Assembly (NCBI GenBank): GCA_937924775.1
Contig: CALDUT010000001.1
Location: 620,001-684,000, forward strand
Reading direction: 5' to 3'
DNA: 64,000 nt
From: an uncultured Gemmata sp.
GTDB lineage: Bacteria; Planctomycetota; Planctomycetia; Gemmatales; Gemmataceae
Shown here: positions 1 through 64,000 of the stretch, one piece after another
Layout: the number at the start of each line of letters is the position of its first letter
Numbering within the stretch: the stretch's first letter is position 1
Program-made: the position numbers and the translations under genes
The notes under the pieces: generated by a model
What the model saw: the letters and a program-made list of their open reading frames with translations, nothing else
The model's database searches: none
Told to the model about the DNA's origin: nothing

Positions 1-492
1 ATCGAAGTTCTCCTCCATGTCTACCCAGACACCCTGCTGGGCGTGGAGACCATCTATCGCACTTATCACTTTGGTATCTACGCGCCGCCGATTCCACTGA
101 TCGGCGAACCGCTCGTGCAACTACCCGATAACATTGGCGTCGATCTGCAAGTCAGCTACCCGCCGGGGCAACCGAATAAAAACTACGATATTCTGTTTGC
201 CCCCAGCGGCCAAACGGTTTTCACCGCCACAACTGCGACCAGCACTGGTACCCCCGCGAACACCCCCATCTTCCTGTGGGTCCGCGACTACACCAAAGTG
301 CCGGATATGTTACCGGCTTCCGTCTCGCCATTGGTCTACGATCCGCTGAAATTCCGCTTGGGCGGCGAGCAGCAGATTGTCGGTATCCGCAATGGCTATG
401 TCGGCACCGCTCCGGTGTTGTGGCCCAACGACGATGGAACCTATCCCCCGAATCAGAACCCGTTCTCACTGGCGTTGGGCCGCTTGAAGTGA
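1..492 (+). CDS. Hypothetical protein, C-terminal part (5' end outside window)
   Basis: The frame is open from base 1, so the gene starts upstream of the window; the ATG at 43 is internal. The visible 163 residues are rich in Pro, Gly, Thr and aromatic residues, as expected for the beta-rich C-terminal half of a secreted or pilin-like protein. I see no named domain. It is followed, same strand, by two genes with clear prepilin leader motifs and a large single-pass protein, so by context it is probably another pseudopilin-like subunit of the same locus. The family assignment is inference, because its N-terminus is not in view. Confidence 0.6.
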   Translation: MEVLLHVYPDTLLGVETIYRTYHFGIYAPPIPLIGEPLVQLPDNIGVDLQVSYPPGQPNKNYDILFAPSGQTVFTATTATSTGTPANTPIFLWVRDYTKVPDMLPASVSPLVYDPLKFRLGGEQQIVGIRNGYVGTAPVLWPNDDGTYPPNQNPFSLALGRLK

Positions 493-586
493 TGGCGGGC
501 GTATTGGGGGGACTTCGCATATCCGACCATATGATTGATGGACGCTGCACCGCATAACAGTGCGTGGACAGCCTGAGGGGGAACTG

Positions 587-1567
587 ATGATCCGCACCGC
601 TCTGTTGCGCCGCTCCGGCTCATCCTTGATGGAAGTGCTGGTCGCGTTTGGGATCTTGGGAATCGCTGTGACGAGCGTCATCACGCTCTTCCCGTTCTCA
701 GCCCTGACGATCGGTCAGGCCCTCCGCGACGACCGCACGACCACCTGCGCTCTCATCGCCGATGGTCAGATTCGCGATATTCACCGCCGGTATGTTGTAG
801 AGTTGGGTGATCAGACAACGGAAGCGTACTACCATTTCATGGATAATCCGTGGTATCCACAGATTCCTCTGGATACCGAACCCCTCCGGCCGCTGCCGCG
901 CGATACCACGGAACCCAGCTACCCGGTTTACGTCGATCCGATGGGTATCTTCGCCGGCCGTCAGGCCGTGGGCGATAACGGCGAAACCCGCATTCCGCGG
1001 GTCAACCTCAACTTCCTCCAGAACGACCGGATGGCCCTGCGTTACTGTAGCTTGCTCGATAGCCTGTCGTTCGACGACGACGGGATGGTGCAACCCAACT
1101 TCGATATGCGCGAACTGCGCTACAACTGGGCGTGGATGCTTCAACGCCCGGTGAACCGCGACCGCCACACGGTCCGCGTTCAGGTGGTGGTATACAACAA
1201 CCGCGCCCATCAGTACCGGCCACCAGGTAGCGAAGCGGTGGTGCCGGCGTTTTTCACACCCGGCCAGACCGCGATTGTCAACGTGCCGCGGGGGGCGGAT
1301 GTCCGCAAGGGCAATTGGGTTCTCGATGGCACGCTAGTGGGTACCGAGCAAACTCCCAATGGCCCAGCACCCCGTCTTATTCGCAATGCCGAATTCTACC
1401 GGGTGCTGAGCGTGACGGAAGTGGGGAACAGCTTGGCTTTGGAAGTTCACAGGCCGATCACCCGGGCCGATGGCGGATCGTTGCCCTACACAGGTGTTTT
1501 GGTCAGCATTCCCGGAATCGCGGATGTGTTCGAAATTCCATCCCTGGTGGGACGCGTCGAGCGGTAG
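587..1567 (+). CDS. Prepilin-type N-terminal cleavage/methylation protein
   Basis: Predicted 326-residue pseudopilin. The leader is short and basic, followed by the prepilin peptidase-type motif SSLMEVLVAFGILG, with the Glu that becomes residue +5 and a hydrophobic helix of about 20 residues. The rest is a globular, mostly beta domain with no recognisable catalytic motif. Proteins of this kind are processed by a PilD-type peptidase and build type II secretion or type IV pilus-like filaments. I chose the ATG at 587 over the GTG at 560 because GAGGGGGAA lies just upstream and the leader then has normal length. It lies 94 bases after the preceding gene and 64 bases before the next, so probably one operon. 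GspI/GspV-like identity is likely but not certain. Confidence 0.75.
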   Translation: MIRTALLRRSGSSLMEVLVAFGILGIAVTSVITLFPFSALTIGQALRDDRTTTCALIADGQIRDIHRRYVVELGDQTTEAYYHFMDNPWYPQIPLDTEPLRPLPRDTTEPSYPVYVDPMGIFAGRQAVGDNGETRIPRVNLNFLQNDRMALRYCSLLDSLSFDDDGMVQPNFDMRELRYNWAWMLQRPVNRDRHTVRVQVVVYNNRAHQYRPPGSEAVVPAFFTPGQTAIVNVPRGADVRKGNWVLDGTLVGTEQTPNGPAPRLIRNAEFYRVLSVTEVGNSLALEVHRPITRADGGSLPYTGVLVSIPGIADVFEIPSLVGRVER

Positions 1568-1631
1568 CTGTTGCGATAGCGTAAATTCTTGCAAAATAAT
1601 CACTTATGGCTTGCCAACAACGAGGTGAGCG

Positions 1632-2681
1632 ATGCGATATCCCCATCCCCCCCGCCGCGGGGTGACCCTAGTTGAACTGATGGTCGCCTCCGCCATGTGC
1701 ATCATGGGCATGTGGCTTTTGACCTGGCTGTATCAGCAAGGCTTAGAAAGCTTCCGGCAAGCCCGCGCCCAATCGGAACTGATGGCCGGCGAGCGGACCG
1801 TCGTCACCTTGCTGACGCGTGACTTGAAACAGAGTATGTTCCGCGATGAAGACAACAAGCCCAACCGCGGACGGCGACTGAGTGACCAAACCAAAGGCCT
1901 TCTGGACGGCACTTTCACCCCGCCGCGTGGTGGCTACTTCCACGCCCGCAGCCATCCCAATCAGTGGGAAGGCCAAGACCCCGAAGGTTTTGATTCCTGG
2001 CGGTGCGTGGATCACTACTTGGCCTTCACCGTCATCTTACCGGGAGGAGCGAACCACCAGCAATTCGCGGCGGAACTGATTCCCGGTGGCCCCCAAGTTT
2101 TCGGAACCGCCGCCGAAGTCCTGTATTTCCTCATGCCAAGTGGCCAAACCCCCGGCGGCACCCCGCTTTACAAACTCTACCGCCAACAGCGGCTGCTCGC
2201 TATCTCCAGCGACGACGCCACGTTCTTCAACAAACGCATCAGTGGATTGTTGCAGCCGCTCGAACCCCTTCCGCGCACCGAGGTTCAAAACCTGTTGAAC
2301 CAAGCCTTGGTCATGAAGTTGCCAAACAAGACGGAAATCGCGACCCTGGGCGATCTAACCAACCCGGCGTTGCGGCGGCCCCCCTATGACCCGATTGACC
2401 CTGGCTCGCCCCGCTATGGCGAAGACTTGCTGATGTCGAACGTCCTGTCGTTCGAAGTGAAATTCACTGGTCCTCGACGTGTGTTCGGCCCCGGGCAAGA
2501 GTGGCCCACGCCCTTTGGAGCCAATCCCGATTATCCCTACGATTTCCTCCCCGGTACTGGGGAATTCGATACGCATGTGAACCCGCCGCCGATTCGCATC
2601 ACCGGGGTGCAAATTCGCCTGCGGGCCTACGAACCCCAGACCCGGGTGACGCGACAAACTACCATCGTCATCGACCTTTAA
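1632..2681 (+). CDS. Prepilin-type protein, GspJ/PulJ-like
   Basis: 349-residue pseudopilin. The N-terminus has a basic leader, RRGVTLVELMVASAM, with conserved Glu+5, then a hydrophobic helix. The following stretch (GLESFRQARAQSELMAGER, then a threonine/aspartate-rich helix) resembles the GspJ/PulJ start, where minor pseudopilins carry a long amphipathic helix before a beta domain. GspJ is a tip subunit of the type II secretion pseudopilus. An SD-like CGAGGTGAG precedes the ATG. Its placement between two other prepilin-like genes supports a minor pseudopilin role; the exact subunit name is inference. Confidence 0.75.
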   Translation: MRYPHPPRRGVTLVELMVASAMCIMGMWLLTWLYQQGLESFRQARAQSELMAGERTVVTLLTRDLKQSMFRDEDNKPNRGRRLSDQTKGLLDGTFTPPRGGYFHARSHPNQWEGQDPEGFDSWRCVDHYLAFTVILPGGANHQQFAAELIPGGPQVFGTAAEVLYFLMPSGQTPGGTPLYKLYRQQRLLAISSDDATFFNKRISGLLQPLEPLPRTEVQNLLNQALVMKLPNKTEIATLGDLTNPALRRPPYDPIDPGSPRYGEDLLMSNVLSFEVKFTGPRRVFGPGQEWPTPFGANPDYPYDFLPGTGEFDTHVNPPPIRITGVQIRLRAYEPQTRVTRQTTIVIDL

Positions 2682-2738
2682 ACCGTGGTGCCGCCCCGGC
2701 GACCCAACGATTTTCGCAGACACTCGGAGAATACTGTC

Positions 2739-5700
2739 ATGGTCCGGTCCTTGGCGCGTTCGTACCGACTTCCGCCGCGACGCGGAACGAGCTTCATCCT
2801 CATCGTCGTCGCCATGGTGGCCCTCTTTGCCGCCGTCGGCACCGCGTACGCCCTCTTTGCCCTGCGGGAAGCCAAATTAGCGATTCTCCGCAAAGACGCC
2901 ATGGGAGCCTCGGGAAGTACCGAACCCACGGCCCCCGATCCGACCGATACCGTCAACCGCTTCTTGGGCACCCTCATCTACGATGCCGATTATAACGACG
3001 TCACCAACGGGCTGCGCGGTCACAGTCTGGCCCGTTCGATGTACGGCTACGATGCCCTCAACCCCTTCAACACCATCCCGTGGAACGGTGTGGGTATTTT
3101 CCATGAAGCCAACGCCTACGGCGATCGGGCTTTGCAAGTGAATTACGCGAACGTCCGCATCGGCGGCAACCCGGTGCTCCTCGACCCCGAGTATATGGGC
3201 CTGCGTCCGTTCGATGCCAACGGCAACCCACTGCCCTTCGACCCGACCAGCCGCGTCTACATCGGTAAAAACGCCGGTTACAGCTACCCAGATATGAAGG
3301 ATTTCTTCCTGGCGCAGGTCGATGCCGCCAGCGGACGGGTGCTGGTGCCGTCGTTCTACCGGGCGTGGCAGTTCGGCCCCCTCCATCCCAATAATCCCAA
3401 CTGGATCAACGCCAACGGCCGGTTGCTCACGCTGCGTCCCCGCCCCGCGGAACACCCGCGGTTTCCGCGCGTGCCCGCCAATGCCGATGGAACCTTCACC
3501 GGCGATGTGAAAAACCACGTCGGTGCTCCCGGCGGCAACGACAGCCTCTGGATCGATATTGGCGCTCCGGTCCTGAAGTTGGCCAACGGCCAGCGGGTCA
3601 AACCCCTGGTCGCTCCGCTCATTTTCCCGCTCAATGGCTTGTTCAACGCCAGCACCCACGGCAATCTCTACGGACCGGGAGGCACGCATGTGTCGTACAG
3701 TGGCTTGGGTCCGTGGGAAGTGAATTTCGCTCCGGTATTCTCGCTCGAAACTGAACGGCAGCAATTGATCAGCTTGCGTAGCCTGCCCCAGCAACGCAAT
3801 GGCCTCATCACGTCGCGGGCATTCGACCCGTACACGGCCGGCCGGCCCATTCCCAACTATGCCCCCGTGGCGTGGCAGCCGGCCAATAGCACATCGATCA
3901 CTTATCCCATCGGCAACAGTATCACCGGGTTGCCCACCTTCGTCAGCATGCAATTCGATAATAGCGCGCTGCCGAATCATCCGTCGCTCTTCAACGCCAA
4001 CGAATGGCCGGGAACGGTACCGCCCGGGGGGGGCAACAACCGGCGCGTGTACCCCCTGACCGACATCAAACGCTTCCACGCCGGCTATGCGCTCACCCCG
4101 GATTGGTATTCGCAGGCCGAAATGGCGATCCGCGCCCCCGTGGCCCTCAAAGGCGTGACGCCGTTCACCACCGCCATCGAACAAACCACCGCCTTGGGCT
4201 ACCGGCTGGACCCCGCCCATGGCCGCCGCGGGCTCTTGACCCCCTTCAGCTTCGATCTGGACCGCCCCAAACTGATACCCAATTTCTTGCAAGGCACACT
4301 CGTTCTCCGCGCCAACGAACGGAAACCCCACCCCGCGACGGTAGCGGAATATCCCACGCCGCAACCCATCGACCCCGCCACCAGCGACTTTGCTGGTCCG
4401 ACCCGCTGGGCCAACATCCGAGCAATTCTCGGCTCCATCGACCTCAATCGACCGCTGACCGACTACCGGAATCCGAACAGTCTGAATGCCCCGCTGGCCC
4501 CCACTAACCTCGGCCATGTCGTTCAAGCCGACATCGATCGCCGTAAGTTCGCTCACGACATCTTCATTCGCCTGGCCGCGGCCACCGGCGCAGCCCTCAC
4601 CATCAATCCCGTAGCGACCGAGTACCCACAGTATCAATACGCAATTCCCCCCAATATCACCCCCGAGCAGTTCAACGCCCTCCGGTACCTGGCCCAAGTG
4701 GCCGTGAACATCGTCGATTACATCGACAACGACGACATCGCCACCCTGTTCGTCTGGAATCCGGTCAATGGTAATCCGAACGACCCGGCCAACTTCATGC
4801 CGGCCGACATTGGCAATCATGTGGTCTTTGGTGTGGAGAAGCCGCGGTTGGTGATCAACGAAGTGTATAGCGAAATCACCAACGACCCGGCCGACCCGGT
4901 CGAAGAACCCGACGGCATGGGCGGCAAACGCCCGTTGCGGGCCGATGCCCGGGCGCACGTCCGCTTCTGGGCCGAATTGCTCAATCCCACGTCCAATCTG
5001 GGCCCCAATAGCCCATTGGGAACAGGCGGGGTGACCTTAGGGGCCTACCGCCTCGAAATCGCCCGCGCCACCCGCGGGGCGGATGATTTGGCCTCGTTCC
5101 TCAACAATCACGCGAATGTCACCGGCAGCTTCGCCCTCGGTCAACAGCCGGACATCGTCTATCCCCTGCCCAATTTGCCCGCGGGGGCCCTCGTTCAACC
5201 AAATAACGGCCTGTACGACCCCAGCGGCAATCCGGCCAATGGTGTGGTTCTGCTTGGCCCCACCATCAACAACGCCAAACCCAGCGAGTTCAACCCCAAT
5301 ACGACGGTGGCCCCGTGGACGAATCTGATTCTCGCGCCGCCCCCCCCGGCCGCGCCCCCCGGCGGCCCCTACAACGGCATGACCTATACGATTCCCATGC
5401 CTCCTGTCGCCCAGCTGGCCAGCCCCGAACTGAAACGGCATGTGGTGCTGCTGCGGCGGTTGGCCAACCCCTATCTGCCGGAAAGCCCCACCAATCCGTA
5501 CATCACGGTGGACAAGATGGACTTTGTCCCCGCGTTTGATGCCGTCACCCGGGCGGCCAATCAGAGCGAACCGCGGGCCCCACGGGCGATGATGAATGCC
5601 GATGGCTACGACCCCATCGGCGAACGCTTCGCCATCGGGAAGGTTCAGCCCTACGCGGGCCTGTCGGTCGCCACGGTGCCCCCCGGAGCCGGAAATTACA

Positions 5701-7193
5701 ACCAATATGTCTTCCCCGCGTCGATGGTCTTACCGCAGCAGGTGGCCCATGCGAACGAACCACAGCACACTCTTGGCCGTCACAATGGTCTGCCCGCGGG
5801 GGGGCCGCCGGTGGCCAGCTACAGAGCTAATCCCGCGCCCACTCTGGCCAATGGGGAAACACTCAAAACCCCCTTCGATTGGCTTGTTCACCTCGACCGG
5901 CCGCTCGTCAACCCTCTCGAACTCCTTGAGGTCCGCGACTCCAAGCCGCACATGGTCACCGAGGAATTTGTGCAGGTGAACCCCAACCCGTCCAATAACA
6001 ATCCTGCTTTGACCTACGATATCGGGCGGGTGCGTTGGTACGGCCCCCTACCGGGCGATCCGCAGCCAACGGTGATGTTCCGCGGCTTAGAAATGCTCAG
6101 TGTGAAACCCCACATCACCGGGGTGCCCCACGGTGGCCGCGTGCCAGGTAAGATCAACCTCAACGCGGTGACCGACAAACGGATTCTTGTAGGATTACTG
6201 GACCCCCAACCGGGCAATACCTTCGACGTTCAACATTATCTGACGCCGCAGGTGTGGCAACAGTGGTTCGCCAGCCGCAACGGCGTGCAAACGGTGACGC
6301 TGCCAAGTGGAACACTGGTGGAAGTCGCAGCGCCGGTCGTACCCAGTGTCTACGAGCGTGCCGACGGTACCAGCCGGCCCTTCCTCGCCTTCGGGGCCCC
6401 ACTGGCCGGCCCCAACGGCATGGCCTTCCTCACCGGTAGCAACATTGAACATACCATCTTCCGCCACAATCCCGCGGCCCCCGGCACGCCGCCGCTCCTG
6501 TTTGCCAACCGCAATAGCCGAGGTCCGGGGGGAACAAACTACGGTGACGCTCAGCCGGATGGCCCGCTCTACGCCCAGGCCGAACCGGTGCGCAAAATGA
6601 TCAACAACATCACCACCGTCAACCATCAATATGTGGTGATGATGACCATCGGTTACTTCGACGTGGTGGCCGATACCCTCGCCACGGGGGAACCCGGCCC
6701 CCAGTTGGGTGCCGAAGCGTTCATCGCCGTTCCTGGCGATATGCGGCAGAAATTCATCGCCGTGGTGGACATGACGAAAATGGCCCTCGACGCCAACGCC
6801 AACACCGCGGCCACGGTCCAGCCGTTCTTCACCAGTTTGGAAGCGACCACCCGCCCCACCCCCACCGGCACCGGTGTACTGCAAATGGATTTCGTCGGCT
6901 ACGATGCCACGAACCCGACCAATCCAACGTTGTACATCGCCTCGGATGGGGAGTTGGTGCCGATTCGCGCGAATACGCCGCTGGTTCTCGGCTACGGCAG
7001 CGACCAGCAGGTGGTGACGGTGACCTCGGTGGATGGCCCCGGCGTTGTTTCGGTAACGGGGCTAACGCATACGGCGTGGGCGGGAACGTGCGTGTCGAAC
7101 GTGCGGCCCGGCTATCCTGGTCCGCAGCCCAGCTTCCGCTTCGACGACCGGAAGTACCAACCGGTGGTCCCGTACATCGAGCGCCTGCGCTAA
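2739..7193 (+). CDS. Very large single-pass, GspK-like surface protein
   Basis: 1484-residue protein. A basic N-terminus, LPPRRGTSFILIVVAMVALF, leads into one transmembrane helix at about residues 12-40, like the N-terminus of GspK-type pseudopilins but without a clear Glu+5. The remaining 1440 residues are Pro/Asn/Gly-rich and predicted extracytoplasmic, with no repeat or catalytic motif that I recognise. GspK proteins are normally about 300-350 residues, so this is about four times longer. Start chosen at ATG 2739 (preceded by CTCGGAGA) rather than the upstream GTG at 2685. It closes the prepilin-gene run and is followed at once by a strong hairpin. Function unknown; a surface or filament-tip role is inferred from context. 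Confidence 0.65.
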   Translation: MVRSLARSYRLPPRRGTSFILIVVAMVALFAAVGTAYALFALREAKLAILRKDAMGASGSTEPTAPDPTDTVNRFLGTLIYDADYNDVTNGLRGHSLARSMYGYDALNPFNTIPWNGVGIFHEANAYGDRALQVNYANVRIGGNPVLLDPEYMGLRPFDANGNPLPFDPTSRVYIGKNAGYSYPDMKDFFLAQVDAASGRVLVPSFYRAWQFGPLHPNNPNWINANGRLLTLRPRPAEHPRFPRVPANADGTFTGDVKNHVGAPGGNDSLWIDIGAPVLKLANGQRVKPLVAPLIFPLNGLFNASTHGNLYGPGGTHVSYSGLGPWEVNFAPVFSLETERQQLISLRSLPQQRNGLITSRAFDPYTAGRPIPNYAPVAWQPANSTSITYPIGNSITGLPTFVSMQFDNSALPNHPSLFNANEWPGTVPPGGGNNRRVYPLTDIKRFHAGYALTPDWYSQAEMAIRAPVALKGVTPFTTAIEQTTALGYRLDPAHGRRGLLTPFSFDLDRPKLIPNFLQGTLVLRANERKPHPATVAEYPTPQPIDPATSDFAGPTRWANIRAILGSIDLNRPLTDYRNPNSLNAPLAPTNLGHVVQADIDRRKFAHDIFIRLAAATGAALTINPVATEYPQYQYAIPPNITPEQFNALRYLAQVAVNIVDYIDNDDIATLFVWNPVNGNPNDPANFMPADIGNHVVFGVEKPRLVINEVYSEITNDPADPVEEPDGMGGKRPLRADARAHVRFWAELLNPTSNLGPNSPLGTGGVTLGAYRLEIARATRGADDLASFLNNHANVTGSFALGQQPDIVYPLPNLPAGALVQPNNGLYDPSGNPANGVVLLGPTINNAKPSEFNPNTTVAPWTNLILAPPPPAAPPGGPYNGMTYTIPMPPVAQLASPELKRHVVLLRRLANPYLPESPTNPYITVDKMDFVPAFDAVTRAANQSEPRAPRAMMNADGYDPIGERFAIGKVQPYAGLSVATVPPGAGNYNQYVFPASMVLPQQVAHANEPQHTLGRHNGLPAGGPPVASYRANPAPTLANGETLKTPFDWLVHLDRPLVNPLELLEVRDSKPHMVTEEFVQVNPNPSNNNPALTYDIGRVRWYGPLPGDPQPTVMFRGLEMLSVKPHITGVPHGGRVPGKINLNAVTDKRILVGLLDPQPGNTFDVQHYLTPQVWQQWFASRNGVQTVTLPSGTLVEVAAPVVPSVYERADGTSRPFLAFGAPLAGPNGMAFLTGSNIEHTIFRHNPAAPGTPPLLFANRNSRGPGGTNYGDAQPDGPLYAQAEPVRKMINNITTVNHQYVVMMTIGYFDVVADTLATGEPGPQLGAEAFIAVPGDMRQKFIAVVDMTKMALDANANTAATVQPFFTSLEATTRPTPTGTGVLQMDFVGYDATNPTNPTLYIASDGELVPIRANTPLVLGYGSDQQVVTVTSVDGPGVVSVTGLTHTAWAGTCVSNVRPGYPGPQPSFRFDDRKYQPVVPYIERLR

Positions 7194-7214
7194 GTTGAAT
7201 AAATACAAGACTTT

Positions 7215-7241
7215 ACGGCGAGCCACAGCTTGGCTCGCCGT
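7215..7241 (+). terminator. Rho-independent-type hairpin after the pseudopilin operon
   Basis: A perfect 10-bp inverted repeat, ACGGCGAGCC / GGCTCGCCGT, with a 7-base loop, begins 22 bases after the stop of the large surface-protein gene. Only a short T-run (TTT) follows, so it may be a weak intrinsic terminator or an mRNA-stabilising hairpin. It separates the pseudopilin genes from mfd. Confidence 0.6.
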
Positions 7242-7366
7242 GTTTCCTGGGCTTCTTGGCGTAAGAAGGCCAGCGAACCCGGCCGCCCGGTCGCGGCCAT
7301 TTCCCTCCCCGCGTGCACTTCGGGGTTCCGCTTTCGTTATAAAATGGCGGAAATCAGGAGATGGTC

Positions 7367-10300
7367 ATGACGACGGCGACAGCGAAATCGCCGGCGGATG
7401 CCGGCTTGCGCGCCCTGACGGCCGAACTGCGTCAGGCGGAGGGATGGCCAGAACTGTGCGCATCCCTCCGCAGGCGGCGGAGCGGTACCCTCGATGGGGC
7501 GTGGGGTTCATCGGCCGCCTTGGTGGTGGCGGCCTTGGCCGAAGAGGCCCCAGGGCCGCTGATGGTCGTTGTCCCCAGCCCCGCGGATGTTGGCCCGTGG
7601 GTGGAGGACATCGCCACCTTCAGTGACACGCGACCGGCGGTGCTGGAAGCCCTCGACACCTGGCCGGCACAGCCGAGCTTGGGGAAAGTCCATCCGATTG
7701 TTGCAGCCCGCTTACGGCTGTTGCAACAACTGCTGCACGAACCGCCGAAAATTGTGGTCGCGTGTGCCGCGGCGGTTTGCCAACCGGTGCCCGCGCGGGC
7801 CGAACTGCTCGCCGAAGGCCGGCTCATCACCACCGGCGACATTATTGAACCAACGGAACTGGCCGAATGGCTTGTAACACACGGTTACAAGCGGGTGGAG
7901 GCGGTGGAATACCCTGGCGAGTTCAGCAAACGCGGCGGCATCTGCGACATCTTCCCGCCCGATCACGCCGATCCGGTGCGGCTCGAATTCTTCGGTGATG
8001 AAGTAGAGAGTCTGCGCACTTTCTCCGTTGGCAGTCAACGCAGCCTCGAGACGAAAACGCGCGTGCGGCTTTTGCCCGTGCAATCCCCGGCCGACGCTGC
8101 GGCATTGGCCCGCGGCGCGATCACCGATTACTTACCGGAGATGACGTGGGTGGTGTTGTGCGAGCCGCGGGAGTTGAAAGACCAGGTGAAGCAATTCCAC
8201 GAGCGGGTCACCAGTACCGGGGATCTGTTCACGCCCGAAGAGACGCTGGCCCAACTGCTGCAGCGGCCCAATGTGGTGATGTCGGCATTGCCCCATGTCA
8301 GTGTCGAAGTCGCGGTTCACCTGCGGGTGGAATCGGTCGAGCGTTTCAGCGGCAGCGTTCACCGCGTGCGGGAGGAACTCGACGCCATCGCCCATACCAG
8401 GACCCAGCGCGTTCTGATCGCCTGCCAAACGGAAGCTGAAGTTCATCGGCTCACGGAGGTGCTGATGGCGGGCCAATTGGCCCAATCGCACCGTTTGCAA
8501 CTGGTGTTAGGGCACGTCCGCGCCGGTTTCCGGCTGGTGGATCGCGGCGTCGTTGTGTTGGGTAGCCATGAGCTGTTTCACAAAGATCTGCTGCCACCGG
8601 GGGTGAAAGTTGCCAGGCCATCGAGCCGCACCATCGAATCGCGGGCGATCGACTCGTTTCTGGATCTCAATGAGGGCGATTATGTTGTACACATTGCGCA
8701 CGGGATTGCCCGCTTCCGCGGCATGACGATGCTCGAAAAGACGAGCGACCCCCGCGACGAAGCCCCCGCACCGGGAGCTCCCCCCCCGATGGCCTACGAA
8801 GAGAACCTCATCCTCGAATTCCGCGACGGGGTGTTGTTGTATGTCCCGGCCACACGCATCGATCTGGTCCAGAAATACGTCGGCGGCTCACAGGCGGAAC
8901 CGGAGCTGAGCAAACTCGGTGGCACTGCGTGGGGCCGCAAGAAAGAGAAGGTCGCAGACGCTGTGCGTGACATGGCCGCGGAGATGCTACAAATTCAGGC
9001 CCTGCGGCAGGCCGTACCCGGTTATGCCTTTGCCCCTGACAGCGAATGGCAAAAGGAGTTTGAAGCCGCCTTTCCGTTCCAGGAAACCCCCGATCAGCTT
9101 TCGGCCATCGCCGAGGTCAAAGCCGATTTGGAGAAGGCCAAGCCCATGGATCGGCTCTTGTGCGGTGATGTGGGGTATGGGAAAACGGAAATTGCCATCC
9201 GCGCTGCTTTCAAAGTCGTCGATAACGGGAAGCAAGTGGCGATTCTCGTGCCCACGACGGTATTGGCGGAGCAACACTACCGCACGTTCAGTCAGCGGTT
9301 TGCGGAATATCCCTTCGTTGTCGATGTGGTCAATCGCTTCAAAAGCCCAGCTCAGCAGAAAGAAACCCTCCAGCGGCTCGCGACTGGTGAAATCGACGTG
9401 ATTGTGGGGACCCATCGCCTGTTGTCGAACGATGTCGTGTTCAAGGATTTGGGGCTGGTGGTGATCGACGAGGAGCAACGCTTTGGCGTCGAGCACAAGG
9501 AAAAGCTCAAGCGAATGCGGGCCATGGTGGACGTTCTGACCATGACCGCAACGCCCATTCCGCGGACGTTGCACACGGCCCTCCTGGGCCTTCGCGAAAT
9601 CAGCAATCTCGAAACGCCACCACCCGATCGCCAACCGGTGGAAACGCGGATCATCCGCTGGGACGATCAACTCATTCGCCACGCCATTCTGCGGGAAATG
9701 AACCGGGGTGGGCAGGTGTACTTCGTCCACAATCGCGTTCATAACATCCACGACATCGCCGACAATGTTCGCATTCTGGTGCCGGAAGCGAAAGTCGTCG
9801 TCGGCCACGGGCAGATGGACGCCCGCGCTCTGGAAAAAGCGATGATGGCCTTCGTCCGCAAACAAGCCGATATTCTCGTAGCGACCACCATCATCGAAAG
9901 CGGTCTGGATATTCCCAATGCTAACACCATCTTCATCGACGATGCCGACATCTACGGGCTGGCCGACCTGCACCAACTGCGGGGCCGTGTCGGCCGTTCG
10001 AAACACCGGGCGTATGCGTATTTCATCGTCAATCCGCTCAAGATGCTCAATCCCGCCGCGCAACGACGGCTCAAAGCCATCGAGGAATTCACGGAATTGG
10101 GCGCAGGCTTCAAGATCGCGATGCGGGATTTGGAGATTCGCGGGGCCGGCAACATCCTGGGTCCCGAACAGAGTGGGCACATCGCCGCAGTCGGTTATGA
10201 ACTCTACTGCCAGCTTTTGGAAAATGCCGTGCGGGCGCTCCAGCATCAGCCGCCCCGTGTCCTGGTGGAAGTGAATGTCGATTTACCCTGGCCGGCGTAT

Positions 10301-10690
10301 TTGCCACGCGATTACGTTCCGGGGCAGAAGCTGCGGATCGAGGTCTACCGCCGCTTGGCCCGACTGCGGGACCCCGCGAAACTGGCCGACTTCCGCAGCG
10401 AACTGCGTGACCGCTACGGCCCCCCGCCAGAACCGGTGGAATGGCTCTTACGCACCACCGAAATCCGCCTGCTGTGTGTGCGTTGGCAGATCAGCAGCAT
10501 CCATCGCGATCAGCGTGACCTGATCTTCACCTACCGCAACGCCGACCGGGCCCGCCAATTGGTCGCTGCCAGCCGCCACCGTATGAAGATTGTCGATGAC
10601 AAAAGCATTTACTTGCGGCTGAAGCCCCAGGAACCGGACGATGCCGAAAGTATCTACCGACTGCTTGTCCAGATGCTCAAAAACACCTGA
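7367..10690 (+). CDS. mfd: Transcription-repair coupling factor Mfd
   Basis: 1107-residue DNA translocase that removes RNA polymerase stalled at lesions and recruits UvrA. Domain order matches Mfd: an N-terminal UvrB-like region, an RNA-polymerase-interacting CarD-like domain near residue 435 (EGDYVVHIAHGIARFRG), then a RecG-like superfamily 2 helicase with Walker A GDVGYGKTE near 600, DEEQ near 700, the TATPIPRT motif III, and motif VI in QLRGRVGRS. A C-terminal TRCF (D7) domain follows. Length is close to the usual 1100-1180. Start set at ATG 7367 because AGGAG at 7356-7360 sits six bases upstream; the ATG at 7361 is too close to it. Apparently a single-gene transcript. Confidence 0.97.
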   Translation: MTTATAKSPADAGLRALTAELRQAEGWPELCASLRRRRSGTLDGAWGSSAALVVAALAEEAPGPLMVVVPSPADVGPWVEDIATFSDTRPAVLEALDTWPAQPSLGKVHPIVAARLRLLQQLLHEPPKIVVACAAAVCQPVPARAELLAEGRLITTGDIIEPTELAEWLVTHGYKRVEAVEYPGEFSKRGGICDIFPPDHADPVRLEFFGDEVESLRTFSVGSQRSLETKTRVRLLPVQSPADAAALARGAITDYLPEMTWVVLCEPRELKDQVKQFHERVTSTGDLFTPEETLAQLLQRPNVVMSALPHVSVEVAVHLRVESVERFSGSVHRVREELDAIAHTRTQRVLIACQTEAEVHRLTEVLMAGQLAQSHRLQLVLGHVRAGFRLVDRGVVVLGSHELFHKDLLPPGVKVARPSSRTIESRAIDSFLDLNEGDYVVHIAHGIARFRGMTMLEKTSDPRDEAPAPGAPPPMAYEENLILEFRDGVLLYVPATRIDLVQKYVGGSQAEPELSKLGGTAWGRKKEKVADAVRDMAAEMLQIQALRQAVPGYAFAPDSEWQKEFEAAFPFQETPDQLSAIAEVKADLEKAKPMDRLLCGDVGYGKTEIAIRAAFKVVDNGKQVAILVPTTVLAEQHYRTFSQRFAEYPFVVDVVNRFKSPAQQKETLQRLATGEIDVIVGTHRLLSNDVVFKDLGLVVIDEEQRFGVEHKEKLKRMRAMVDVLTMTATPIPRTLHTALLGLREISNLETPPPDRQPVETRIIRWDDQLIRHAILREMNRGGQVYFVHNRVHNIHDIADNVRILVPEAKVVVGHGQMDARALEKAMMAFVRKQADILVATTIIESGLDIPNANTIFIDDADIYGLADLHQLRGRVGRSKHRAYAYFIVNPLKMLNPAAQRRLKAIEEFTELGAGFKIAMRDLEIRGAGNILGPEQSGHIAAVGYELYCQLLENAVRALQHQPPRVLVEVNVDLPWPAYLPRDYVPGQKLRIEVYRRLARLRDPAKLADFRSELRDRYGPPPEPVEWLLRTTEIRLLCVRWQISSIHRDQRDLIFTYRNADRARQLVAASRHRMKIVDDKSIYLRLKPQEPDDAESIYRLLVQMLKNT

Positions 10691-10705
10691 GAAATGGAAT
10701 GCGTC

Positions 10706-11074
10706 TCAATCGCGGCCGGGGGTGCCCCCGGGGTTGGCCACCGTCGGATCCGCCGGCGGTGGCGGTTCGGCTCCCAGGGGGGGAGTTCCTTGACCGCGGG
10801 CGATATACGCGGCCCGCTGAGCGGCGTATTCTGCCGCTGTCAGCTGATCGAGGGAATCCTCGGGCGCGGCCCGGCATGCGGAACAACCGCCCCGTGCGGC
10901 CAGTTCGGCCCGGAAAATCTGCTTCAAAAACGGAATGCACCAGCCGCAGCCGGTTCCCGCCCCGCCGCACAGCGACAGTTGGCTGGGCACTTGGGGCGAA
11001 TGCAGCCGCACCCAATTCACCAGTTTCCGCCGCGTGACATGGAAACAGTAACAGATTTTGTCATCCAAGTTCAT
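10706..11074 (-). CDS. BFD-like [2Fe-2S]-binding protein
   Basis: 122-residue small protein. The N-terminal half has four cysteines in the bacterioferritin-associated ferredoxin (BFD-like) pattern: CYC near residues 8-10, then CGWC after the glycine-rich LCGGAGTG. BFD-like domains bind a [2Fe-2S] cluster and act as electron donors or regulators in iron storage or assimilation. The C-terminal half is Ala/Pro-rich, with a second CSAC pair, and looks disordered. I chose the ATG at 11074 (MNLDDKICYC); a TTG start nine bases upstream is possible. It is convergent with mfd, leaving only 15 bases between the stops. No ferritin gene is in view. Confidence 0.75.
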   Translation of the reverse strand: MNLDDKICYCFHVTRRKLVNWVRLHSPQVPSQLSLCGGAGTGCGWCIPFLKQIFRAELAARGGCSACRAAPEDSLDQLTAAEYAAQRAAYIARGQGTPPLGAEPPPPADPTVANPGGTPGRD

Positions 11075-11636
11075 GATGCACAATCCGAATCACGGGGATG
11101 GCGGAAACCAGCACTTCTATTATCCCGCGCTGAGCCTCTATTGTGCAATGGGAGAGGCGAACGGAGGAATCGCTCGGTCGTCCTGATGCGGGTTGGGGCC
11201 CGGGGGGCAACTGCTCGAATGGTTCACCCGCCGGCGCCGACAGACTGGGTCGGCACACTGTGGAAATCACCGCAATGCGGAAAGGTCACGGCCTGATCAA
11301 GAGAGGGTTTGTAGTCGGGAAATCGACAAAACGCTGAAGTCACTGGAACGCGAAAAGATCGGGGCCCTGCTGGCGGAGCCCGTCGACCGGCTTATGGTTC
11401 TCATCAAATTTTCACAATTTGACCACGCGTGGACCAGCTCTGATAGGGGGCCATCCCTTTGCCCCCCCTAGATCCTTTGCCAGCACCCGACCGGTGGGGT
11501 GGAAGGTTCTCAAGAAGAAGCTGTTGCGTTGTTTGGCAACAACGTCATGCTTGGCAAGCACTCGACCGGGGGTGGAAGGCTTTCAAATACCAGGTGTAGG
11601 CCCCTCGGTTCCCGGTTCTTCGTTGAATCGTTGTGA
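11075..11636. other. Non-coding spacer with an imperfect repeat
   Basis: About 560 bases between the upstream end of the BFD-like gene and the stop of the methyltransferase gene. I see no ORF with coding character in either strand. The right half (11476-11589) holds two imperfect copies of a 40-base unit and a small GTTG...CAAC hairpin between them. Confidence 0.5.
11476..11589. repeat. Imperfect direct repeat, two copies about 74 bases apart
   Basis: Copies at about 11476-11515 and 11550-11589 share AGCACYCGACCGG, then a G-run, then TGGAAGG and YTCAA. I estimate roughly 80 percent identity by eye. Between them lies GTTGCGTTGTTTGGCAACAAC, which can fold into a small hairpin. The repeats are not in a recognisable gene. 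Confidence 0.45.
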
Positions 11637-12515
11637 TCACTTGACCAGCCAATAATGGAGGGTATACTCGGCTCCGTCCTGACCTTGGACCGTCACCGTC
11701 TTGTCCGGTTTCCAGTCGCCGAGTTTGAAGCGGTGCGAAACGATCCGCGTGCCGGGTTTGAGCAGTTTCTGCAGCACCGGGCGCATCCGTTCGCCCAAAT
11801 CGTCGCCAATATAGATGAGTACCACCGTGGCTTCGGCGCAGATGGCCATGTCTTTCTCATTGAGAATGTCGCCTTGTTTGACAACGATTTTGTCGGCAAC
11901 ACCGGCCTCTTTGGCCCGCTGTTGGGCCCGGGCGACCATTTTCGGGTCGATGTCGATCCCGATGCCTTTCTTGGCCCCAAATTCCGTGACCGGGCGAATG
12001 AGCATAACGCCATCGCCGCAGCCGGGATCGAAAACGATGTCGTCTTTGCTGACTTTGGCAAGTTTGGCCATTTCGTCCACAATGTCGTCAGGTGTTGGAA
12101 CCCAGCGGACCACGATTTTGTCGTTCTTTTTATCTTCCACCGTCAGATCGACCTTCACCGCGTCGCCGGCCTTGACGGTCAGTTCGCGGGTCCGCGTGAT
12201 TTTGGTATAGTTGTTGGGCTGAATCAGAGCTTCGATGGTGAATTTGTGATCTTGGCCAGCTTCCAGGGCCGGGGTGGTGAAAACACGGATTTCGCCTTTC
12301 CCTTTGACCGTTTCGCCATTGACCTTGACGGCCGTTTCCTTGTATCCCTTGGCCGGTACGCGAATGGTAATGGTCGCCGATTTTTTCTCGATCTGAGGGG
12401 GGGCCGAGGACTCCCGCGGTTGTTGCGCCGCCTGCGTGGTCGACGGCGGCAGTGGTTCGCAAGCCAGCCCGATCAGGAGGCAAGCCAGTGTCACCATTCC
12501 TCCAAACGTTCGCAT
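11637..12515 (-). CDS. Lipoprotein-like TIGR03000 / SAM methyltransferase fusion
   Basis: 292 residues. The N-terminus is a lipoprotein signal with lipobox GLAC and Cys19. Residues about 47-122 match the planctomycete TIGR03000 type (a short beta domain with AVKVNGETVKGKGEIRVFTT). Residues about 130-292 are a class I SAM-dependent methyltransferase fold with motif I DPGCGDG at 163-169 and an acidic GIDIDP strand end. ATG 12515 is preferred because it gives a normal signal peptide. The gene starts 14 bases after the stop of thrC and is probably co-transcribed with it. A lipid-anchored methyltransferase is odd, since SAM is cytoplasmic; either the domain is a non-enzymatic binder or the topology is unusual. 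Substrate unknown. Confidence 0.75.
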   Translation of the reverse strand: MRTFGGMVTLACLLIGLACEPLPPSTTQAAQQPRESSAPPQIEKKSATITIRVPAKGYKETAVKVNGETVKGKGEIRVFTTPALEAGQDHKFTIEALIQPNNYTKITRTRELTVKAGDAVKVDLTVEDKKNDKIVVRWVPTPDDIVDEMAKLAKVSKDDIVFDPGCGDGVMLIRPVTEFGAKKGIGIDIDPKMVARAQQRAKEAGVADKIVVKQGDILNEKDMAICAEATVVLIYIGDDLGERMRPVLQKLLKPGTRIVSHRFKLGDWKPDKTVTVQGQDGAEYTLHYWLVK

Positions 12516-12529
12516 GATGCACGATCCTT

Positions 12530-13756
12530 TCAGTGAAACGACGCGATCGCGGACCAATCGATCCGGTCTTTGTCGAGTGTAGGCAATTCGCCCGGCATGG
12601 CTTCCAGATATTTGGGTGCAGCTGCCGTATTGAAAACAACAATCCGCTCATCGGGTTGCACGTCGCCGCGGTGGATCAACTGTTCGAGAACGTCCAGACA
12701 CACGGCGGTTTCTGGGCAGATATTGATGCCCTCCGCCGCACTGGCCCGCTGCATCCATGCCGCGATGCGGTCTTCGCGTCCGACCACGGCTTGCCCACCG
12801 CTGGCCCGAATCGCGTCGAGCATCAGGAAATCGCCCACGGCCACCGGCACGCGTAAGCCGCTAGCGACAGTGCAGGCGTTGGGGAACAGCTCGGCGAAGC
12901 GTTCGCCTCTTTCATAAGCGCGCACGATTGGGGCGCAGCCTTCCGGTTGGCAGGCGATCAAACGGGGGAATTTCGGCTGCCGCAACCAGCCGAGGGCCGC
13001 CAGTTCCTGAAAGGCCTTCCACATGCCGATAAGCCCGGTGCCGCCACCGGTGGGGTAGAAAATGACATCCGGGAGGACGCCATCCATCTGTTCGGCGATT
13101 TCCAGCCCCATCGTCTTTTTGCCTTCGAGGCGGTAGGGTTCTTTGAGCGTAGAGAGATCGAACCAGCCCATCCGGTCGACCCCCGCTCGGACGATCTGGC
13201 CACAGTCGTTGATCAGGCCGTTGACGCGGAAGGCCTTCGCACCGTACAACCGGGCTTCGAACTGATTCACCAGCGGGGTATCGTGCGGCATGAAGACGAA
13301 ACACTCGATCCCGGCCCGGGCGGCATAGGCTGCGGCCGCTCCGCCGGCGTTGCCCGCCGTGGGGAGGGCTACCCGCTTCACCCCCAGCCACTTCGCCATG
13401 CTGATGGCGGCCGTCATACCGCGGCTTTTGAAGCTCCCGGTCGGCAGTTGCGATTCGTCTTTGATGAAAAGCTGCGATAAGCCCAACTGCCGGCCCAGGC
13501 GGGGGCCGGGCAAAAGGGGCGTGAACCCCTCGCCCAGCGTGACCGGTTCTTGATCTTGCGGCAGGGGTAGGAGTTCCCGATAGCGCCACAGGGTGGGGGG
13601 CCGCCGGGCGATGTCGGCCCAGGCGACCGCGGCTTTCACCCGTTGCAGGTCGTAGCGAACCCAGATGGGCCGGCCATTGTACAGGTTCACTAATTGCCCA
13701 AATGGCAGCACCGTGCCGTCGATGGACGCCTCCAGATGCGAAACGAAGTGATTCAT
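12530..13756 (-). CDS. thrC: Threonine synthase
   Basis: 408-residue PLP-dependent enzyme of fold type II that converts O-phosphohomoserine to threonine. The Schiff-base lysine is Lys110 in PTGSFKSRG, the phosphate-binding loop is PTGGGTG, and the ALPTAGNAGGAAAAYAARAG stretch binds the cofactor ring. The N-terminal GEGFTPLL motif is characteristic of threonine synthases. Length agrees with the class with a short N-terminal region. It is the first gene of a two-gene minus-strand unit with the TIGR03000/methyltransferase lipoprotein. No other threonine genes are nearby. A related PLP lyase such as cysteate synthase is a less likely alternative. Confidence 0.9.
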   Translation of the reverse strand: MNHFVSHLEASIDGTVLPFGQLVNLYNGRPIWVRYDLQRVKAAVAWADIARRPPTLWRYRELLPLPQDQEPVTLGEGFTPLLPGPRLGRQLGLSQLFIKDESQLPTGSFKSRGMTAAISMAKWLGVKRVALPTAGNAGGAAAAYAARAGIECFVFMPHDTPLVNQFEARLYGAKAFRVNGLINDCGQIVRAGVDRMGWFDLSTLKEPYRLEGKKTMGLEIAEQMDGVLPDVIFYPTGGGTGLIGMWKAFQELAALGWLRQPKFPRLIACQPEGCAPIVRAYERGERFAELFPNACTVASGLRVPVAVGDFLMLDAIRASGGQAVVGREDRIAAWMQRASAAEGINICPETAVCLDVLEQLIHRGDVQPDERIVVFNTAAAPKYLEAMPGELPTLDKDRIDWSAIASFH

Positions 13757-13923
13757 AAGCGGTCAACGGGTGAACACATTCCAGGGCCCAGAGGGCGGAG
13801 CGACATCATCCGAACCCATGACCAGCCCAGCCAGAGGGAATTCCGGATCAGCGCTTGTTCAGATTTTGTACACATCCGCCCCGATTCTGTCGCGGCGGCG
13901 TGTTGGTGGGTGTCAACCCGCCT

Positions 13924-15978
13924 TCACGGCGTCACAGCCCAGACGGTCGCGGTGGTGTCGGGGGAACCGGTGACCAGCCACTGCCCGTCGGGGCTGAAGG
14001 TCATGGCCATCGGCGTACCACCGGTGGTTGTGAAGGTTTGTTTCAACGTCGTTGCTGGCCAATCGAACAGCAAAATCTTCGCAGGATTGTTGGGCATAAA
14101 GGCCGATTGGCACGCCACCGCGAATTTCTTGCCATCGGGGCTGAAGACAGGGGCTAGCCCCACGCTATTCCGGTTCAAATCGAGGCTTTTCGTCACTTTG
14201 GCCGTGGTCAGATCATAGATCACCAAACCGCCTTGAGGAGTCGAAACCAAGGCCGACTGATTATCCGGCGCCGCGGTGACAAACGGATTGGAAAACCCCG
14301 ATTTATCCGTGAATTCCCCTTTCGCCTGGCCGGTTGCGGCCTCCCAGGTGGTGATGAGGAAACGATTGTCTTTCTCATTCATGCCCCCGGAAAGCTCTTT
14401 CGCGGCAACCTTGCGCCCCGCGGTGACGAGGAACCGGCCATTGGGGGTCAGATCCGCACTGACCACGTTGTAGTTGGGCAATTCCAGGGAGGCATAACGT
14501 TTCCCGGTTGCAACATCCCACACCTGAACCCGCGCGGGCGTTTGTTTGGGATCGAAACTCCATGCGGCGATGACCACTTTCTGACCATCGGCCGTGAATT
14601 TCGCGGTGGCGTTGGTGTTAAACGGCGTGGGCAACACATATTCCTGCAAGCCGGTGGTAAGATCGTAGACCGCGAAGCCACCGCTATCGCGCATCAGCGC
14701 AAATTTCAGGTTGGGCGCGAAAAGTACAGCGTCCATGGGACCAGTGAAGCCGAAGTTGGGCTGCTGCAGTTTCACTTCGCCCACCGGTCGACCGGTTTTC
14801 AGTTCCCACTTTTTCAAACCGTCTTCCGCGGAGGTGATGATGTGCTGATTATCCGCGGTGACAGCGACACCACGAATCGGCCCGGCGTGCCCACCTTGGG
14901 GGCTGAGCAACTTCCCAGAGGGAATTTCCCAGACGTACACCACAATGCCTTTCATCGCGTACGCGAGGGCTTTGTCGGTGGAAAGGGCTTGTACGCGGCA
15001 ACCCGACAAGTTGGGCACGGGGGATTCGGTCGTCGAGAGGCGGGAACCGTCGGCGGTTTTCCAGCGTTGTACCGTGCCATCTTCACCGCTGGCGACCAAC
15101 ACGCGGCCATCAGGGCTGAAATCGAGGAATCGCCCCATGCGGGAACGGCCCAGCAGTTGTTGTTTCACCTGCCCGGTTTTGGGGTCCACCAATTCGATGA
15201 CGCCATTGGCGGCGGAAACCGCGGCCAGCGACCCATCAGGGTGGAAGGCGACCGCCACCGGGGAGAAACCTTCCACCGGCACTTTGCACAATTCCTTCCC
15301 CGTGGTCGCCTCCCAGAAGTGAACGAATCGGTTAGGATTGGTGGCGGTGTCCGGCGGCATCATCGCGTCAGGATCAAAGTACGAACCCCAAGTCGCCACG
15401 ATCTGACCATCGCCGGAGATGACCGCATTGACAAACTGATTCTGCGGCACCGTGATTTTGCGAATCTCCTTGTCATTCTCCACATCCCAGATGAGAACAG
15501 TCAGTTTTTCATTGTTTCCCACATTGTTGGCACTGCCAACGGCCAGCCGCTGGCCGTTAGCCGACAAGGTGGCACCGAGTTCAAAGTTGGGAACTGATCG
15601 TTGAATTTTGACCAGTGCTTTGCCAGTTTGGGTATTCCAGACGGTGATCGTATCGAACGCCAATTGTAACGCGCGCTGGCCATTCGCGGAGAAGGCTCGC
15701 GGAGTACCCAAGAACTGACCGGGTACCTGGCCTAGGGTTTCCCCCGTCGTTGGGTTGAGGCGGAGCAAGCCACGTTCGCCCCGAACATAGAGGGATTTTC
15801 CATCCGGGGTCAGAATGGGCTGGGCAAAGTTGGTCATGCGAAAGCGGGCGGTCCCCAGCCGGGCCTGGGCCCCCGCGGGCAACGGATCGCCGGACGAATC
15901 CGTATCCGCGGCCCATCCCGCGAGAGCGGAGCACCCGATCAGCCAGGCCACCGAATAGTACCAACGACATGCAGTCAC
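13924..15978 (-). CDS. Secreted WD40-repeat protein
   Basis: 684-residue protein with an N-terminal signal peptide (WYYSVAWLIGCSALAGWAA, likely cleaved near residue 24) followed by repeated beta-propeller blades. Blades show the pattern FSPDG.....G.D..V..W, for example DFSPDGRVLVASGEDGTVQRW and TFSPDGQWLVTGSPDTTATVW (written with gaps in the protein at the middle and C-terminus). I count about ten or more blades, enough for one or two propellers. Start set at GTG 15978, with CGGAG nine bases upstream; the frame extends further but without a signal peptide. Such secreted propellers are abundant in planctomycetes and act as protein-binding scaffolds. Divergently transcribed from the isomerase-like gene at 16180. 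Confidence 0.8.
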   Translation of the reverse strand: MTACRWYYSVAWLIGCSALAGWAADTDSSGDPLPAGAQARLGTARFRMTNFAQPILTPDGKSLYVRGERGLLRLNPTTGETLGQVPGQFLGTPRAFSANGQRALQLAFDTITVWNTQTGKALVKIQRSVPNFELGATLSANGQRLAVGSANNVGNNEKLTVLIWDVENDKEIRKITVPQNQFVNAVISGDGQIVATWGSYFDPDAMMPPDTATNPNRFVHFWEATTGKELCKVPVEGFSPVAVAFHPDGSLAAVSAANGVIELVDPKTGQVKQQLLGRSRMGRFLDFSPDGRVLVASGEDGTVQRWKTADGSRLSTTESPVPNLSGCRVQALSTDKALAYAMKGIVVYVWEIPSGKLLSPQGGHAGPIRGVAVTADNQHIITSAEDGLKKWELKTGRPVGEVKLQQPNFGFTGPMDAVLFAPNLKFALMRDSGGFAVYDLTTGLQEYVLPTPFNTNATAKFTADGQKVVIAAWSFDPKQTPARVQVWDVATGKRYASLELPNYNVVSADLTPNGRFLVTAGRKVAAKELSGGMNEKDNRFLITTWEAATGQAKGEFTDKSGFSNPFVTAAPDNQSALVSTPQGGLVIYDLTTAKVTKSLDLNRNSVGLAPVFSPDGKKFAVACQSAFMPNNPAKILLFDWPATTLKQTFTTTGGTPMAMTFSPDGQWLVTGSPDTTATVWAVTP

Positions 15979-16179
15979 GGAAGTCGCTCCGAGAAAAGAC
16001 GGGAAAAGGTCGTAGTCTGAAGGAGAGGTTACCCGCTGAGAGGGCCGTTGTCCATCAGCTCCAAGAAACCCGCAAGCCACCGCTTGCAAGCCGCTGGTGC
16101 GGCTCATAAAGTCTGCGTTGAATCGTCGCGGTTGGCAGGGGCCGACTGCACTCCGTTCCCTCTTCCAGAAGGATCACTC

Positions 16180-17373
16180 ATGGGCTTCGCACAAACTGTT
16201 GATGCACAAGGCCGACCCGTTCACCGCCCAGGTAAGGGGAGCCACCATCAAATCGGGCTGGTCCGCGGCCAATTCGGGGGCGTCCCATTCGACCAATGGG
16301 TGAAATTCCTTGCCGAAGCCGGTTTCGATGGTTGGGAAGAAGCGAGCTGGGAACTCGATTTGCGCCGGTGCGATACCGATACCGGAGCTGCCGAATACGC
16401 CAAGGAACGCTATCAAATCGCGCAGAAGTACGGCCTGGAAATCTTCACCGTCGCGGTCCACCTCCAAGGCCAGGTTCTTGGCGATGAACCCAGCGCCAAA
16501 ACCTTGAATTTCTGCAAATCGGGTGGCGACGCCCGTGCGGCCTACAAGGCGTGGCGAGCGGCTGGCCACAATCCGCCGCGGACCAACCCCATGTATGTGC
16601 CCGAAGAAGTCGGGGTGCTGATGCACCAAGAAGCCCAACGCGACCTCATGGCCGCGGCCCGCTATGCCGGTCATCTGTCGAAACTGCAAAACCGCCGTGT
16701 CGCCCTCCCGGGTTTCGTCGGCAGCCCGGCCCACTGCTGGAGCCACTGGTTCCTCTTCCCATGGCTGCCCAGCGAAATCGACGGCTACCCAATTCCCGAC
16801 GTCTACCAGGTGTCCTTGGAACTGCTCGTCGAACGCTTCCGGCCCGTTTGGGAGGAGTGCCGCAAGTATGGCATCACCTACGACCTCGAATGCCACCCCT
16901 CCGAACGGGCCATGGGCGATCTCGAAAGCGCCAGCGACTACATCCACTTCATGAACAAAGCCGGATTTGAAGGGGTTGTCGGCTTCAATCTCGACGGCTC
17001 CCATATGGAATGGCAGAATGTCAGCGTTATCCAGTTCATCCGCGAATTCAAAGATTACATCCACTGTGCCCATGTGAAAGGGGTGTGGGTGGCCCGGGAG
17101 CATTGCCGCGGCGGGCGACTCGGCGGCCACCGACCCATGGGGCATTGGACCAACGGTTGGAATTTCGTCACCGCCGGTACCCAACGCGATGCCAATTCCC
17201 TCGAAGAAATCTTCATCGAACTCAACCGCGTCGGTTACGAAGGGGCGGTGAATATTGAATGGGAAGATAATGACGTGGACCAATTCGACGGGGCCCGCAT
17301 GGCCTTGGCCAATTGCCGCAAGGCCGACCTCCGCCCCAGCGGCCTCAAACACGACGAAGCTCTGAAGGGATAA
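16180..17373 (+). CDS. Sugar phosphate isomerase/epimerase-like TIM-barrel protein
   Basis: 397 residues, AP-endonuclease 2/xylose-isomerase-like TIM barrel. Supporting features are a barrel start that resembles IGLVRGQFGG..FDQWVKFLAEAGFDGWE, a central YDLECHPSE strand with metal-ligand-type Glu and His, GFNLDGSHMEW, HCAHVKG and a C-terminal NIEWEDNDVD. These acidic/His residues are placed as the metal ligands of this superfamily. The ATG at 16180 is preferred because AGAAGGA lies eight bases upstream; the frame is open further 5' without a ribosome site. Planctomycetes have many paralogues, often for unusual sugars or inositols; the substrate cannot be predicted. A small hairpin (GGCCA caac TGGCC, 17384-17397) follows the stop. 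Confidence 0.75.
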   Translation: MGFAQTVDAQGRPVHRPGKGSHHQIGLVRGQFGGVPFDQWVKFLAEAGFDGWEEASWELDLRRCDTDTGAAEYAKERYQIAQKYGLEIFTVAVHLQGQVLGDEPSAKTLNFCKSGGDARAAYKAWRAAGHNPPRTNPMYVPEEVGVLMHQEAQRDLMAAARYAGHLSKLQNRRVALPGFVGSPAHCWSHWFLFPWLPSEIDGYPIPDVYQVSLELLVERFRPVWEECRKYGITYDLECHPSERAMGDLESASDYIHFMNKAGFEGVVGFNLDGSHMEWQNVSVIQFIREFKDYIHCAHVKGVWVAREHCRGGRLGGHRPMGHWTNGWNFVTAGTQRDANSLEEIFIELNRVGYEGAVNIEWEDNDVDQFDGARMALANCRKADLRPSGLKHDEALKG

Positions 17374-17410
17374 CCCTTAGCCAGGCCACAACTGGCCCGC
17401 TCTGCACCGG

Positions 17411-17479
17411 CGGTTTCCGACCCTGGGAACGCGATGGATTGTCCCAGGAAATCCCCTCGCTCAGCCAGTTCGGAAACCG
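17411..17479 (+). ncRNA. Structured RNA-like element upstream of nuoN
   Basis: Two nested inverted repeats: an outer perfect 10-bp stem (CGGTTTCCGA at 17411-17420 with TCGGAAACCG at 17470-17479) and an inner 7-bp stem (CCTGGGA at 17422-17428 with TCCCAGG at 17442-17448). In addition, YTSCGCACCGGCGG-like direct repeats flank the outer stem (GCACCGGCGG at about 17404 and 17486). It lies between the isomerase-like gene and nuoN, about 150 bases upstream of the nuoN start. Could be a leader element or a small RNA; no known riboswitch class recognised. Confidence 0.45.
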
Positions 17480-17626
17480 TTTCTCCGCACCGGCGGACCC
17501 GGGGCCACGCCGTCCGCTGCACCAAAGGGGATGGCTTGTGGCAACCGTATCGGCCATCCAACTGTTCCCCTGAGCCCCGCGTGCGTAGGCTAACGTTCCG
17601 GCTCTCCACTGGAGGACGACCACGGT

Positions 17627-19168
17627 ATGTTCCCCACACTCACCAGCGTTCAGACGCTGCAAACGAACATCGCCCACGATCTGTTGATGTTCCTGCCCGA
17701 GCTGGCCGTGATCGGGGGGATTCTGGCATTGTTGCTGGTGCGGTTGGCCCCCGTGTTCGATCGCGTGCATCTGGGCGGGCTGGCGGTGGTGGCCTTGGCT
17801 GTGGCCCTTTTTGCCATCGGCTATCAGATGGGTGAGGGGGAATGGCCCGGGGTCTACTTCGGTGGCATGCTGACCTCGGATGCGTGGGGTGGGTTCGTTC
17901 GCCTGGTCGTTTTGGTGGCGGCTCTGGTCACGGTGTGGTTGACCCTGCTCACGGGGATCCCGGATCGCGACGATTCGGCCGACTTCTACACCCTCCTACT
18001 CGGCGGTACTCTCGGCATGATGCTGATGGCGACGGCCAGCCACCTGATGATGGTGTTTATTGCCGTAGAGATGGCCAGTCTACCCGGATATGCCCTCGCG
18101 GGCTTCTTGAAAGGGAAGCGGCTAGGTAGTGAAGCTGCGCTGAAGTACGTGGTCTATGGGGCTGCGGCCAGTGGGGTGATGCTGTACGGCATCACGCTTG
18201 TGGCGGGAACCTTCGGCAGCGGTACCCTGCGGGAAGTGGCCTATGGGGTAGCCACCCGCGGCTTCGATCTGCCGGTTCTCGCGGGATTGACCTTCACCCT
18301 GGTCGGTCTGGGGTTCAAGCTTGCGACGGTCCCGTTTCAATTCTGGTGCCCCGATGTCTTTGAAGGTGCCGCGGCAGAGGTGGCGGGGTTCCTGTCTGTA
18401 GCCTCGAAAGCCGGAGCAATCGGCCTCAGCGGGCGGCTGTTGCTCGCGCTTCATGCGGCTCACGCGGATCCGTGGGTGCTGCCGACGCAAATCGGCGTGG
18501 GGCTGGCTGTTATCGCCATGCTCACCATAACGTTCGGCAATCTGGCGGCCTTTGGACAGAACAACCTCAAACGGCTACTCGCCTATTCGACGATCGCCCA
18601 TGCCGGCTACATGGTGATGGGACTGGTCATTCTAACGAAACTGGGGGCGGCGGCGGTACTGTATTACCTCGCGGTGTATGTGGCGATGAATCTGGGAGCG
18701 TTTGGTGTAGTGGCGTGGGTTCGCAATGCCACCGGTTCTGAAGACCTCGCCGCATTTCGGGGATTGGCGAAGCGGAATCCCCTGGTTGCGGTCAGCATGA
18801 CGGTGTTCCTGGCTAGCCTCTTGGGTTTACCCCCGCTGGCGGGCTTCGCCGGGAAGTTCCAGGTGTTTGCCGCGGTGTATGATGCCGCCAAAGAGGCGAC
18901 CGCGGCGGCACCTCCTGGTGTGGGCACGGTGTTTTACTTCCTGCTGGCTGTGGGAGCCATCAACACCGCCCTCAGCGCCTACTACTACCTCCGGGTGGCT
19001 CGGGCTATGCTACTTGAAGAACCCGCGGAGGCCACACCGTTGCCGCACCGCTTCAGGGTCACCCTCGTCCTGGTTGGATTGGTCGCCTTCCTGGTGGCTG
19101 CCGGGGTGGTATGGGAACCGCTCATGGTTGTCACCACCCGGGCTGCAGAAACCTTCTCCGTGACGTAA
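17627..19168 (+). CDS. nuoN: NADH-quinone oxidoreductase subunit N
   Basis: 513-residue polytopic membrane protein, one of the three antiporter-like proton-pumping subunits of respiratory complex I. It has about 14 hydrophobic segments. Family features include VEMASLPGYALAGF with the conserved Glu in TM5, ALKYVVYGAAASGVMLYG with the TM7 Lys, and NLKRLLAYSTIAHAGYM, a highly conserved NuoN stretch. GGAGG is 12 bases before the ATG. In most bacteria nuoN ends a 14-gene operon behind nuoM; here it stands alone between an isomerase-like gene and tatD, so the other subunits must lie elsewhere. NuoM or an Mrp-type antiporter are less likely because of the NuoN-specific start and length. Confidence 0.9.
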   Translation: MFPTLTSVQTLQTNIAHDLLMFLPELAVIGGILALLLVRLAPVFDRVHLGGLAVVALAVALFAIGYQMGEGEWPGVYFGGMLTSDAWGGFVRLVVLVAALVTVWLTLLTGIPDRDDSADFYTLLLGGTLGMMLMATASHLMMVFIAVEMASLPGYALAGFLKGKRLGSEAALKYVVYGAAASGVMLYGITLVAGTFGSGTLREVAYGVATRGFDLPVLAGLTFTLVGLGFKLATVPFQFWCPDVFEGAAAEVAGFLSVASKAGAIGLSGRLLLALHAAHADPWVLPTQIGVGLAVIAMLTITFGNLAAFGQNNLKRLLAYSTIAHAGYMVMGLVILTKLGAAAVLYYLAVYVAMNLGAFGVVAWVRNATGSEDLAAFRGLAKRNPLVAVSMTVFLASLLGLPPLAGFAGKFQVFAAVYDAAKEATAAAPPGVGTVFYFLLAVGAINTALSAYYYLRVARAMLLEEPAEATPLPHRFRVTLVLVGLVAFLVAAGVVWEPLMVVTTRAAETFSVT

Positions 19169-19216
19169 ATCCTTATTTTTCAGTTATTTACAACAATTCT
19201 TGAGACGGTGCAACGC

Positions 19217-20017
19217 ATGCTGATCGATACCCACGCGCACTTATTCGACGATCGGTTCCGCCACGATCTGCCCGCGGTTTTGGAACGGGCGGCCGCCGCT
19301 GGGGTCGAACGGGTGATCTGCCTGGGGATCGACCGGGCCTCGTCGCTTCAGTCGGTGGACATCGCCAACCGGTATTCGCTGGTCGTGGCCGCGGTCGGGA
19401 TTCAACCCAATCACGCGGCCGAAGCCGCCCCTGACGATTGGGATGCGATTGTGACGTTGGCCGAACGGGAGCCGCGGGTGGTGGCGATTGGCGAAACCGG
19501 CCTCGACCGGTATTGGGACCGCACCCCTTTGGCGGTACAGCAAGATTATTTCGCTCGGCACATCGAGTTGGCCCGCCGGCTCAATAAACCGTTCGTCATC
19601 CACTGCCGCGACGCCGAAGCCGATGTGGTGAACATGCTCCGCCGCTACGCCGCGCAGGGGCCGTTGCGGGCCGTGATGCATTCCTTCAGTGGCGATCGGG
19701 CCACCGCGCACGCATGCCTGGAGCTGGGTTTGTACATCTCCTTCGCCGGAATGGTGACCTACCCCACAGCGCAAAACCTTCGCGAGGTCGCCCAGGACGT
19801 GCCTCTGGAGCGGCTTTTAGTGGAAACGGATAGTCCGTATTTGGCCCCACAGCCGGTCCGGGGTCGACGCAATGAGCCAGCCTACGTCGTTCACACCGCG
19901 ACTTTCTTGGCGCAGGTGAAGAACGTCCGGCTGGAGGACTTGGAGAACCAGACCACCCGCAACGCCCAAGAACTGTTCGGGTGGCCTCAGCAAACGCAAC
20001 TTGAAGCTAGGAATTGA
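19217..20017 (+). CDS. tatD: TatD-family metal-dependent hydrolase
   Basis: 266-residue metal-dependent hydrolase (YcfH/TatD). The N-terminal DTHAHLFD supplies two metal-binding histidines, then IGETGLD has the catalytic Glu, followed by FVIHCRDA, VMHSFSGD and LVETDSPYLAP; this order is diagnostic of TatD-family deoxyribonucleases/phosphodiesterases. Start at ATG 19217 gives the usual N-terminus MLIDTHAH; a GTG nine bases upstream is possible. The 3' end overlaps by 11 bases the 3' end of the convergent ROK kinase gene. The family acts on DNA 3'-ends or as D-aminoacyl-tRNA hydrolase in some members; the exact substrate is not shown here. Confidence 0.9.
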   Translation: MLIDTHAHLFDDRFRHDLPAVLERAAAAGVERVICLGIDRASSLQSVDIANRYSLVVAAVGIQPNHAAEAAPDDWDAIVTLAEREPRVVAIGETGLDRYWDRTPLAVQQDYFARHIELARRLNKPFVIHCRDAEADVVNMLRRYAAQGPLRAVMHSFSGDRATAHACLELGLYISFAGMVTYPTAQNLREVAQDVPLERLLVETDSPYLAPQPVRGRRNEPAYVVHTATFLAQVKNVRLEDLENQTTRNAQELFGWPQQTQLEARN

Positions 20018-21023
20018 CTTGCGCTGGGCTTGCAGTGCGAACCAGCAGCCGGGCACAGCCGGCTGCGCCGATGAAACCAGCATCGGAACCAAGGCTTGCG
20101 AAGGCGATCTTCACATGCCGGGTGGGGTAGGGTAACCCGAACCGCTGGACGTAATTCTCGATCTGGCCGCGGAACCACTCCCCGGCCGCGGTCATGCCGC
20201 CGCCAAAAACGATCATCTCCGGGTCGACCGTCGCCATCACCGCGCAGGCCCCCAGCGCTAGATAGTACGCGGTATCATCGACGATCTTGAGGGCCAGTTC
20301 ATCGCCTTCGAGGGCATGCTGGAAGATGATTTTGGCCGTGAATTCGTCGTCGTTGGCGGTGTAGTACTGGCGGAGTTTGCTGGCCGGTCCTCGCCACGCG
20401 GCCATCTCTTCCCGGGCGCGGCGAACCACATTGGTGGCACTGGCGTAGGCTTCAAGGCAGCCGCGGGCTCCGCAGCCGCACAGCCGGCCGCTCTCGGGCA
20501 TGGCGATGCGTAAATGCCCCAATTCGCCCCCGTGGCTGTGTTCGCCTTCCACGATGGTGTTATCGAGAATGATTCCCCCGCCCACACCGGTGCCAAGTGT
20601 GAAGAGGACCATACTTTGGGCGTCCCGGGCTACCCCCACCCAGAATTCGCCGTAAGCCGCGGCGTTGGCATCGTTTTGGTAGGCGGTGGGCTTGCCAAAG
20701 ACGCGGGCGATGTGTTCGCGCACTGGCACGTTCTTCCACGGTTTGAGGTTGGGTGGATCGAGAATCAGACCTTTTTTGATGTCCATCAAGCCGGGGGTGG
20801 CCACACCAATGGCGGTGATGTCATTCAATGTGAGTTGAGCGGCGGCCACGGCCCGGCGAATGGTTTCACACATGGTGTTCAACCCCGCTTCTTGGCCGCG
20901 TTCGGGGTTGGTATCCATCACGGCCGGCGGAGATAACGGGTGGCCGTCGTCATTGACCACAGCCGCCTTCATCGTGGTTCCCCCCACATCCAGACCGACG
21001 TAATACGCCTGATTCGGCATCAT
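20007..21023 (-). CDS. ROK-family glucokinase-like sugar kinase
   Basis: 338 residues. N-terminal ATP-binding motif GLDVGGTTMKAAVV, sugar-binding QNDANAAAYGE with the catalytic Asp, and the ROK zinc motif (GRLCGCGARGCLEAYAS, with His upstream in HLRIAMPESG) are all present. The length suits a bacterial ROK glucokinase, phosphorylating glucose to glucose-6-phosphate; there is no N-terminal DNA-binding domain, so it is not a ROK repressor. Two adjacent ATGs (21023 and 21020) are possible starts. It is convergent with tatD. N-acetylmannosamine or fructokinase activity cannot be excluded. Confidence 0.88.
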   Translation of the reverse strand: MMPNQAYYVGLDVGGTTMKAAVVNDDGHPLSPPAVMDTNPERGQEAGLNTMCETIRRAVAAAQLTLNDITAIGVATPGLMDIKKGLILDPPNLKPWKNVPVREHIARVFGKPTAYQNDANAAAYGEFWVGVARDAQSMVLFTLGTGVGGGIILDNTIVEGEHSHGGELGHLRIAMPESGRLCGCGARGCLEAYASATNVVRRAREEMAAWRGPASKLRQYYTANDDEFTAKIIFQHALEGDELALKIVDDTAYYLALGACAVMATVDPEMIVFGGGMTAAGEWFRGQIENYVQRFGLPYPTRHVKIAFASLGSDAGFIGAAGCARLLVRTASPAQVNS

Positions 21024-21325
21024 TTCACCCAGAGTGAAAAATTCCCAGTCATCGTTGGTGGGGATCGCTCGGTGCGACGCCTTCGCGGCCGCACGCTGTC
21101 AACCCACTTCCTGTCGTTGTACCGATCCTGCCAAGCGGATGGAAGACAGCCTTGTTAACGGCCGCTAACACGGTTCGAGCGACTGTAAACCGCAGCGAAC
21201 AGGGAGATATTTTGGCTCCGTTGCACCGGTTGGCCCCCAGCGGCTGTGAACTACAGTTAGACGAGTGGAATTCCCGCCACGGTCGCCCCTCCGGCCGTTG
21301 CTTTGCCTTTTCCGCGACTGTAATC
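21024..21325. other. Spacer with possible promoters
   Basis: About 300 bases between the divergently oriented ROK kinase and HEAT-repeat genes. I see no ORF of coding character. The frame of the HEAT gene is open back to 21152 but without coding features. It must carry the promoters of both genes; no clear -35/-10 pair recognised. Confidence 0.4.
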
Positions 21326-22006
21326 ATGGAACAGCTCACGCCCCAAGTGATGCACAAGCTGGTCTTCACCATATTGGTTCATGGTCTGCCCGATCCGCAA
21401 ATGCCGATTGCTTATGAAGTGTTGTTGGAAGCTCTGAACCATCCCAACCCGCAAGTGCGGGAACTGGCGGTGGTAGCGCTAGCGGAACTGGCTGTGCCGC
21501 CGCTGAAACGGGTCGCGGCTTTAGCGCGGGCCTTGCGCGACCCCGCGGCGCGGGTGCGACGGCGGGCGGCGCGGGCCTTGGGCGATTTCGGCACCCAGGC
21601 GGCCCCGGCCCTACCTGAGTTGATCGCGGGGTTGAAAGACCCCGATCTGAGCGTGCGCCGCGACTGTGCCGGGGCCTTGGGGCGGTTTGGCCCTGCGGCC
21701 AGTCCGGCCATTCCTGGCTTGGTCGCCCTGCTGAGCGAACCGGAAACCCGCTGCCGTGTTGTGGCCGCAACGGCTCTGAAACGCATTGGCCCGGCGGCCG
21801 TACCGGCTTTGCTGGAAAAGTTACGCCAAAATAATCCGGTGGCTCGGCCCCGCTGCATCGCGGTCCTGTCGTACCTGGCCCCGGACGATCCCGAGGTGGC
21901 CGAAGCCCTTCGCGAAGCCGAAGTCTACAAAGCGGAAGACGATGACCACGCCTTGTCGGCCACGGTAGTAGTATGCCCTCCGATGGTCGAAGCGGTGGCT
22001 TCATAA
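21326..22006 (+). CDS. HEAT-repeat protein
   Basis: 226-residue alpha-solenoid protein. From about residue 30 to 200 it is made of tandem 35-40-residue helical pairs rich in Ala, Leu and Arg with the HEAT/PBS-lyase pattern (for example ARVRRRAARALGDFG, LSVRRDCAGALGRFG, CRVVAATALKRIG). It has no signal peptide or membrane segment, so it is presumably a cytoplasmic scaffold. The start ATG 21326 lacks a good Shine-Dalgarno; the frame is open upstream, but the extra sequence looks non-coding. Partner unknown. Confidence 0.75.
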   Translation: MEQLTPQVMHKLVFTILVHGLPDPQMPIAYEVLLEALNHPNPQVRELAVVALAELAVPPLKRVAALARALRDPAARVRRRAARALGDFGTQAAPALPELIAGLKDPDLSVRRDCAGALGRFGPAASPAIPGLVALLSEPETRCRVVAATALKRIGPAAVPALLEKLRQNNPVARPRCIAVLSYLAPDDPEVAEALREAEVYKAEDDDHALSATVVVCPPMVEAVAS

Positions 22007-22090
22007 TGGCCCGCCGGTTTTCGTTTCGTCATTCCGAGAGTTATTCTGATGGTTTGTGTCTCCTCGGTCGGGGGTCAGAATCGAAGGTAG

Positions 22091-22897
22091 TCAGGCGTCG
22101 TTGGCCCCTGTTCGTTGTTGCATCATCTGCTTGACCGCGTGAATGATCACCCCGCGGGGAGCGAAGCGTTCGAGAAAGAGCAGTACGCGGTTCCGCCAGC
22201 CGGGCACGACCAGCCGCCGTCCCGCACGCAGGGCCCGCAGGCCAGCTTCCGCAACGGTGCGAGCTTCCATCACCTGCCCCGCGGTGAAAACGCGGGTCGC
22301 TTGCATCCCGGCGACTTGGGCAAATTCCGTGGCCACTGGGCCGGGGCATAGCACGGTCACGCTGACACCAGTTCCTTGCAATTCGCTATGCAAGGCCTCA
22401 GAGAACGAATTGACGAAGGCTTTGGTGGCGTAATACACAGCCATGAGGGGGCCGGGTTGGAAACCGGCGATCGAGCCGACATTGAGAATCTGGCCCCGGC
22501 GGCGGGCGAGCATTCCCGGCAGAAATAGCCCGGTCAGTTCGGTCAGCGCGGCCACGTTCAGTTGAATCATCCGCAGCGATTTCGCCAAATCCGCTTCGGC
22601 AAAGGGTCCCAAATGTCCAAACCCGGCGTTGTTGACCAAAACGTCGACGGTTAACCCGGCATGCTGCACCTGCTCGAATAGCGTGCGGGCCGCTCCGGGT
22701 TCGGCCAAATCACACACAAACACCCAACACTGGGCCCCGTGGGGCTTCACTTCATCGGCCAGCGCTTGCAGTTGATCGCGGCGGCGGGCGACCACGATCA
22801 GGTTGTGATCGATCGCCAGCAACCGGGCAAGTTCCCGGCCAATTCCGGCACTGGCCCCAGTGACTAACGCCGTGGGACGAGGCGTTACTACCGACAT
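22091..22897 (-). CDS. Short-chain dehydrogenase/reductase
   Basis: 268-residue classical SDR. NAD(P)-binding TGASAGIGREL at the N-terminus, NNAGFG, the catalytic Ser in NVGSIAGF and the catalytic Tyr/Lys pair in YYATK are all present. The ARRR after the second beta strand suggests NADPH. The coding region either starts at ATG 22912, overlapping the scpA stop by 4 bases (ATGA), or at ATG 22897, which has AGGA eight bases upstream; I prefer the latter. It is the downstream gene of a scpA-SDR pair. Substrate not predictable. Confidence 0.88.
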   Translation of the reverse strand: MSVVTPRPTALVTGASAGIGRELARLLAIDHNLIVVARRRDQLQALADEVKPHGAQCWVFVCDLAEPGAARTLFEQVQHAGLTVDVLVNNAGFGHLGPFAEADLAKSLRMIQLNVAALTELTGLFLPGMLARRRGQILNVGSIAGFQPGPLMAVYYATKAFVNSFSEALHSELQGTGVSVTVLCPGPVATEFAQVAGMQATRVFTAGQVMEARTVAEAGLRALRAGRRLVVPGWRNRVLLFLERFAPRGVIIHAVKQMMQQRTGANDA

Positions 22898-22908
22898 GGT
22901 TTTTTTCC

Positions 22909-23724
22909 TCATTCCATGTTTTCTTGGATATCCGGACGATCGGGTGAGCCTGTTGGCTGCGGTGGTGAATCGGACAGCCCGGCCAACTCGCCGTCAGGGG
23001 GGGAAGCCGGGGGGGGGGTGGCTTTGATGAGATAGATTTCGCCATCGGGTTCGGGTTGTTCCAATCCCAAGCCATGATGGCGGATCAATTCGAGGATCGC
23101 CAGGAAAATACCGATGAGCCGGGCTTTGAAGAACGGGGGGGTGAAGGCGTCGCGGAAGGCGAGCCGGCCCCCGGCGGCGGCCACCCGTTCCTGAAGTTGG
23201 GCTTCGTAGACATGCTGCGGCGTATCGTCGACGGCGATGGTTGCGGCTTGGAGCGATTGCGTTTCTCGCATCAGCCGGGCAAACGCGCTGACCAGATCCC
23301 ACAGTTCGACCGGGCGAACTTTGGGGCCGGTCGCCGTGGCGGGTTCGGGCGGTTCTTGGCGTGCCCAGCGTGTTCCGGCTTGTTCGGCGCGGGTTTCGAG
23401 GGCTAAGGCCGCGTCTTTGAACTTGCGGTACTCCAATAACTGACGCACCAGTTCGTGGCGCGGATCAGGGACCTCATCAGTTGTGGACGTTTCCTCAACC
23501 GGCAAAAGTGCCCGCGACTTGATCTCCATCAGCGTGGCCGTCATCACCAAAAACTCGCCGGCCAGTTCGATGTCCAGCTCCTGAAGCGTTTGCAGATACG
23601 CGAGGAACTGATCGGCCAACTGAGCGATGGAGATGTCATGAATGTCCACTTCGTTTCGCTTGACCAGATACAACAGCAAGTCGAGCGGCCCGTGGAAGGT
23701 ATCGAGTTCAACCGTGTACGGCAT
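22909..23724 (-). CDS. scpA: Segregation and condensation protein A
   Basis: 271-residue kleisin subunit of the Smc-ScpAB condensin, which compacts and separates the chromosome. The N-terminus TVELDTFHGPLDLLLYLVKR followed by VDIHDISIAQLADQFLAYL is the signature of ScpA; the winged-helix C-terminal part (about 180-245) contacts the SMC head. The Pro-rich C-terminal tail is not conserved in the family. Start at ATG 23724, after an AGG-type ribosome site; the longer frame upstream looks non-coding. scpB is not adjacent, which is a departure from the common scpA-scpB pairing. Confidence 0.9.
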   Translation of the reverse strand: MPYTVELDTFHGPLDLLLYLVKRNEVDIHDISIAQLADQFLAYLQTLQELDIELAGEFLVMTATLMEIKSRALLPVEETSTTDEVPDPRHELVRQLLEYRKFKDAALALETRAEQAGTRWARQEPPEPATATGPKVRPVELWDLVSAFARLMRETQSLQAATIAVDDTPQHVYEAQLQERVAAAGGRLAFRDAFTPPFFKARLIGIFLAILELIRHHGLGLEQPEPDGEIYLIKATPPPASPPDGELAGLSDSPPQPTGSPDRPDIQENME

Positions 23725-23823
23725 AGGAACCTGCCATCCGTGGCGGGGAGACGCTGGCTCCAAACGCCTCACCTCACCCAGCGCTGGACCGGGGCGTGGA
23801 ACCGTGGAAGTTCGGCGGGCGCC

Positions 23824-25119
23824 TCAAATCACTGTCCCATCGGGAATAATTCCGCCCCGGGGAATGCAGATGATCCCGTCGCGGATGTAGTAGGAACCGT
23901 TGGGGCCATCGGCTTCATGGCGGCCATCGCGGTTGATCAATTTTACTCCATGGCCGATACGGCTATCTTTGTCGAGAATGGCTCGCTCGATAACCACATC
24001 ATTGCCAATGTTCAAATCCGGGCGGTTCTTCCGGCGATTTTCCGCCCGTTGGGCGTCGGTCTCGAAATCGTCAGAACCAATCAGCACTGTATCGCGGAGA
24101 ACACAGTTGCAACCGATGCGGCTGCGCACCCCGACCAAACTGCGTTCCAAGCGCGTTCCGGAGCCGATCACGCAGCCATCGGCGACCAAACTTTGTTCAA
24201 GTGTGACCCCGTTGAAACGGCTGGCCGGCAAATTCCGCATCCGCGTGTAGATCACCCCTTCGGGCGAAAAGAAATCAAACGGCGGATTGGGGCTGGCCAA
24301 AGCCAAACTCGCTTCGTGGTAACTGCGGATGGTGCCCAAATCTTCCCAATAGCCGTCAAACAGGTGGGCACAGATGGTTTTGGTTTTGTAATTGCGGGGG
24401 AAAACTTCCTTGCCAAAGTCGGTGGCCAAGGGTTTGGCCGTCAGCACGTCGTAGAGCACTTCAGTTTTGAAGAGATAGGTGCCCATGTTGGCCAGATAAT
24501 GCCGGCCGTTGCAGGGAATCCCGCGACGCTCGATCCACTCTGAGGAGGTGTAATACGGGGCACGTTCTTCGGGGGTTTTGGGCTTCTCCACAAACCCGGT
24601 GATGCGGCGTTGCGCATCCATGCTCACCAAACCAAACCCGGCCGTGTCCTTCTCCTGAACCGGAATGACAGCGATGGTAATGTCGGCCTGCAAGCCGCGA
24701 TGGGTCTCGACCAGATGGCGAAAATCCATGCGATAGAGCTGATCCCCCGAGAGAATCAAGACATCCTCGGGGTTTTCTCGTTGAATGTACGACAAATTCT
24801 GCCGCACCGCGTCGGCGGTGCCTTGATACCAATCGGCACTTTCGTTGGTTTGCTGGGCCGCGAGAACTTCCACAAAACCCTTACTAAACATATCGAATTT
24901 GTAAGTATTCGCGATATGTCGGTGCAAACTGACACTGAGAAACTGGGTCAGCACGTAGATTTTGTGAAGATCGCTGTTGATGCAATTGGAAATGGGAATG
25001 TCGATCAGGCGGTATTTGCCCGCCACGGGAACCGCCGGCTTCGACCGTGATTTCGTCAGCGGAAACAAACGTGTTCCGCGACCGCCTCCCAAAATCAGCG
25101 CCAAAACGGAACGCATCAT
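23824..25119 (-). CDS. glgC: Glucose-1-phosphate adenylyltransferase
   Basis: 431-residue nucleotidyltransferase that makes ADP-glucose for glycogen synthesis. The N-terminal GGGRGTRLFPLTKSRSKPAVP is the nucleotide-binding signature, followed by PISNCINSDL, GTADAVRQN and DQLYRMDF. The C-terminal third is a left-handed beta-helix of hexapeptide repeats with LERSLVGVRSRIG. Length is typical. The M-M start at 25119/25116 follows GAGG with good spacing; earlier in-frame codons lack a site. It stands alone, without glgA or glgB, and is divergent from the lipoprotein gene at 25372. Confidence 0.93.
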   Translation of the reverse strand: MMRSVLALILGGGRGTRLFPLTKSRSKPAVPVAGKYRLIDIPISNCINSDLHKIYVLTQFLSVSLHRHIANTYKFDMFSKGFVEVLAAQQTNESADWYQGTADAVRQNLSYIQRENPEDVLILSGDQLYRMDFRHLVETHRGLQADITIAVIPVQEKDTAGFGLVSMDAQRRITGFVEKPKTPEERAPYYTSSEWIERRGIPCNGRHYLANMGTYLFKTEVLYDVLTAKPLATDFGKEVFPRNYKTKTICAHLFDGYWEDLGTIRSYHEASLALASPNPPFDFFSPEGVIYTRMRNLPASRFNGVTLEQSLVADGCVIGSGTRLERSLVGVRSRIGCNCVLRDTVLIGSDDFETDAQRAENRRKNRPDLNIGNDVVIERAILDKDSRIGHGVKLINRDGRHEADGPNGSYYIRDGIICIPRGGIIPDGTVI

Positions 25120-25371
25120 GCCGGAGCCTCGAAACGTCATCAGAATCTGCACCACCGGGGCGAACCAGAAAAACAGCGAAGTACATGGATGCTATCAATG
25201 AGCCTATCGCAACGGAAGCCGTTGATCTTCAGAATCCACCAATCCCCGGGGGCGGCCGCCTGCATTTTGGGCTTTCATCCTATGTGCGGGCAAAAACCGT
25301 TGAACGGGGTTGATTTCTCCATGCACAGCGGTTATGCCAAGCTGGCTTTCCACCAACGAAACGGCGGAACG

Positions 25372-26223
25372 ATGCAGCGAATGTGGCTGTTGATGCTCTG
25401 CGCCGCGGCTGTGGGGTGCCTTCATCGCCCCGATCGGCCTGTGGCTACGTCGGTGGTGCGTTCGCTGGCTCCTGCGGCGGTGGTGGAAGGACTGTACCTC
25501 GAATCGCTCTTGCTCGAACGGCCCTTGGGCGATTCCTTCCTCGACGACGAATTGTGGAGGTTCACCCTGCCGGTCGGCTCACAGGAAACTCGGGTGTTGC
25601 TCGCGGAGAATGGCTTGCGAGCGGGCATTCTGACAGGCCATTTGCCCCCCCGCTTCCAAAAACTGTTGGAATCGGAGGCCGCGGTCGTGAACCCCCGGGG
25701 GCTGACCTTCGGACTGCGCAGCGAAGAAGTCATTCCCACCGCTGGTCCGCACGACAACTGCAACTTCCACTGGTTACCGGACCTAGCCCGAGAGCGAACC
25801 CCGGTGCGGTTTGCCAACGCTCGTGCGGGCATCCTGGTGCGCCCGGAAGCCCAGCCGGATAATCGGGTCCGCATTGTCTGCGAACCGCGGATCCAACACG
25901 GCGAGAAACGCGAATGGTTTCGCCCCTCCTCCGACACTACCGAGTTTGTGAAACATCAGGAGGTTCCGCTGGCCCGCTATCCCCAATGCGCTTTTGAAAC
26001 GGTTTTAAGTCGTGAGGATTACTTGCTGATCGGTTGGTCAGCGGACCAACGCGAGACGTTGGGCGAAGTCCTTTTCTGTGTGGAAGCCAATCAGGTGCCG
26101 TATCAGCGGGTTCTGGTGCTACGCACTTGGATGGTGAACGCGGGGCCGTCGTCTGATTTACCCCCGCTGGGACCCCAGCGCCGCCCTTCCATCGCGGCTC
26201 AGGCCGCGGAAAGCTGCCGCTGA
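25372..26223 (+). CDS. Hypothetical lipoprotein
   Basis: 283 residues. The N-terminus MQRMWLLMLCAAAVGC is a lipoprotein signal with Cys16 as the likely lipidation site. The mature part contains no motif that I recognise; it is moderately acidic with scattered tryptophans and looks like a folded globular domain. The frame is open upstream to 25189 without a ribosome site, so I place the start at ATG 25372. It is divergent from glgC (about 250 bases between) and is followed by the decayed zinc-ribbon gene on the other strand. The function is unknown. Confidence 0.65.
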   Translation: MQRMWLLMLCAAAVGCLHRPDRPVATSVVRSLAPAAVVEGLYLESLLLERPLGDSFLDDELWRFTLPVGSQETRVLLAENGLRAGILTGHLPPRFQKLLESEAAVVNPRGLTFGLRSEEVIPTAGPHDNCNFHWLPDLARERTPVRFANARAGILVRPEAQPDNRVRIVCEPRIQHGEKREWFRPSSDTTEFVKHQEVPLARYPQCAFETVLSREDYLLIGWSADQRETLGEVLFCVEANQVPYQRVLVLRTWMVNAGPSSDLPPLGPQRRPSIAAQAAESCR

Positions 26224-26264
26224 CTGTAAGTCCTGAATTGCCTTCGAGTTACCCCAATCTCTCC

Positions 26265-27039
26265 TCAGCCACCCAGAGGCCGCCGCAACCACGCTCTCAC
26301 CGCAACTGAGCGGTTGTTCAAAGGCAGGCAGAGGAAGCCGAATACCACCGCTGCGGCAGCCCACAGCAGCCATTCCCGCGGTGAAAACGACACAGCGGAA
26401 GCCGCCTCCGATAGCACCGAGCGCGTCGATTTCCCCACCAGTCACTCTCCCACAAACACCCCCGCGACGATGAACACCCCCTCCCCCGACGATCCCATCA
26501 ACGATCACCGGGCAGACAAACCGTTGGGGTTTCGCGGCGTGCCGAGACGAGACGGCCGGCGGAACCGCTGGCCACGGCGGCGGCAGAACTACCGGTTGAG
26601 GAAACCATTCACGGTAGATGTCGCCGAGGATCTCCGCGGATAGCCGGGGCGATTGGTGGTGGTTGAACCGCGGCCGTTGCAGGTCGCTGAAGCTAGCGAG
26701 AGTCGGCCCGGCAAAGTTGAAGGCGATCTCGGGCGAAGAATCGAGTTTGGCGACCAGAACATCCTCATCGTCCAACGGTTGTTCGGCCGACGGTGCCGGT
26801 GGCAAGTCCTGTGACAATAGCATAATTGCCGGCGGCGGAACTCCCAGAGCTGAGGCCAATGGACGTGGCGGTCCGGGTGGCGCCGTGGGCTCACTCACGG
26901 CAGGGGCGGACGATTCCTACGGTGGGTTGATCCGTTGCCTACAGTGTTTGCAGACTAACGGCCCACCCGCCAATACAGGCAGCACTACCGGCAGCACTTC
27001 ATACGGTCGTTGGCAATGGGGGCAGTGAAAACGGATCAC
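26265..27039 (-). pseudogene. Decayed zinc-ribbon membrane protein gene
   Basis: Reading the minus strand from GTG 27039 gives a zinc ribbon, CPHC...CKHC (Cys at 6, 9, 30, 33), then an in-frame TAG at 26917-26919. The same frame continues beyond it as a Pro-rich linker for about 150 codons. The C-terminal transmembrane part (REWLLWAAAAVVFGFLCL, ending at the stop 26265-26267) is in a different frame, itself interrupted by TGA. The architecture (N-terminal zinc ribbon, linker, membrane segments) is like the intact gene at 53901-54548, which suggests a relative broken by at least one nonsense and one frameshift mutation. Alternatively the 40-residue ribbon is a genuine small protein and the remainder is non-coding. 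Confidence 0.55.
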
Positions 27040-27113
27040 ACCGAATACGCGCACCGAAAAACACGCTTGTTCGCAATTTAGTGGATTCTGTGAAAATTCT
27101 CAAAATTTCGGAT

Positions 27114-27142
27114 TTGACAAGTGATCTGTTATTGCGCACAAT
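27114..27142 (+). promoter_or_regulatory. Sigma-70-type promoter for the ParB-like gene
   Basis: A consensus -35 TTGACA (27114-27119), a 17-base spacer and a -10-like CACAAT (27137-27142) lie about 40 bases before the ParB-like start, in an AT-rich stretch between two otherwise GC-rich regions. Confidence 0.5.
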
Positions 27143-27180
27143 AGTATTCGGATGTTCATAATCGGTGCAGGAGATGAGGG

Positions 27181-27747
27181 ATGACCACCCACAGTCAGTT
27201 CCGCAGTCTGCCGTTGGCGGCGTTGAAGCCGGCGATGTACCATCCGCGGCGGGTCTTGGCCGCGAACAGCCCAGCGTACCGCAAGTTGAAGGCCAGTATC
27301 GCCCATTTCGGGTTGGTGGAGCCGTTGGTTTGGAACGAACGAACCGGCCATGTTGTTGGTGGCCACCTGCGGTTACGCGTAGTGCAGGAGTTGGGCTTTG
27401 AAGAAGTGCCCGTGTCTGTGGTTCGATGCGATGAAGCTCGCGAAAAAGCGTTGAATATCGTGTTGAACAACCCACATGCCCAAGGTCGTTACAACGCGGC
27501 TCGATTGGCGCGGTTGGTGGAGGAACTGGATCGCGGCGGGCAACTGTCGCTCACTGGGTTGGATCGTACGGTATTGTCGGTGCTGCGTTTGCGGCCGGTG
27601 AAGAGCGATTCACCGCCGCCTGTGGCAAGCGACCGTGTAGAAATGACAGTCGTGACCACCGAAGCGACTTTCTCACAGATGGCTCCCCAACTCGATCAAC
27701 TGATTGGCGACCATCATTTGGTGGTTCATGTTCGCCGTCACACTTGA
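27181..27747 (+). CDS. ParB/Srx-like nuclease-domain protein
   Basis: 188 residues. The N-terminal 100 residues match a ParB N-terminal/sulfiredoxin-like domain: PLAALKPAMYHPRR, KASIAHFGLVEPLVWN and VVGGHLRLRVVQELG with the conserved GGHxR box. There is no helix-turn-helix or C-terminal dimer domain as in chromosomal ParB, so it is the short type found in phages and next to DNA methylases, where it may bind DNA or act as a nuclease or CTPase-like switch. GGAGATGAGGG precedes the ATG. It has its own promoter-like sequence. Phage origin is possible but no other phage gene is in view. Confidence 0.8.
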   Translation: MTTHSQFRSLPLAALKPAMYHPRRVLAANSPAYRKLKASIAHFGLVEPLVWNERTGHVVGGHLRLRVVQELGFEEVPVSVVRCDEAREKALNIVLNNPHAQGRYNAARLARLVEELDRGGQLSLTGLDRTVLSVLRLRPVKSDSPPPVASDRVEMTVVTTEATFSQMAPQLDQLIGDHHLVVHVRRHT

Positions 27748-27959
27748 AGTAGCACTGGAATGTGGGGCTGGACGCAATCACCGCATTTTGCCGGCTGTAA
27801 CGATCCTGCTTGTTTGCTCGGTCAGACCGGCGAGGCAAGCTACGGGCTTCCAGAAGTTTTCCCCGTGTCGCGATGTTGAACCGGGCCGTTCGCCGAAGCT
27901 AACTGTAACTTCGGCCCACGATCAGGGGCCGACGCCGTTGCCATTCAGGAGCCGCCACG

Positions 27960-29186
27960 ATGCCCGACACCGTGTTACGCCGTCCTGCATTAATTGACTG
28001 TTTCGGTTCCGGGGATCATTCACGGCGCGACTTTCTTCGGACCGGGGTGCTGGCGGGTTTGTCGCTGCCGGGGGTGTTTCCGGCGCCGTCGTCGGCGGCT
28101 AGCCAGGAAGAACATCGGGGCGATTTCCGCATTCGGCGTCAGCGAGCCGACGCGGTGATTCTCGTTTTCCTCGGCGGCGGTTTGTCGCATCTGGATAGCT
28201 TCGACCCCAAACCCGAGGCGCCCGCCGACATTCGCGGTCTTTATCGCCCCATCGATACGGCGGTGGTTGGCTTGCATATCAGCGAACTACTGCCGCAGAT
28301 GGCACAAGTGATGGGCAAAGTCGCTTTGATCCGCTCTGTGACGCACGACAGCGAGCATCATGAAACTGCGACCAATGGAGTGCTATCGGGCCGCTTCGGC
28401 AGCCCGTTTGGGGATTATCCGGCCCTTGGTGCGGTAGTTGCGCATCAGGTTGGGCATGAAGCCGGCTTTGCCGGTTCGGTCCCGCCGTATGTCGCGATTC
28501 CGCGCAATCCGTCGTTCACATGGGAGCTGGGCAAAAGTGCCTTCCTGGGGTACCGTTATGAGGCGTACCCCACAGGCGTGCCCTGGCTGCCGCACGCTCC
28601 ATCGCCCGACGGCGGGATCGCCCCTCTGATTCATGAAGCGCTGGTTCTCGACAGCGAACCAGTAGCAGTCCGCGAACGCTTCGGCCCAACCTCTGTGGGG
28701 CAATCGCTACTTTTGGCCCGGCGACTGGTGGAACGAGGTGTGCGGTTTGTCACTGTGAACTGTCCGGGCTGGGACCATCACACCAGCATTTTCGACCGTT
28801 TGGAGAAGAAACTGCCAGAATTCGATCAGGCCTTGTCAGCCCTCATCGACGATCTGGATAGTCACGGCTTGCTCATGAGAACGCTGTTGGTCGTGATGGG
28901 GGAATTTGGGCGAGCCCCAAAAATTAACGCCTCGGCCGGGCGCGATCACTGGAGTCGTGCGGCTACGCTGCTGCTGGCCGGAGCTGGTGTTCGGCCAGGG
29001 TTGGTGCTTGGCCAGACCGACAAGTATGGGGCATTCGTCACGCAGCGGCCAGTGTCGCCGGCGGATGTGGCGTACACCATCCTCGATTCGCTCGGCATCG
29101 ACCCGCGCCAGCGCTTGGCCATGCCCGATGGGCGGCCTGTGGAAATTCTCGATCGTGGCGAGTGTATCCGCGAACTGTTCGCGTGA
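27960..29186 (+). CDS. DUF1501 protein with Tat signal
   Basis: 408 residues. The N-terminus has a twin-arginine signal (SRRDFLRTGVLAGLSLPG) and the mature part is a sulfatase/alkaline phosphatase-like fold of the DUF1501 family: LVFLGGGLSHLDSFDPKP, the ELLPQMAQ helix, GEFGRAPKIN and GRDHW near the end. Planctomycetes carry many paralogues, typically beside DUF1553/DUF1549 cytochrome proteins; here it stands alone. CAGGAG is 9 bases before the ATG. Probably exported folded via Tat. The enzymatic substrate is not known. A second, more divergent copy is at 39263. Confidence 0.85.
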   Translation: MPDTVLRRPALIDCFGSGDHSRRDFLRTGVLAGLSLPGVFPAPSSAASQEEHRGDFRIRRQRADAVILVFLGGGLSHLDSFDPKPEAPADIRGLYRPIDTAVVGLHISELLPQMAQVMGKVALIRSVTHDSEHHETATNGVLSGRFGSPFGDYPALGAVVAHQVGHEAGFAGSVPPYVAIPRNPSFTWELGKSAFLGYRYEAYPTGVPWLPHAPSPDGGIAPLIHEALVLDSEPVAVRERFGPTSVGQSLLLARRLVERGVRFVTVNCPGWDHHTSIFDRLEKKLPEFDQALSALIDDLDSHGLLMRTLLVVMGEFGRAPKINASAGRDHWSRAATLLLAGAGVRPGLVLGQTDKYGAFVTQRPVSPADVAYTILDSLGIDPRQRLAMPDGRPVEILDRGECIRELFA

Positions 29187-29548
29187 TTGACCACCGAAAA
29201 GTTCAATTCTACAACAAAGAAACGCCTGACATTGTATTCGGGGAAGCCATGATGCGAAAACCGTCGTGGGCTTCGTCGTTTGCGCTGAAATTGTTGGAGT
29301 TAGTCCCCGACGGACTCTGCATGTGATTTCTGAGTATTGACATTATTCACATGTTCACTTTATTCCACTGTGACATGGAGCAGATGCAGAAAGAATCATG
29401 AAGAAGCCAAGTATAGGCGTTACAACCGGACGCAGAGCAAGAAAAAGCCTGGCGAAGCGGCATTTGCACGGTTTCGGCCACGATGTATAATCGCGAAAGA
29501 GGATGTGTGGGGCTATCCGCCATCCGTATTCATCGCCGGGGGACGTTT
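29187..29548. other. Spacer containing a promoter
   Basis: About 360 bases between the DUF1501 gene and the TPR gene. It holds a promoter-like pair just upstream of the TPR gene, a second TTGACA at about 29338, and a possible 25-codon ORF at 29250-29327 with no recognisable content. Confidence 0.4.
29464..29491 (+). promoter_or_regulatory. Sigma-70-type promoter for the TPR gene
   Basis: TTGCAC (29464-29469), a 16-base spacer and a perfect -10 TATAAT (29486-29491) lie 57 bases before the TPR protein start. This is one of the best sigma-70-type matches in the window. Confidence 0.55.
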
Positions 29549-29989
29549 ATGCCGCACCCCAAGCGTTCCGGTTCGACCACCGGTGAATATCCGCCGGGTT
29601 CTATCATCGCCATTCTGGCGGAACGCTCGCAACTCGATTTCGAGCTGGATTTTTACTCAAAGATATTGGCCACAGTCCCCGATTTCGCGGAAGTGCTGCG
29701 GGTTCAGGCTTGTAACTACACCCTCAAAGGGCTTTTGCACGAAGGGCTGGCCATCGACGAGAAGCTCGTCGCGGTGCGACCGACCGACCCCACGGCGCAT
29801 TATAATCTGGCTTGCCGCTATGCTCTGCTTCAGCAGCCGGATAAAGCGATCAGCACCCTGCGGAAAGCGGTGGAGTTAGGTTACCGTGATTTCGCATACA
29901 TGGAGGAAGATCAGGATCTCGACTCGATTCGCAAAGACCCGCGATTCCGCAAGTTGTTGAAAGAGTTCGCCCCTCGCTCTGACCGGTAA
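29549..29989 (+). CDS. TPR-repeat protein
   Basis: 146 residues. From about residue 35 onward it is helical, with TPR-like units (HYNLACRYALLQQPDKAIS, then TLRKAVELGYRD) and a C-terminal stretch, EEDQDLDSIRKDPRFRKLL, that closes many TPR proteins annotated as co-chaperone or peptidyl-carrier helpers. No signal peptide, so cytoplasmic. The ATG 29549 follows GGGGGA; the frame is open back to 29483 without a site. Followed after 83 bases by the CoA-transferase-subunit gene. Confidence 0.75.
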   Translation: MPHPKRSGSTTGEYPPGSIIAILAERSQLDFELDFYSKILATVPDFAEVLRVQACNYTLKGLLHEGLAIDEKLVAVRPTDPTAHYNLACRYALLQQPDKAISTLRKAVELGYRDFAYMEEDQDLDSIRKDPRFRKLLKEFAPRSDR

Positions 29990-30072
29990 CGAACAATTGC
30001 GGCGTGAGAAGCGGTGAGAAACCAGCTATAACAGCTGTAATCTCCCGTTTCCCTGGTGATTGGGCGTTACCG

Positions 30073-31068
30073 ATGATGACTGCTCCCACGCTTTTCACTT
30101 CGCCCGCCTCTGATGCCGCTCGCGCCGTATTCGCCACGAAGCCACGCGGGCTGGTCGATAAAGTGATGACTGTCGCCGAAGCTGTGACACGCTTCGTTCA
30201 CGATGGCGACTACCTGGCGATTGGCGGTTTTGGCACCAATCGCATCCCCACGGCGGTGTGTCACGAAATTCTGCGGCAAAACAAGCAGAACCTAGCACTC
30301 TCAGGCCACACGGCGACCCACGACTTCCAAATTCTGGCCGCAGGCAACCTCACCGGACGTGGGCAGCTCCTGACCAAAGTGGATGTGGCTTATGTGGTGG
30401 GCCTGGAGGCGCGGGGATTGTCGCCGCACAGCCGCCGGGTTCTGGAATCGGGAACGGTCGAAGTGGTGGAATGGAGCAACTACACATTGGCATTGCGGTA
30501 CACGGCGGCGGCGATGGGAGTTCCATTTGTCCCGGTGCGGTCGTTGCTGGGTACCGATACACTCCGGCACAGCCCGGCCAAGCAGATCACCTGCCCCTTC
30601 ACCGGGGAAAAGCTCGTGGCGATTCCGGCACTCTATCCGGATGTCGCGGCTATCCATGTTCACGAAGCCGATCGTTACGGCAACTGCCGCTTCAGCGGAA
30701 CTGCGGTGGCCGACATCGACCTCGCCCGTGCCGCCAAACGTGTCATCATCACCTGTGAGCGGCTGGTGCCCCACGAGGAGATGCGCCGCGAACCACACCG
30801 CACGCAGATTCCGTTTCTGTGTGTCGATGCGGTGTGCGAAGTACCATTTGGCAGCTACCCCGGCAACATGCCGGGGGAGTATTTCTCAGACGAAGACCAC
30901 CTCAAAGCGTGGATGGAAGCGGAAAAAGACCCGGCGGCCTTCGCCCAATTTCTCGACGATCACATATTCGGCGTCCGCGACTTCGCCGAATACATTGCGC
31001 AATGCGGCGGACTGAAACGGATGCAAACCCTCCGTCACCGCGAATTGCTGTTGCACATGGGGCGCTGA
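30073..31068 (+). CDS. CoA-transferase alpha subunit (glutaconate/acetoacetate type)
   Basis: 331 residues, class I CoA-transferase subunit A fold: VMTVAEAVTRFVHDGDYLAIGGFGTNR, a Gly-rich start of the SCOT/GctA family, then GCA-type core sequences such as VPVRSLLGTD and CPFTGEKLVAIPALYPDVA. The family moves CoA between acids such as glutaconate, 3-oxoadipate or acetoacetate. Class I enzymes need a beta subunit with the catalytic Glu; none lies beside this gene, which is followed by an unrelated secreted protein. The start M-M at 30073/30076 has no clear SD. Substrate unknown. Confidence 0.75.
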   Translation: MMTAPTLFTSPASDAARAVFATKPRGLVDKVMTVAEAVTRFVHDGDYLAIGGFGTNRIPTAVCHEILRQNKQNLALSGHTATHDFQILAAGNLTGRGQLLTKVDVAYVVGLEARGLSPHSRRVLESGTVEVVEWSNYTLALRYTAAAMGVPFVPVRSLLGTDTLRHSPAKQITCPFTGEKLVAIPALYPDVAAIHVHEADRYGNCRFSGTAVADIDLARAAKRVIITCERLVPHEEMRREPHRTQIPFLCVDAVCEVPFGSYPGNMPGEYFSDEDHLKAWMEAEKDPAAFAQFLDDHIFGVRDFAEYIAQCGGLKRMQTLRHRELLLHMGR

Positions 31069-31129
31069 TACGCACAGCTTTGCCGCAAATCTGGGCTTAT
31101 GTGTTTTTTCACCCCCGAGGTTAACGATC

Positions 31130-31615
31130 ATGACTCGTATCGTGTGGCTTGGTGTTGTCGGCTTTTGGGGAGCAACTCTCGCGGCTGGGGCCGACGCAGC
31201 CAAGGGCGAGAAGGTCGAAGCCGTAATCAGTACCGATTACTTTGAGAAGAACAATTCGGGCCTCCAAGGCGATGTGTCGTACCTGGTGTTCACCCACGCC
31301 GAGGCCTTCGACAAAGTCTTTCAATCGCGGCCGCCGTTGATGGGGGGCAATAAACCCGTGATGCTGCCCGCCAATGCCTTCGATAAACATCTCGTGGCGG
31401 CCGTCATCAGCCGTGGCAATGCCATCACCACCTACAGACCCACGAAGGTGACCCGCGACGGAGAGACGCTCTACGTTGAGTACAAAAGCGAAACCGGCCC
31501 CGCCAGCACGGCGCGGTTCGCCAGCCCGCTGATCGTTGCGGCTCCCAAGGACCGGGTGAAGAAGGTCGTTTTCATTGCCAACGGCAAAACAGCTCAAACC
31601 GTAGACGTGAAGTAG
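31130..31615 (+). CDS. Small secreted hypothetical protein
   Basis: 161 residues with a signal peptide, MTRIVWLGVVGFWGATLAAGADA, cleaved near residue 22. The mature domain is beta-rich with no known motif. CGAGG is 8 bases before the ATG. It lies 61 bases after the CoA-transferase gene, same strand, and its stop is 81 bases from the convergent Nudix gene. I do not recognise it. Confidence 0.65.
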   Translation: MTRIVWLGVVGFWGATLAAGADAAKGEKVEAVISTDYFEKNNSGLQGDVSYLVFTHAEAFDKVFQSRPPLMGGNKPVMLPANAFDKHLVAAVISRGNAITTYRPTKVTRDGETLYVEYKSETGPASTARFASPLIVAAPKDRVKKVVFIANGKTAQTVDVK

Positions 31616-31696
31616 CGAAGGGGAAGGGCTGAGGGGTGAAGCAGACCTCACAACCGCAGGGAGAAGTGCCTGACCGGGCGAAGGGGCTGACCGGCG

Positions 31697-32239
31697 CTAG
31701 CTTCTTTCGTCGTGCTGGGTCTGTTCATCCCGCTGTAGGCGTTCCCATAAGAGCAAGGATGTGACAGTTTTGGCGTCGCGGATGGTGCCATCCAGACACA
31801 TGCGGATGGCCTCGACCAGTGGAACGACCACCGGCTCGAGTTTCTCGTCGGGCTCGGGCCAAGCCGTGCCAGGCGTGAGTTCTTCGGCGATGAACAGGTG
31901 CAATTTCTCGTCGAGCAATCCGGGGGAAGCGTAGATGTAGCCGAGACTCCGCCAACGGGCCGCACGATAACCGGTTTCTTCCTGAAGTTCGCGTGCGGCA
32001 CACTGGTGCAGTGTTTCTTGAGGTTCCACGGTGCCCGCCGGAACTTCCCAGAGTGTCTCACCGACGACGAAGCGATAATTCCGCAACAGCACCACATGGT
32101 GGGCATCCACCACAGGCAGGATCACCACCGCCCCCGGATGGCGGATGGCGTCGCGGCGGATGATGCGTCCATCGGCGGTGTGTAGCGTGTCCACTTCCAC
32201 GCGGATACGCCGGCCAACATACACAGTTTCCACAGGCAT
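31697..32239 (-). CDS. Nudix hydrolase, ADP-ribose pyrophosphatase-like
   Basis: 180 residues. The Nudix box GX5EX7REUXEEXGU is complete (GTVEPQE, then CAARELQEETGY). The preceding PGAVVILPV and following LGYIYASPGLLDEKLHLF are the ADP-ribose/ADP-sugar pyrophosphatase type, which cleave ADP-ribose to AMP and ribose-5-phosphate with Mg2+. Typical length for the family. Monocistronic on the minus strand, divergent from the protease gene at 32379. Confidence 0.87.
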   Translation of the reverse strand: MPVETVYVGRRIRVEVDTLHTADGRIIRRDAIRHPGAVVILPVVDAHHVVLLRNYRFVVGETLWEVPAGTVEPQETLHQCAARELQEETGYRAARWRSLGYIYASPGLLDEKLHLFIAEELTPGTAWPEPDEKLEPVVVPLVEAIRMCLDGTIRDAKTVTSLLLWERLQRDEQTQHDERS

Positions 32240-32378
32240 AACGTCCTCGAACGAAGCGGTTGGCCCTTGGGGGCTGCGGTCGCCCAGGGGCTGAACTCTG
32301 GAACAAACCGCCCCCGAGATGGTAGATTATTGTTAAACCGCCGACAACCCGTTCGCGACGCGAGAGTGAGTCCGTCCG

Positions 32379-33578
32379 ATGCGCGATCCGATGAGTTGGG
32401 CCGTTCCGCTATTCCGGGCGTTCGGCATCCAGATCAAAATCCACATTTTCTTCTTCATCATCGCTCTGGGCTTGTTCCTGCGACAGATGACCCTGTTGCA
32501 GTACGACAATGTCTGGTGGGTGGATATTTTCCTCCTCACGGTGGTGGTGCTGTTTGGCAGCGTGTTGTTACACGAGTTTGGGCACTGCTTCGGGGCTCGG
32601 CATGTTGGCGGCGATGCAAGCGAGATTCTCATTTGGCCGTTGGGCGGGCTGGCGTACACCGACATTCCACACCGATGGAAGGCGTTGTTTTTCACGGTGG
32701 CCGCGGGGCCGGCGGTCAACGTCCTCATCGGGGTGCTGTGCATGCTGGTGATTATCGCCAGCGGTTTTCTGCCCAACCTCAATCCGTTGAGCGATCCGTA
32801 CTTCACCAAGATGACCAACTACCGCGACAACCGCGTCTACACCAGCCGCTATGCCACACAGGTGTACAAAGCCGGAACCGCGGAGAAGCCGACAGCTGAG
32901 GAAGTCAGTGCCCGCTGGCGCGACTACGAACAGAAATACGGACCTGTTCCGAAATACACTGATACGGCCGCTTACGCCGACGCGATGAAGCGGATGAACC
33001 TCGAACGCACCCTCGCTCCCAGCCTGGTGGTCTGGGCGCAGCGCATTTTGTGGCTCAACTGGCTGCTTTTTCTGTTCAACATGATTCCGGCGTATCCCCT
33101 GGATGGTGGGCAGTTGCTGCAAGCGCTGGTGTGGGCCCGGACCGACCACCGACGTGGAGTGGTCGTGGCCGCTTATACTGGGTTTGGCTTCGCGATTCTC
33201 TTTCTGATTGTGTCGATCGCCGCCAACGAAGCGCTTTTCCTGGGTTTGGCGTTATTCATGCTCTACTCGTGTTCGATGCGACTGACGCAGTTGGAAGCCG
33301 ACGAAGGGCCCTTCGGATACGACTTCTCCGCCGGCTACACCAGTTTGGACAAAGATGAGGAGGAAGCCCCACCGGTGAAACGCCCGGGTTTCTTCAAACG
33401 GTGGTGGGAGGCCCGCAAGGCCCGGCGGATCGCTCGCGAGATCGAACAACGCCAGCAGGAAGAGGCCCGGGTTGATCAACTGTTGGACAAGATCGCTCGT
33501 TTGGGCAAAGCGTCGCTGACGGAGGAAGAACGCCGATTCCTCGAGCGGGTCAGCGCCCGCAAGCGAAACACGTCGTAA
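32379..33578 (+). CDS. Site-2 protease-family membrane metalloprotease
   Basis: 399 residues. Residues about 20-40, 48-65, 90-120 and 215-275 are hydrophobic. The zinc motif HEFGH is at 65-69 and the second ligand site is in LFNMIPAYPLDGGQLL. This is the M50 family of intramembrane proteases, with a large insertion (about 125-205) between the two metal regions and a charged C-terminal cytoplasmic tail (coiled-coil rich). These enzymes cleave membrane-spanning regulators; the CBS/PDZ domains of some subfamilies are absent. Substrate unknown. It precedes hisS, without an obvious functional link. Confidence 0.87.
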   Translation: MRDPMSWAVPLFRAFGIQIKIHIFFFIIALGLFLRQMTLLQYDNVWWVDIFLLTVVVLFGSVLLHEFGHCFGARHVGGDASEILIWPLGGLAYTDIPHRWKALFFTVAAGPAVNVLIGVLCMLVIIASGFLPNLNPLSDPYFTKMTNYRDNRVYTSRYATQVYKAGTAEKPTAEEVSARWRDYEQKYGPVPKYTDTAAYADAMKRMNLERTLAPSLVVWAQRILWLNWLLFLFNMIPAYPLDGGQLLQALVWARTDHRRGVVVAAYTGFGFAILFLIVSIAANEALFLGLALFMLYSCSMRLTQLEADEGPFGYDFSAGYTSLDKDEEEAPPVKRPGFFKRWWEARKARRIAREIEQRQQEEARVDQLLDKIARLGKASLTEEERRFLERVSARKRNTS

Positions 33579-33640
33579 AACAATCCGCATCCGCGCACCT
33601 GCCAACCCCATGGGCGGCCTTGCGCCCCAAGGAGGCTATT

Positions 33641-34981
33641 GTGTCGAAGTTGATCACCCCGCGGACGCTGTCAGGTTTCCGCGACTATCTTCCTTCGCTC
33701 ATGCTGGCTCGCGAAGAAGTCCTGCGGCGGGCTCGCGAAGTGTACCGGTCCTATGGCTTCACACCGATTGATACGCCCGCGTGTGAAGCCCTGGAGGTGC
33801 TTTTGGGCAAAGGAGGGGAGGAATCGGACAAGCTCGTCTATCGCGTCAAAAGCGCACGCGGCGAAGGCGAGGCCGAGATGGGCCTGCGTTTCGACCTGAC
33901 CGTCCCCTTCGCCCGTTTCAGCGCACAGTACATCAACGAACTAGGGACACCCTTCAAACGCTACGCCATGGGGCCGGTATGGCGGGGCGAACGCCCGGGC
34001 AAAGGCCGCTACCGCGAATTCTGGCAGTGCGACTTCGACACCATCGGCACGACAGCCAACGCCGCCGACATTGAAACCGCCTTGGTCATCAACGACCTCC
34101 TCGAGAAGATCGGTTTCGACCGCTTTGAAGTCCGCATCAACAATCGCATGGTGCTGAATGGTCTTCTGGAACTCCACGGCCTGGCCGACAAGGCCGTGCC
34201 CCTGCTACGGGCACTCGATAAGCTACCGAAAATCGGTCGCGACAAAGTCGCCGAGGAAATGATGCGCGAAGCCGGCGTGACTGCTCCCCAGGCCGATGCG
34301 GTGCTGCAGTTGGCGGAAACCACCGGCACCAACGCGGAAATCCTCGATCAACTCGAAGCGTTTTTCGCCGCTTCGCCCAACGAGCGGGCCGCCACGGGCA
34401 TTCGCGACTTGCGGGAACTGCTCGCGGTGGCGCATACCGCGGGCATTCCCGAGAGCCGTTTCCGCATCGACTTGAGCATCTGCCGCGGCCTCGACTACTA
34501 TACTGGAACGATTTACGAAACCTTCCTCACCGATTTGCCAGGCATCGGCAGTGTCTGCAGCGGTGGCCGCTACGACAACCTCGCCAGCAAGTACACCAAA
34601 CAGGTGCTGCCGGGTGTGGGTGCATCCCTGGGGTTAGATCGCCTGATAGCAGCCATGGAGGAATTGAAACATCCGCTCATCACCGGGCAAACCACCCCGG
34701 CGCAAGTGTTCGTGGTGAACTTCCAAGCCGCTCGCATGGGCGATTATCAGCGTATGGCACGACGATTGCGCGCCGGCGGGGTGAATGTTGAAGTTTATCC
34801 TGATGCGAAGAAGCTGGGGGTTCAACTCGCTTTTGCCGAGAAACGCGGTTTCCGCTTTGCGCTGATCGCTGGGCCCGCCGAGTTCGAACAGGGCGTCTGG
34901 AAGCTCAAAGATTTGGCCAAGCGGGAGGAAACCACACTGACTGAAGCCGAGTTGCTGACCCGCGCACCATCGTTGCAATAA
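33641..34981 (+). CDS. hisS: Histidine-tRNA ligase
   Basis: 446-residue class II aminoacyl-tRNA synthetase. Motif 1 includes YRSYGFTPIDTPACE, motif 2 RYREFWQCDFDTIG, the histidine-specific box RGLDYYTGTIYE and motif 3 GVGASLGLDRL are all in order, followed by a C-terminal anticodon-binding domain. The start is GTG 33641 with AGGAGG six bases upstream, correcting the longer ORF that begins at 33620. Charges tRNA-His in the cytoplasm. 62 bases separate it from the membrane protease gene and 25 from the HYExAFE gene. Confidence 0.97.
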   Translation: MSKLITPRTLSGFRDYLPSLMLAREEVLRRAREVYRSYGFTPIDTPACEALEVLLGKGGEESDKLVYRVKSARGEGEAEMGLRFDLTVPFARFSAQYINELGTPFKRYAMGPVWRGERPGKGRYREFWQCDFDTIGTTANAADIETALVINDLLEKIGFDRFEVRINNRMVLNGLLELHGLADKAVPLLRALDKLPKIGRDKVAEEMMREAGVTAPQADAVLQLAETTGTNAEILDQLEAFFAASPNERAATGIRDLRELLAVAHTAGIPESRFRIDLSICRGLDYYTGTIYETFLTDLPGIGSVCSGGRYDNLASKYTKQVLPGVGASLGLDRLIAAMEELKHPLITGQTTPAQVFVVNFQAARMGDYQRMARRLRAGGVNVEVYPDAKKLGVQLAFAEKRGFRFALIAGPAEFEQGVWKLKDLAKREETTLTEAELLTRAPSLQ

Positions 34982-35006
34982 CGCCCCGATTCCTCGACGA
35001 GAGTCC

Positions 35007-35579
35007 ATGATGAAATCGGACAACCACTACGAAGCGGCGTTCGATGCGTTTGCCCGCCGCTACGGCGCAGCGGTGGTGCCGGTGGTGGAAGCGCGGCGGA
35101 GTTACCTCGATGCTGCCGCGGTCAAATCGCCGGATTTCCTCGTCCTCGCCCCGGGGGGCGTCAAACTGGTGGTGGACGTGAAAGGCCGGAAGCTCCCCGG
35201 CACCAGCAAAAACGGTCAGCCGCGGATTGTCTGGCATAACTGGTGCGAACGCGACAGCGTGGTGAGCCTCGGCCAGTGGGCCGGCCAACTCGGCGAGGGT
35301 TTCCGCGGCGTGCTGGCGTTCGTTTACGACTTACCGCTTCTGGCCCAATTGCCGCCAGGAACCCCCGACCTCTTCGCTTTCCGCGGTCGGTTGTATCTTC
35401 TGCGGGGCGTCGCGGTCAACGACTACCGCGCCCATATGCGGACCCGCAGCCCGCGCTGGCGTACCGTCCATCTGCGGACCGACGATTTCCGCGAACTTGT
35501 CCGCCCCATCTCGCATTTTCTCGCCGGCGAACCGTCGCCCACGGCTTCGCCTCTTACAGCCAATGAGACCGTGAGTTGA
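35007..35579 (+). CDS. HYExAFE-family protein, predicted PD-(D/E)XK nuclease
   Basis: 190 residues. The N-terminal NHYEAAFDAFARRYG is the signature from which the planctomycete HYExAFE family is named (Asp in place of the last Glu here). The next segment, SPDFLVLAPGGVKLVVDVKGRK, reads as PD-x(15)-DVK, the catalytic layout of PD-(D/E)XK restriction-endonuclease-like enzymes, followed by a conserved Trp-rich helix (WHNWCERD) and an Arg-rich stretch near the C-terminus. The family is not biochemically characterised to my knowledge; nuclease activity is inference from the motif. Located 25 bases after hisS, same strand. Confidence 0.7.
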   Translation: MMKSDNHYEAAFDAFARRYGAAVVPVVEARRSYLDAAAVKSPDFLVLAPGGVKLVVDVKGRKLPGTSKNGQPRIVWHNWCERDSVVSLGQWAGQLGEGFRGVLAFVYDLPLLAQLPPGTPDLFAFRGRLYLLRGVAVNDYRAHMRTRSPRWRTVHLRTDDFRELVRPISHFLAGEPSPTASPLTANETVS

Positions 35580-35705
35580 AGCCCCGCAAAGCGATTGGCG
35601 AAGCGTGGTTCCGATCCGTCGACCTGTCGGGCGGCCCATAATACTAGTGTCGGAGAAAAGTACAGTAGAAGGTGTGAAGGTGTCGGCCTTTTCACGGTGA
35701 GGCTT

Positions 35706-36503
35706 ATGAAAGCGTTGAAAATTGGCATTGTCGCAGAATCGACCGGTTTGCCGCTACGGCCGGCGCTGGCGGCCGCCGCCCAGGCCGGCGCGCAGGGCGT
35801 GGAATTCGATGCTGTCGGCGAGGTGTCGCCCGACGCCCTGAGTGACACCGGCCGGCGGGAGCTCCGCACGCGCTTGCGTTCACTGGAACTGGAAGTGGCG
35901 GCCCTGAATGCCCCGGTGCGGCGGGGGTTGGATGTCGCAGAGGATTTACAACCGCGGATCGAACGGATTCGCAAAACCATGCAACTCGCCTACGACTTGG
36001 GCGCCCGCAAAGTGGTCGTCCCCTGCCCCAAGATTCCCGAGGAGGACTCCCAGCCGCGGGCACAGCTCCTGCGCGAATCGCTCGAAGCCCTCAGCCGCTA
36101 TGGCGACCGTATCGGCTGCGTGGTCGCCCTCGAAATCGGCTACGATCCGGCCACGCAGGTCAAGGCGTATCTGGAACGTTTCGATACCGGCAGCTTGAAG
36201 ACAACCTTCGACCCGGCCAATTTCCTGCTTCACGGCCACGATCCGTTGGCGAACCTCACACCCCTAGCCGGGTGGATCGCCCACGTTCATGCCCGCGATG
36301 CCCGCGCCGCGGGGGTCAGCCGCGGGGTGCAGGAAGTGGCTGTGGGAGCGGGCGATATCGATTGGATGGCCTTCATTGCGACCTTGCAAGTCATCGAATT
36401 CGATGGTTTTCTGACGATCAAACGTGAACACGGCGACAACAAACTCGCTGACGTCACCAACGGTGTTGCCTTCCTGCGGCGGTTCATCGCTCCCATCATG
36501 TAA
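35706..36503 (+). CDS. Sugar phosphate isomerase/epimerase-like protein
   Basis: 265-residue AP-endonuclease-2-like TIM barrel. Features: KIGIVAESTGLPLRPALAA at the start, ARKVVVPCPKIPEEDS, VALEIGYDPATQV, and the C-terminal HVHARDARAAGVSRG and GAGDIDWMAF segments carrying metal-binding residues. Start at ATG 35706 after GTGAGG. It is unrelated in sequence to the barrel protein at 16180 apart from the fold. Convergent with oxyR. Substrate unknown. Confidence 0.75.
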   Translation: MKALKIGIVAESTGLPLRPALAAAAQAGAQGVEFDAVGEVSPDALSDTGRRELRTRLRSLELEVAALNAPVRRGLDVAEDLQPRIERIRKTMQLAYDLGARKVVVPCPKIPEEDSQPRAQLLRESLEALSRYGDRIGCVVALEIGYDPATQVKAYLERFDTGSLKTTFDPANFLLHGHDPLANLTPLAGWIAHVHARDARAAGVSRGVQEVAVGAGDIDWMAFIATLQVIEFDGFLTIKREHGDNKLADVTNGVAFLRRFIAPIM

Positions 36504-36516
36504 CCGCCGCGCAGTT

Positions 36517-37395
36517 TTATCCCCGCTTGGCCAGTTCCACCAGCGCCCGCAACGACGGGGGGCGGTACCGCTGCTTGTGCCATACCGCACACAGTGTCCG
36601 GGTCGGCACCGGACGGCTCAGCGGACGGTAAACGCACTGCCGAGCCGTGTCGGCCGTGGCGGCCATCTCCGGAACCACCGAGATGCCTTGCCCCGCCGCG
36701 ACCATCGCCAGGAGCGTGACGATTTGCTCGCCCCGGCAGACCACCCGTGGCTCCAACCCGCTGCGGTGGCAAAAACTCAGCACCTGATCGCCAAAACAAT
36801 GGATGTCGTCAAGGAGAATGAACGGCTCCTCCACAACATCGGCCAGCTTCACTTCGCTTTTGGCCACCAACCGGTGCTTGGGCGGCAACGCCATCACCAG
36901 CGGTTCGGTGAAGAGCTTCTCGATGTGCAAGCGGTCGTCACGAATCGGCAGGGCCATGAGGGCCACGTCCAATTCGCCTGCGAAGACATCGGCCAAGAGC
37001 CGCTCGGTCAGGTCTTCCTGGAGTTGCAGTTGCACCGTGGGGTGATCTTTGCGGAAGCGCGTGATGAGTTCCGGCAAGAGGAAGGGAGCCACGGTGGGAA
37101 TCGCCCCCACACGCAAACTGCCGCCTTCGGCGGAATCACGCACGGCCCGTTCGGCTTCTTTCACTGCGGCAAGAATCGCTTGGGCATGGCCCAGCAACAC
37201 TTGCCCGGCTTCGGTGAGAACAACTTTACGGCCCAAGCGGTCGAACAGCCGCCGGTTGAGGCCATGTTTTTTGCTCTCCAGGCGGAGAATCTGCTCACTG
37301 AGAGTCGGCTGGGTGACGCCGACACGTTCTGCCGCACGGGTGAAGCTACCGGTTTCGGCCACTGCCACGAAGTACTTGAGCTGGTGAAGTTCCAT
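36517..37395 (-). CDS. oxyR: LysR-type regulator, OxyR-like
   Basis: 292 residues. N-terminal winged helix (LKYFVAVAETGSFTRAAERVGVTQPTLSEQ) and LysR substrate-binding domain. Two cysteines, Cys200 and Cys209, are spaced exactly as the redox pair Cys199/Cys208 of E. coli OxyR (C-x8-C in HCFGDQVLSFC), so hydrogen-peroxide sensing by a disulfide switch is likely. OxyR controls catalase, Dps and peroxiredoxin genes elsewhere; none is adjacent here. The divergent neighbours are the small membrane protein and selA, possible targets. Homology to OxyR by the Cys pair is seen in the sequence; the regulon is inference. Confidence 0.87.
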   Translation of the reverse strand: MELHQLKYFVAVAETGSFTRAAERVGVTQPTLSEQILRLESKKHGLNRRLFDRLGRKVVLTEAGQVLLGHAQAILAAVKEAERAVRDSAEGGSLRVGAIPTVAPFLLPELITRFRKDHPTVQLQLQEDLTERLLADVFAGELDVALMALPIRDDRLHIEKLFTEPLVMALPPKHRLVAKSEVKLADVVEEPFILLDDIHCFGDQVLSFCHRSGLEPRVVCRGEQIVTLLAMVAAGQGISVVPEMAATADTARQCVYRPLSRPVPTRTLCAVWHKQRYRPPSLRALVELAKRG

Positions 37396-37516
37396 CGTCA
37401 GTTCCGATGAGGATAGTTTTTTATATGGTTTTCACCAATTCTATCACACCGGTGGAGAAGGGGCATTGGGAAGTGACCTGAACAACGCGGTTGTGGCTGA
37501 TACGGGAGCAACTACA

Positions 37517-37801
37517 ATGAATACCGGTTGCGAGCGAATGACCGAATGGGCGGTTTCTCGACTTGCGGGGTGGCCCATGTCGATTGAAGAAGCGGTCGCT
37601 AAAGACCTGGTTGCGATTCTGTTTGTCACGTTCCTTTTTGGCGGGGGGGCATTGTGGCTGATTGTCGCCACTGTGGCGGAGCAGTGGCGAAAGCTCCGCA
37701 TCGCCGAACGCAATTCCCAACTTAAACAGTCGATGGTAGCTGCCGGATACCGAGCCGACGAGATCGTCCGGGTACTCAACGCTGGCAAGGATGACAGCTA
37801 A
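37517..37801 (+). CDS. Small single-pass membrane protein
   Basis: 94 residues, one transmembrane helix at about 30-55 (AILFVTFLFGGGALWLIVATVA) followed by a charged helix, EQWRKLRIAERNSQLKQSM and GYRADEIVRVLNAG. This layout, a TM helix and a basic/acidic helix ending in an EI.RVL motif, is shared by a common family of small uncharacterised proteins. Start ATG 37517 has GGGAG upstream; the frame is open to 37466. It ends nine bases before selA, so it is the first gene of a likely two-gene transcript. Function unknown. Confidence 0.6.
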   Translation: MNTGCERMTEWAVSRLAGWPMSIEEAVAKDLVAILFVTFLFGGGALWLIVATVAEQWRKLRIAERNSQLKQSMVAAGYRADEIVRVLNAGKDDS

Positions 37802-37810
37802 ACTGCTCGC

Positions 37811-39193
37811 ATGAGCAACCCATTCCGTGATTTGCCGTCGGTCGCGAAGCTGCTGGAATCCCCGGCGTTGGTGGCGGCCCGGCAGCAGTACCCGCAAGCC
37901 CTGATCACCGCGACAGCCCGTGCCGTTCTTGCGAACCGTCGGACCCAACTGGCTGCCGGTACCGCGGCGGCACTGGATGTCGCGACTCTGGCGGCGGAAA
38001 TCGTCGCGGTGTTGGAGCAGCAGAGCCGCCCGGCGATTCGCCCGGTCATCAATGCCACAGGGATTGTTCTGCACACCAATCTGGGGCGTTCCCCGCTGGC
38101 AGAATCCGCCGCCCGCGCGGCCTATGAAGCGGCCCGCGGTTATCTCAATCTCGAATTGGATTTGGGCAGCGGGCAACGGTCGAATCGGCAAGACCCGATC
38201 CGGACCGAACTGCAACGGCTGACCGGAGCCGAATCGGCCACGGCCGTCAACAACTGTGCCGCGGCCACCGTGATCGCCCTGCGGGCGGTGGCCGCGGGGC
38301 GGGAAGTGATTGTGTCACGCGGGCAATTGGTGGAGATCGGCGGCAGTTTCCGCATTCCGGATGTGATGGCTACCAGCGGAGCCATTCTGCGGGAAGTGGG
38401 CACCACCAATATCACGCGGCTGAGCGACTACGAACGGGCCATCACGCCAAACACCGCCGCCCTGATGCGCGTTCATGCCAGCAACTACCGCATTCGCGGC
38501 TACACGCGCTCGGTTCCGCTGGAACAACTCATCGAACTCGGACGCCGGCATAATCTGGTCGTCATCGACGATACCGGCAGCGGACAGATGATCGATCTGG
38601 CTCCCTTCGGGTTCCCGGACGAGCCGCTCATCCCGGCCAGTGTCGCCGCGGGGGCAGATCTCGTTCTCTTCAGTGGCGATAAACTCTTGGGAGGGCCCCA
38701 GTGTGGTATCATTGTTGGCCGGGCGACACTGATTCAGAAGATTGAAAAAGACCCTCTTATGCGTGCCTTCCGCCTCGACAAAATGACCCTTGCAGCCCTC
38801 GAAGCCACGTTGCGGCTGTATCGCGACCCGGCGTCGGCGTGTGAGGACATCCCGACCTTACGGATGCTCACAACCCCGGTGGCGGAACTCCGGCAGCGGA
38901 GCGAAGCCATAGCACAACGGCTGCGGGCTATCCCCAGCTTACAGGTGGACGTGCGCGACGAAGTGGCGTATGTCGGCGGCGGTTCGCTGCCGGATATCGC
39001 CATTCCCACGGTTGTGCTGGCGCTGCACTCCCCGCGCTGGAGCGAAGCGGAACTGGCCAGACGGCTGCGGACCGGCCAGCCGGCGGTGATGGCCCGGGTG
39101 CAGGAGGGGCGGGTCTGGCTCGATCTTCGGTGTGTGGTTGCGGGACACGAGGATGAACTGTTGACCGCGGTCCGCCGGGCGGTCCAAGAATAG
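37811..39193 (+). CDS. selA: L-seryl-tRNA(Sec) selenium transferase
   Basis: 460-residue PLP enzyme that converts Ser-tRNA(Sec) to Sec-tRNA(Sec) using selenophosphate. Family features: INATGIVLHTNLGRSPL, the NCAAATVIALRA stretch, VIDDTGSGQMIDL and the PLP-lysine in FSGDKLLGGPQCG (Lys291). Length is typical. Its presence means the organism probably encodes selenocysteine proteins; selB, selC (tRNA-Sec) and selD are not in this window. It links directly to the predicted Sec-containing HMA lipoprotein at 59251. The upstream partner, nine bases away, is a small membrane protein of unknown role. Divergent from oxyR. Confidence 0.95.
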   Translation: MSNPFRDLPSVAKLLESPALVAARQQYPQALITATARAVLANRRTQLAAGTAAALDVATLAAEIVAVLEQQSRPAIRPVINATGIVLHTNLGRSPLAESAARAAYEAARGYLNLELDLGSGQRSNRQDPIRTELQRLTGAESATAVNNCAAATVIALRAVAAGREVIVSRGQLVEIGGSFRIPDVMATSGAILREVGTTNITRLSDYERAITPNTAALMRVHASNYRIRGYTRSVPLEQLIELGRRHNLVVIDDTGSGQMIDLAPFGFPDEPLIPASVAAGADLVLFSGDKLLGGPQCGIIVGRATLIQKIEKDPLMRAFRLDKMTLAALEATLRLYRDPASACEDIPTLRMLTTPVAELRQRSEAIAQRLRAIPSLQVDVRDEVAYVGGGSLPDIAIPTVVLALHSPRWSEAELARRLRTGQPAVMARVQEGRVWLDLRCVVAGHEDELLTAVRRAVQE

Positions 39194-39262
39194 TTGCATC
39201 TGCCATACAGTGGGGTACGATGAGGCTTCACCGTCTGTTGCAATCTGAGTCGAAAACTGGAA

Positions 39263-40378
39263 ATGGGCCGAGCCATGCTGACTACTTCGTGGACGACGTC
39301 TTCAACTCGCCGGGATTTCCTTCGTGGGGTGGCCGCGGGGGCCGTGGGCGTACCGTGGGCGGCGGCCGTCCCAGCAAGCGGTTCGGCCCCGGCGCGGCCC
39401 CGGGCCCAGTCGTGCATCCTGATTAACATGGTCGGCGGGCCCGCCCACCTCGATACCTTCGATCCCAAACCGGCTGCCCCCAGTGACATTCGCGGACCGT
39501 TCCAGCCGATTTCCACCCAAGTACCCGGTTTGCACCTGAGCGAATTGTTCCCCCGCTTAGCCGACCTAACGGATCGTTTCAGCCTTATTCGTTCGCTGCA
39601 CATGGAGGCCCCACCCGTCCATGAGTGTGGGTTCCAATTGCTCAATACGGGGCGTTTGTTCCGCGATGGCCCAGAATGGCCCAGTGCCGGCAGCGTGTTC
39701 GATTATCTGTGCCAGCCGGCTGAGGGGAGCAAAGAGCCGCGTTCCATCATCACACCCTACGCTCAGGTGGAAACCGGTATCGCCACCAGTCGCGGGGAAG
39801 GGAGTGGCTGGCTGAAGCGGGAACCGTTGTACTGGCCCCGGGCCGCTGCACCGTACGACTTTCTCGCCGGGGTGGTGGAACGGGTCGAACGCGGGGCGTG
39901 TTTCATTCGCGTCAATCAATTCCCCACGGTGTTTGATGCCCCCTCGTGGGATTGCCATGCCGTCGGCGGTTCCCTGCGGACGAACCTGGCCGACATCCGC
40001 GACATCGTTGCCCCGAGCTTCGATCTCGCCTTTTCCCGATTGTTGACGGATTTGGACGACCGGGGATTGCTCGCCACAACGCTAGTGGTGGCCACCGGGG
40101 AATTCGGCCGTACGCCGCGGTTGAACCCCCACGGCGGGCGGGACCACTGGGCGGAATGTTGGACGGCCTTGGTCGCCGGGGGTGGCGTTCAGGGCGGGCG
40201 TATCATCGGGACCTCGGATGCCACCGGCAGCGAACCGCGGGATCGCCCCGTTTCGCTACCGGAACTTGTCGCAACCATCTTCTACGCCCTGGGCATTCCA
40301 CCGGAAGCGACTCTGCCCGGCCCTCGGGGAGAACCGGTCCTGGTCTACCCAGCAGCACCGGTAACTGAACTCTTCTAA
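39263..40378 (+). CDS. DUF1501 protein with Tat signal (second copy)
   Basis: 371 residues. The N-terminus TRRDFLRGVAAGAVGVPWAAAV is a twin-arginine signal. The mature part has the DUF1501 pattern: INMVGGPAHLDTFDPKP, SLIRSLHMEAP, GEFGRTPRLN and GRDHW, as in the copy at 27960 but with a shorter C-terminus. Two start codons are possible (39263 and 39275); the choice does not affect the protein. Located 69 bases after selA, it is followed by a perfect 14-bp inverted repeat. Function unknown; planctomycete sulfatase-like. Confidence 0.83.
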   Translation: MGRAMLTTSWTTSSTRRDFLRGVAAGAVGVPWAAAVPASGSAPARPRAQSCILINMVGGPAHLDTFDPKPAAPSDIRGPFQPISTQVPGLHLSELFPRLADLTDRFSLIRSLHMEAPPVHECGFQLLNTGRLFRDGPEWPSAGSVFDYLCQPAEGSKEPRSIITPYAQVETGIATSRGEGSGWLKREPLYWPRAAAPYDFLAGVVERVERGACFIRVNQFPTVFDAPSWDCHAVGGSLRTNLADIRDIVAPSFDLAFSRLLTDLDDRGLLATTLVVATGEFGRTPRLNPHGGRDHWAECWTALVAGGGVQGGRIIGTSDATGSEPRDRPVSLPELVATIFYALGIPPEATLPGPRGEPVLVYPAAPVTELF

Positions 40379-40404
40379 CAGCGGTTCTTTGGCGAAATCG
40401 ACCA

Positions 40405-40438
40405 AAACAGCGTATTTCCTTAGAGAAATACGCTGTTT
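40405..40438 (+). terminator. Perfect 14-bp inverted repeat between DUF1501 and recA
   Basis: AAACAGCGTATTTC / GAAATACGCTGTTT with a six-base loop starts 26 bases after the DUF1501 stop. There is no U-run immediately after it. It could terminate transcription in both directions or bind a dimeric regulator of recA. No SOS (LexA) box was recognised. Confidence 0.55.
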
Positions 40439-40585
40439 CCATGGTTGGGGAACCCCTCCGTGCCCCTGGGGTCGCAGATTTCGGCAAAAAAAGTCAGAAA
40501 TTTTTGTTTCTTGCTACTGACCTTCTTTTCACCGCGACGGCGAGTTAAACTCCAACACAGGACCTCAACTTTGGGAGGAAAAACT

Positions 40586-41743
40586 GTGGTGGAAAAGTCG
40601 AACAAACTGGATAAGTCGAAAACCGATGTTCTGCGCGAGAACAAAGAACTGAAGCACGCGCTGGCCGAAATCGAGAAAACCTTTGGGAAAGGTTCGATCA
40701 TGTCGCTGGGCGACATGGGCGCGATGGATGTGGAGTGCATCTCGACCGGTTCACTGGGTCTGGATATCGCGTTGGGCGGCAAGGGTTTGCCGCGGGGCCG
40801 GATCATTGAAGCCTTCGGTGCCGAATCCAGTGGCAAAACCACGTTGGCTTTGCACACCGTGGCCCAGGCCCAGAAAGCCGGGGGCGTGGCCGCGTACATC
40901 GACGCGGAGCATGCCCTCGATCCGTCGTGGGCGAAAAAACTCGGCGTCGATCTCGATAATCTGCTGGTGTCGCAACCGACTTATGGCGAAGAAGCCTTGC
41001 GCATTGCGGAAATGCTCATCAAATCGAACGCGGTCGACATCATCGTGGTCGACTCGGTGGCCGCGTTGGTCCCCAAAAACGAAATGGAAGATAGCGAGAT
41101 TGGTGATACGAAAGTCGGCCTGCAAGCCCGGCTGATGAGCCAGGCGTTGCGGATCCTCAACCCACAGGTGAACAAGAGCAAAACGTGTTTGTTGTTCATC
41201 AATCAGATTCGCCAGAAAATCGGGGTGATGTACGGGGACCCGAACACCACTACCGGTGGCTTGGCGTTGAAGTTCTACGCGAGCGTGCGGATGGAAGTCA
41301 AGCGGGTCACGCACGTCAAAGATGGCGAAGAGGTCATCGGCTCCGAGACGCGGGTCCGCGTGGTCAAAAACAAGATCGCCCCGCCGTTCCGCAATGCGGA
41401 ATTCAACATCCTCAACGATCGCGGTATCGACTTTGAAGGCGAAGTTCTCGCGATGGGCGTGGAGGATGAACTGATCGAAAAAAGCGGGGCGTTTTACTCG
41501 TACAAAGGCGAGCGCTTCGCCCAAGGTGAAAAGAAGGCGATCGAGTATCTCCGCGAAAACCCAGCCATTCGCGACGAAATCGCCAATGCGATCCGCGCCA
41601 AGCGAACACCGAAGCTGGTCGATCCAGCCTCGCTGGAAGCCGCGGCCGCCCGGGAGGAAGAAGAGGCCGCCGCGGAATTGGCTGCTTTGGGAGAGGACAT
41701 CGAGCTGCCCAAGAAGAAGCGGAGCAAAGCCACCGCGGATTAA
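40586..41743 (+). CDS. recA: Recombinase A
   Basis: 385-residue RecA, which forms filaments on single-stranded DNA for homologous recombination and SOS induction. Walker A GAESSGKT is at 78-85, Walker B is [10 protein letters not shown], and the L2-loop sequence [13 protein letters not shown] is conserved. The C-terminus is acidic/basic (EEEEAAAE then KKKRSK), a common RecA tail pattern. The GTG at 40586 is the start, with GGGAGGA seven bases upstream, not the ATG of the longer frame at 40445. Single-gene unit, convergent with mtdC. Confidence 0.97.
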
Positions 41744-41858
41744 TCCCCTCTCGCTGCGTGTTCACGTTGCCTGTTCACCGGGACGCCGGGGGAAGCCGAT
41801 CGCTTCGCCCGGCGTAGCTCCATCTTGTCGTCATTCGATGGAGACTTCCGCCAAACGG

Positions 41859-42734
41859 TTACGGTAGCTGCAAGGCGAGGTTGTACACTTCGTCGATATC
41901 AAGAACCGCGTTGTTGCTTTCAAAAAGTTTGGCAATCGCGGCCTTGTGAATCTTCATCTTCGTCCCGCCGACGCCCAAAGCTCCGTAGCGGATGATGCCG
42001 TTGCGTTCCACGCCTTTGTCGTTCAGCTCCACACCTTCGATTCCGGCAGGCGGAACGCCATTGAGGTCGATCAGGACGCGAATCGACTTCACACCCGTGC
42101 GGAGTTTCCGCGGTAGCATGACCACGCCGGCGGCCCCCGCCGCCACGATGAGATTGCGGCCCTCCAACGCCTCGGGAGCCGCCGAACTCGACGAAACGCT
42201 GATCGCCTCGATGTGGGCCTGCGGAACGTGGGCACGCACCGCAGCGCACACCGCTTCGGCCCGCTCTTTTTGCCGCGAACCCACGCGGACATGCCCCCCC
42301 GCTTTCGCCAACAACCGGGCCACACGCTGCCCCACCGGCCCTGTTCCCCCCAGGATCAGCGAATTCGCCGTGCTGAGGTCGATATGCCGCGCGGCCGCCC
42401 GGACCGCAGCCGCCGCGGTGGTGTTGGCCCCGTTAGAATCGAGCATCAACGAGACGCTCAAGCCATATTGTGGGATTAGATGCTTCTTCACTTCGGCCAA
42501 AACCGCCTCGCCCGCCGCGACATCCGAACCGCCGATAAAGATCGCGGTCCGGCCCAAATCGCTGCCTCCCCGGGTGAAGATACAGCCGTGAACCAACGGC
42601 ATCACATTCTGCGGGGTAATGCCCCCATAGCTGAAAACGTGCTGCACCCCGGCATCAACCGCCACCACGCGATCAAACACGCTCGGCAAAGGATCGGTAT
42701 CGATTTGTACCAGAATCGTTGGTTTGTCGGACAT
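41859..42734 (-). CDS. Methylene-tetrahydromethanopterin dehydrogenase (MtdB/MtdC-like)
   Basis: 291 residues. The N-terminal part, QIDTDPLPSVFDRVVAVDAG, QHVFSYGGITPQNVMPLV and GCIFTRGGSDLGRTAIFIGG, is diagnostic of the MtdB/MtdC family; the C-terminal half carries a Rossmann nucleotide-binding region, LILGGTGPVGQRVARLLAKAG. The enzyme oxidises methylene-H4MPT to methenyl-H4MPT with NAD(P)+ in formaldehyde oxidation. Start at ATG 42734; the longer frame adds only four residues. It lies 117 bases downstream of fae, same strand, giving a short H4MPT pair. Other pathway genes (mch, fhc, mptG) are not in the window. Confidence 0.9.
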   Translation of the reverse strand: MSDKPTILVQIDTDPLPSVFDRVVAVDAGVQHVFSYGGITPQNVMPLVHGCIFTRGGSDLGRTAIFIGGSDVAAGEAVLAEVKKHLIPQYGLSVSLMLDSNGANTTAAAAVRAAARHIDLSTANSLILGGTGPVGQRVARLLAKAGGHVRVGSRQKERAEAVCAAVRAHVPQAHIEAISVSSSSAAPEALEGRNLIVAAGAAGVVMLPRKLRTGVKSIRVLIDLNGVPPAGIEGVELNDKGVERNGIIRYGALGVGGTKMKIHKAAIAKLFESNNAVLDIDEVYNLALQLP

Positions 42735-42851
42735 AGAGCATCCCACCGCAGGAATAGCAACGATGAGCCGCGGACGAGCGAAGACACGCCGGCGAAGATT
42801 CCCTGGCGGATCGCGCGTTCAGCCGCCGCGATCCGCCCTCGAAACCACTCT

Positions 42852-43352
42852 TTATTCGAACGGGTGCTTGGTATCCTTTTTGGAAATGATTTCATCGATG
42901 GTCGGTGTCTTGTGAATGGCGTTCTTGATGGCCAATTTGGTGGCTTCGTAGTTGTTCTTATAGATCTTCTTGTTGTCGTTGGCGGTGGGGGCGATGAACA
43001 CGCCGCACACAATCACCCAATCTTCCGCTTTGTCTTTGGGAATGACGCCATCCACCACACTATCGACCACAGCCCGGGCCACCGCGGCTTGCGCCGGCCC
43101 AAACATCTGCATCACTTGCTTGCTTCCTTTCATCGTCACTTTGGTAATCATGACGGTGGACGGCTTGCACACCAGGTTGGGAGAAACCACGGCCAGCAAA
43201 TTGGTGTGCCCGGCCGATTGATTGGCCAACGCATTGGCGAATGCGATCCCCGCTGGTCCATCCTTCGGACCAATGATCAGGTCGATGTGGGCGACGTTAT
43301 CCAGATCGTTGCCCTCAATCACAAGACCTTCGCCGACATAAAACGCGGACAT
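42852..43352 (-). CDS. fae: Formaldehyde-activating enzyme
   Basis: 166 residues. Fae condenses formaldehyde with tetrahydromethanopterin to methylene-H4MPT. The catalytic His (His22 here; His17 in Methylorubrum) is in NVAHIDLIIGPKDG, followed by AFANALANQSAGHTNLLAV, PSTVMITKV and FGPAQAAVARAV; length matches a single-domain Fae. The downstream neighbour on the same strand is the methylene-H4MPT dehydrogenase, so the pair catalyses two consecutive steps. Planctomycetes are one of the bacterial groups known to carry these genes, probably for formaldehyde detoxification rather than methylotrophy. Confidence 0.96.
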   Translation of the reverse strand: MSAFYVGEGLVIEGNDLDNVAHIDLIIGPKDGPAGIAFANALANQSAGHTNLLAVVSPNLVCKPSTVMITKVTMKGSKQVMQMFGPAQAAVARAVVDSVVDGVIPKDKAEDWVIVCGVFIAPTANDNKKIYKNNYEATKLAIKNAIHKTPTIDEIISKKDTKHPFE

Positions 43353-43627
43353 GATACACTCCTCAGCACATAGACAGAAAATTCGACAACCGACGGCGTA
43401 GATGGTAGCGGGACAACGAGCGAAGGCAACCGGATTTCACGCAGAGTTTTCGCAGCCCTGGCGCAGGAGGGCCGCCTTGGCGGCCAAAGCGGAGGGGAAG
43501 ATGTCGTTTCACCCACGCCGTAGCCACCAGCCGTAGCGCCGCCAGCGTGATGCGCTTGCGGAAGAAACCCAACCCCCGCAGGCCTCCGGCAACCGCCCCC
43601 GGCAGCCCAGCGGTGGCAGCGACGGCC

Positions 43628-44227
43628 TCAGGGAAGGTAAACTTCCGCCGGTTGCAGGACGAACTCATCAATCCCTTCGGCCGGTGGAGCCAGTTTGAGC
43701 TCTTTCACCCGCCAACCGGGGTGCTGAATGGTCCCGGTGAAGGGCGGATCGCCGCTGACATTGCCAATGACCCGAATGGCCGAGGGATCGAACCCTTTGG
43801 GAATCGTGACGGTTTCGTCTTCATTGCCCGGTAAAACGGGTTCCAAAACCAGATGTTGTTTCAACGCGGCTTGAGCCTTTTTGTGAACCTCCCGGACCGC
43901 CTGGCCGATTTGCTCATCGCTGGCCCCCTGAATGTCTTCCAACAGGAAGTCCACCAAACGAGCCTCGGCTTGCAACAGGGCCAACAGCCGCAGGGGGGCT
44001 CCGCTGGGTTTGGGCGGCTGTGGTGGCTCGGGCTGTTTCACCTCGGCGCCGGCGAGAATGGCTTGCAGCTTGGCTGCGAAAGCCGCATCGCGGGTCGCCT
44101 GGCCAGCCACCGTCAGCCCCTGGATCACCCGCCCCAGGCTCCCCGTCCGGGCGACGGCCAACCCGACCGTCGCCAAGACACCGACCACGGCACCGATGCC
44201 CAATCCGATCACCAGGTCCGGTTGCAT
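43628..44227 (-). CDS. DUF2760 protein with N-terminal membrane helix
   Basis: 199 residues. A signal-anchor-type hydrophobic segment at 4-27 is followed by a short linker and a Pro-rich stretch, then the DUF2760 domain: LLALLQAEARLVDFLLEDIQGASDEQIGQAVREVH, EPVLPGNEDETVTIPKGFD, IRVIGNVSGDPPFTGTIQHPGWRV (listed with breaks). Start at ATG 44227, with GGAGG upstream; the longer frame adds a few residues. In other bacteria DUF2760 is often encoded with Hsp70-family genes; none is adjacent here. Function unknown. A 102-codon ORF overlaps its 3' end on the same strand but I do not consider it real. Confidence 0.78.
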   Translation of the reverse strand: MQPDLVIGLGIGAVVGVLATVGLAVARTGSLGRVIQGLTVAGQATRDAAFAAKLQAILAGAEVKQPEPPQPPKPSGAPLRLLALLQAEARLVDFLLEDIQGASDEQIGQAVREVHKKAQAALKQHLVLEPVLPGNEDETVTIPKGFDPSAIRVIGNVSGDPPFTGTIQHPGWRVKELKLAPPAEGIDEFVLQPAEVYLP

Positions 44228-44473
44228 CGTCAAAACTCCCTCCGAGAATATCGGGCACAACGAATTGCGGCTGTTATAGGGACGGAACCATGGGCTGAAT
44301 CGCCCGAACGTCGAGAACCGCCTGGCTTCCTACGGAGCATGCGGGGCTACGGGGCCATCCTGGGCCGATGGGCCATTCCGGGTGGCGGGTGACACTGGCG
44401 AACTGGCAAAAGCGGCATAAAATGTCCAGATGGATTGGTTTTGTCAGGCCTTTTGTGACGATAAGGAAACTGT

Positions 44474-45313
44474 ATGCGCCGCGACGTGCGCGGGCGGGTG
44501 ATCCTGATTACCGGGGCTTCGCGGGGAATTGGCCGGCGTGTTGCTTTTCGTTTGGCCCAACGGGGCGCAATTGTGGCCCTCACCGCGCGTTCTGAAACCG
44601 ACCTCGCGACACTCACACGCGAACTCCGCGACGCAGGAGCGGACGCCGACGCCTTCCCCGGCGATCTGACCCACCCGGACGACCGCCGCCGCATTGTGGC
44701 AGGCACCCTCGCCCGCTATGGGCGGCTCGATGTCCTGATCAATTGCGCTGGCGTGTGCAGTTTTGGCGAGTTCAGTACATCGAGTGAAGATATCGTGCGG
44801 AAAGTCCTCGAGGTGAACTTTTTCGCCGCCGCAGAAATGATCCGACTGGCCACGCCCCACCTGACGCGCAGCTATGAAACCGCCACCGATGGCTGGAAAC
44901 CGGCCATTGTTAATGTGGCCAGCATCTGCGGGCGCTGGGGTATTCCGTCGATGTCTGAACATTGCGCCAGCAAACATGCCTTCGTTGGGCTGACAGAAGC
45001 CCTCCGCGGCGAGTTTGAACGCTTTGGTATTGATGTTCTGCTTGTGCTGCCGGGTTTGGTCCGCAGCGATGACCTGCAGAAACATCTGCTCCGCAATGAG
45101 GGGAAAATTTACTTGAATTTTGCCGGAGCCCAGCCGCCGGATGAGGTCGCGGATTCGGTGGTTCGTAGTCTCGTGAAAAACCGCGTCGAACGGGCGGTCG
45201 GCTTCGTATCGTGGTGGGTGTGGTTCGGCAAACGGATGTTTCCCCGGGTGGTCCGCTTCTTCATGCAACGGAAAGTGTGGAACTTTGCCCGCCGCGAGAG
45301 GACGCCATCGTGA
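44474..45313 (+). CDS. SDR-family protein with the catalytic Tyr replaced by His
   Basis: 279 residues, classical SDR fold. TGASRGIGRRVAF binds the cofactor, NCAGV and the catalytic Ser in NVASICG are present, but the YxxxK position reads H163-C-A-S-K167 (SEHCASKHAF). The Tyr-to-His change is in the sequence (CAT), so normal proton-transfer chemistry is doubtful. The C-terminus has a basic amphipathic region (RMFPRVVRFFMQRK). The stop overlaps the next gene by four bases (GTGA). First gene of a run of eight plus-strand genes ending in hpnE. Confidence 0.82.
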   Translation: MRRDVRGRVILITGASRGIGRRVAFRLAQRGAIVALTARSETDLATLTRELRDAGADADAFPGDLTHPDDRRRIVAGTLARYGRLDVLINCAGVCSFGEFSTSSEDIVRKVLEVNFFAAAEMIRLATPHLTRSYETATDGWKPAIVNVASICGRWGIPSMSEHCASKHAFVGLTEALRGEFERFGIDVLLVLPGLVRSDDLQKHLLRNEGKIYLNFAGAQPPDEVADSVVRSLVKNRVERAVGFVSWWVWFGKRMFPRVVRFFMQRKVWNFARRERTPS

Positions 45314-45807
45314 CGACCACAATGCCCGCTACCGCCGATCGGCCGCCCTCGACCATGCGACAGATCGAAGGCTATCCCTTGTGGATCAGTACCCAACGCG
45401 AGGCCCGTGATCTGGCAGCCGTGGTGGCTGCGGGCATTGCAGCGGTGGTCGATCTGGCTCGCCAGAGCGAACCGGTGCTCCCACCGCGGGAATTGGTCTA
45501 CCTCCGCTTTCCCCTGGTCGATAGCGGCGACAATCCCCCGTGGGAATTGTGTGCCGCGATCCAAGCCGTCACAGGCCTAGTCCGGCTTGGTGTTCCCACC
45601 CTGGTGGCCTGCGATGGCGGCCTGAGCCGAGCGCTGGTGATCGCCTCGGCGGCCACCTGGTTCCAGACGCCTCTCAAGACTTCGCTGGATGAAGTCTTGG
45701 CAAAATGCGCCGCCGGCGGTCCCTGCGATGTCCCACCCCGGTTGTGGACGGACGTCAAACGCTTTGTCTTCGGCTGTGCCGAAGCCCGCTACGGCCACCG
45801 GGAATGA
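45310..45807 (+). CDS. Protein tyrosine/dual-specificity phosphatase-like protein
   Basis: 165 residues. A CX5R loop (ACDGGLSR, Cys101 and Arg107) matches the PTP/DSP phosphate-binding loop, though the usual His before Cys is Ala, and a possible general acid Asp lies in DSGDNPP. Residues 45-65 (AAVVDLARQSEPVLPPRELVYLR) resemble the DSP core. Start at GTG 45310, overlapping the SDR stop, because the upstream frame has no site. Probably a phosphatase or a phospho-binding relative; activity is inference. Confidence 0.6.
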   Translation: MTTTMPATADRPPSTMRQIEGYPLWISTQREARDLAAVVAAGIAAVVDLARQSEPVLPPRELVYLRFPLVDSGDNPPWELCAAIQAVTGLVRLGVPTLVACDGGLSRALVIASAATWFQTPLKTSLDEVLAKCAAGGPCDVPPRLWTDVKRFVFGCAEARYGHRE

Positions 45808-45864
45808 CGGGCCCATGGAACGCGGCGGCCCCCAAGCGACCCGAACTTCAGCGAGGATGGATGG

Positions 45865-47889
45865 ATGTGTGGAATTGCGGGGATGATCGACTTCCGTGGG
45901 CAACGCCCGGCACCCCCCGGTGTCGTGCGGGCCATGGCCGATGCCATCCTCCACCGCGGCCCCGATGAAGACGGCTACCTCGAACGCCCCGGCTTGCATC
46001 TGGCTCACCGCCGACTCTCCATCGTCGGTCTCTACGACGGGCGGCAACCCCTCAGTAACGAAGATCAAACGGTCTGGACGGTCTTCAACGGGGAATTCTT
46101 CGACTACAAAACCCAGCGGGCCGCCCTCGAAGCCCGGGGGCATATCTTCCGCACCCACACCGACACGGAATTGCTTCCCCACCTGTGGGAAGACCACGGC
46201 CCGCAGTTGTTGCAACACCTCAAAGGGCAATTCGCCTTCTGCCTTTGGGACAGCCGCACCCATGAAGTCCTCCTGGCTCGCGATCGGTCCGGTATCTGCC
46301 CGCTTTTCTACACCGTCGTGCGCTACGACGACTCGGACTGGCTGCTGTTTGCCTCCGAGATGAAGGCCCTGTTCGCCTCTGGTCTGGTCCAACGCCGGGC
46401 CGATTTTCAAGGCCTCAACCACATTTTCACCTTCATGGCCATGCCCGGGCCAACCACGGTTTTCCAGAACATCCGCTGTCTGATTCCCGGCCGGTATTTG
46501 CACTTCCGGCTCGGATCGACGCTGCCGGAACTCGCCACCACCCCCAAAATCTACTGGCAGATCAGCTACCCCGACGCCGGGCATGAAGACTATGGGGCCG
46601 ATGAAGCCAAAACCATCGACGGTTTCGAACGGGTTCTCTTCCAGGCGGTGCAACGCCGAGTGTGGGCCGATGTGCCGGTGGTGTCCTATCTGTCGGGGGG
46701 AGTTGATTCGAGCCTGGTGGTCGCTATGGCCAACAAGGTGATGGGCCGCCCCATCCCGACTTTCACCATTTCCGTGACCGATCAGCGGCTCAACGAGAAA
46801 TCCGAGGCTCTGTTTGTGGCCCAGCACCTGGGCTGTGATCCGGTCGTGGTCGAATGCGGGCACGAGCAACTGCGCCGCCGCTACCCGGAATTGATTGCGG
46901 CCGCGGAGTTCCCCGTCATTGACACGTCCTGTCTGGGGTTGCTCGATTTGGCCCGGGCCGTTCACGACCACAACTACAAAGTCGCCCTCACCGGAGAAGG
47001 GGCCGACGAGTGGCTGGCGGGCTATTCGTGGTTCAAAATTCGTAAACTCATCGGTTGGATGGACCAAATCCCCCGTTTGCCGCTGGGCTATGCCGTCCGC
47101 GCGCTGTTTCTGCGCCTGACCGGCTCGCCGCGGTTTTCTCTGGAAGCCTACCGGGATACCCTGCAGACGATGGGCGGGGCGGGCAACGGCTGGTTCGACA
47201 TGTACGGCCTGATCAGCACCAACAAATTGCGTTTCTTCACCGGAGAGGCCCGGGAACAGATTCTCGCTCGCTCCGCCTTCGACGACCTGGAGATTCACCC
47301 CGATCTGAACCGCTGGCATCCCTTCCATCGCGCGTTGTATTTTGGGGCCCGCATCATGCTGCCGGGGCATCTGCTCGCCTCCAAGGGCGACCGCGTGGCT
47401 ATGCATTCGTCCGTCGAAACCCGCTACGCCTTCCTCGATGAAGACGTTATTGCCTACATGGCGCAGCTCCACCCGCGTTGGAAGCTCCGGGGCCTGACCC
47501 GCGACAAGTTCATCGAGCGCAAAGTCGCGGAGCGGTGGCTCCCACCGGCGGTGGCTTGGCGGCGGAAAATGATGTTCCGTGCCCCGATGGATACCTGGGC
47601 GAAAATCGGCGGTGGCCCGAATCTCCGCGGCGATTGGGTGGATCAAATTTTATCGGACGAGTCGATCCGCAAAGCCGGTTACTTTGACCCGCTCGCCGTG
47701 CACCAGGCCCGGCAGAAGCTAGCCCAACCCGGCCGCGGATTGGCTCGGCTGAGTCTCGAAATGGGGCTGACCGGTGTCTTGGCCACGCAAATCTGGCACC
47801 ATCTGTATGTGGATGGCTCGCTGTGCGATTTGCCGGCCGCCCTGCCCCGCGTCGCGGTCGAACCGCGGGCCGCCGCACCAATCGCCTGA
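45865..47889 (+). CDS. asnB: Glutamine-hydrolysing asparagine synthase
   Basis: 674 residues. The N-terminal amidase starts MCGIAG (Cys2 nucleophile after Met removal) and continues with HRGPDEDGY, NGEFFDY and DGTELL-type residues (HTDTELLPHLW). The synthetase domain has the PP-loop SGGVDSS near residue 277. A GEGADEWLAG motif confirms the AsnB class. GAGGATGG precedes the ATG. It is larger than standard AsnB (about 550-620) because of internal and C-terminal extensions, as in AsnB-like enzymes of secondary or surface-polysaccharide gene clusters. Its position in the eight-gene run suggests amidation of a product rather than only free asparagine. Confidence 0.9.
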   Translation: MCGIAGMIDFRGQRPAPPGVVRAMADAILHRGPDEDGYLERPGLHLAHRRLSIVGLYDGRQPLSNEDQTVWTVFNGEFFDYKTQRAALEARGHIFRTHTDTELLPHLWEDHGPQLLQHLKGQFAFCLWDSRTHEVLLARDRSGICPLFYTVVRYDDSDWLLFASEMKALFASGLVQRRADFQGLNHIFTFMAMPGPTTVFQNIRCLIPGRYLHFRLGSTLPELATTPKIYWQISYPDAGHEDYGADEAKTIDGFERVLFQAVQRRVWADVPVVSYLSGGVDSSLVVAMANKVMGRPIPTFTISVTDQRLNEKSEALFVAQHLGCDPVVVECGHEQLRRRYPELIAAAEFPVIDTSCLGLLDLARAVHDHNYKVALTGEGADEWLAGYSWFKIRKLIGWMDQIPRLPLGYAVRALFLRLTGSPRFSLEAYRDTLQTMGGAGNGWFDMYGLISTNKLRFFTGEAREQILARSAFDDLEIHPDLNRWHPFHRALYFGARIMLPGHLLASKGDRVAMHSSVETRYAFLDEDVIAYMAQLHPRWKLRGLTRDKFIERKVAERWLPPAVAWRRKMMFRAPMDTWAKIGGGPNLRGDWVDQILSDESIRKAGYFDPLAVHQARQKLAQPGRGLARLSLEMGLTGVLATQIWHHLYVDGSLCDLPAALPRVAVEPRAAAPIA

Positions 47890-47983
47890 GGGAAGAGGTC
47901 CGAGGGGGCCAAGCCGCTGCGGCCAGGCCGCAAGGCGGGAAACGACGAGAAGGGATACGACCTGCTAGCAAGCGAGTATTGGC

Positions 47984-49114
47984 ATGAGCATTGCCCTGCA
48001 AACCCTCTGGCACGAACGCTCCCGTTACGCCGCGGGTGTTTTGGCCGTGGCGTTCTCGGCCGTGCTGATCGCGTTACAGTGCGGGTTATTGCTGGGGCTT
48101 TTCAAAATCACCTCGATCCCGATCGATCACACCACCGCGGACCTGTGGATCGGCTCTACGAAAGTGCAAAGCGTCGATCTCGGAAAGCCGATCCCGATGT
48201 CCTATTTGAGCCGCATCAGCGGCATCGCCGGGGTCACGAGTGTGGAGTTGTATATTGCCAACTTTGCCAACTTCGCCAAACCTTCGGGGGGTACCGAACT
48301 GTGCTTCATCCTTGGCAGCAACACCGATCGGGGGGCCGCAGGGGCGGCCACGGTGCTGTCGCCAGAGCAGCTCGACGCTCTCACCATGCCCTACAGCATC
48401 ATCGTGGATGAATCGGACCTCAAACGCCTGGGCTTCCTCGATAACCCCGATGGCAAAGTCAAAATCAACGGCAAGGAAGTGAAACTCGTTGGCACGGTGA
48501 AGGGTTTGAAAAGCCTCGCGGCCCCGTGGGTGTTCTGCTCGCTCTACACCGCCCGGCAACTGTTGAATCTGATTGTGCCCTCCGATCATGTGACGTATCT
48601 GTTGGCCCGGTGCGAGTCGCCCGAACGGGCCAAGGCCATCGCCGCGGAACTGCGTGACAAATACGGTTCCGACATGGGCACCTACACCGCGGCGGAATTC
48701 TCCTACAACAGTCGCGAATACTGGTTGCTGCGGACCAAAGCCGGCATTGCCATCGGTTATGCGGCCTTATTGGGGCTTCTGGTCGGGGCCGTCATCACCG
48801 CGCAAACGCTTTACTCCGCGACCATTGCCAATGCCAAGGAGTTCGCCATCCTGCTGGCGCTGGGTATTCCCCGTTGGCGGATCTCCTCGATGGTGATGAT
48901 GCAATCCTTCTGGGTGGGCGTCATCGGGGTGGCGTTGGCGTATCCGACGTGCCTGGCGTTGCGGTCCGGCGCCGCCCAAGTCGGTGCGGATGTCGATTTG
49001 CGCTGGGAAGTGCTGGTGGGCACCGCGGCGGTGACCATCAGCATGGCGTTGATTTCCGGCTTGTTCGCCCTCCGCAGCGTGCGGACCATTGAGCCGATGT
49101 CGCTGTTACGCTGA
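47984..49114 (+). CDS. ABC transporter permease, DevC/FtsX type
   Basis: 376 residues. Four predicted TM segments: one near 20-42, and three in the C-terminal region (about 255-280, 300-325, 340-365), with a large extracytoplasmic domain of about 200 residues between the first and second. The C-terminus is the FtsX core (AKEFAILLALGIPRWRISSM). This is the MacB/DevC type of exporter, which couples with an ATPase (49254) and an adaptor (50076), both downstream. The gene follows asnB by 94 bases. Confidence 0.85.
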   Translation: MSIALQTLWHERSRYAAGVLAVAFSAVLIALQCGLLLGLFKITSIPIDHTTADLWIGSTKVQSVDLGKPIPMSYLSRISGIAGVTSVELYIANFANFAKPSGGTELCFILGSNTDRGAAGAATVLSPEQLDALTMPYSIIVDESDLKRLGFLDNPDGKVKINGKEVKLVGTVKGLKSLAAPWVFCSLYTARQLLNLIVPSDHVTYLLARCESPERAKAIAAELRDKYGSDMGTYTAAEFSYNSREYWLLRTKAGIAIGYAALLGLLVGAVITAQTLYSATIANAKEFAILLALGIPRWRISSMVMMQSFWVGVIGVALAYPTCLALRSGAAQVGADVDLRWEVLVGTAAVTISMALISGLFALRSVRTIEPMSLLR

Positions 49115-49253
49115 GGCGGCATTTCCTAGGAAGCAGCCAAGCCCCGCCGACGCTGGTGAAAACGCGGGAGAAACCGAGCAGGGGGCCAGATATTCTGTTC
49201 ACGGGAGGCCATCGAGGGCCCCCGAGGCGTGAGTGGGTGCAGGCGGAAACGTC

Positions 49254-49988
49254 ATGATTCCATGGGCCGGCAGTTCGTCGTCACCGAGTTTGCAGGGGGT
49301 GAACCTGGTGCGCACCTACGGCGATGGTACCGCCCGTCGGGCCGCCCTGCAACAAGTGACCCTCAACCTCTATCCCGGTCAGTTGGTGTTGCTGATGGGG
49401 CCATCCGGCAGCGGAAAATCCACACTGTTGGCAATTCTGTCCGGCTTGTTGGAACCGGACAGCGGCCAGGTTCTCGCCGCCGACAAAGGCCAGCTCCTGG
49501 ATGTGTGGCGATTGAGCGCCAAACAGCGGGAACAATTCCGCCGCAAACACACCGGCTTCATCTTCCAAGGATACAACCTGTTCCCGGCTCTGACCGCCCG
49601 GCAACAGTTGGAATTGGTGCTGATGTGGGGGGAAAACGTCAGCCGCAGCGAAGCCCGCCGCCGGGCTGACGAAATGCTCGACCGGCTCGGCTTGCTCCCC
49701 AACCGGCACAAGAAACCTGCGCAACTGTCCGGCGGCGAGAAACAGCGGGTCGCCATCGGCCGGGCCTTAGTGAAAAATCCGACATTCATGTTCGCCGATG
49801 AACCGACCAGCGCCCTCGATTGGGAAAATGGCCAAAAAGTGATCGAACTTCTCCGCGATGCCGCCCACCAACGCGGTGCCGCGGTACTGTGTGTGTCTCA
49901 TGACCACCGGATTCTGCCGTTTGTCGATGTGTATTACCACCTCGACGATGGCCGACTTGAACAACGACCGCTGCCCGTTGGACCCTAG
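49254..49988 (+). CDS. ABC transporter ATP-binding protein, DevA type
   Basis: 244 residues. Walker A GPSGSGKST, Q-loop near FQGYNLFPA, signature LSGGEKQRVAIGRA and Walker B MFADEPTSALDW (Glu catalytic) are in order; H-loop in SHDHR. Start at ATG 49254; a GTG 21 bases upstream is possible. Belongs with the DevC-like permease and the adaptor as a tripartite exporter of the LolD/MacB/DevA class, which exports lipids, peptides or lipoproteins. Confidence 0.92.
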   Translation: MIPWAGSSSSPSLQGVNLVRTYGDGTARRAALQQVTLNLYPGQLVLLMGPSGSGKSTLLAILSGLLEPDSGQVLAADKGQLLDVWRLSAKQREQFRRKHTGFIFQGYNLFPALTARQQLELVLMWGENVSRSEARRRADEMLDRLGLLPNRHKKPAQLSGGEKQRVAIGRALVKNPTFMFADEPTSALDWENGQKVIELLRDAAHQRGAAVLCVSHDHRILPFVDVYYHLDDGRLEQRPLPVGP

Positions 49989-50075
49989 TGAACCCCCGGT
50001 TGGCGCGGGGCCTTCCGCCACAAGGACGTTTGCCGGCGGCCCCCACGCCATCCCCCTCCCGAGGAGGACTTACCG

Positions 50076-51188
50076 ATGTTTCGCACGATGCGACCGATCC
50101 TCATCGTGTGCGGTCTCGCACTTTTGATTGGCAGCATACTCGGTGCTCGCGCGCTGACCTCCGACGGGGAGAGTCTGAAACCCGCACTGGATATTCCCCC
50201 CACCAAAACCGGTCTGCACGTTCTGGGCACCGTCGATACCGACCCACCGCCGGTCTCGGTTGGCCTGCCCCCGGTCCTGCAATCCGGCACAATCGCGGCT
50301 GTTCACGTCAAGGATGGGGATTTTGTCGCGGTGGATCAGGCCCTCTATGAATTCGATGCCACGATTCAGAAACGCGATGTCGAACGAGCCGAACATGCCG
50401 TGGCCTACGCGAAAACCAAAGTCGAAGAGGCCAAAGAACTTGAAAAGCAACACCAATTGAGCATCGAACATGCGGAACAAGCCCTGAAAGCCGCGCGCGG
50501 CAAACTCGAACTGGCGAGTGCGTATTACAACTTCGTCGATAAGAAACTCGAAGAGAGCTACAAAGCGGATCGTCACCCCCCAGACACCTGGCCGGAACGC
50601 AAGAAAAGCAGCCTCGAGTTGTACAAAGCCAACGTCGATTATGTCATTGCCAAAAATGAGTGCGAACTGGCCGAGTTGAAACTCAAACAACTCCAGACGG
50701 TCAACCCGCGAGTGAAGGTGGACGAAGCCGAAGCCGCGGTGCGGCAGGCGGAAGCCGAACTCCAGAAAGCCAAATCGGCTATGGAGTTGTGCGTCGTGCG
50801 GGCCAAATACGCCGGGACGGTGGAGCGGGTCACCATCCGCCCCGGGGCCACGCTCGGGATCAGTACCCGCGAGCCGGCCATGTGGATTATCCCCGCCGGC
50901 TCCCGCGTGGTCCGGGCCGAAGTGGAAGCGGAATTCGCCCACCGCGTCAGTGAGCAGCTCAAGGGTAAGGAAGTCGAAATCTACGATCACACCAACCCCA
51001 CGCTCACCTACAAAGGCACCGTCCGCCGTATCAGCGATAGCTTCCTGCTCAAACGCGGCAGTGCCGAGAATTTTTTGGGCGGCGATACTCGGGTGATCGA
51101 GGTGGTGATCGAAGTCACTGATCCGGCCCCCCAAGGTCGCCCGCCACTGCGGGTCGGCCAGCGGGTGCGCGTCAATTTGGGGACGTGA
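50076..51188 (+). CDS. HlyD/DevB-type membrane-fusion adaptor
   Basis: 370 residues. An N-terminal anchor at 8-25 (LIVCGLALLIGSILGARA), a barrel-sandwich lipoyl half (SGTIAAVHVKDGDFVAVDQALYEFD), a long coiled-coil hairpin (about 105-240, charged heptads), and the second half-motif (GTVERVTIRPGATLGIS). Periplasmic adaptor that links an inner membrane ABC exporter with an outer channel. GAGGAGGACTTACCG precedes the ATG. No TolC-like gene adjacent. Downstream hpnD follows after 25 bases. Confidence 0.88.
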   Translation: MFRTMRPILIVCGLALLIGSILGARALTSDGESLKPALDIPPTKTGLHVLGTVDTDPPPVSVGLPPVLQSGTIAAVHVKDGDFVAVDQALYEFDATIQKRDVERAEHAVAYAKTKVEEAKELEKQHQLSIEHAEQALKAARGKLELASAYYNFVDKKLEESYKADRHPPDTWPERKKSSLELYKANVDYVIAKNECELAELKLKQLQTVNPRVKVDEAEAAVRQAEAELQKAKSAMELCVVRAKYAGTVERVTIRPGATLGISTREPAMWIIPAGSRVVRAEVEAEFAHRVSEQLKGKEVEIYDHTNPTLTYKGTVRRISDSFLLKRGSAENFLGGDTRVIEVVIEVTDPAPQGRPPLRVGQRVRVNLGT

Positions 51189-51213
51189 TGGCCGCAATCA
51201 TGAAGGCTTCAGA

Positions 51214-52149
51214 ATGACGGCTTTCTCCGCCGCACCCGTGGGGTTCGTGGATGGGCCGGCTGCCACCGTCAGGGCCAGCCGGATACGCCTTCGGCAATCC
51301 TTCGCCTATTGCCGGGCCATCACGGCGGCGGCCGGCAGTTCCTTCCCGCTGGCGTTCCGTTTGCTACCCGCGGCGAAACGCTCCGCCATGGAGGCTTTGT
51401 ACGCCTACATGCGGCTCAGCGATGACCTGGCCGACCAACCGGGCGAACTCGGCCAGCGGCCGCAGAAACTCGCCGCGTGGCGGGCAAGCCTGACGGCCGC
51501 CCTCGCCGGCGACTTCACCCATCCCATCCATCCGGCCCTGGTGGAAACTGTCCGTCGCTTTGCCATCCCGGCCCAGTATCTCTTCGACACCCTCGACGGC
51601 CTGGAAACCGATCTGGGCCCGGTGCGGATCGCGAACTTCCCAGAACTGTATCGCTACTGCTACCGGGTGGCTTCGGCTGTGGGCCTGGCCTGTATCCGCA
51701 TCTGGGAGGTACGGGCCGGAATTGCTCTCTCCCAGGCCGACCCGCCTGCGGAAGCCGCGGGAATCGCCTTTCAACTGACGAACATTCTCCGCGATTTGGG
51801 CGAAGACCTCGCCCGCGATCGGATTTACCTGCCCGCCGATGAACTGGCTCAGTTCACCTGTGGCCCGGAGCGATGGCACGACCCGGGTTCGCGCGACCAG
51901 TTTGAGGCTCTGATGCACTTTCAAGTGATGCGGGCTCGCGACTATTACCGCCGCAGCGAGGCCCTCGTTCCGCTGCTGACCGCCGATGGCCGGGCGATCT
52001 TTCATGTGATGGCCGGTGCCTATCGCCGCTTGCTCGACGAGATCGAACGCCGCCACTACGACGTATTCACGCACCGTGTGCGGCTACCGGCGTGGCGGAA
52101 GGCCACAGTGTACCTCGCAGGCTGTGGCGTCAAGTGGGGTCTGTGGTGA
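51214..52149 (+). CDS. hpnD: Squalene/phytoene synthase-family protein, HpnD-like
   Basis: 311 residues. Trans-prenyltransferase head-to-head fold: first aspartate-rich motif in YMRLSDDLAD, second motif in NILRDLGEDLARDRIYLP. By context with HpnE it is probably the presqualene diphosphate synthase HpnD (two farnesyl diphosphates to presqualene diphosphate); HpnC is a related paralogue, and phytoene synthase is an alternative. Bacterial squalene is made by HpnCDE; only D-like and E are here, hpnC must be elsewhere. Feeds hopanoids or sterols, which Gemmata-type planctomycetes are known to make. Confidence 0.82.
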   Translation: MTAFSAAPVGFVDGPAATVRASRIRLRQSFAYCRAITAAAGSSFPLAFRLLPAAKRSAMEALYAYMRLSDDLADQPGELGQRPQKLAAWRASLTAALAGDFTHPIHPALVETVRRFAIPAQYLFDTLDGLETDLGPVRIANFPELYRYCYRVASAVGLACIRIWEVRAGIALSQADPPAEAAGIAFQLTNILRDLGEDLARDRIYLPADELAQFTCGPERWHDPGSRDQFEALMHFQVMRARDYYRRSEALVPLLTADGRAIFHVMAGAYRRLLDEIERRHYDVFTHRVRLPAWRKATVYLAGCGVKWGLW

Positions 52150-52253
52150 GATGTCCTCTCAGTCCTGCGGGGGGGGAATCACCGCCGTCGTGGGTAACTG
52201 CAATAAAAAGTCCGGTCGTTGCCGAAGCGGAACAACTTCCCCACATCAACTGT

Positions 52254-53678
52254 ATGCAGGAATCGGTAGTCTCAGCCCATCCCTCGGTGGCGGTGATCGG
52301 CGGTGGGCTGGCCGGGATCGCCGCAGCCGTGGGGCTGGCCCAGCACGGTTATCGTGTCACGCTTGTGGAAGCCCGCCACCGCTTGGGGGGGCGGGCCAGC
52401 TCGTTTACCGACCCGGTTTCGGGGCAATGGGTCGATGCTTGCCAGCACGTCAGCATGGGATGCTGTACAAATTTTGCACATCTGCTGCGCACCCTGGGCC
52501 TGGATCACTTTCTGGCCCCACAACCGAAGTTGTACTTTCTCACCCCAGATCGGCGCGTGAGTGTGTTCCGCGCCGACCCATGGCCGGCCCCGCTGCATTT
52601 GGGCCGCGCTCTGTTGGGAGCCCACTATCTGACGGAAACTGACAAACTCCGGATCGTCTATGGGCTTCTGGCTTTGCTTCGGGCCAAGCCCGAAGCGGAT
52701 CCGCCGTTGTTGCCGTGGCTCGAAGCCCACTGGCAGAACCGCCGGACCATCGACCGCTTCTGGGCGATTGTGCTGACCAGTGCTTTGAATGAGACGATTG
52801 ATCGCATCGGTCTGAAGTATGCCCGCAAAGTCTTCCGCGACGGATTCCTACGCCATCGGGATGGTTTCGTGGTGCATGTTCCGACGGTACCTTTGGGCCG
52901 ACTTTATGGTGATGAACTGCGTGGCTGGCTGGCCGCGCATCAGGTCGAAGTCCGCGAAGGTATCGCCGTCAAACGCTTGCAGGTACAACTCCAAGATGCA
53001 CCGACCGCGACTACCGCTGACCCCTTATCCCGAAGCCGTTGGACCGTACACGCCGCGGAATTGCGTGATGGTACGAAATTGACTGCGGATTGGTACGTTC
53101 TTGCAGTACCGTTTGAACGGGTGGGCGACCTTGTGCCAGCGGAAGTGATGGAGCAGGAAGCCGCCTTCGCCCAGGTGCGGCATCTGTCGCCATCACCCAT
53201 CACGAGCGTTCACTTGTGGTTCGACCGGGCGGTGATGCAGCTACCCCACGCGGTCTTGATCGATTGTTGGGGGCAATGGGTCTTCAACCGAGGGGAAGTT
53301 GCACCGGGGGAGTTTTACGTGCAGGTGGTCGTGAGTGCGGCCCGGGAATTGCGCGGGGCCGGCCGCGCGGACATCCAGCGCCGCATTGTCGATGAACTGA
53401 CGCGGTTGTTCCCCCCGGTTGCGGCCGCGCGGCTAGTGCGAGCCAAAGTGGTGACCGAACACACGGCCACCTTCAGCGCCGTACCCGGTGTCGATCAGTG
53501 GCGGCCAGCGCAAGCCTCGCCGATCGCTAACCTGGCACTCGCGGGCGATTGGACCGCGACCGGTTGGCCGGCCACGATGGAAGGGGCCGTTCGCAGCGGT
53601 TATCTGGCCGCGGAAGCGATTCTGACGCGCAGCGGCCGGCCAGTGAAACTTCTGCAGCCGGAGTTGGGGGACAAGTAA
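52254..53678 (+). CDS. hpnE: Squalene-associated FAD-dependent desaturase, HpnE-like
   Basis: 474 residues. N-terminal FAD-binding VAVIGGGLAGIAAAVGLAQHG, then EARHRLGGRASSF and GQWVDACQHV, a stretch typical of HpnE, and the C-terminal FAD motif (LAGDWTATGWPATMEGAVRS). HpnE reduces hydroxysqualene to squalene. Start at ATG 52254 leaves about 105 bases after hpnD; the ribosome site is weak, and the upstream frame (to 52092) overlaps hpnD. Last gene of the eight-gene plus-strand run. Phytoene desaturase-like activity on another isoprenoid cannot be excluded. Confidence 0.85.
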   Translation: MQESVVSAHPSVAVIGGGLAGIAAAVGLAQHGYRVTLVEARHRLGGRASSFTDPVSGQWVDACQHVSMGCCTNFAHLLRTLGLDHFLAPQPKLYFLTPDRRVSVFRADPWPAPLHLGRALLGAHYLTETDKLRIVYGLLALLRAKPEADPPLLPWLEAHWQNRRTIDRFWAIVLTSALNETIDRIGLKYARKVFRDGFLRHRDGFVVHVPTVPLGRLYGDELRGWLAAHQVEVREGIAVKRLQVQLQDAPTATTADPLSRSRWTVHAAELRDGTKLTADWYVLAVPFERVGDLVPAEVMEQEAAFAQVRHLSPSPITSVHLWFDRAVMQLPHAVLIDCWGQWVFNRGEVAPGEFYVQVVVSAARELRGAGRADIQRRIVDELTRLFPPVAAARLVRAKVVTEHTATFSAVPGVDQWRPAQASPIANLALAGDWTATGWPATMEGAVRSGYLAAEAILTRSGRPVKLLQPELGDK

Positions 53679-53781
53679 CCCGCGATGGCCAAGGCGATGC
53701 GTCGCGCGTTTACCATCAGCACACGTTGGCCCGCCGAAGAATATCCTGACGTCAACACTGTGTCGCGAAACGCGAAGGACA

Positions 53782-53890
53782 TCTCATTCCCGCCAAGGTC
53801 GGAGTTATTATTTTTCCCGGCCCTGGCCCGCGAAAAACCCGCGGAAAGCGATAGTCTCATTCCCGCGAAGGTTGGCGTTATTATTTTCCC
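53782..53890. repeat. Direct repeat of about 37 bases, two copies 73 bases apart
   Basis: Copies at 53782-53818 and 53855-53890 share TCTCATTCCCGC, AAGGT, GG and GTTATTATTTT then CCC, differing at a few positions. It lies between hpnE and the convergent zinc-ribbon membrane protein gene. Not coding in any convincing frame. Confidence 0.6.
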
Positions 53891-53900
53891 TCTCGGAGTT

Positions 53901-54548
53901 TCAGATTCCAAAATGTTCGCGGCCTTCCTCCGAATTGAGCATCAATAGCCCCCACAATCCGGCCAGTGCCCCCGGGATGCAACAGCCATGCGCCAGATTC
54001 ACCGACGCAACCACACACGCCAACCGGGCCAGCGTGTAATAGCGGCGAAACGCAATCGCCAAGCCGCCCAGAAGCGTAATAACGCTGGCGACCAATGATA
54101 CCGGGATCAGCCAGCGGTGCAGCCGGGCGATTTGATCAGCGTCTTGCTCGTCCTGCTGGGCTTGTTGTTCTGGCGGCGTGGACTCGCCCAACCCGATTTT
54201 CCGCAAGTACGGCAATTGATCCTTCGCCCAGCCGTGCGCACCGCCGGGATGGGTAGACATGGCATAAATTGTCCAAACGTTCACTATTATACCCGCGACA
54301 CCGCAAACCAGCAAGCCGAAGGTGGGCAATAGCAGCATCACATCAGGTTTGTTGGGTCGCGGGGTGTTCACGGTCGAGGAGGGGTGAGAAATTAACTCGG
54401 CGGCAGTCAATTGCCCACCGACACGCACAGGGGCGCGGAACATCGCCTGACATTCCGGGCATTGTACTTGCGTACCCAACCAATCGACCGGTACCCGAAC
54501 TAGATGCCGACACGCGGGGCAAGCGATGACTTCAGTTTCCGAGGTCAT
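53901..54548 (-). CDS. Zinc-ribbon membrane protein
   Basis: 215 residues. A zinc ribbon at the N-terminus (Cys10, Cys13, Cys30, Cys33; CPACRHLVRVPV then CPECQAMFRAPV, MJ0042-like) is followed by a linker and three hydrophobic segments (about 72-95, 147-168, 178-205). Many planctomycete proteins combine such a ribbon with membrane helices. A stop lies at 53901. Divergent from the 54594 gene with only 45 bases between, so the promoters overlap. Function unknown. The broken gene at 26265-27039 has the same design. Confidence 0.75.
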   Translation of the reverse strand: MTSETEVIACPACRHLVRVPVDWLGTQVQCPECQAMFRAPVRVGGQLTAAELISHPSSTVNTPRPNKPDVMLLLPTFGLLVCGVAGIIVNVWTIYAMSTHPGGAHGWAKDQLPYLRKIGLGESTPPEQQAQQDEQDADQIARLHRWLIPVSLVASVITLLGGLAIAFRRYYTLARLACVVASVNLAHGCCIPGALAGLWGLLMLNSEEGREHFGI

Positions 54549-54593
54549 AAGAATGTTGTCCTGCAGCAGAAGCGAACCGAAAGGAGGCCGGGG

Positions 54594-55076
54594 ATGCCCG
54601 AGTGGTTAGCAAGCCGATTACCGGAATGGGTCACCGCGTGGCATCTGATCGTCTTCAGTATTGTGTTAGCAGTTAGCATGGCCGCGGTCAGCGCAGCAAT
54701 CGTCGGTGTGGTATTGGCCCGCTTGCCCGCCGATTTCTTCGTCAATCTCCACGCGCAACGCCCCATCGACCGCCACCCAATCCTCAAAGCGATCCTGGTC
54801 AGTGTGCGGAATTTCTTCGGCTACGTCCTGATTCTTCTGGGCATAGTCCTCTCGCTACCGGGTGTACCCGGGCAAGGGTTGCTGACAATTCTGATGGGTG
54901 TTATGCTGATCGACTTCCCCGGCAAACGGCGAGTTCTCCGCTGGTTGGTTTCGCGACAAGCCGTTCTGCGAAACGTGAACCGGCTCCGGGCGAAAGCTGG
55001 GCAGCCACCGCTGATTGTGGAACGGCCCCCGTCGGACTCTGGCAGTCACGGAGAGAATCCAGGGCAATCGCCATAA
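54594..55076 (+). CDS. Small membrane protein, PGPGW-like
   Basis: 160 residues. Two or three hydrophobic segments: about 15-42 (HLIVFSIVLAVSMAAVSAAIVG), and 78-100 (GYVLILLGIVLSLPGVPGQGLLTILMGVML, in two halves). LPGVPGQGLLTILMG is close to the PGPGW transmembrane family motif, though with Q in place of W. AAGGAGG is six bases before the ATG. Orphan; function unknown. Confidence 0.6.
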   Translation: MPEWLASRLPEWVTAWHLIVFSIVLAVSMAAVSAAIVGVVLARLPADFFVNLHAQRPIDRHPILKAILVSVRNFFGYVLILLGIVLSLPGVPGQGLLTILMGVMLIDFPGKRRVLRWLVSRQAVLRNVNRLRAKAGQPPLIVERPPSDSGSHGENPGQSP

Positions 55077-55365
55077 CGATCCGCCGCGGGGATTCAACAA
55101 ACCGGTATCGGCCAAGGACCACAGCGACACAATGATGGGAAATCGCCTGACATGGGGCAAGCCGGAAGACGGGTGATAAGGCGTGGTCCTCCCCCCCGTA
55201 TCCGTCCACGAGCAGCAAATGATGTCTATTTTTGTATATTTTTGTATAGTTTCAGTGGCCAATTGTGGCTAATTCCTGCCGAACCTGAAAATTGTGAACA
55301 CACGATAAGTATTCGTATATTCAATATTGCCAAGCCCTTCGGTGCGACATTCTAACAATCGCCGA

Positions 55366-55381
55366 CGTTCCACGTGGAACA
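55366..55381. promoter_or_regulatory. parS-like centromere site
   Basis: CGTTCCACGTGGAACA matches 15 of 16 positions of TGTTCCACGTGGAACA, a form of the chromosomal ParB-binding site, and contains the perfect 14-base palindrome GTTCCACGTGGAAC. If functional it would mark the origin-proximal chromosome. One site only was noticed in the window. Confidence 0.6.
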
Positions 55382-55421
55382 CTTCGCCAAAACTAGACAT
55401 GCCCTCGACTGCGCAACAACA

Positions 55422-55460
55422 ATAGCCTCTGACCACTGCCGCTCCTTGGTCAGAGGCTAT
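55422..55460. terminator. Perfect 14-bp stem hairpin
   Basis: ATAGCCTCTGACCA / TGGTCAGAGGCTAT with an 11-base loop, 111 bases beyond the stop of rsmH on its downstream side. It could be the terminator of rsmH (minus strand); no T-run adjoins it on either side. Confidence 0.55.
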
Positions 55461-55571
55461 CGGGGCTCCGGTTGATTGGGTTGAGCGGTTGAGTCTTCGT
55501 TGCACTGCTCAGCTGATTGTTCACGGTTCTTAACGACCTGCGTGGCTCCGGTTCATCCCTTAGGTGTAGTT

Positions 55572-56567
55572 TCACTTCCCTTCGGCACGCCGGGCCCAGC
55601 GGAGTTTGGCCGAACGGGCGCGGGGATTGGCTATTCGTTCTTCCAGGGTGGGGCGAATGGGTGTGTCGCTGATGGCCGTGTAGACGCCGGCGCGAAGCCC
55701 GGTGCGGAAGGCGGCTTTCACAAGGCGGTCTTCCCCGCTGTGGAAGCTGATGATCGCGGCCACACCGCCGGGTTTGAGGATGGTGGGCAGGAGGCGGAGC
55801 AAGTGTTGCAGGTTCGCTAGTTCGCGGTTGGTGAGAATCCGCAACGCTTGGAAGACACGTGCGACTGGAGCGAGCCGCTGCTTGCGTTCGGGTGGTGCCC
55901 CTGGGGTGTGGTCGATGCGAACGGGGGCGGCCCGTTCGATCAATGCCCGCAATTGTTGGGTGCGTTCAATGGGTTGAATCGCCCGCTGTTGGACAATGGC
56001 AGCGGCAATGGCTTCTGCGTGCGGTTCATCGCCCCAGTCGCGGATACAGGCGGTCAATTCGTCGGGCGTGAGTACTTGCAGCCATTCGGCGGCGGTCCGT
56101 CCACGGCTGCGATCCATCCGCATATCGAGCGGACCATCGCGCATGAAGGAGAACCCGCGTGTGTGGTCATCGACCTGCATACTCGACATCCCCAAATCGG
56201 CCAACACGCCATCGACTTGCTGAACCCCCTCCCGGGCCAGGATCGCCGCTAGGCCGGCAAAATTCGTATGCTGCAGGGCAAACAAACCGCCGATGGCTTC
56301 GAGCTTGGCTTGCGCTGGTTGGAGATTGGCCGCGTCGAGATCGGTGGCGATCAAGAGACCCTCAGGAGCGATCCGCCGCAGCAACTCCCCGGCATGGCCG
56401 GCAAAACCCAGCGTGGTATCGACGATGACCTGCCCCGGTTGTGGATCCAGAACCGCCAGCACTTCCGCCAGTAGCACGGGCGTGTGTGAACCGGGGGCTG
56501 TGCTGCGGCGAACCCGCTTGCGCCAAAACGGTCGCCGTTTTTTCTTCGGAGGTGTCTGGTCGTTCAT
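55572..56567 (-). CDS. rsmH: 16S rRNA (cytosine1402-N4)-methyltransferase
   Basis: 331 residues, RsmH (MraW). HTPVLLAEVLAVL near the N-terminus, SAM-binding DTTLGFAGHAGELL, the ADLGMSSMQVDDHTRGFSF motif and the C-terminal SFHSGEDRLVKAAF (usual SFHSLEDR with Gly) are all typical. N-terminal 25 residues are a basic extension. It lies downstream of the sigma-like factor (80 bases) on the same strand. In most bacteria it sits in the dcw cluster with ftsL and ftsI, which are absent here. Confidence 0.95.
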   Translation of the reverse strand: MNDQTPPKKKRRPFWRKRVRRSTAPGSHTPVLLAEVLAVLDPQPGQVIVDTTLGFAGHAGELLRRIAPEGLLIATDLDAANLQPAQAKLEAIGGLFALQHTNFAGLAAILAREGVQQVDGVLADLGMSSMQVDDHTRGFSFMRDGPLDMRMDRSRGRTAAEWLQVLTPDELTACIRDWGDEPHAEAIAAAIVQQRAIQPIERTQQLRALIERAAPVRIDHTPGAPPERKQRLAPVARVFQALRILTNRELANLQHLLRLLPTILKPGGVAAIISFHSGEDRLVKAAFRTGLRAGVYTAISDTPIRPTLEERIANPRARSAKLRWARRAEGK

Positions 56568-56647
56568 ACCCGATTTACTCCGCGCATACGTTTTTGCTTC
56601 CGCGATGTGGTACCCCCTGCGAGTTTATCGCGGAGGTAACGCTGGCT

Positions 56648-57580
56648 TCACTCAGCCGGCGGGGTTTTGCCGCGGGCAGCCAATAAGCGGCTCAGTTGAT
56701 CGGCACTGAGGCGCGGATCGTCGCTGAGGAGCGCACCGAGTTCGGTGAGGATGAAGTCTTCGAGGTCATTGCCGGTCCAGCCTTCGGCTACCAGTCGTCC
56801 AGCAATGAAGCTGATGGCCCGGTCGCGGAGTTTGTCTGTGCGGCGGGTGAGAGTTCCTTCGTTGAGGTTGAAGAATTTGGCTGCTTCCCGTTGGCTGAGG
56901 CGGTAACGCCAGCGTAGGCCAAGCAGCAAGCGTTCGTCATCGTTGAGGGAACCGAGCCATTCCCGGGCTGCCATCACGAAGACATCATGCCAGCGGTCGC
57001 TACCCTCGGGCTTAGGGGTTTCCAACGGCATGGCGATTTCGTCGTCGGGCAGTGTGGTGATACCGCTGGATTGCCGCAGCTTCGACAAATGCCAATTTTG
57101 GAAGACGCGGATGAGCCACGGAGCCAGAGGCCGTTGGCCATCGTAGCGAGCCAGGACGGGCACAGCCTCGTCGCTCGCGGGGACAATGAGGCTACTCCAA
57201 AACTCTGTGACCGCGGTATCTTGCTTTTCTTCATCACGGGGGTAAAGCCGCACCGCACGCGCCCGCAGGGCATCGACCAGCAAGCAATCACTCCGCCCCG
57301 TACGAGCGTTGAACAATTCATCCCATGCGGCGTTCTGCCCTTCCAAACAGCCAACGCACACCCACCAGTCGATCGCGTAGAGACCTTCCAGATAACTGAC
57401 CCAAGTCACAGGGCCGGTGGCTTTGGGCCAAAACAGGCGGAAGGTGCGTTCCAGATGGGTGAGGAAGACCGGTTCGTCGAGCTGGATCGCCGGCATTTGC
57501 AAGCGGGCGAAGTGATACAGCAGCTTCACACGTCCACGGTCAGCCCCGGACAGTGCGGGGATGGTTACGTCAGAGTTCAC
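56648..57580 (-). CDS. Sigma-70-like factor
   Basis: 310 residues. The C-terminal region (about 190-260) contains ECF-like region 4: LNDDERLLLGLRWRYRLSQREAAKFF followed by a helix-turn-helix NLNEGTLTRRTDKLRD. A sigma region 2-like segment (RPLAPWLIRVFQNWHLSKLR) lies before it. The N-terminal 120 residues form an unusual extra domain rich in Trp and Cys (VCVGC). Start at GTG 57580 after AGGA. Likely an alternative sigma factor of unknown target, upstream of rsmH. The divergence from canonical ECF factors lowers confidence. Confidence 0.7.
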   Translation of the reverse strand: MNSDVTIPALSGADRGRVKLLYHFARLQMPAIQLDEPVFLTHLERTFRLFWPKATGPVTWVSYLEGLYAIDWWVCVGCLEGQNAAWDELFNARTGRSDCLLVDALRARAVRLYPRDEEKQDTAVTEFWSSLIVPASDEAVPVLARYDGQRPLAPWLIRVFQNWHLSKLRQSSGITTLPDDEIAMPLETPKPEGSDRWHDVFVMAAREWLGSLNDDERLLLGLRWRYRLSQREAAKFFNLNEGTLTRRTDKLRDRAISFIAGRLVAEGWTGNDLEDFILTELGALLSDDPRLSADQLSRLLAARGKTPPAE

Positions 57581-57712
57581 GAAAACAATCCTGTGTCGCT
57601 GAGGCGCAATCGAGATAATTGCTTCTCGATCATCGTACACGACACGAACATGGCCCGGCTATCCGAGCTTTTCGCCAGCGGCCGGCCCGGGGGGATGTGT
57701 CGAGAGGCTCTT

Positions 57713-58918
57713 CTACCGGGGAATGAACAGGTGAACTTCGATGTGCGTTGGCGGCAGTTTCTCCGGATCCACCACCGGCGAACGAGCAGTACCCATCCCC
57801 AGAGGAATGATTTTGCGGCGAGCGATGATACCGAGTTTATGAACGTTGTGCTGTTGGAAGTAATTGGCGACGGCTTCGGCCTGTTTGCGGGTCAATTCGC
57901 GCGCGGCGGCGGGGGTTAGGCTCTTGTCGTTGGGGTCGAAGAACCCGGCCACCACGATTTCGCTGCCGGCCACTTTCCGGGCATTGAGGTGGTTGGCCAG
58001 ATTCGCGAGGTGCGCCAACCCCTCGGGCGTGAAAATCGCACTGCCCGGTTCAAACAGATGGCCGGAATAGAAGGAAAACTTTTCGCGGCTCATGGTCGGC
58101 CGTACCAACAGGGCCGCGGTATCTTCGACGTAATGGCGAATGATGGGCATTTGGCCAATCGCATCGGTACCTTGTTTGACGGACCGCAATGTATCGCGAC
58201 CATCGGACACGAAGTGGTGCAGTTCGTCGGCTTCCGCTTCGAGCCGGCCCAGAGCTTGATCGGCCCGCGTGATGAGAGTGCGCAGGTCGGCGAGGGCCCC
58301 GCGGGCGTCGGCGTACAGATCGTCGTCGCGGATGAGTTTGGCCAGTGTACCGTCACTGGTTTGGATGTCATGGAAAAAGCTGTTGACGCGGGCCACGGTG
58401 GTGCGAGTGTCGGCGGCGAGCGATTGAACTTCGCTGGCGGTGATCTTCGCTTCCTGGGCCAATGCACGCACTTCGACGGCGAGGATATTCAGATCGGTGG
58501 GGTTCACCCCACGCACATGCGAGCCGGCCAATGCTCCGCTGGTAGGCTGCCCGGGCTGAATGCTGATGACTTTCGAACCCAACAAACCGCTCGTGTGAAT
58601 CTGCGCTGCGGCATCGGCGTAGAGGCGGTGGGCATACTTTGTGGCTACACGCATCCGTACCGTGACTTCCGCATCCGGCCCATCGTGATCAGGGTACTCC
58701 ACCGCGACCACTTGCCCCGCATCAATGCCGCGGATACGGACGGGCGTACCTGGGGTGATGTCGTGCGCTTCGGAGAAGCCCGCGGTCAGTTCGATCGTAT
58801 CGGCCCACAGCCCTTGTTTGTCGGCTATCCGGGCAATGCCGTAGCCACCAAGTACCAACGCCACCACCACCACCAACCCCAGGATCACCGCCTGCCTACG
58901 GGATAACGACTGCGACAC
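57713..58918 (-). CDS. MCE (MlaD-like) protein with C-terminal OmpA-like domain
   Basis: 401 residues. TM helix at 12-30, MCE/MlaD domain about 40-120 (ITPGTPVRIRGIDAGQV then SGLLGSKVISIQPG), a helical region with coiled-coil character about 145-260, and a C-terminal domain about 290-395 (FEPGSAIFTPEGLAHLANLANHL, then LTRKQAEAVANYF) that resembles an OmpA-type peptidoglycan-binding fold. MCE proteins carry lipids between membranes; the extra domain could anchor it to the cell wall. No mlaE/mlaF genes adjacent. Monocistronic. Confidence 0.8.
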   Translation of the reverse strand: MSQSLSRRQAVILGLVVVVALVLGGYGIARIADKQGLWADTIELTAGFSEAHDITPGTPVRIRGIDAGQVVAVEYPDHDGPDAEVTVRMRVATKYAHRLYADAAAQIHTSGLLGSKVISIQPGQPTSGALAGSHVRGVNPTDLNILAVEVRALAQEAKITASEVQSLAADTRTTVARVNSFFHDIQTSDGTLAKLIRDDDLYADARGALADLRTLITRADQALGRLEAEADELHHFVSDGRDTLRSVKQGTDAIGQMPIIRHYVEDTAALLVRPTMSREKFSFYSGHLFEPGSAIFTPEGLAHLANLANHLNARKVAGSEIVVAGFFDPNDKSLTPAAARELTRKQAEAVANYFQQHNVHKLGIIARRKIIPLGMGTARSPVVDPEKLPPTHIEVHLFIPR

Positions 58919-59250
58919 GGTATCGTCTCCTCATCCTCAGCCACCCCAACGCGGCGACAATCAACCGCTCGGCTATTCTCGTATTCGCTCCGCGGTTCCT
59001 GCTCTTAGAAAAAATTCTTGGAAAAAATTCCGGTTTTTCCTAGCCTGTCGCGTTGTCGCAACAGTAGTTCCTGATCCGGCGGCTCGTGAGAGGTCGGCGT
59101 GGGTGTGTGGGGCCTGTTGCGTGTGCCAAGCCAGCAGTGAGAAATCGGAAACCGGGGGGGCAAGTTTCCGAAATCTGTGCGATTGTGTCCACCGATTTTT
59201 TTAATTATGATGGATCACATCTATACCTCTTTTTCAGAGAGAAACGGCGT
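58919..59250. other. Spacer with the promoters of the MCE and Sec-lipoprotein genes
   Basis: About 330 bases between two divergently oriented genes. It contains AAAAAATTC repeated twice near 59008-59030 and an AT-rich segment at about 59195-59240 just before the lipoprotein gene. No open frame of coding character and no clear -35/-10 pair found. Confidence 0.4.
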
Positions 59251-59598
59251 ATGCAGAAATGGCATTCATCGGCCCTTGTTGTGGCCGTGGTGGCGGGTTT
59301 GGCTTTTTCGGGGTGCCGCCCGTTGGGCCCCAGCGAAGCGCTGACCACCGACGGCCCCAATCAGGTTATCCTATTTGTCCCAGGAATGACCTGAGCGACT
59401 TGACCGGCCACCGTGAGCGGTTCGCTCGCGACTCTACCGTGGGTAGAGAAAGGCTCGATCAAGACCAACGCCAAACGACGGCAGGTGAAGTTCACCGTGA
59501 CGGATCGCAGCCGATTCAACATGGACGAACTGCGGCAGAAACTTGGCTCCCGTTACAGTAGTGGCGTTCAACTCGTCGCTGGCCCCACCGGTCCCTAG
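59251..59598 (+). CDS. Predicted selenoprotein: HMA/MerP-like lipoprotein with UxxU motif
   Basis: 115 residues when TGA at 59392-59394 (residue 48) and TGA at 59401-59403 (residue 51) are read as selenocysteine. N-terminus: lipoprotein signal with lipobox FSGC, Cys22. Mature domain: VILFVPGMT-U-A-T-U-PATVSGSL, then LPWVEKGSIKTN, RRQVKFTVTD, a complete HMA fold aligning with MerP (VPGMTCAACPITV). The frame is constant from 59251 to the TAG at 59596. A hairpin (59412-59430) is suitably placed as a SECIS. Binds metal or redox-active species at the cell envelope; UxxU could give high affinity for mercury or copper. selA lies 20 kb away. If TGA were true stops the first ORF would be a 47-residue lipoprotein without a domain. 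Confidence 0.8.
59412..59430 (+). promoter_or_regulatory. Candidate bacterial SECIS hairpin
   Basis: CGTGAGCG / CGCTCGCG can pair as an 8-bp stem (one G-U) with loop GTT, or as a shorter stem with loop GGTTC. The loop GGU is at positions 19-21 counted from the U of the second UGA and 28-30 from the first. E. coli fdhF has its loop GU at 23-24. It is inside the reading frame, as in bacteria. Confidence 0.55.
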
Positions 59599-59646
59599 TA
59601 GCCAGCAGAGTTTCGCGCTGGGCGGCTCGTGGCAAAGGAATCGACC

Positions 59647-60318
59647 ATGCTAACCAGCTTCGTGCGCCCCACCCCGCTGACGGATCAACTGTATGATTAC
59701 GTTCTCCAGGTGGGGCTGCGCGAACCGACCGCATTGCAAGCCCTCCGGGAAGAAACCGCCCAACTCCCAGATGCCCAGTGGCAAATCGCACCTGAGCAGG
59801 GACAATTTCTGGCCCTGCTCATCCAACTGATGGGGGCGAAAAAATGTCTCGAGATCGGCACCTTCACCGGCTACTCCGCCGCGTGGGTCGCCAGTGTGCT
59901 GCCGCCCGATGGCCGGCTGATTTGTTGCGAACTCAACGAAGCTTTCGCGGCCATCGCCCGTAAGCATCTGACCACCATGGGCCTTCTCGAGAAGGTGGAA
60001 CTCCGCGTGGCCCCGGCGGCCGATTCGCTGGCCGCCCTTCTGGCCGCGGGTGAAGCCGGTAGTTTCGACTACGCCTTCATCGACGCCGACAAAAGCCAGT
60101 ACGACTTGTACTACGAACGCTGCCTCGAATTGGTCCGCCCCGGCGGATTGATCACCATCGACAACACCCTGTGGGACGGCAAACCCGCAGACACCGCCGT
60201 GAACGATCCCGACACACGCGCCATCCGCGCCCTCAACGCCAAGCTTCACGCCGACCCACGGATCAGCCTCAGTTTCCTGCCCTTCGCCGACGGCCTCACC
60301 CTCGCTCTCAAACGCTAA
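59647..60318 (+). CDS. Class I SAM-dependent O-methyltransferase
   Basis: 223 residues. The caffeoyl-CoA/catechol O-methyltransferase family (Methyltransf_3): LEIGTFTGYSAAWVASVLP (motif I), then ICCELNE, FDYAFIDADKSQYDLYY with metal-binding Asp residues, and TIDNTLWDGK. Divalent-metal-dependent methylation of a catechol-like hydroxyl is the expected reaction; substrate unknown. AAGGA is eight bases before ATG 59647. It follows the selenoprotein gene by 48 bases and may be co-transcribed. The stop overlaps the 3' end of ribD by 11 bases (convergent). Confidence 0.9.
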   Translation: MLTSFVRPTPLTDQLYDYVLQVGLREPTALQALREETAQLPDAQWQIAPEQGQFLALLIQLMGAKKCLEIGTFTGYSAAWVASVLPPDGRLICCELNEAFAAIARKHLTTMGLLEKVELRVAPAADSLAALLAAGEAGSFDYAFIDADKSQYDLYYERCLELVRPGGLITIDNTLWDGKPADTAVNDPDTRAIRALNAKLHADPRISLSFLPFADGLTLALKR

Positions 60319-61417
60319 CCGCATCGCGACGGCGGGCCAACCCGTGCAGGTAGACATCCTCGCCCACGGGCTGAACCTGGAAGCGTTCGAGCATCAGCGC
60401 CTCCACCAGAGTGGCTCGCCCGCTTCCTCCCACCGGAGACGGAGCCGCAGCGCCTCCCAGCACTTTCGGAGCGATGAAGACGTGGAATTCATCAACAGCC
60501 CCGGCATCGAAAATCGCACCCAGCAATCCGGCGCCGCCTTCAACCAGAACGTTGGTGAATCGCCGCTGCCCGAAATTGGCCAGCATAGCCTCCACCGACC
60601 AATCGTGCGAGCTGAAAGCCACGATTTCGGCCCCATCGGCAGCCCAGCCGGCCAGGCGTTCCGGATGCGTGGTGTACACAATCACGGGGGCGTCGCGGGC
60701 CGTTTGGCGTAAACGGCACTGATCTGGGAGCTGGCCCGAAGCACTCACCACGACACGGGCCGCCACCCGCGGACCTGCCGGGCGAGCCGTCAGCAGCGGA
60801 TCATCCGCAACGACCGTACCGCGACCAACCAGAATCGCATCCATGCGGCCCCGCAGTTGGTGAACGACCCGCCGGGCTGCTTCTCCACTGATCCACTGCG
60901 AATCGCCGGTATGAGTTGCGATTTTGCCATCCAGCGACATCGCCCATTTCGCATGAACCCACGGCCGCCCGGTATGCAGCAGCTTCAGATACGGAGCATT
61001 CAACTGCCGCGCTTCGGCTTCGCACAACCCCACGTGAACTTCCACACCCGCCGCGCGAAGCTGCGACAACCCACCGCCAGCCACCTGGGGAAACGGATCG
61101 CTCATCGCGGCCACCACGCGGGCGATCCCCGCATCGAGAATGGCCCCGGTGCACGGCGGGGTTTTGCCGTGGTGGCAGCACGGCTCCAAGGTGACGATGA
61201 GCGTTCCGCCCCGGGCGCGTTCCCCGGCAGCTGCTAGGGCGAACACTTCGGCATGCGGGCCACCAAAGCGCTGATGCCACCCTTGCCCGGCGAACTGTCC
61301 AGCGGCATCGAGAACCACCGCACCCACCAGCGGGTTGGGCTCCACAGCTCCGCGTCCTTGCTCCGCCAGCGCCAGGGCCTGGCGCATCCAGCGTTCTAGT
61401 TCTGGCGAGTCTTTCAC
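60308..61417 (-). CDS. ribD: Bifunctional riboflavin biosynthesis deaminase/reductase
   Basis: 369 residues. Deaminase domain: VEPNPLVGAVV, HAEVFAL (zinc His55, catalytic Glu57) and EPCCHHGKTPPC (zinc Cys80 and Cys89). The reductase domain begins near 150 with WVHAKWAMSLDGKIAT and includes NVLVEGGAGLLGAIFDAG. RibD deaminates and reduces the pyrimidine precursor of riboflavin. Normal length. Single-gene unit; other rib genes not in the window. Confidence 0.95.
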   Translation of the reverse strand: MKDSPELERWMRQALALAEQGRGAVEPNPLVGAVVLDAAGQFAGQGWHQRFGGPHAEVFALAAAGERARGGTLIVTLEPCCHHGKTPPCTGAILDAGIARVVAAMSDPFPQVAGGGLSQLRAAGVEVHVGLCEAEARQLNAPYLKLLHTGRPWVHAKWAMSLDGKIATHTGDSQWISGEAARRVVHQLRGRMDAILVGRGTVVADDPLLTARPAGPRVAARVVVSASGQLPDQCRLRQTARDAPVIVYTTHPERLAGWAADGAEIVAFSSHDWSVEAMLANFGQRRFTNVLVEGGAGLLGAIFDAGAVDEFHVFIAPKVLGGAAAPSPVGGSGRATLVEALMLERFQVQPVGEDVYLHGLARRRDAVSV

Positions 61418-61595
61418 ACTTCGATTCTCAACAAGAAAACCAAAATTTTGCGATTTTTGGGCGAACCAACCATGTCGGCCAGCGTCTATCTAACGTAGCA
61501 AGTTCGACCGGCGAGTGACAAACAACCGCTGCTGACGAAAGACCACGAACCCCCCTGCTCCGGGATCGCTGCCTGGCTTGTAACATGAACAGGCC

Positions 61596-61666
61596 GCGCC
61601 CATGATGTAACGGTAGCCTATCGCCTCGCCAGGGCGGATGTGTGGGTTCGACTCCCATTGGGCGCT
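61596..61666 (+). tRNA. tRNA-Gly (anticodon GCC)
   Basis: The acceptor stem is a perfect GCGCCCA/TGGGCGC with discriminator T. The T-arm is GTGGG-TTCGACT-CCCAT. The anticodon arm TCGCC-TCGCCAG-GGCGG places GCC at the anticodon, with C at position 33 instead of T. The D-arm holds GATGTAACGGTAGCC. CCA is not encoded. Confidence 0.82.
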
Positions 61667-61691
61667 TGCTCGTGAAAACGCCATGCCCGTC

Positions 61692-61765
61692 AGCACGGTA
61701 CGCCAAATGGGAGAGCGGCCAAGCTCAAACCTTGGAGGATGTGGGTTCGACTCCCACCCGTGCTA
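61692..61765 (+). tRNA. tRNA-like gene, anticodon CAA, short variable loop
   Basis: Acceptor AGCACGG/CCGTGCT is perfect, discriminator A. Anticodon arm CCAAG-CTCAAAC-CTTGG perfect, anticodon CAA at 61726-61728 (codon UUG, Leu). T-arm GTGGG-TTCGACT-CCCAC perfect. D-stem three base pairs. The variable loop is only five bases (AGGAT), whereas tRNA-Leu normally has a long arm (class II). Confidence 0.6.
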
Positions 61766-61882
61766 CTTACTGACTGAATACGGAAAAAGGAACCCGATCG
61801 GGGAAACGGCGACGACGACCCACTTGGCACAGCCAGTACGGACAATTTCAATCCACGCGGCCGCGTGGGAAGGGCGACCCAC

Positions 61883-61958
61883 GGTGATGTAGACCAACCT
61901 GGCAGGAGTCACCACGCTCAGAACGTGGACAGTGTGGGTTCGAATCCCACCATCCACT
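61883..61958 (+). tRNA. tRNA-like gene, anticodon CAG, short variable loop
   Basis: Anticodon arm CCACG-CTCAGAA-CGTGG is perfect (anticodon CAG, Leu). T-arm GTGGG-TTCGAAT-CCCAC perfect. The acceptor GGTGATG/CATCCAC pairs only with a bulge. Variable loop five bases. The leucine anticodon with a short variable loop is inconsistent with class II tRNA-Leu. Confidence 0.45.
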
Positions 61959-61969
61959 GCACCAGGAAT

Positions 61970-62038
61970 TGCGGATGGGCCGGCGCTGGCCCGAGCTTCC
62001 GAAGCTCAGCAAGCGGGGTTCGACTCCCCGATCCGCGA
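61970..62038 (+). tRNA. tRNA-Arg-like gene (anticodon CCG)
   Basis: Acceptor TGCGGAT/ATCCGCG pairs with a T-G first pair, discriminator A. T-arm CGGGG-TTCGACT-CCCCG perfect. Anticodon loop TTCCGAA in a GAGC/GCTC stem places CCG (Arg, codon CGG). Total length 69 because the D-arm is short. Confidence 0.6.
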
Positions 62039-62044
62039 CTGTTC

Positions 62045-62118
62045 GACCGGGTCAGCCAACCGGCAGAGCCAACAGGTTGAGGGCTTGTTGTATGTGGGTT
62101 CGACCTGCCCCTCGGTCA
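62045..62118 (+). tRNA. Degenerate tRNA-like gene, anticodon GAG
   Basis: Acceptor GACCGGG/CTCGGTC pairs fully with one G-T. Anticodon arm ACAGG-TTGAGGG-CTTGT gives anticodon GAG (Leu, codon CUC). The T-stem is poorly paired, so this may be a decayed or tRNA-derived copy. Confidence 0.35.
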
Positions 62119-62432
62119 CGCCTGGCAGGGTGAAGGTCCGACTGGCTCCTGGGTCGCAGGTGCCTCAGGTTGAGAGGAGGTGCTGCATTTCCCTGCTGTT
62201 GTCGGCGTTGGCAGCCAACATCGAACGTGGAGGAATCACTGCCGTAGCGACCCTTCCCGAGGGATTCCTCATCACTGCCGGGGGCATTGCGGTGTGTCCG
62301 CAAGAACAACCGGTTCCAATCGGCAAACAGAGCGGGGTATGGATTCTCGGGGCAATTCCGTCGTTGCTTGTGGCGGCGGGTTCGGCTAGATTGTTTTTAT
62401 CCCACCTTGTGTCACTTTCCCGAGAAACTCCC
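62119..62432. other. Spacer after the tRNA array
   Basis: About 310 bases. The reading frame of the next gene is open throughout but has no coding features and no start with a ribosome site before 62433. AGGTTGAG at about 62168 repeats a motif of the last tRNA-like gene, possibly another remnant. Confidence 0.4.
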
Positions 62433-63914
62433 ATGTGTACATGCAGGCTGGCGTGCAATCGGTTTCGGATGGTGTTGACCGCGTGTGCGGTACTCGTCGG
62501 TTCGTCGGTCGCGTTCGCTCAAGCCGGTAAGCCAGTCAGTTTCATCAACGATGTCGCCCCGATTCTCAAAGAGAATTGCCTGGCTTGTCACGATGCCAAG
62601 AAAAAATCCGGCAAGTACGACATGACGACCTACGAGAAAATTCTCGCTGGCGGCTCGGGGGGGGAGCCGATCGTGCCCGGCGACCCGGAGGGCAGCGAAT
62701 TCTATGAACTGATCGTGACTACCGAGCAACGCCGCATGCCTCCCCGCGACAAAGGCGAGGCGGTACCTCAGGAGAAAGCTGCCATCATTGCGCAATGGAT
62801 CAAAGAAGGGGCCAAGCTCGATGCGGGCGTTGATCCGAAAGCCGATTTGGTGAAGGAATTGCGGATCCGCTGGAAACCACCGGTTCCGCCCAAAGTGTAC
62901 CCGTTCCCGGCGATCGTGAATGCTTTGGCGTTCACTCCTGACAACCAGCATTTAATTGTGGGCGGCCATCACGAACTGACGGTATGGGAAGTGGCGACCG
63001 GCAAGTTGGTCAAGCGTATCTACACGCGAGCGGAACGGGCCTACGGGTTGGCGTTTCTGCCCGATGGCAAGCTCGCGGTCGCCGGCGGCCGCCCGGGCCA
63101 AGAAGGGGATGTCCGCATCTACGACATTCAGGCCAAGGGCGCAAAAGACGCTGAGGTGGAAATTCTCGATGGCGTCAACGATCCGGCGGTTCTGGTCAAG
63201 CACCTGTTTGATGTCGATGACTCGGTCTTGTGTCTGGCCGTCACACCCGATGGCAAAACACTCGCGGCCGGCGGCTGCGACCGGGCAGTGCGGGTGTTTG
63301 ATCTGTCGAACGGTTGGGACAAAGCCAAACTGACGCAAACCGTCGAAAATCACGCCGATTGGGTTCTCGGCTGTGCGCTCACGGCCGACGGGAGGTACCT
63401 GGTCACTGCGGGGCGTGACAAAACCGCCAAGGTGTGGGATTTGCAAGCGAAAGAATCAGTGGTGACGTTCCCCGAACACAAGGAAATCGTCTACGCAGTC
63501 GCGGTCAAAGCCGATGGCAGTGCCGGCTTCTCCGTGGGGGCCGATAAGCAAATTCGCACTTGGAAACCCAATGGCGAAGGCAAGCAAGTCAAAAACGCCG
63601 GTGGCCACAGCGACGAGGTGTTCAAGGTGGTCGCCCATCCCAAGCAACCGCTGCTGGCGACCTCGAGTGCGGATAAAACCGTGCGGCTGTGGGATGCCAA
63701 CAACCTGACCTCAATCAAACAACTGACCGGCTTGGGCGATTATGTGTACGCAGTGGCTTTCAGCACCGATGGCGAACTGGTCGCCGCCGGCAGCTACGAT
63801 GGCACTGTCGCGGTGTGGAAGGTCCGTGACGGCAGCACGGTGAAAGTCTTCAACGCCAGCCCCGGGGTAACCAACCCAGCTGCACCCGTCGAACCAGGCA
63901 AGACGAAAAAGTGA
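62433..63914 (+). CDS. Cytochrome c / WD40 fusion protein
   Basis: 493 residues, secreted. A signal peptide (about 1-30, hydrophobic MVLTACAVLVGSSVAFAQA) precedes a planctomycete cytochrome c domain with VAPILKENCLACHDAKKKSG, so CxxCH is Cys-Leu-Ala-Cys-His, followed by MPPRDKGEAVP with an axial-type Met. From about residue 165 onward a WD40 propeller of about seven blades (LAFTPDNQHLIVGG, FSTDGELVAAGSYDG). Such fusions are typical of planctomycetes and may tether redox domains to protein partners at the cell envelope. Start at ATG 62433; a second ATG, 12 codons on, is possible. Follows the tRNA array. Confidence 0.85.
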   Translation: MCTCRLACNRFRMVLTACAVLVGSSVAFAQAGKPVSFINDVAPILKENCLACHDAKKKSGKYDMTTYEKILAGGSGGEPIVPGDPEGSEFYELIVTTEQRRMPPRDKGEAVPQEKAAIIAQWIKEGAKLDAGVDPKADLVKELRIRWKPPVPPKVYPFPAIVNALAFTPDNQHLIVGGHHELTVWEVATGKLVKRIYTRAERAYGLAFLPDGKLAVAGGRPGQEGDVRIYDIQAKGAKDAEVEILDGVNDPAVLVKHLFDVDDSVLCLAVTPDGKTLAAGGCDRAVRVFDLSNGWDKAKLTQTVENHADWVLGCALTADGRYLVTAGRDKTAKVWDLQAKESVVTFPEHKEIVYAVAVKADGSAGFSVGADKQIRTWKPNGEGKQVKNAGGHSDEVFKVVAHPKQPLLATSSADKTVRLWDANNLTSIKQLTGLGDYVYAVAFSTDGELVAAGSYDGTVAVWKVRDGSTVKVFNASPGVTNPAAPVEPGKTKK

Positions 63915-64000
63915 CACGATCAGGTAAGGACGTGCCACACATCCGGTGAGGCACCTGAGCCGGCGACCCGTTTCTTTCAGCAGTGAGAAAGTGCCCCTCC
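63915..64000. other. Window end, no gene seen
   Basis: The last 86 bases after the cytochrome/WD40 gene contain no recognisable feature. Confidence 0.4.

Follow-up and report, generated by a model that had tools for sequence, protein, structure and literature searches.

A predicted Sec-exported methyltransferase of the aKMT type fused to a TIGR03000 domain in Gemmata and its relatives

Introduction

Can a SAM-dependent methyltransferase work outside the bacterial cytoplasm? The question is raised by a gene in a 64,000-nucleotide stretch of DNA from an uncultured Gemmata sp. (assembly GCA_937924775.1, contig CALDUT010000001.1, positions 620,001 to 684,000), which we refer to as the window. To our knowledge, SAM-dependent methylation in bacteria is regarded as cytoplasmic, and we know of no exported source of SAM or of periplasmic SAM. 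The initial annotation described the product as a lipoprotein in which a TIGR03000 domain is fused to a SAM methyltransferase, and pointed out that such an enzyme would need exported SAM unless its domain were a repurposed ligand-binder. From the analysis presented here we lean towards a periplasmic, probably protein-lysine, methyltransferase that would be exported by Sec and act on envelope or secreted proteins. The features of the locus, with the basis of each assignment, are as follows.

11637..12515, minus strand: TIGR03000-methyltransferase fusion gene, 292 aa (ORF list, profile matches, PDB sequence search)
11640..12110, minus strand: aKMT-like class I methyltransferase domain, residues about 136-292 (profile, PDB sequence and structure matches)
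12009..12029, minus strand: SAM motif I, DPGCGDG, residues 163-169 (domain alignment)
12144..12380, minus strand: TIGR03000 domain, residues 46-124, predicted beta sandwich (profile match, model)
12423..12515, minus strand: predicted Sec-type signal peptide, residues 1 to about 31, candidate TQA/QAA sites at about 28-30 (our own rule, family comparison)
12525..12530, minus strand: AAAGGA, probable ribosome-binding site, overlapping the thrC stop codon (sequence)
12530..13756, minus strand: threonine synthase (thrC-type), immediate upstream neighbour (NF006050, 538.4 bits against a cut-off of 303; synteny)

Results

Domains and predicted structure

Both halves of the fusion are recognized by curated profiles. 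The TIGR03000 match scores 77.7 bits against the NCBIfam cut-off of 43.1, and Pfam PF13847 (Methyltransf_31) scores 46.5 bits against 27, which places the C-terminal domain among the class I SAM-dependent methyltransferases. The equivalog profile for the archaeal protein-lysine methyltransferase aKMT, NF041081, scores 119.9 bits over residues 149-286, short of its cut-off of 200, and a profile search found no protein above that cut-off in the same genome. Residues D163, G165, G167 and D168, which we take to be the glycine-rich motif I, and D188, presumably the acidic residue after strand 2, are all present and conserved.

A PDB sequence search ranks 5bxy (E 1.5e-36) first, followed by the aKMT entries 5fa8 (1.3e-30) and 5jwj (2.1e-29). 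An AlphaFold2 model of the fusion protein (mean pLDDT 88.5) superimposes on 5fad, an aKMT-SAH complex, with Z 26.4 and an rmsd of 1.5 over 157 aligned residues, on 5fa8, aKMT with SAM, with Z 25.6, and on 5bxy, an SAH complex from Salinibacter ruber, with Z 25.6, an rmsd of 1.1 and 44% identity over 148 residues. Next come the aKMT NMR model 5jwj (Z 19.1) and, at 18.6, the top entry that is neither aKMT nor 5bxy. Prediction supports the pairing that the initial annotation pointed to, export with a SAM-binding domain, whose fold is complete. The likeness to aKMT (aKMT4; 5fa8, 5fad, 5jwj) extends over nearly the full methyltransferase domain, with 34-36% structural identity and Z 25.6-26.4 for 5fa8 and 5fad; the aKMT chain, however, has only about 160 residues, whereas the window protein additionally carries a signal and TIGR03000, and falls under the equivalog cut-off. 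The S. ruber "RNA methyltransferase" 5bxy, the closest solved structure by sequence, was also solved with SAH, but its chain lacks TIGR03000 and its function is putative. aKMT is a crenarchaeal broad-specificity protein lysine methyltransferase; its reported substrates are chromatin proteins, MCM and others inside the cell (PMC4639711).

Modelled alone, the TIGR03000 domain forms an all-beta sandwich (pLDDT 87.1). We could not assign its fold to a known protein: the best structural match was modest (6hif_Y, from the hydrazine dehydrogenase complex of Kuenenia; Z 9.0, rmsd 2.2, 74 aligned), a Foldseek search with the isolated domain gave nothing at E<=1e-3, and PDB sequence relatives were absent, the best (E 0.16) being a designed protein. 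TIGR03000 is named in no paper of the literature searched.

Constraint on the methyltransferase core

In a comparison with the 90%-identical sister L001, a single pair, dN/dS was 0.020 for the methyltransferase domain, 0.086 for TIGR03000 and 0.283 for the signal plus linker. Among 129 aligned domain rows (some of them repeats), D/E163 is kept in 124, G165 in 125, G167 in 126, D168 in 125 and D/E188 in 127; outside these motifs Y235 is kept in 126, G255 and R257 in all 129, H261 in 125, W268 in 123 and W289 in 125. The methyltransferase core is strongly constrained.

These figures bear on the suggestion, made in the initial annotation, that the domain is a repurposed ligand-binder, namely that the protein is exported but non-catalytic and the domain is kept outside the cytoplasm to bind or sense SAM, SAH or some other nucleoside. 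Such a role would fit the want of any periplasmic SAM known to us, and Ala takes the place of the final Gly of motif I in 35 of the 129 rows. Of these, 34 carry the fused label, and most of the clade to which the window gene belongs is among them (DPGCGDA in 17 rows). The window gene itself, however, retains the Gly, and Y235, R257, H261 and W268 are conserved like motif I in a domain under the low dN/dS given above. With the whole aKMT-type core constrained, beyond motif I, we disfavour a non-catalytic binder and consider it rather unlikely.

Predicted export across the family

The fusion protein has a predicted Sec signal by a rule of our own making (not SignalP), with a positive n-region, a hydrophobic core and a small-residue cleavage site. 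The rule asks for an 11-residue hydrophobic core, a preceding Lys/Arg and a small-residue site, and accepts any ATG start, or GTG/TTG if well-preceded. We collected 188 distinct family members; five are cut at the N-terminus, leaving 183 (90 fused, 93 unfused) for scoring. Signals were predicted in 90/90 fused and 84/93 unfused members, 174/183 in all. For comparison, a similar any-start rule scored 60/213 background ORFs positive (12/50 from the window and 48/163 from the loci); these ORFs are mechanical picks rather than curated genes. Predicted export is the rule across a large family, not the oddity of one gene.

The nine negatives are a mixed group. L194 and L195 clearly have no signal, and L190 and L228 are long forms of other kinds. 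In L199, L204, L207 and L214 our rule missed a hydrophobic stretch at the N-terminus, and L023 is a frameshift piece. Twice a signal-less paralogue occurs alongside exported ones in one genome (L194 with L183; L195 with L187, L191 and L200); this speaks for the signal being under selection rather than incidental to the fold. The N-termini carry positive charge followed by a short hydrophobic core, the uncharged run having a median of 17, often with AxA-Q type sites after it; this combination predicts either cleavage or an N-in/C-out topology. The twin-arginine pattern RRx[FLIVM] is absent from the window protein and occurs in six of 129 family N-termini (some repeats), so export looks Sec-like. 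Tat export with pre-bound SAM was set aside, since the window protein has no Tat motif.

The N-terminal segment might instead be an uncleaved anchor, or be skipped, leaving the methyltransferase in the cytoplasm. A parallel exists in FAM173A/B (ANT-KMT, ATPSc-KMT), aKMT-like enzymes with a putative N-terminal TMD according to the portion of PMC9006661 consulted; they differ in being eukaryotic and mitochondrial, and their likeness to the window protein rests on that description. Translation from within the gene would have the same outcome, and the initial annotation had named a downstream start used in vivo as the observation that would speak against export. After codon 8 the next in-frame starts of the window gene are GTG codons 120 and 126, which could in principle begin a short form. 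We surveyed the 31 codons before the methyltransferase domain in 91 fused ORFs (one of 92, lacking the anchor motif, was left out). An ATG, GTG or TTG lies there in 74/91, and one with a 4-base Shine-Dalgarno match in 8/91; five of these eight have the offset -14 in common, though they belong to different subgroups and two of the five are near-identical. Candidates for an internal cytoplasmic start are thus few, none is conserved across the fused ORFs, and little speaks for translation past the signal. Since the charge pattern, short core and frequent AxA-Q sites also count against a cytoplasmic enzyme, as does the position of TIGR03000 between signal and enzyme in the fused members, we regard that arrangement as quite improbable.

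The lipoprotein part of the initial annotation fared less well than the predicted signal. No strict lipobox ([LVI][ASTVI][GAS]C) stands at the end of the hydrophobic core; the sequence IGLAC, with Gly at -3, is a loose fit only. Sister proteins read IGVACAQEKK or VGVACGQEKK at the same Cys (Cys19), which is replaced in LGLATAQEKK and VGVSAAQEKK. As the sisters show an Ala-X-Ala signal-peptidase-I shape, Cys19 is best read as part of such a site. The window protein has an insert, PLPPSTTQAAQQ, after Cys19, as has its 90% sister at that place, so its own cleavage site is uncertain. An exported lipoprotein, otherwise working as in the reading we prefer, could appeal to the loose fit, to the recurrence of the Cys in several sisters and to true lipoboxes in L188 and L205, but given the Gly at -3, a strict lipobox in just 4/174 signal-bearing members (best-ranked start scored) and the loss of the Cys in close sisters that keep the AxA site, we reject the lipoprotein identity and rate it a shade less probable still than a cytoplasmic enzyme. 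What stands of the original description is the predicted export and the fusion itself, the latter established by the profiles and by DPGCGDG at 163-169.

Distribution and origin of the fusion

A search of genome contigs returned 27 loci: 10 fused planctomycete genes, one frameshifted fused gene and 16 genes without TIGR03000, the last from one Gemmataceae MAG, cyanobacteria, acidobacteria, Aminicenantes, deltaproteobacteria and Binatia. Within the order, 99 of 102 genomes gave a match at E<=1e-3, the weak rows being generic methyltransferases. By hand count 64/102, among them all 19 genomes of the genus, have a row at E<=1e-37 that covers both domains, starting at query position 62 or earlier and ending at 278 or later. 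The fusion gene is conserved far beyond chance. In a sample of 294 genomes of the phylum, including that of the window, rows better than 1e-20 came only from the window's own genome and from G268, G246 and G234, and none of the latter three reach the TIGR03000 part.

The window's genome holds three clear members, namely the window fusion, a second fusion (C7) and an unfused one (C2). TIGR03000 itself gives eight matches there (seven over the cut-off) in seven proteins. Of these seven, five have a signal-like N-terminus by eye, and five show no methyltransferase domain in the frames inspected, unlike the window protein.

In a quick tree of 128 rows a main fused clade was recovered but a single origin was not. 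The clade has 86 rows (SH-aLRT 96), among them every one of the 78 that a simple pattern labels as fused; seven of the remaining eight are fused by profile and the eighth is a cut piece. L126 and L128, fused by profile, fall outside it, so the fusion may have been gained, or lost, more than once.

Several variant architectures were seen. L023 (6001-6833), from an acidobacterial MAG, is a TIGR03000-methyltransferase fusion split by a frameshift, attributable to gene transfer, sequencing error or misbinning. Three Gemmatales loci (L254 3071-4846, L255 3926-5554, L257 1931-3691) encode one TIGR03000-like and two consecutive methyltransferase domains in frames of 543-592 codons, and G032:C45 has two methyltransferase matches within a single open frame of 1083 codons. 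C-terminal extensions of about 70-120 residues past the methyltransferase occur in L011-L014, L016, L203 and L204 (cyanobacterial, Aminicenantes and alphaproteobacterial). Two Cys/Gly-rich TIGR03000 proteins in G000 (C1:303908 and C20:22219-22827; L028, L029) start with MYSIVMLTAL and have no classical signal peptide.

The thrC neighbour

The ATG of the fusion gene is at 12515, with AAAGGA nine bases upstream; because this overlaps the threonine synthase stop, coupling to thrC translation is plausible in this genome. The initial annotation had found that coupling unexplained. We surveyed 1.5-kb flanks at 16 same-genus loci (L036-L051, three cut short by contig ends) and 14 from other genera (L052-L065). 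The adjacency was seen in 8/16 of the former but in 0/14 of the latter, several of which have a tandem second fusion gene in place of thrC. An operon logic was rejected, the linkage being confined to the genus and thus probably incidental. Around L001-L010, where ORF picking was partly misled by antisense ORFs, we saw no convincing neighbours beyond thrC, tandem paralogues, and the WD40 gene and mfd of the closest relative. In the window a gene for a WD40/beta-propeller protein of 727 aa (13924-16107, minus strand) lies upstream of thrC, and one also adjoins the closest relative L001. Between mfd and the fusion gene lies that of a small BFD-like [2Fe-2S] protein (10706-11083, minus strand; 125 aa; PF04324, 38.3 bits).

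SAM supply and permease neighbours

The window's genome has one match for SAM synthetase (PF02773) and one for SAH hydrolase (PF05221), and no export signal was seen at the likely starts of either, so that exported forms of these enzymes were dismissed as a local source. Some relatives of the methyltransferase have a transporter gene beside them. Of five plasmid records with a relative we inspected four; an annotated amino acid permease directly adjoins the methyltransferase gene in three (Agrobacterium, Chelatococcus and Leptolyngbya boryana), and the fourth, Gloeothece, has no adjoining permease. The permease is an APC transporter of LAT type (Pfam AA_permease_2; TIGR00911 201 bits, below the cut-off of 701.8), with matches at about 1e-46 to LAT1 and BasC-like chains.

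Counting same-strand permeases no more than 2.5 kb away at E<=1e-30, we found 22 of the 188 distinct members linked, 15/98 unfused and 7/90 fused, in 18 genomes or plasmid records from four phyla: five Acidobacteriota, two cyanobacteria, two alphaproteobacterial plasmids, one planctomycete outside the order and eight Gemmatales (G001, G004, G034, G040, G049, G093, G097, G098). In six of these last (G001, G034, G040, G049, G097, G098) the genes next to a permease include a TIGR03000-like fusion, as judged by our own profile and not the TIGR03000 model. Two linked methyltransferases, L204 and L207, were not scored as exported by our rule.

Because some loci were chosen for their permease, these rates are biased. 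Less biased figures come from Acidobacteriota, with linkage in 6 of 32 rows examined (65 were listed) and in five of the 27 genomes that gave a match (of 149), L219, whose 28%-identical permease is on the opposite strand, being left out of the count; from the contig search, with 1 of 27 loci linked (L015); and from Gemmatales permease loci, where a methyltransferase was within view in 3 of 20. A close permease (E<=1e-49) occurs in 29 of 102 Gemmatales genomes by hand count, with the methyltransferase adjoining in eight, for which a rough estimate from gene numbers gives a chance expectation of fewer than one. Within 1.5-kb flanks no permease was found at 30 window-type and nearest fused loci (L036-L065) or at 26 generic methyltransferase loci (L154-L179). 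The window gene has no permease neighbour, and its genus has just distant permeases, the best in its own genome at E 1.1e-34.

Discussion

On the reading we favour, the fusion protein would leave the cytoplasm via Sec, most likely being cut by signal peptidase I. The aKMT-like domain would then bind SAM outside the cytoplasm and methylate envelope or secreted proteins. The most likely target is lysine, by analogy with aKMT, since the NF041081 score lies under the cut-off. The TIGR03000 beta sandwich probably positions the enzyme on a partner or on the envelope. Lysine-methylated secreted and outer-membrane proteins have been reported in a review of extracellular protein modification (PMC10450907), the consulted parts of which describe no exported methyltransferase of this kind. 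Phrase searches of the literature likewise found no periplasmic or exported methyltransferase of this kind, and no paper joining aKMT, FAM173 and a signal peptide; the matches listed for "secreted methyltransferase" included clubroot-protist, M. tuberculosis and host-chromatin papers.

The SAM permeases of yeast are members of the APC superfamily, and mitochondria swap SAM for SAH. The LAT-type permease that adjoins some relatives might export SAM or exchange it for SAH. We tentatively propose, as a possibility that we ourselves doubt more than we credit, that in at least four phyla a Sec-exported aKMT-like family methylates proteins outside the cytoplasm, that such a permease feeds part of it, and that the Gemmatales fused TIGR03000 to the enzyme and multiplied the genes. 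Given a conserved, multi-copy family with predicted export and a recurring permease neighbour, an extracytoplasmic SAM pool becomes a testable proposal. The enzyme is of a known kind, here with predicted export and a fusion to TIGR03000, a domain that thereby gains a context with a probable enzyme.
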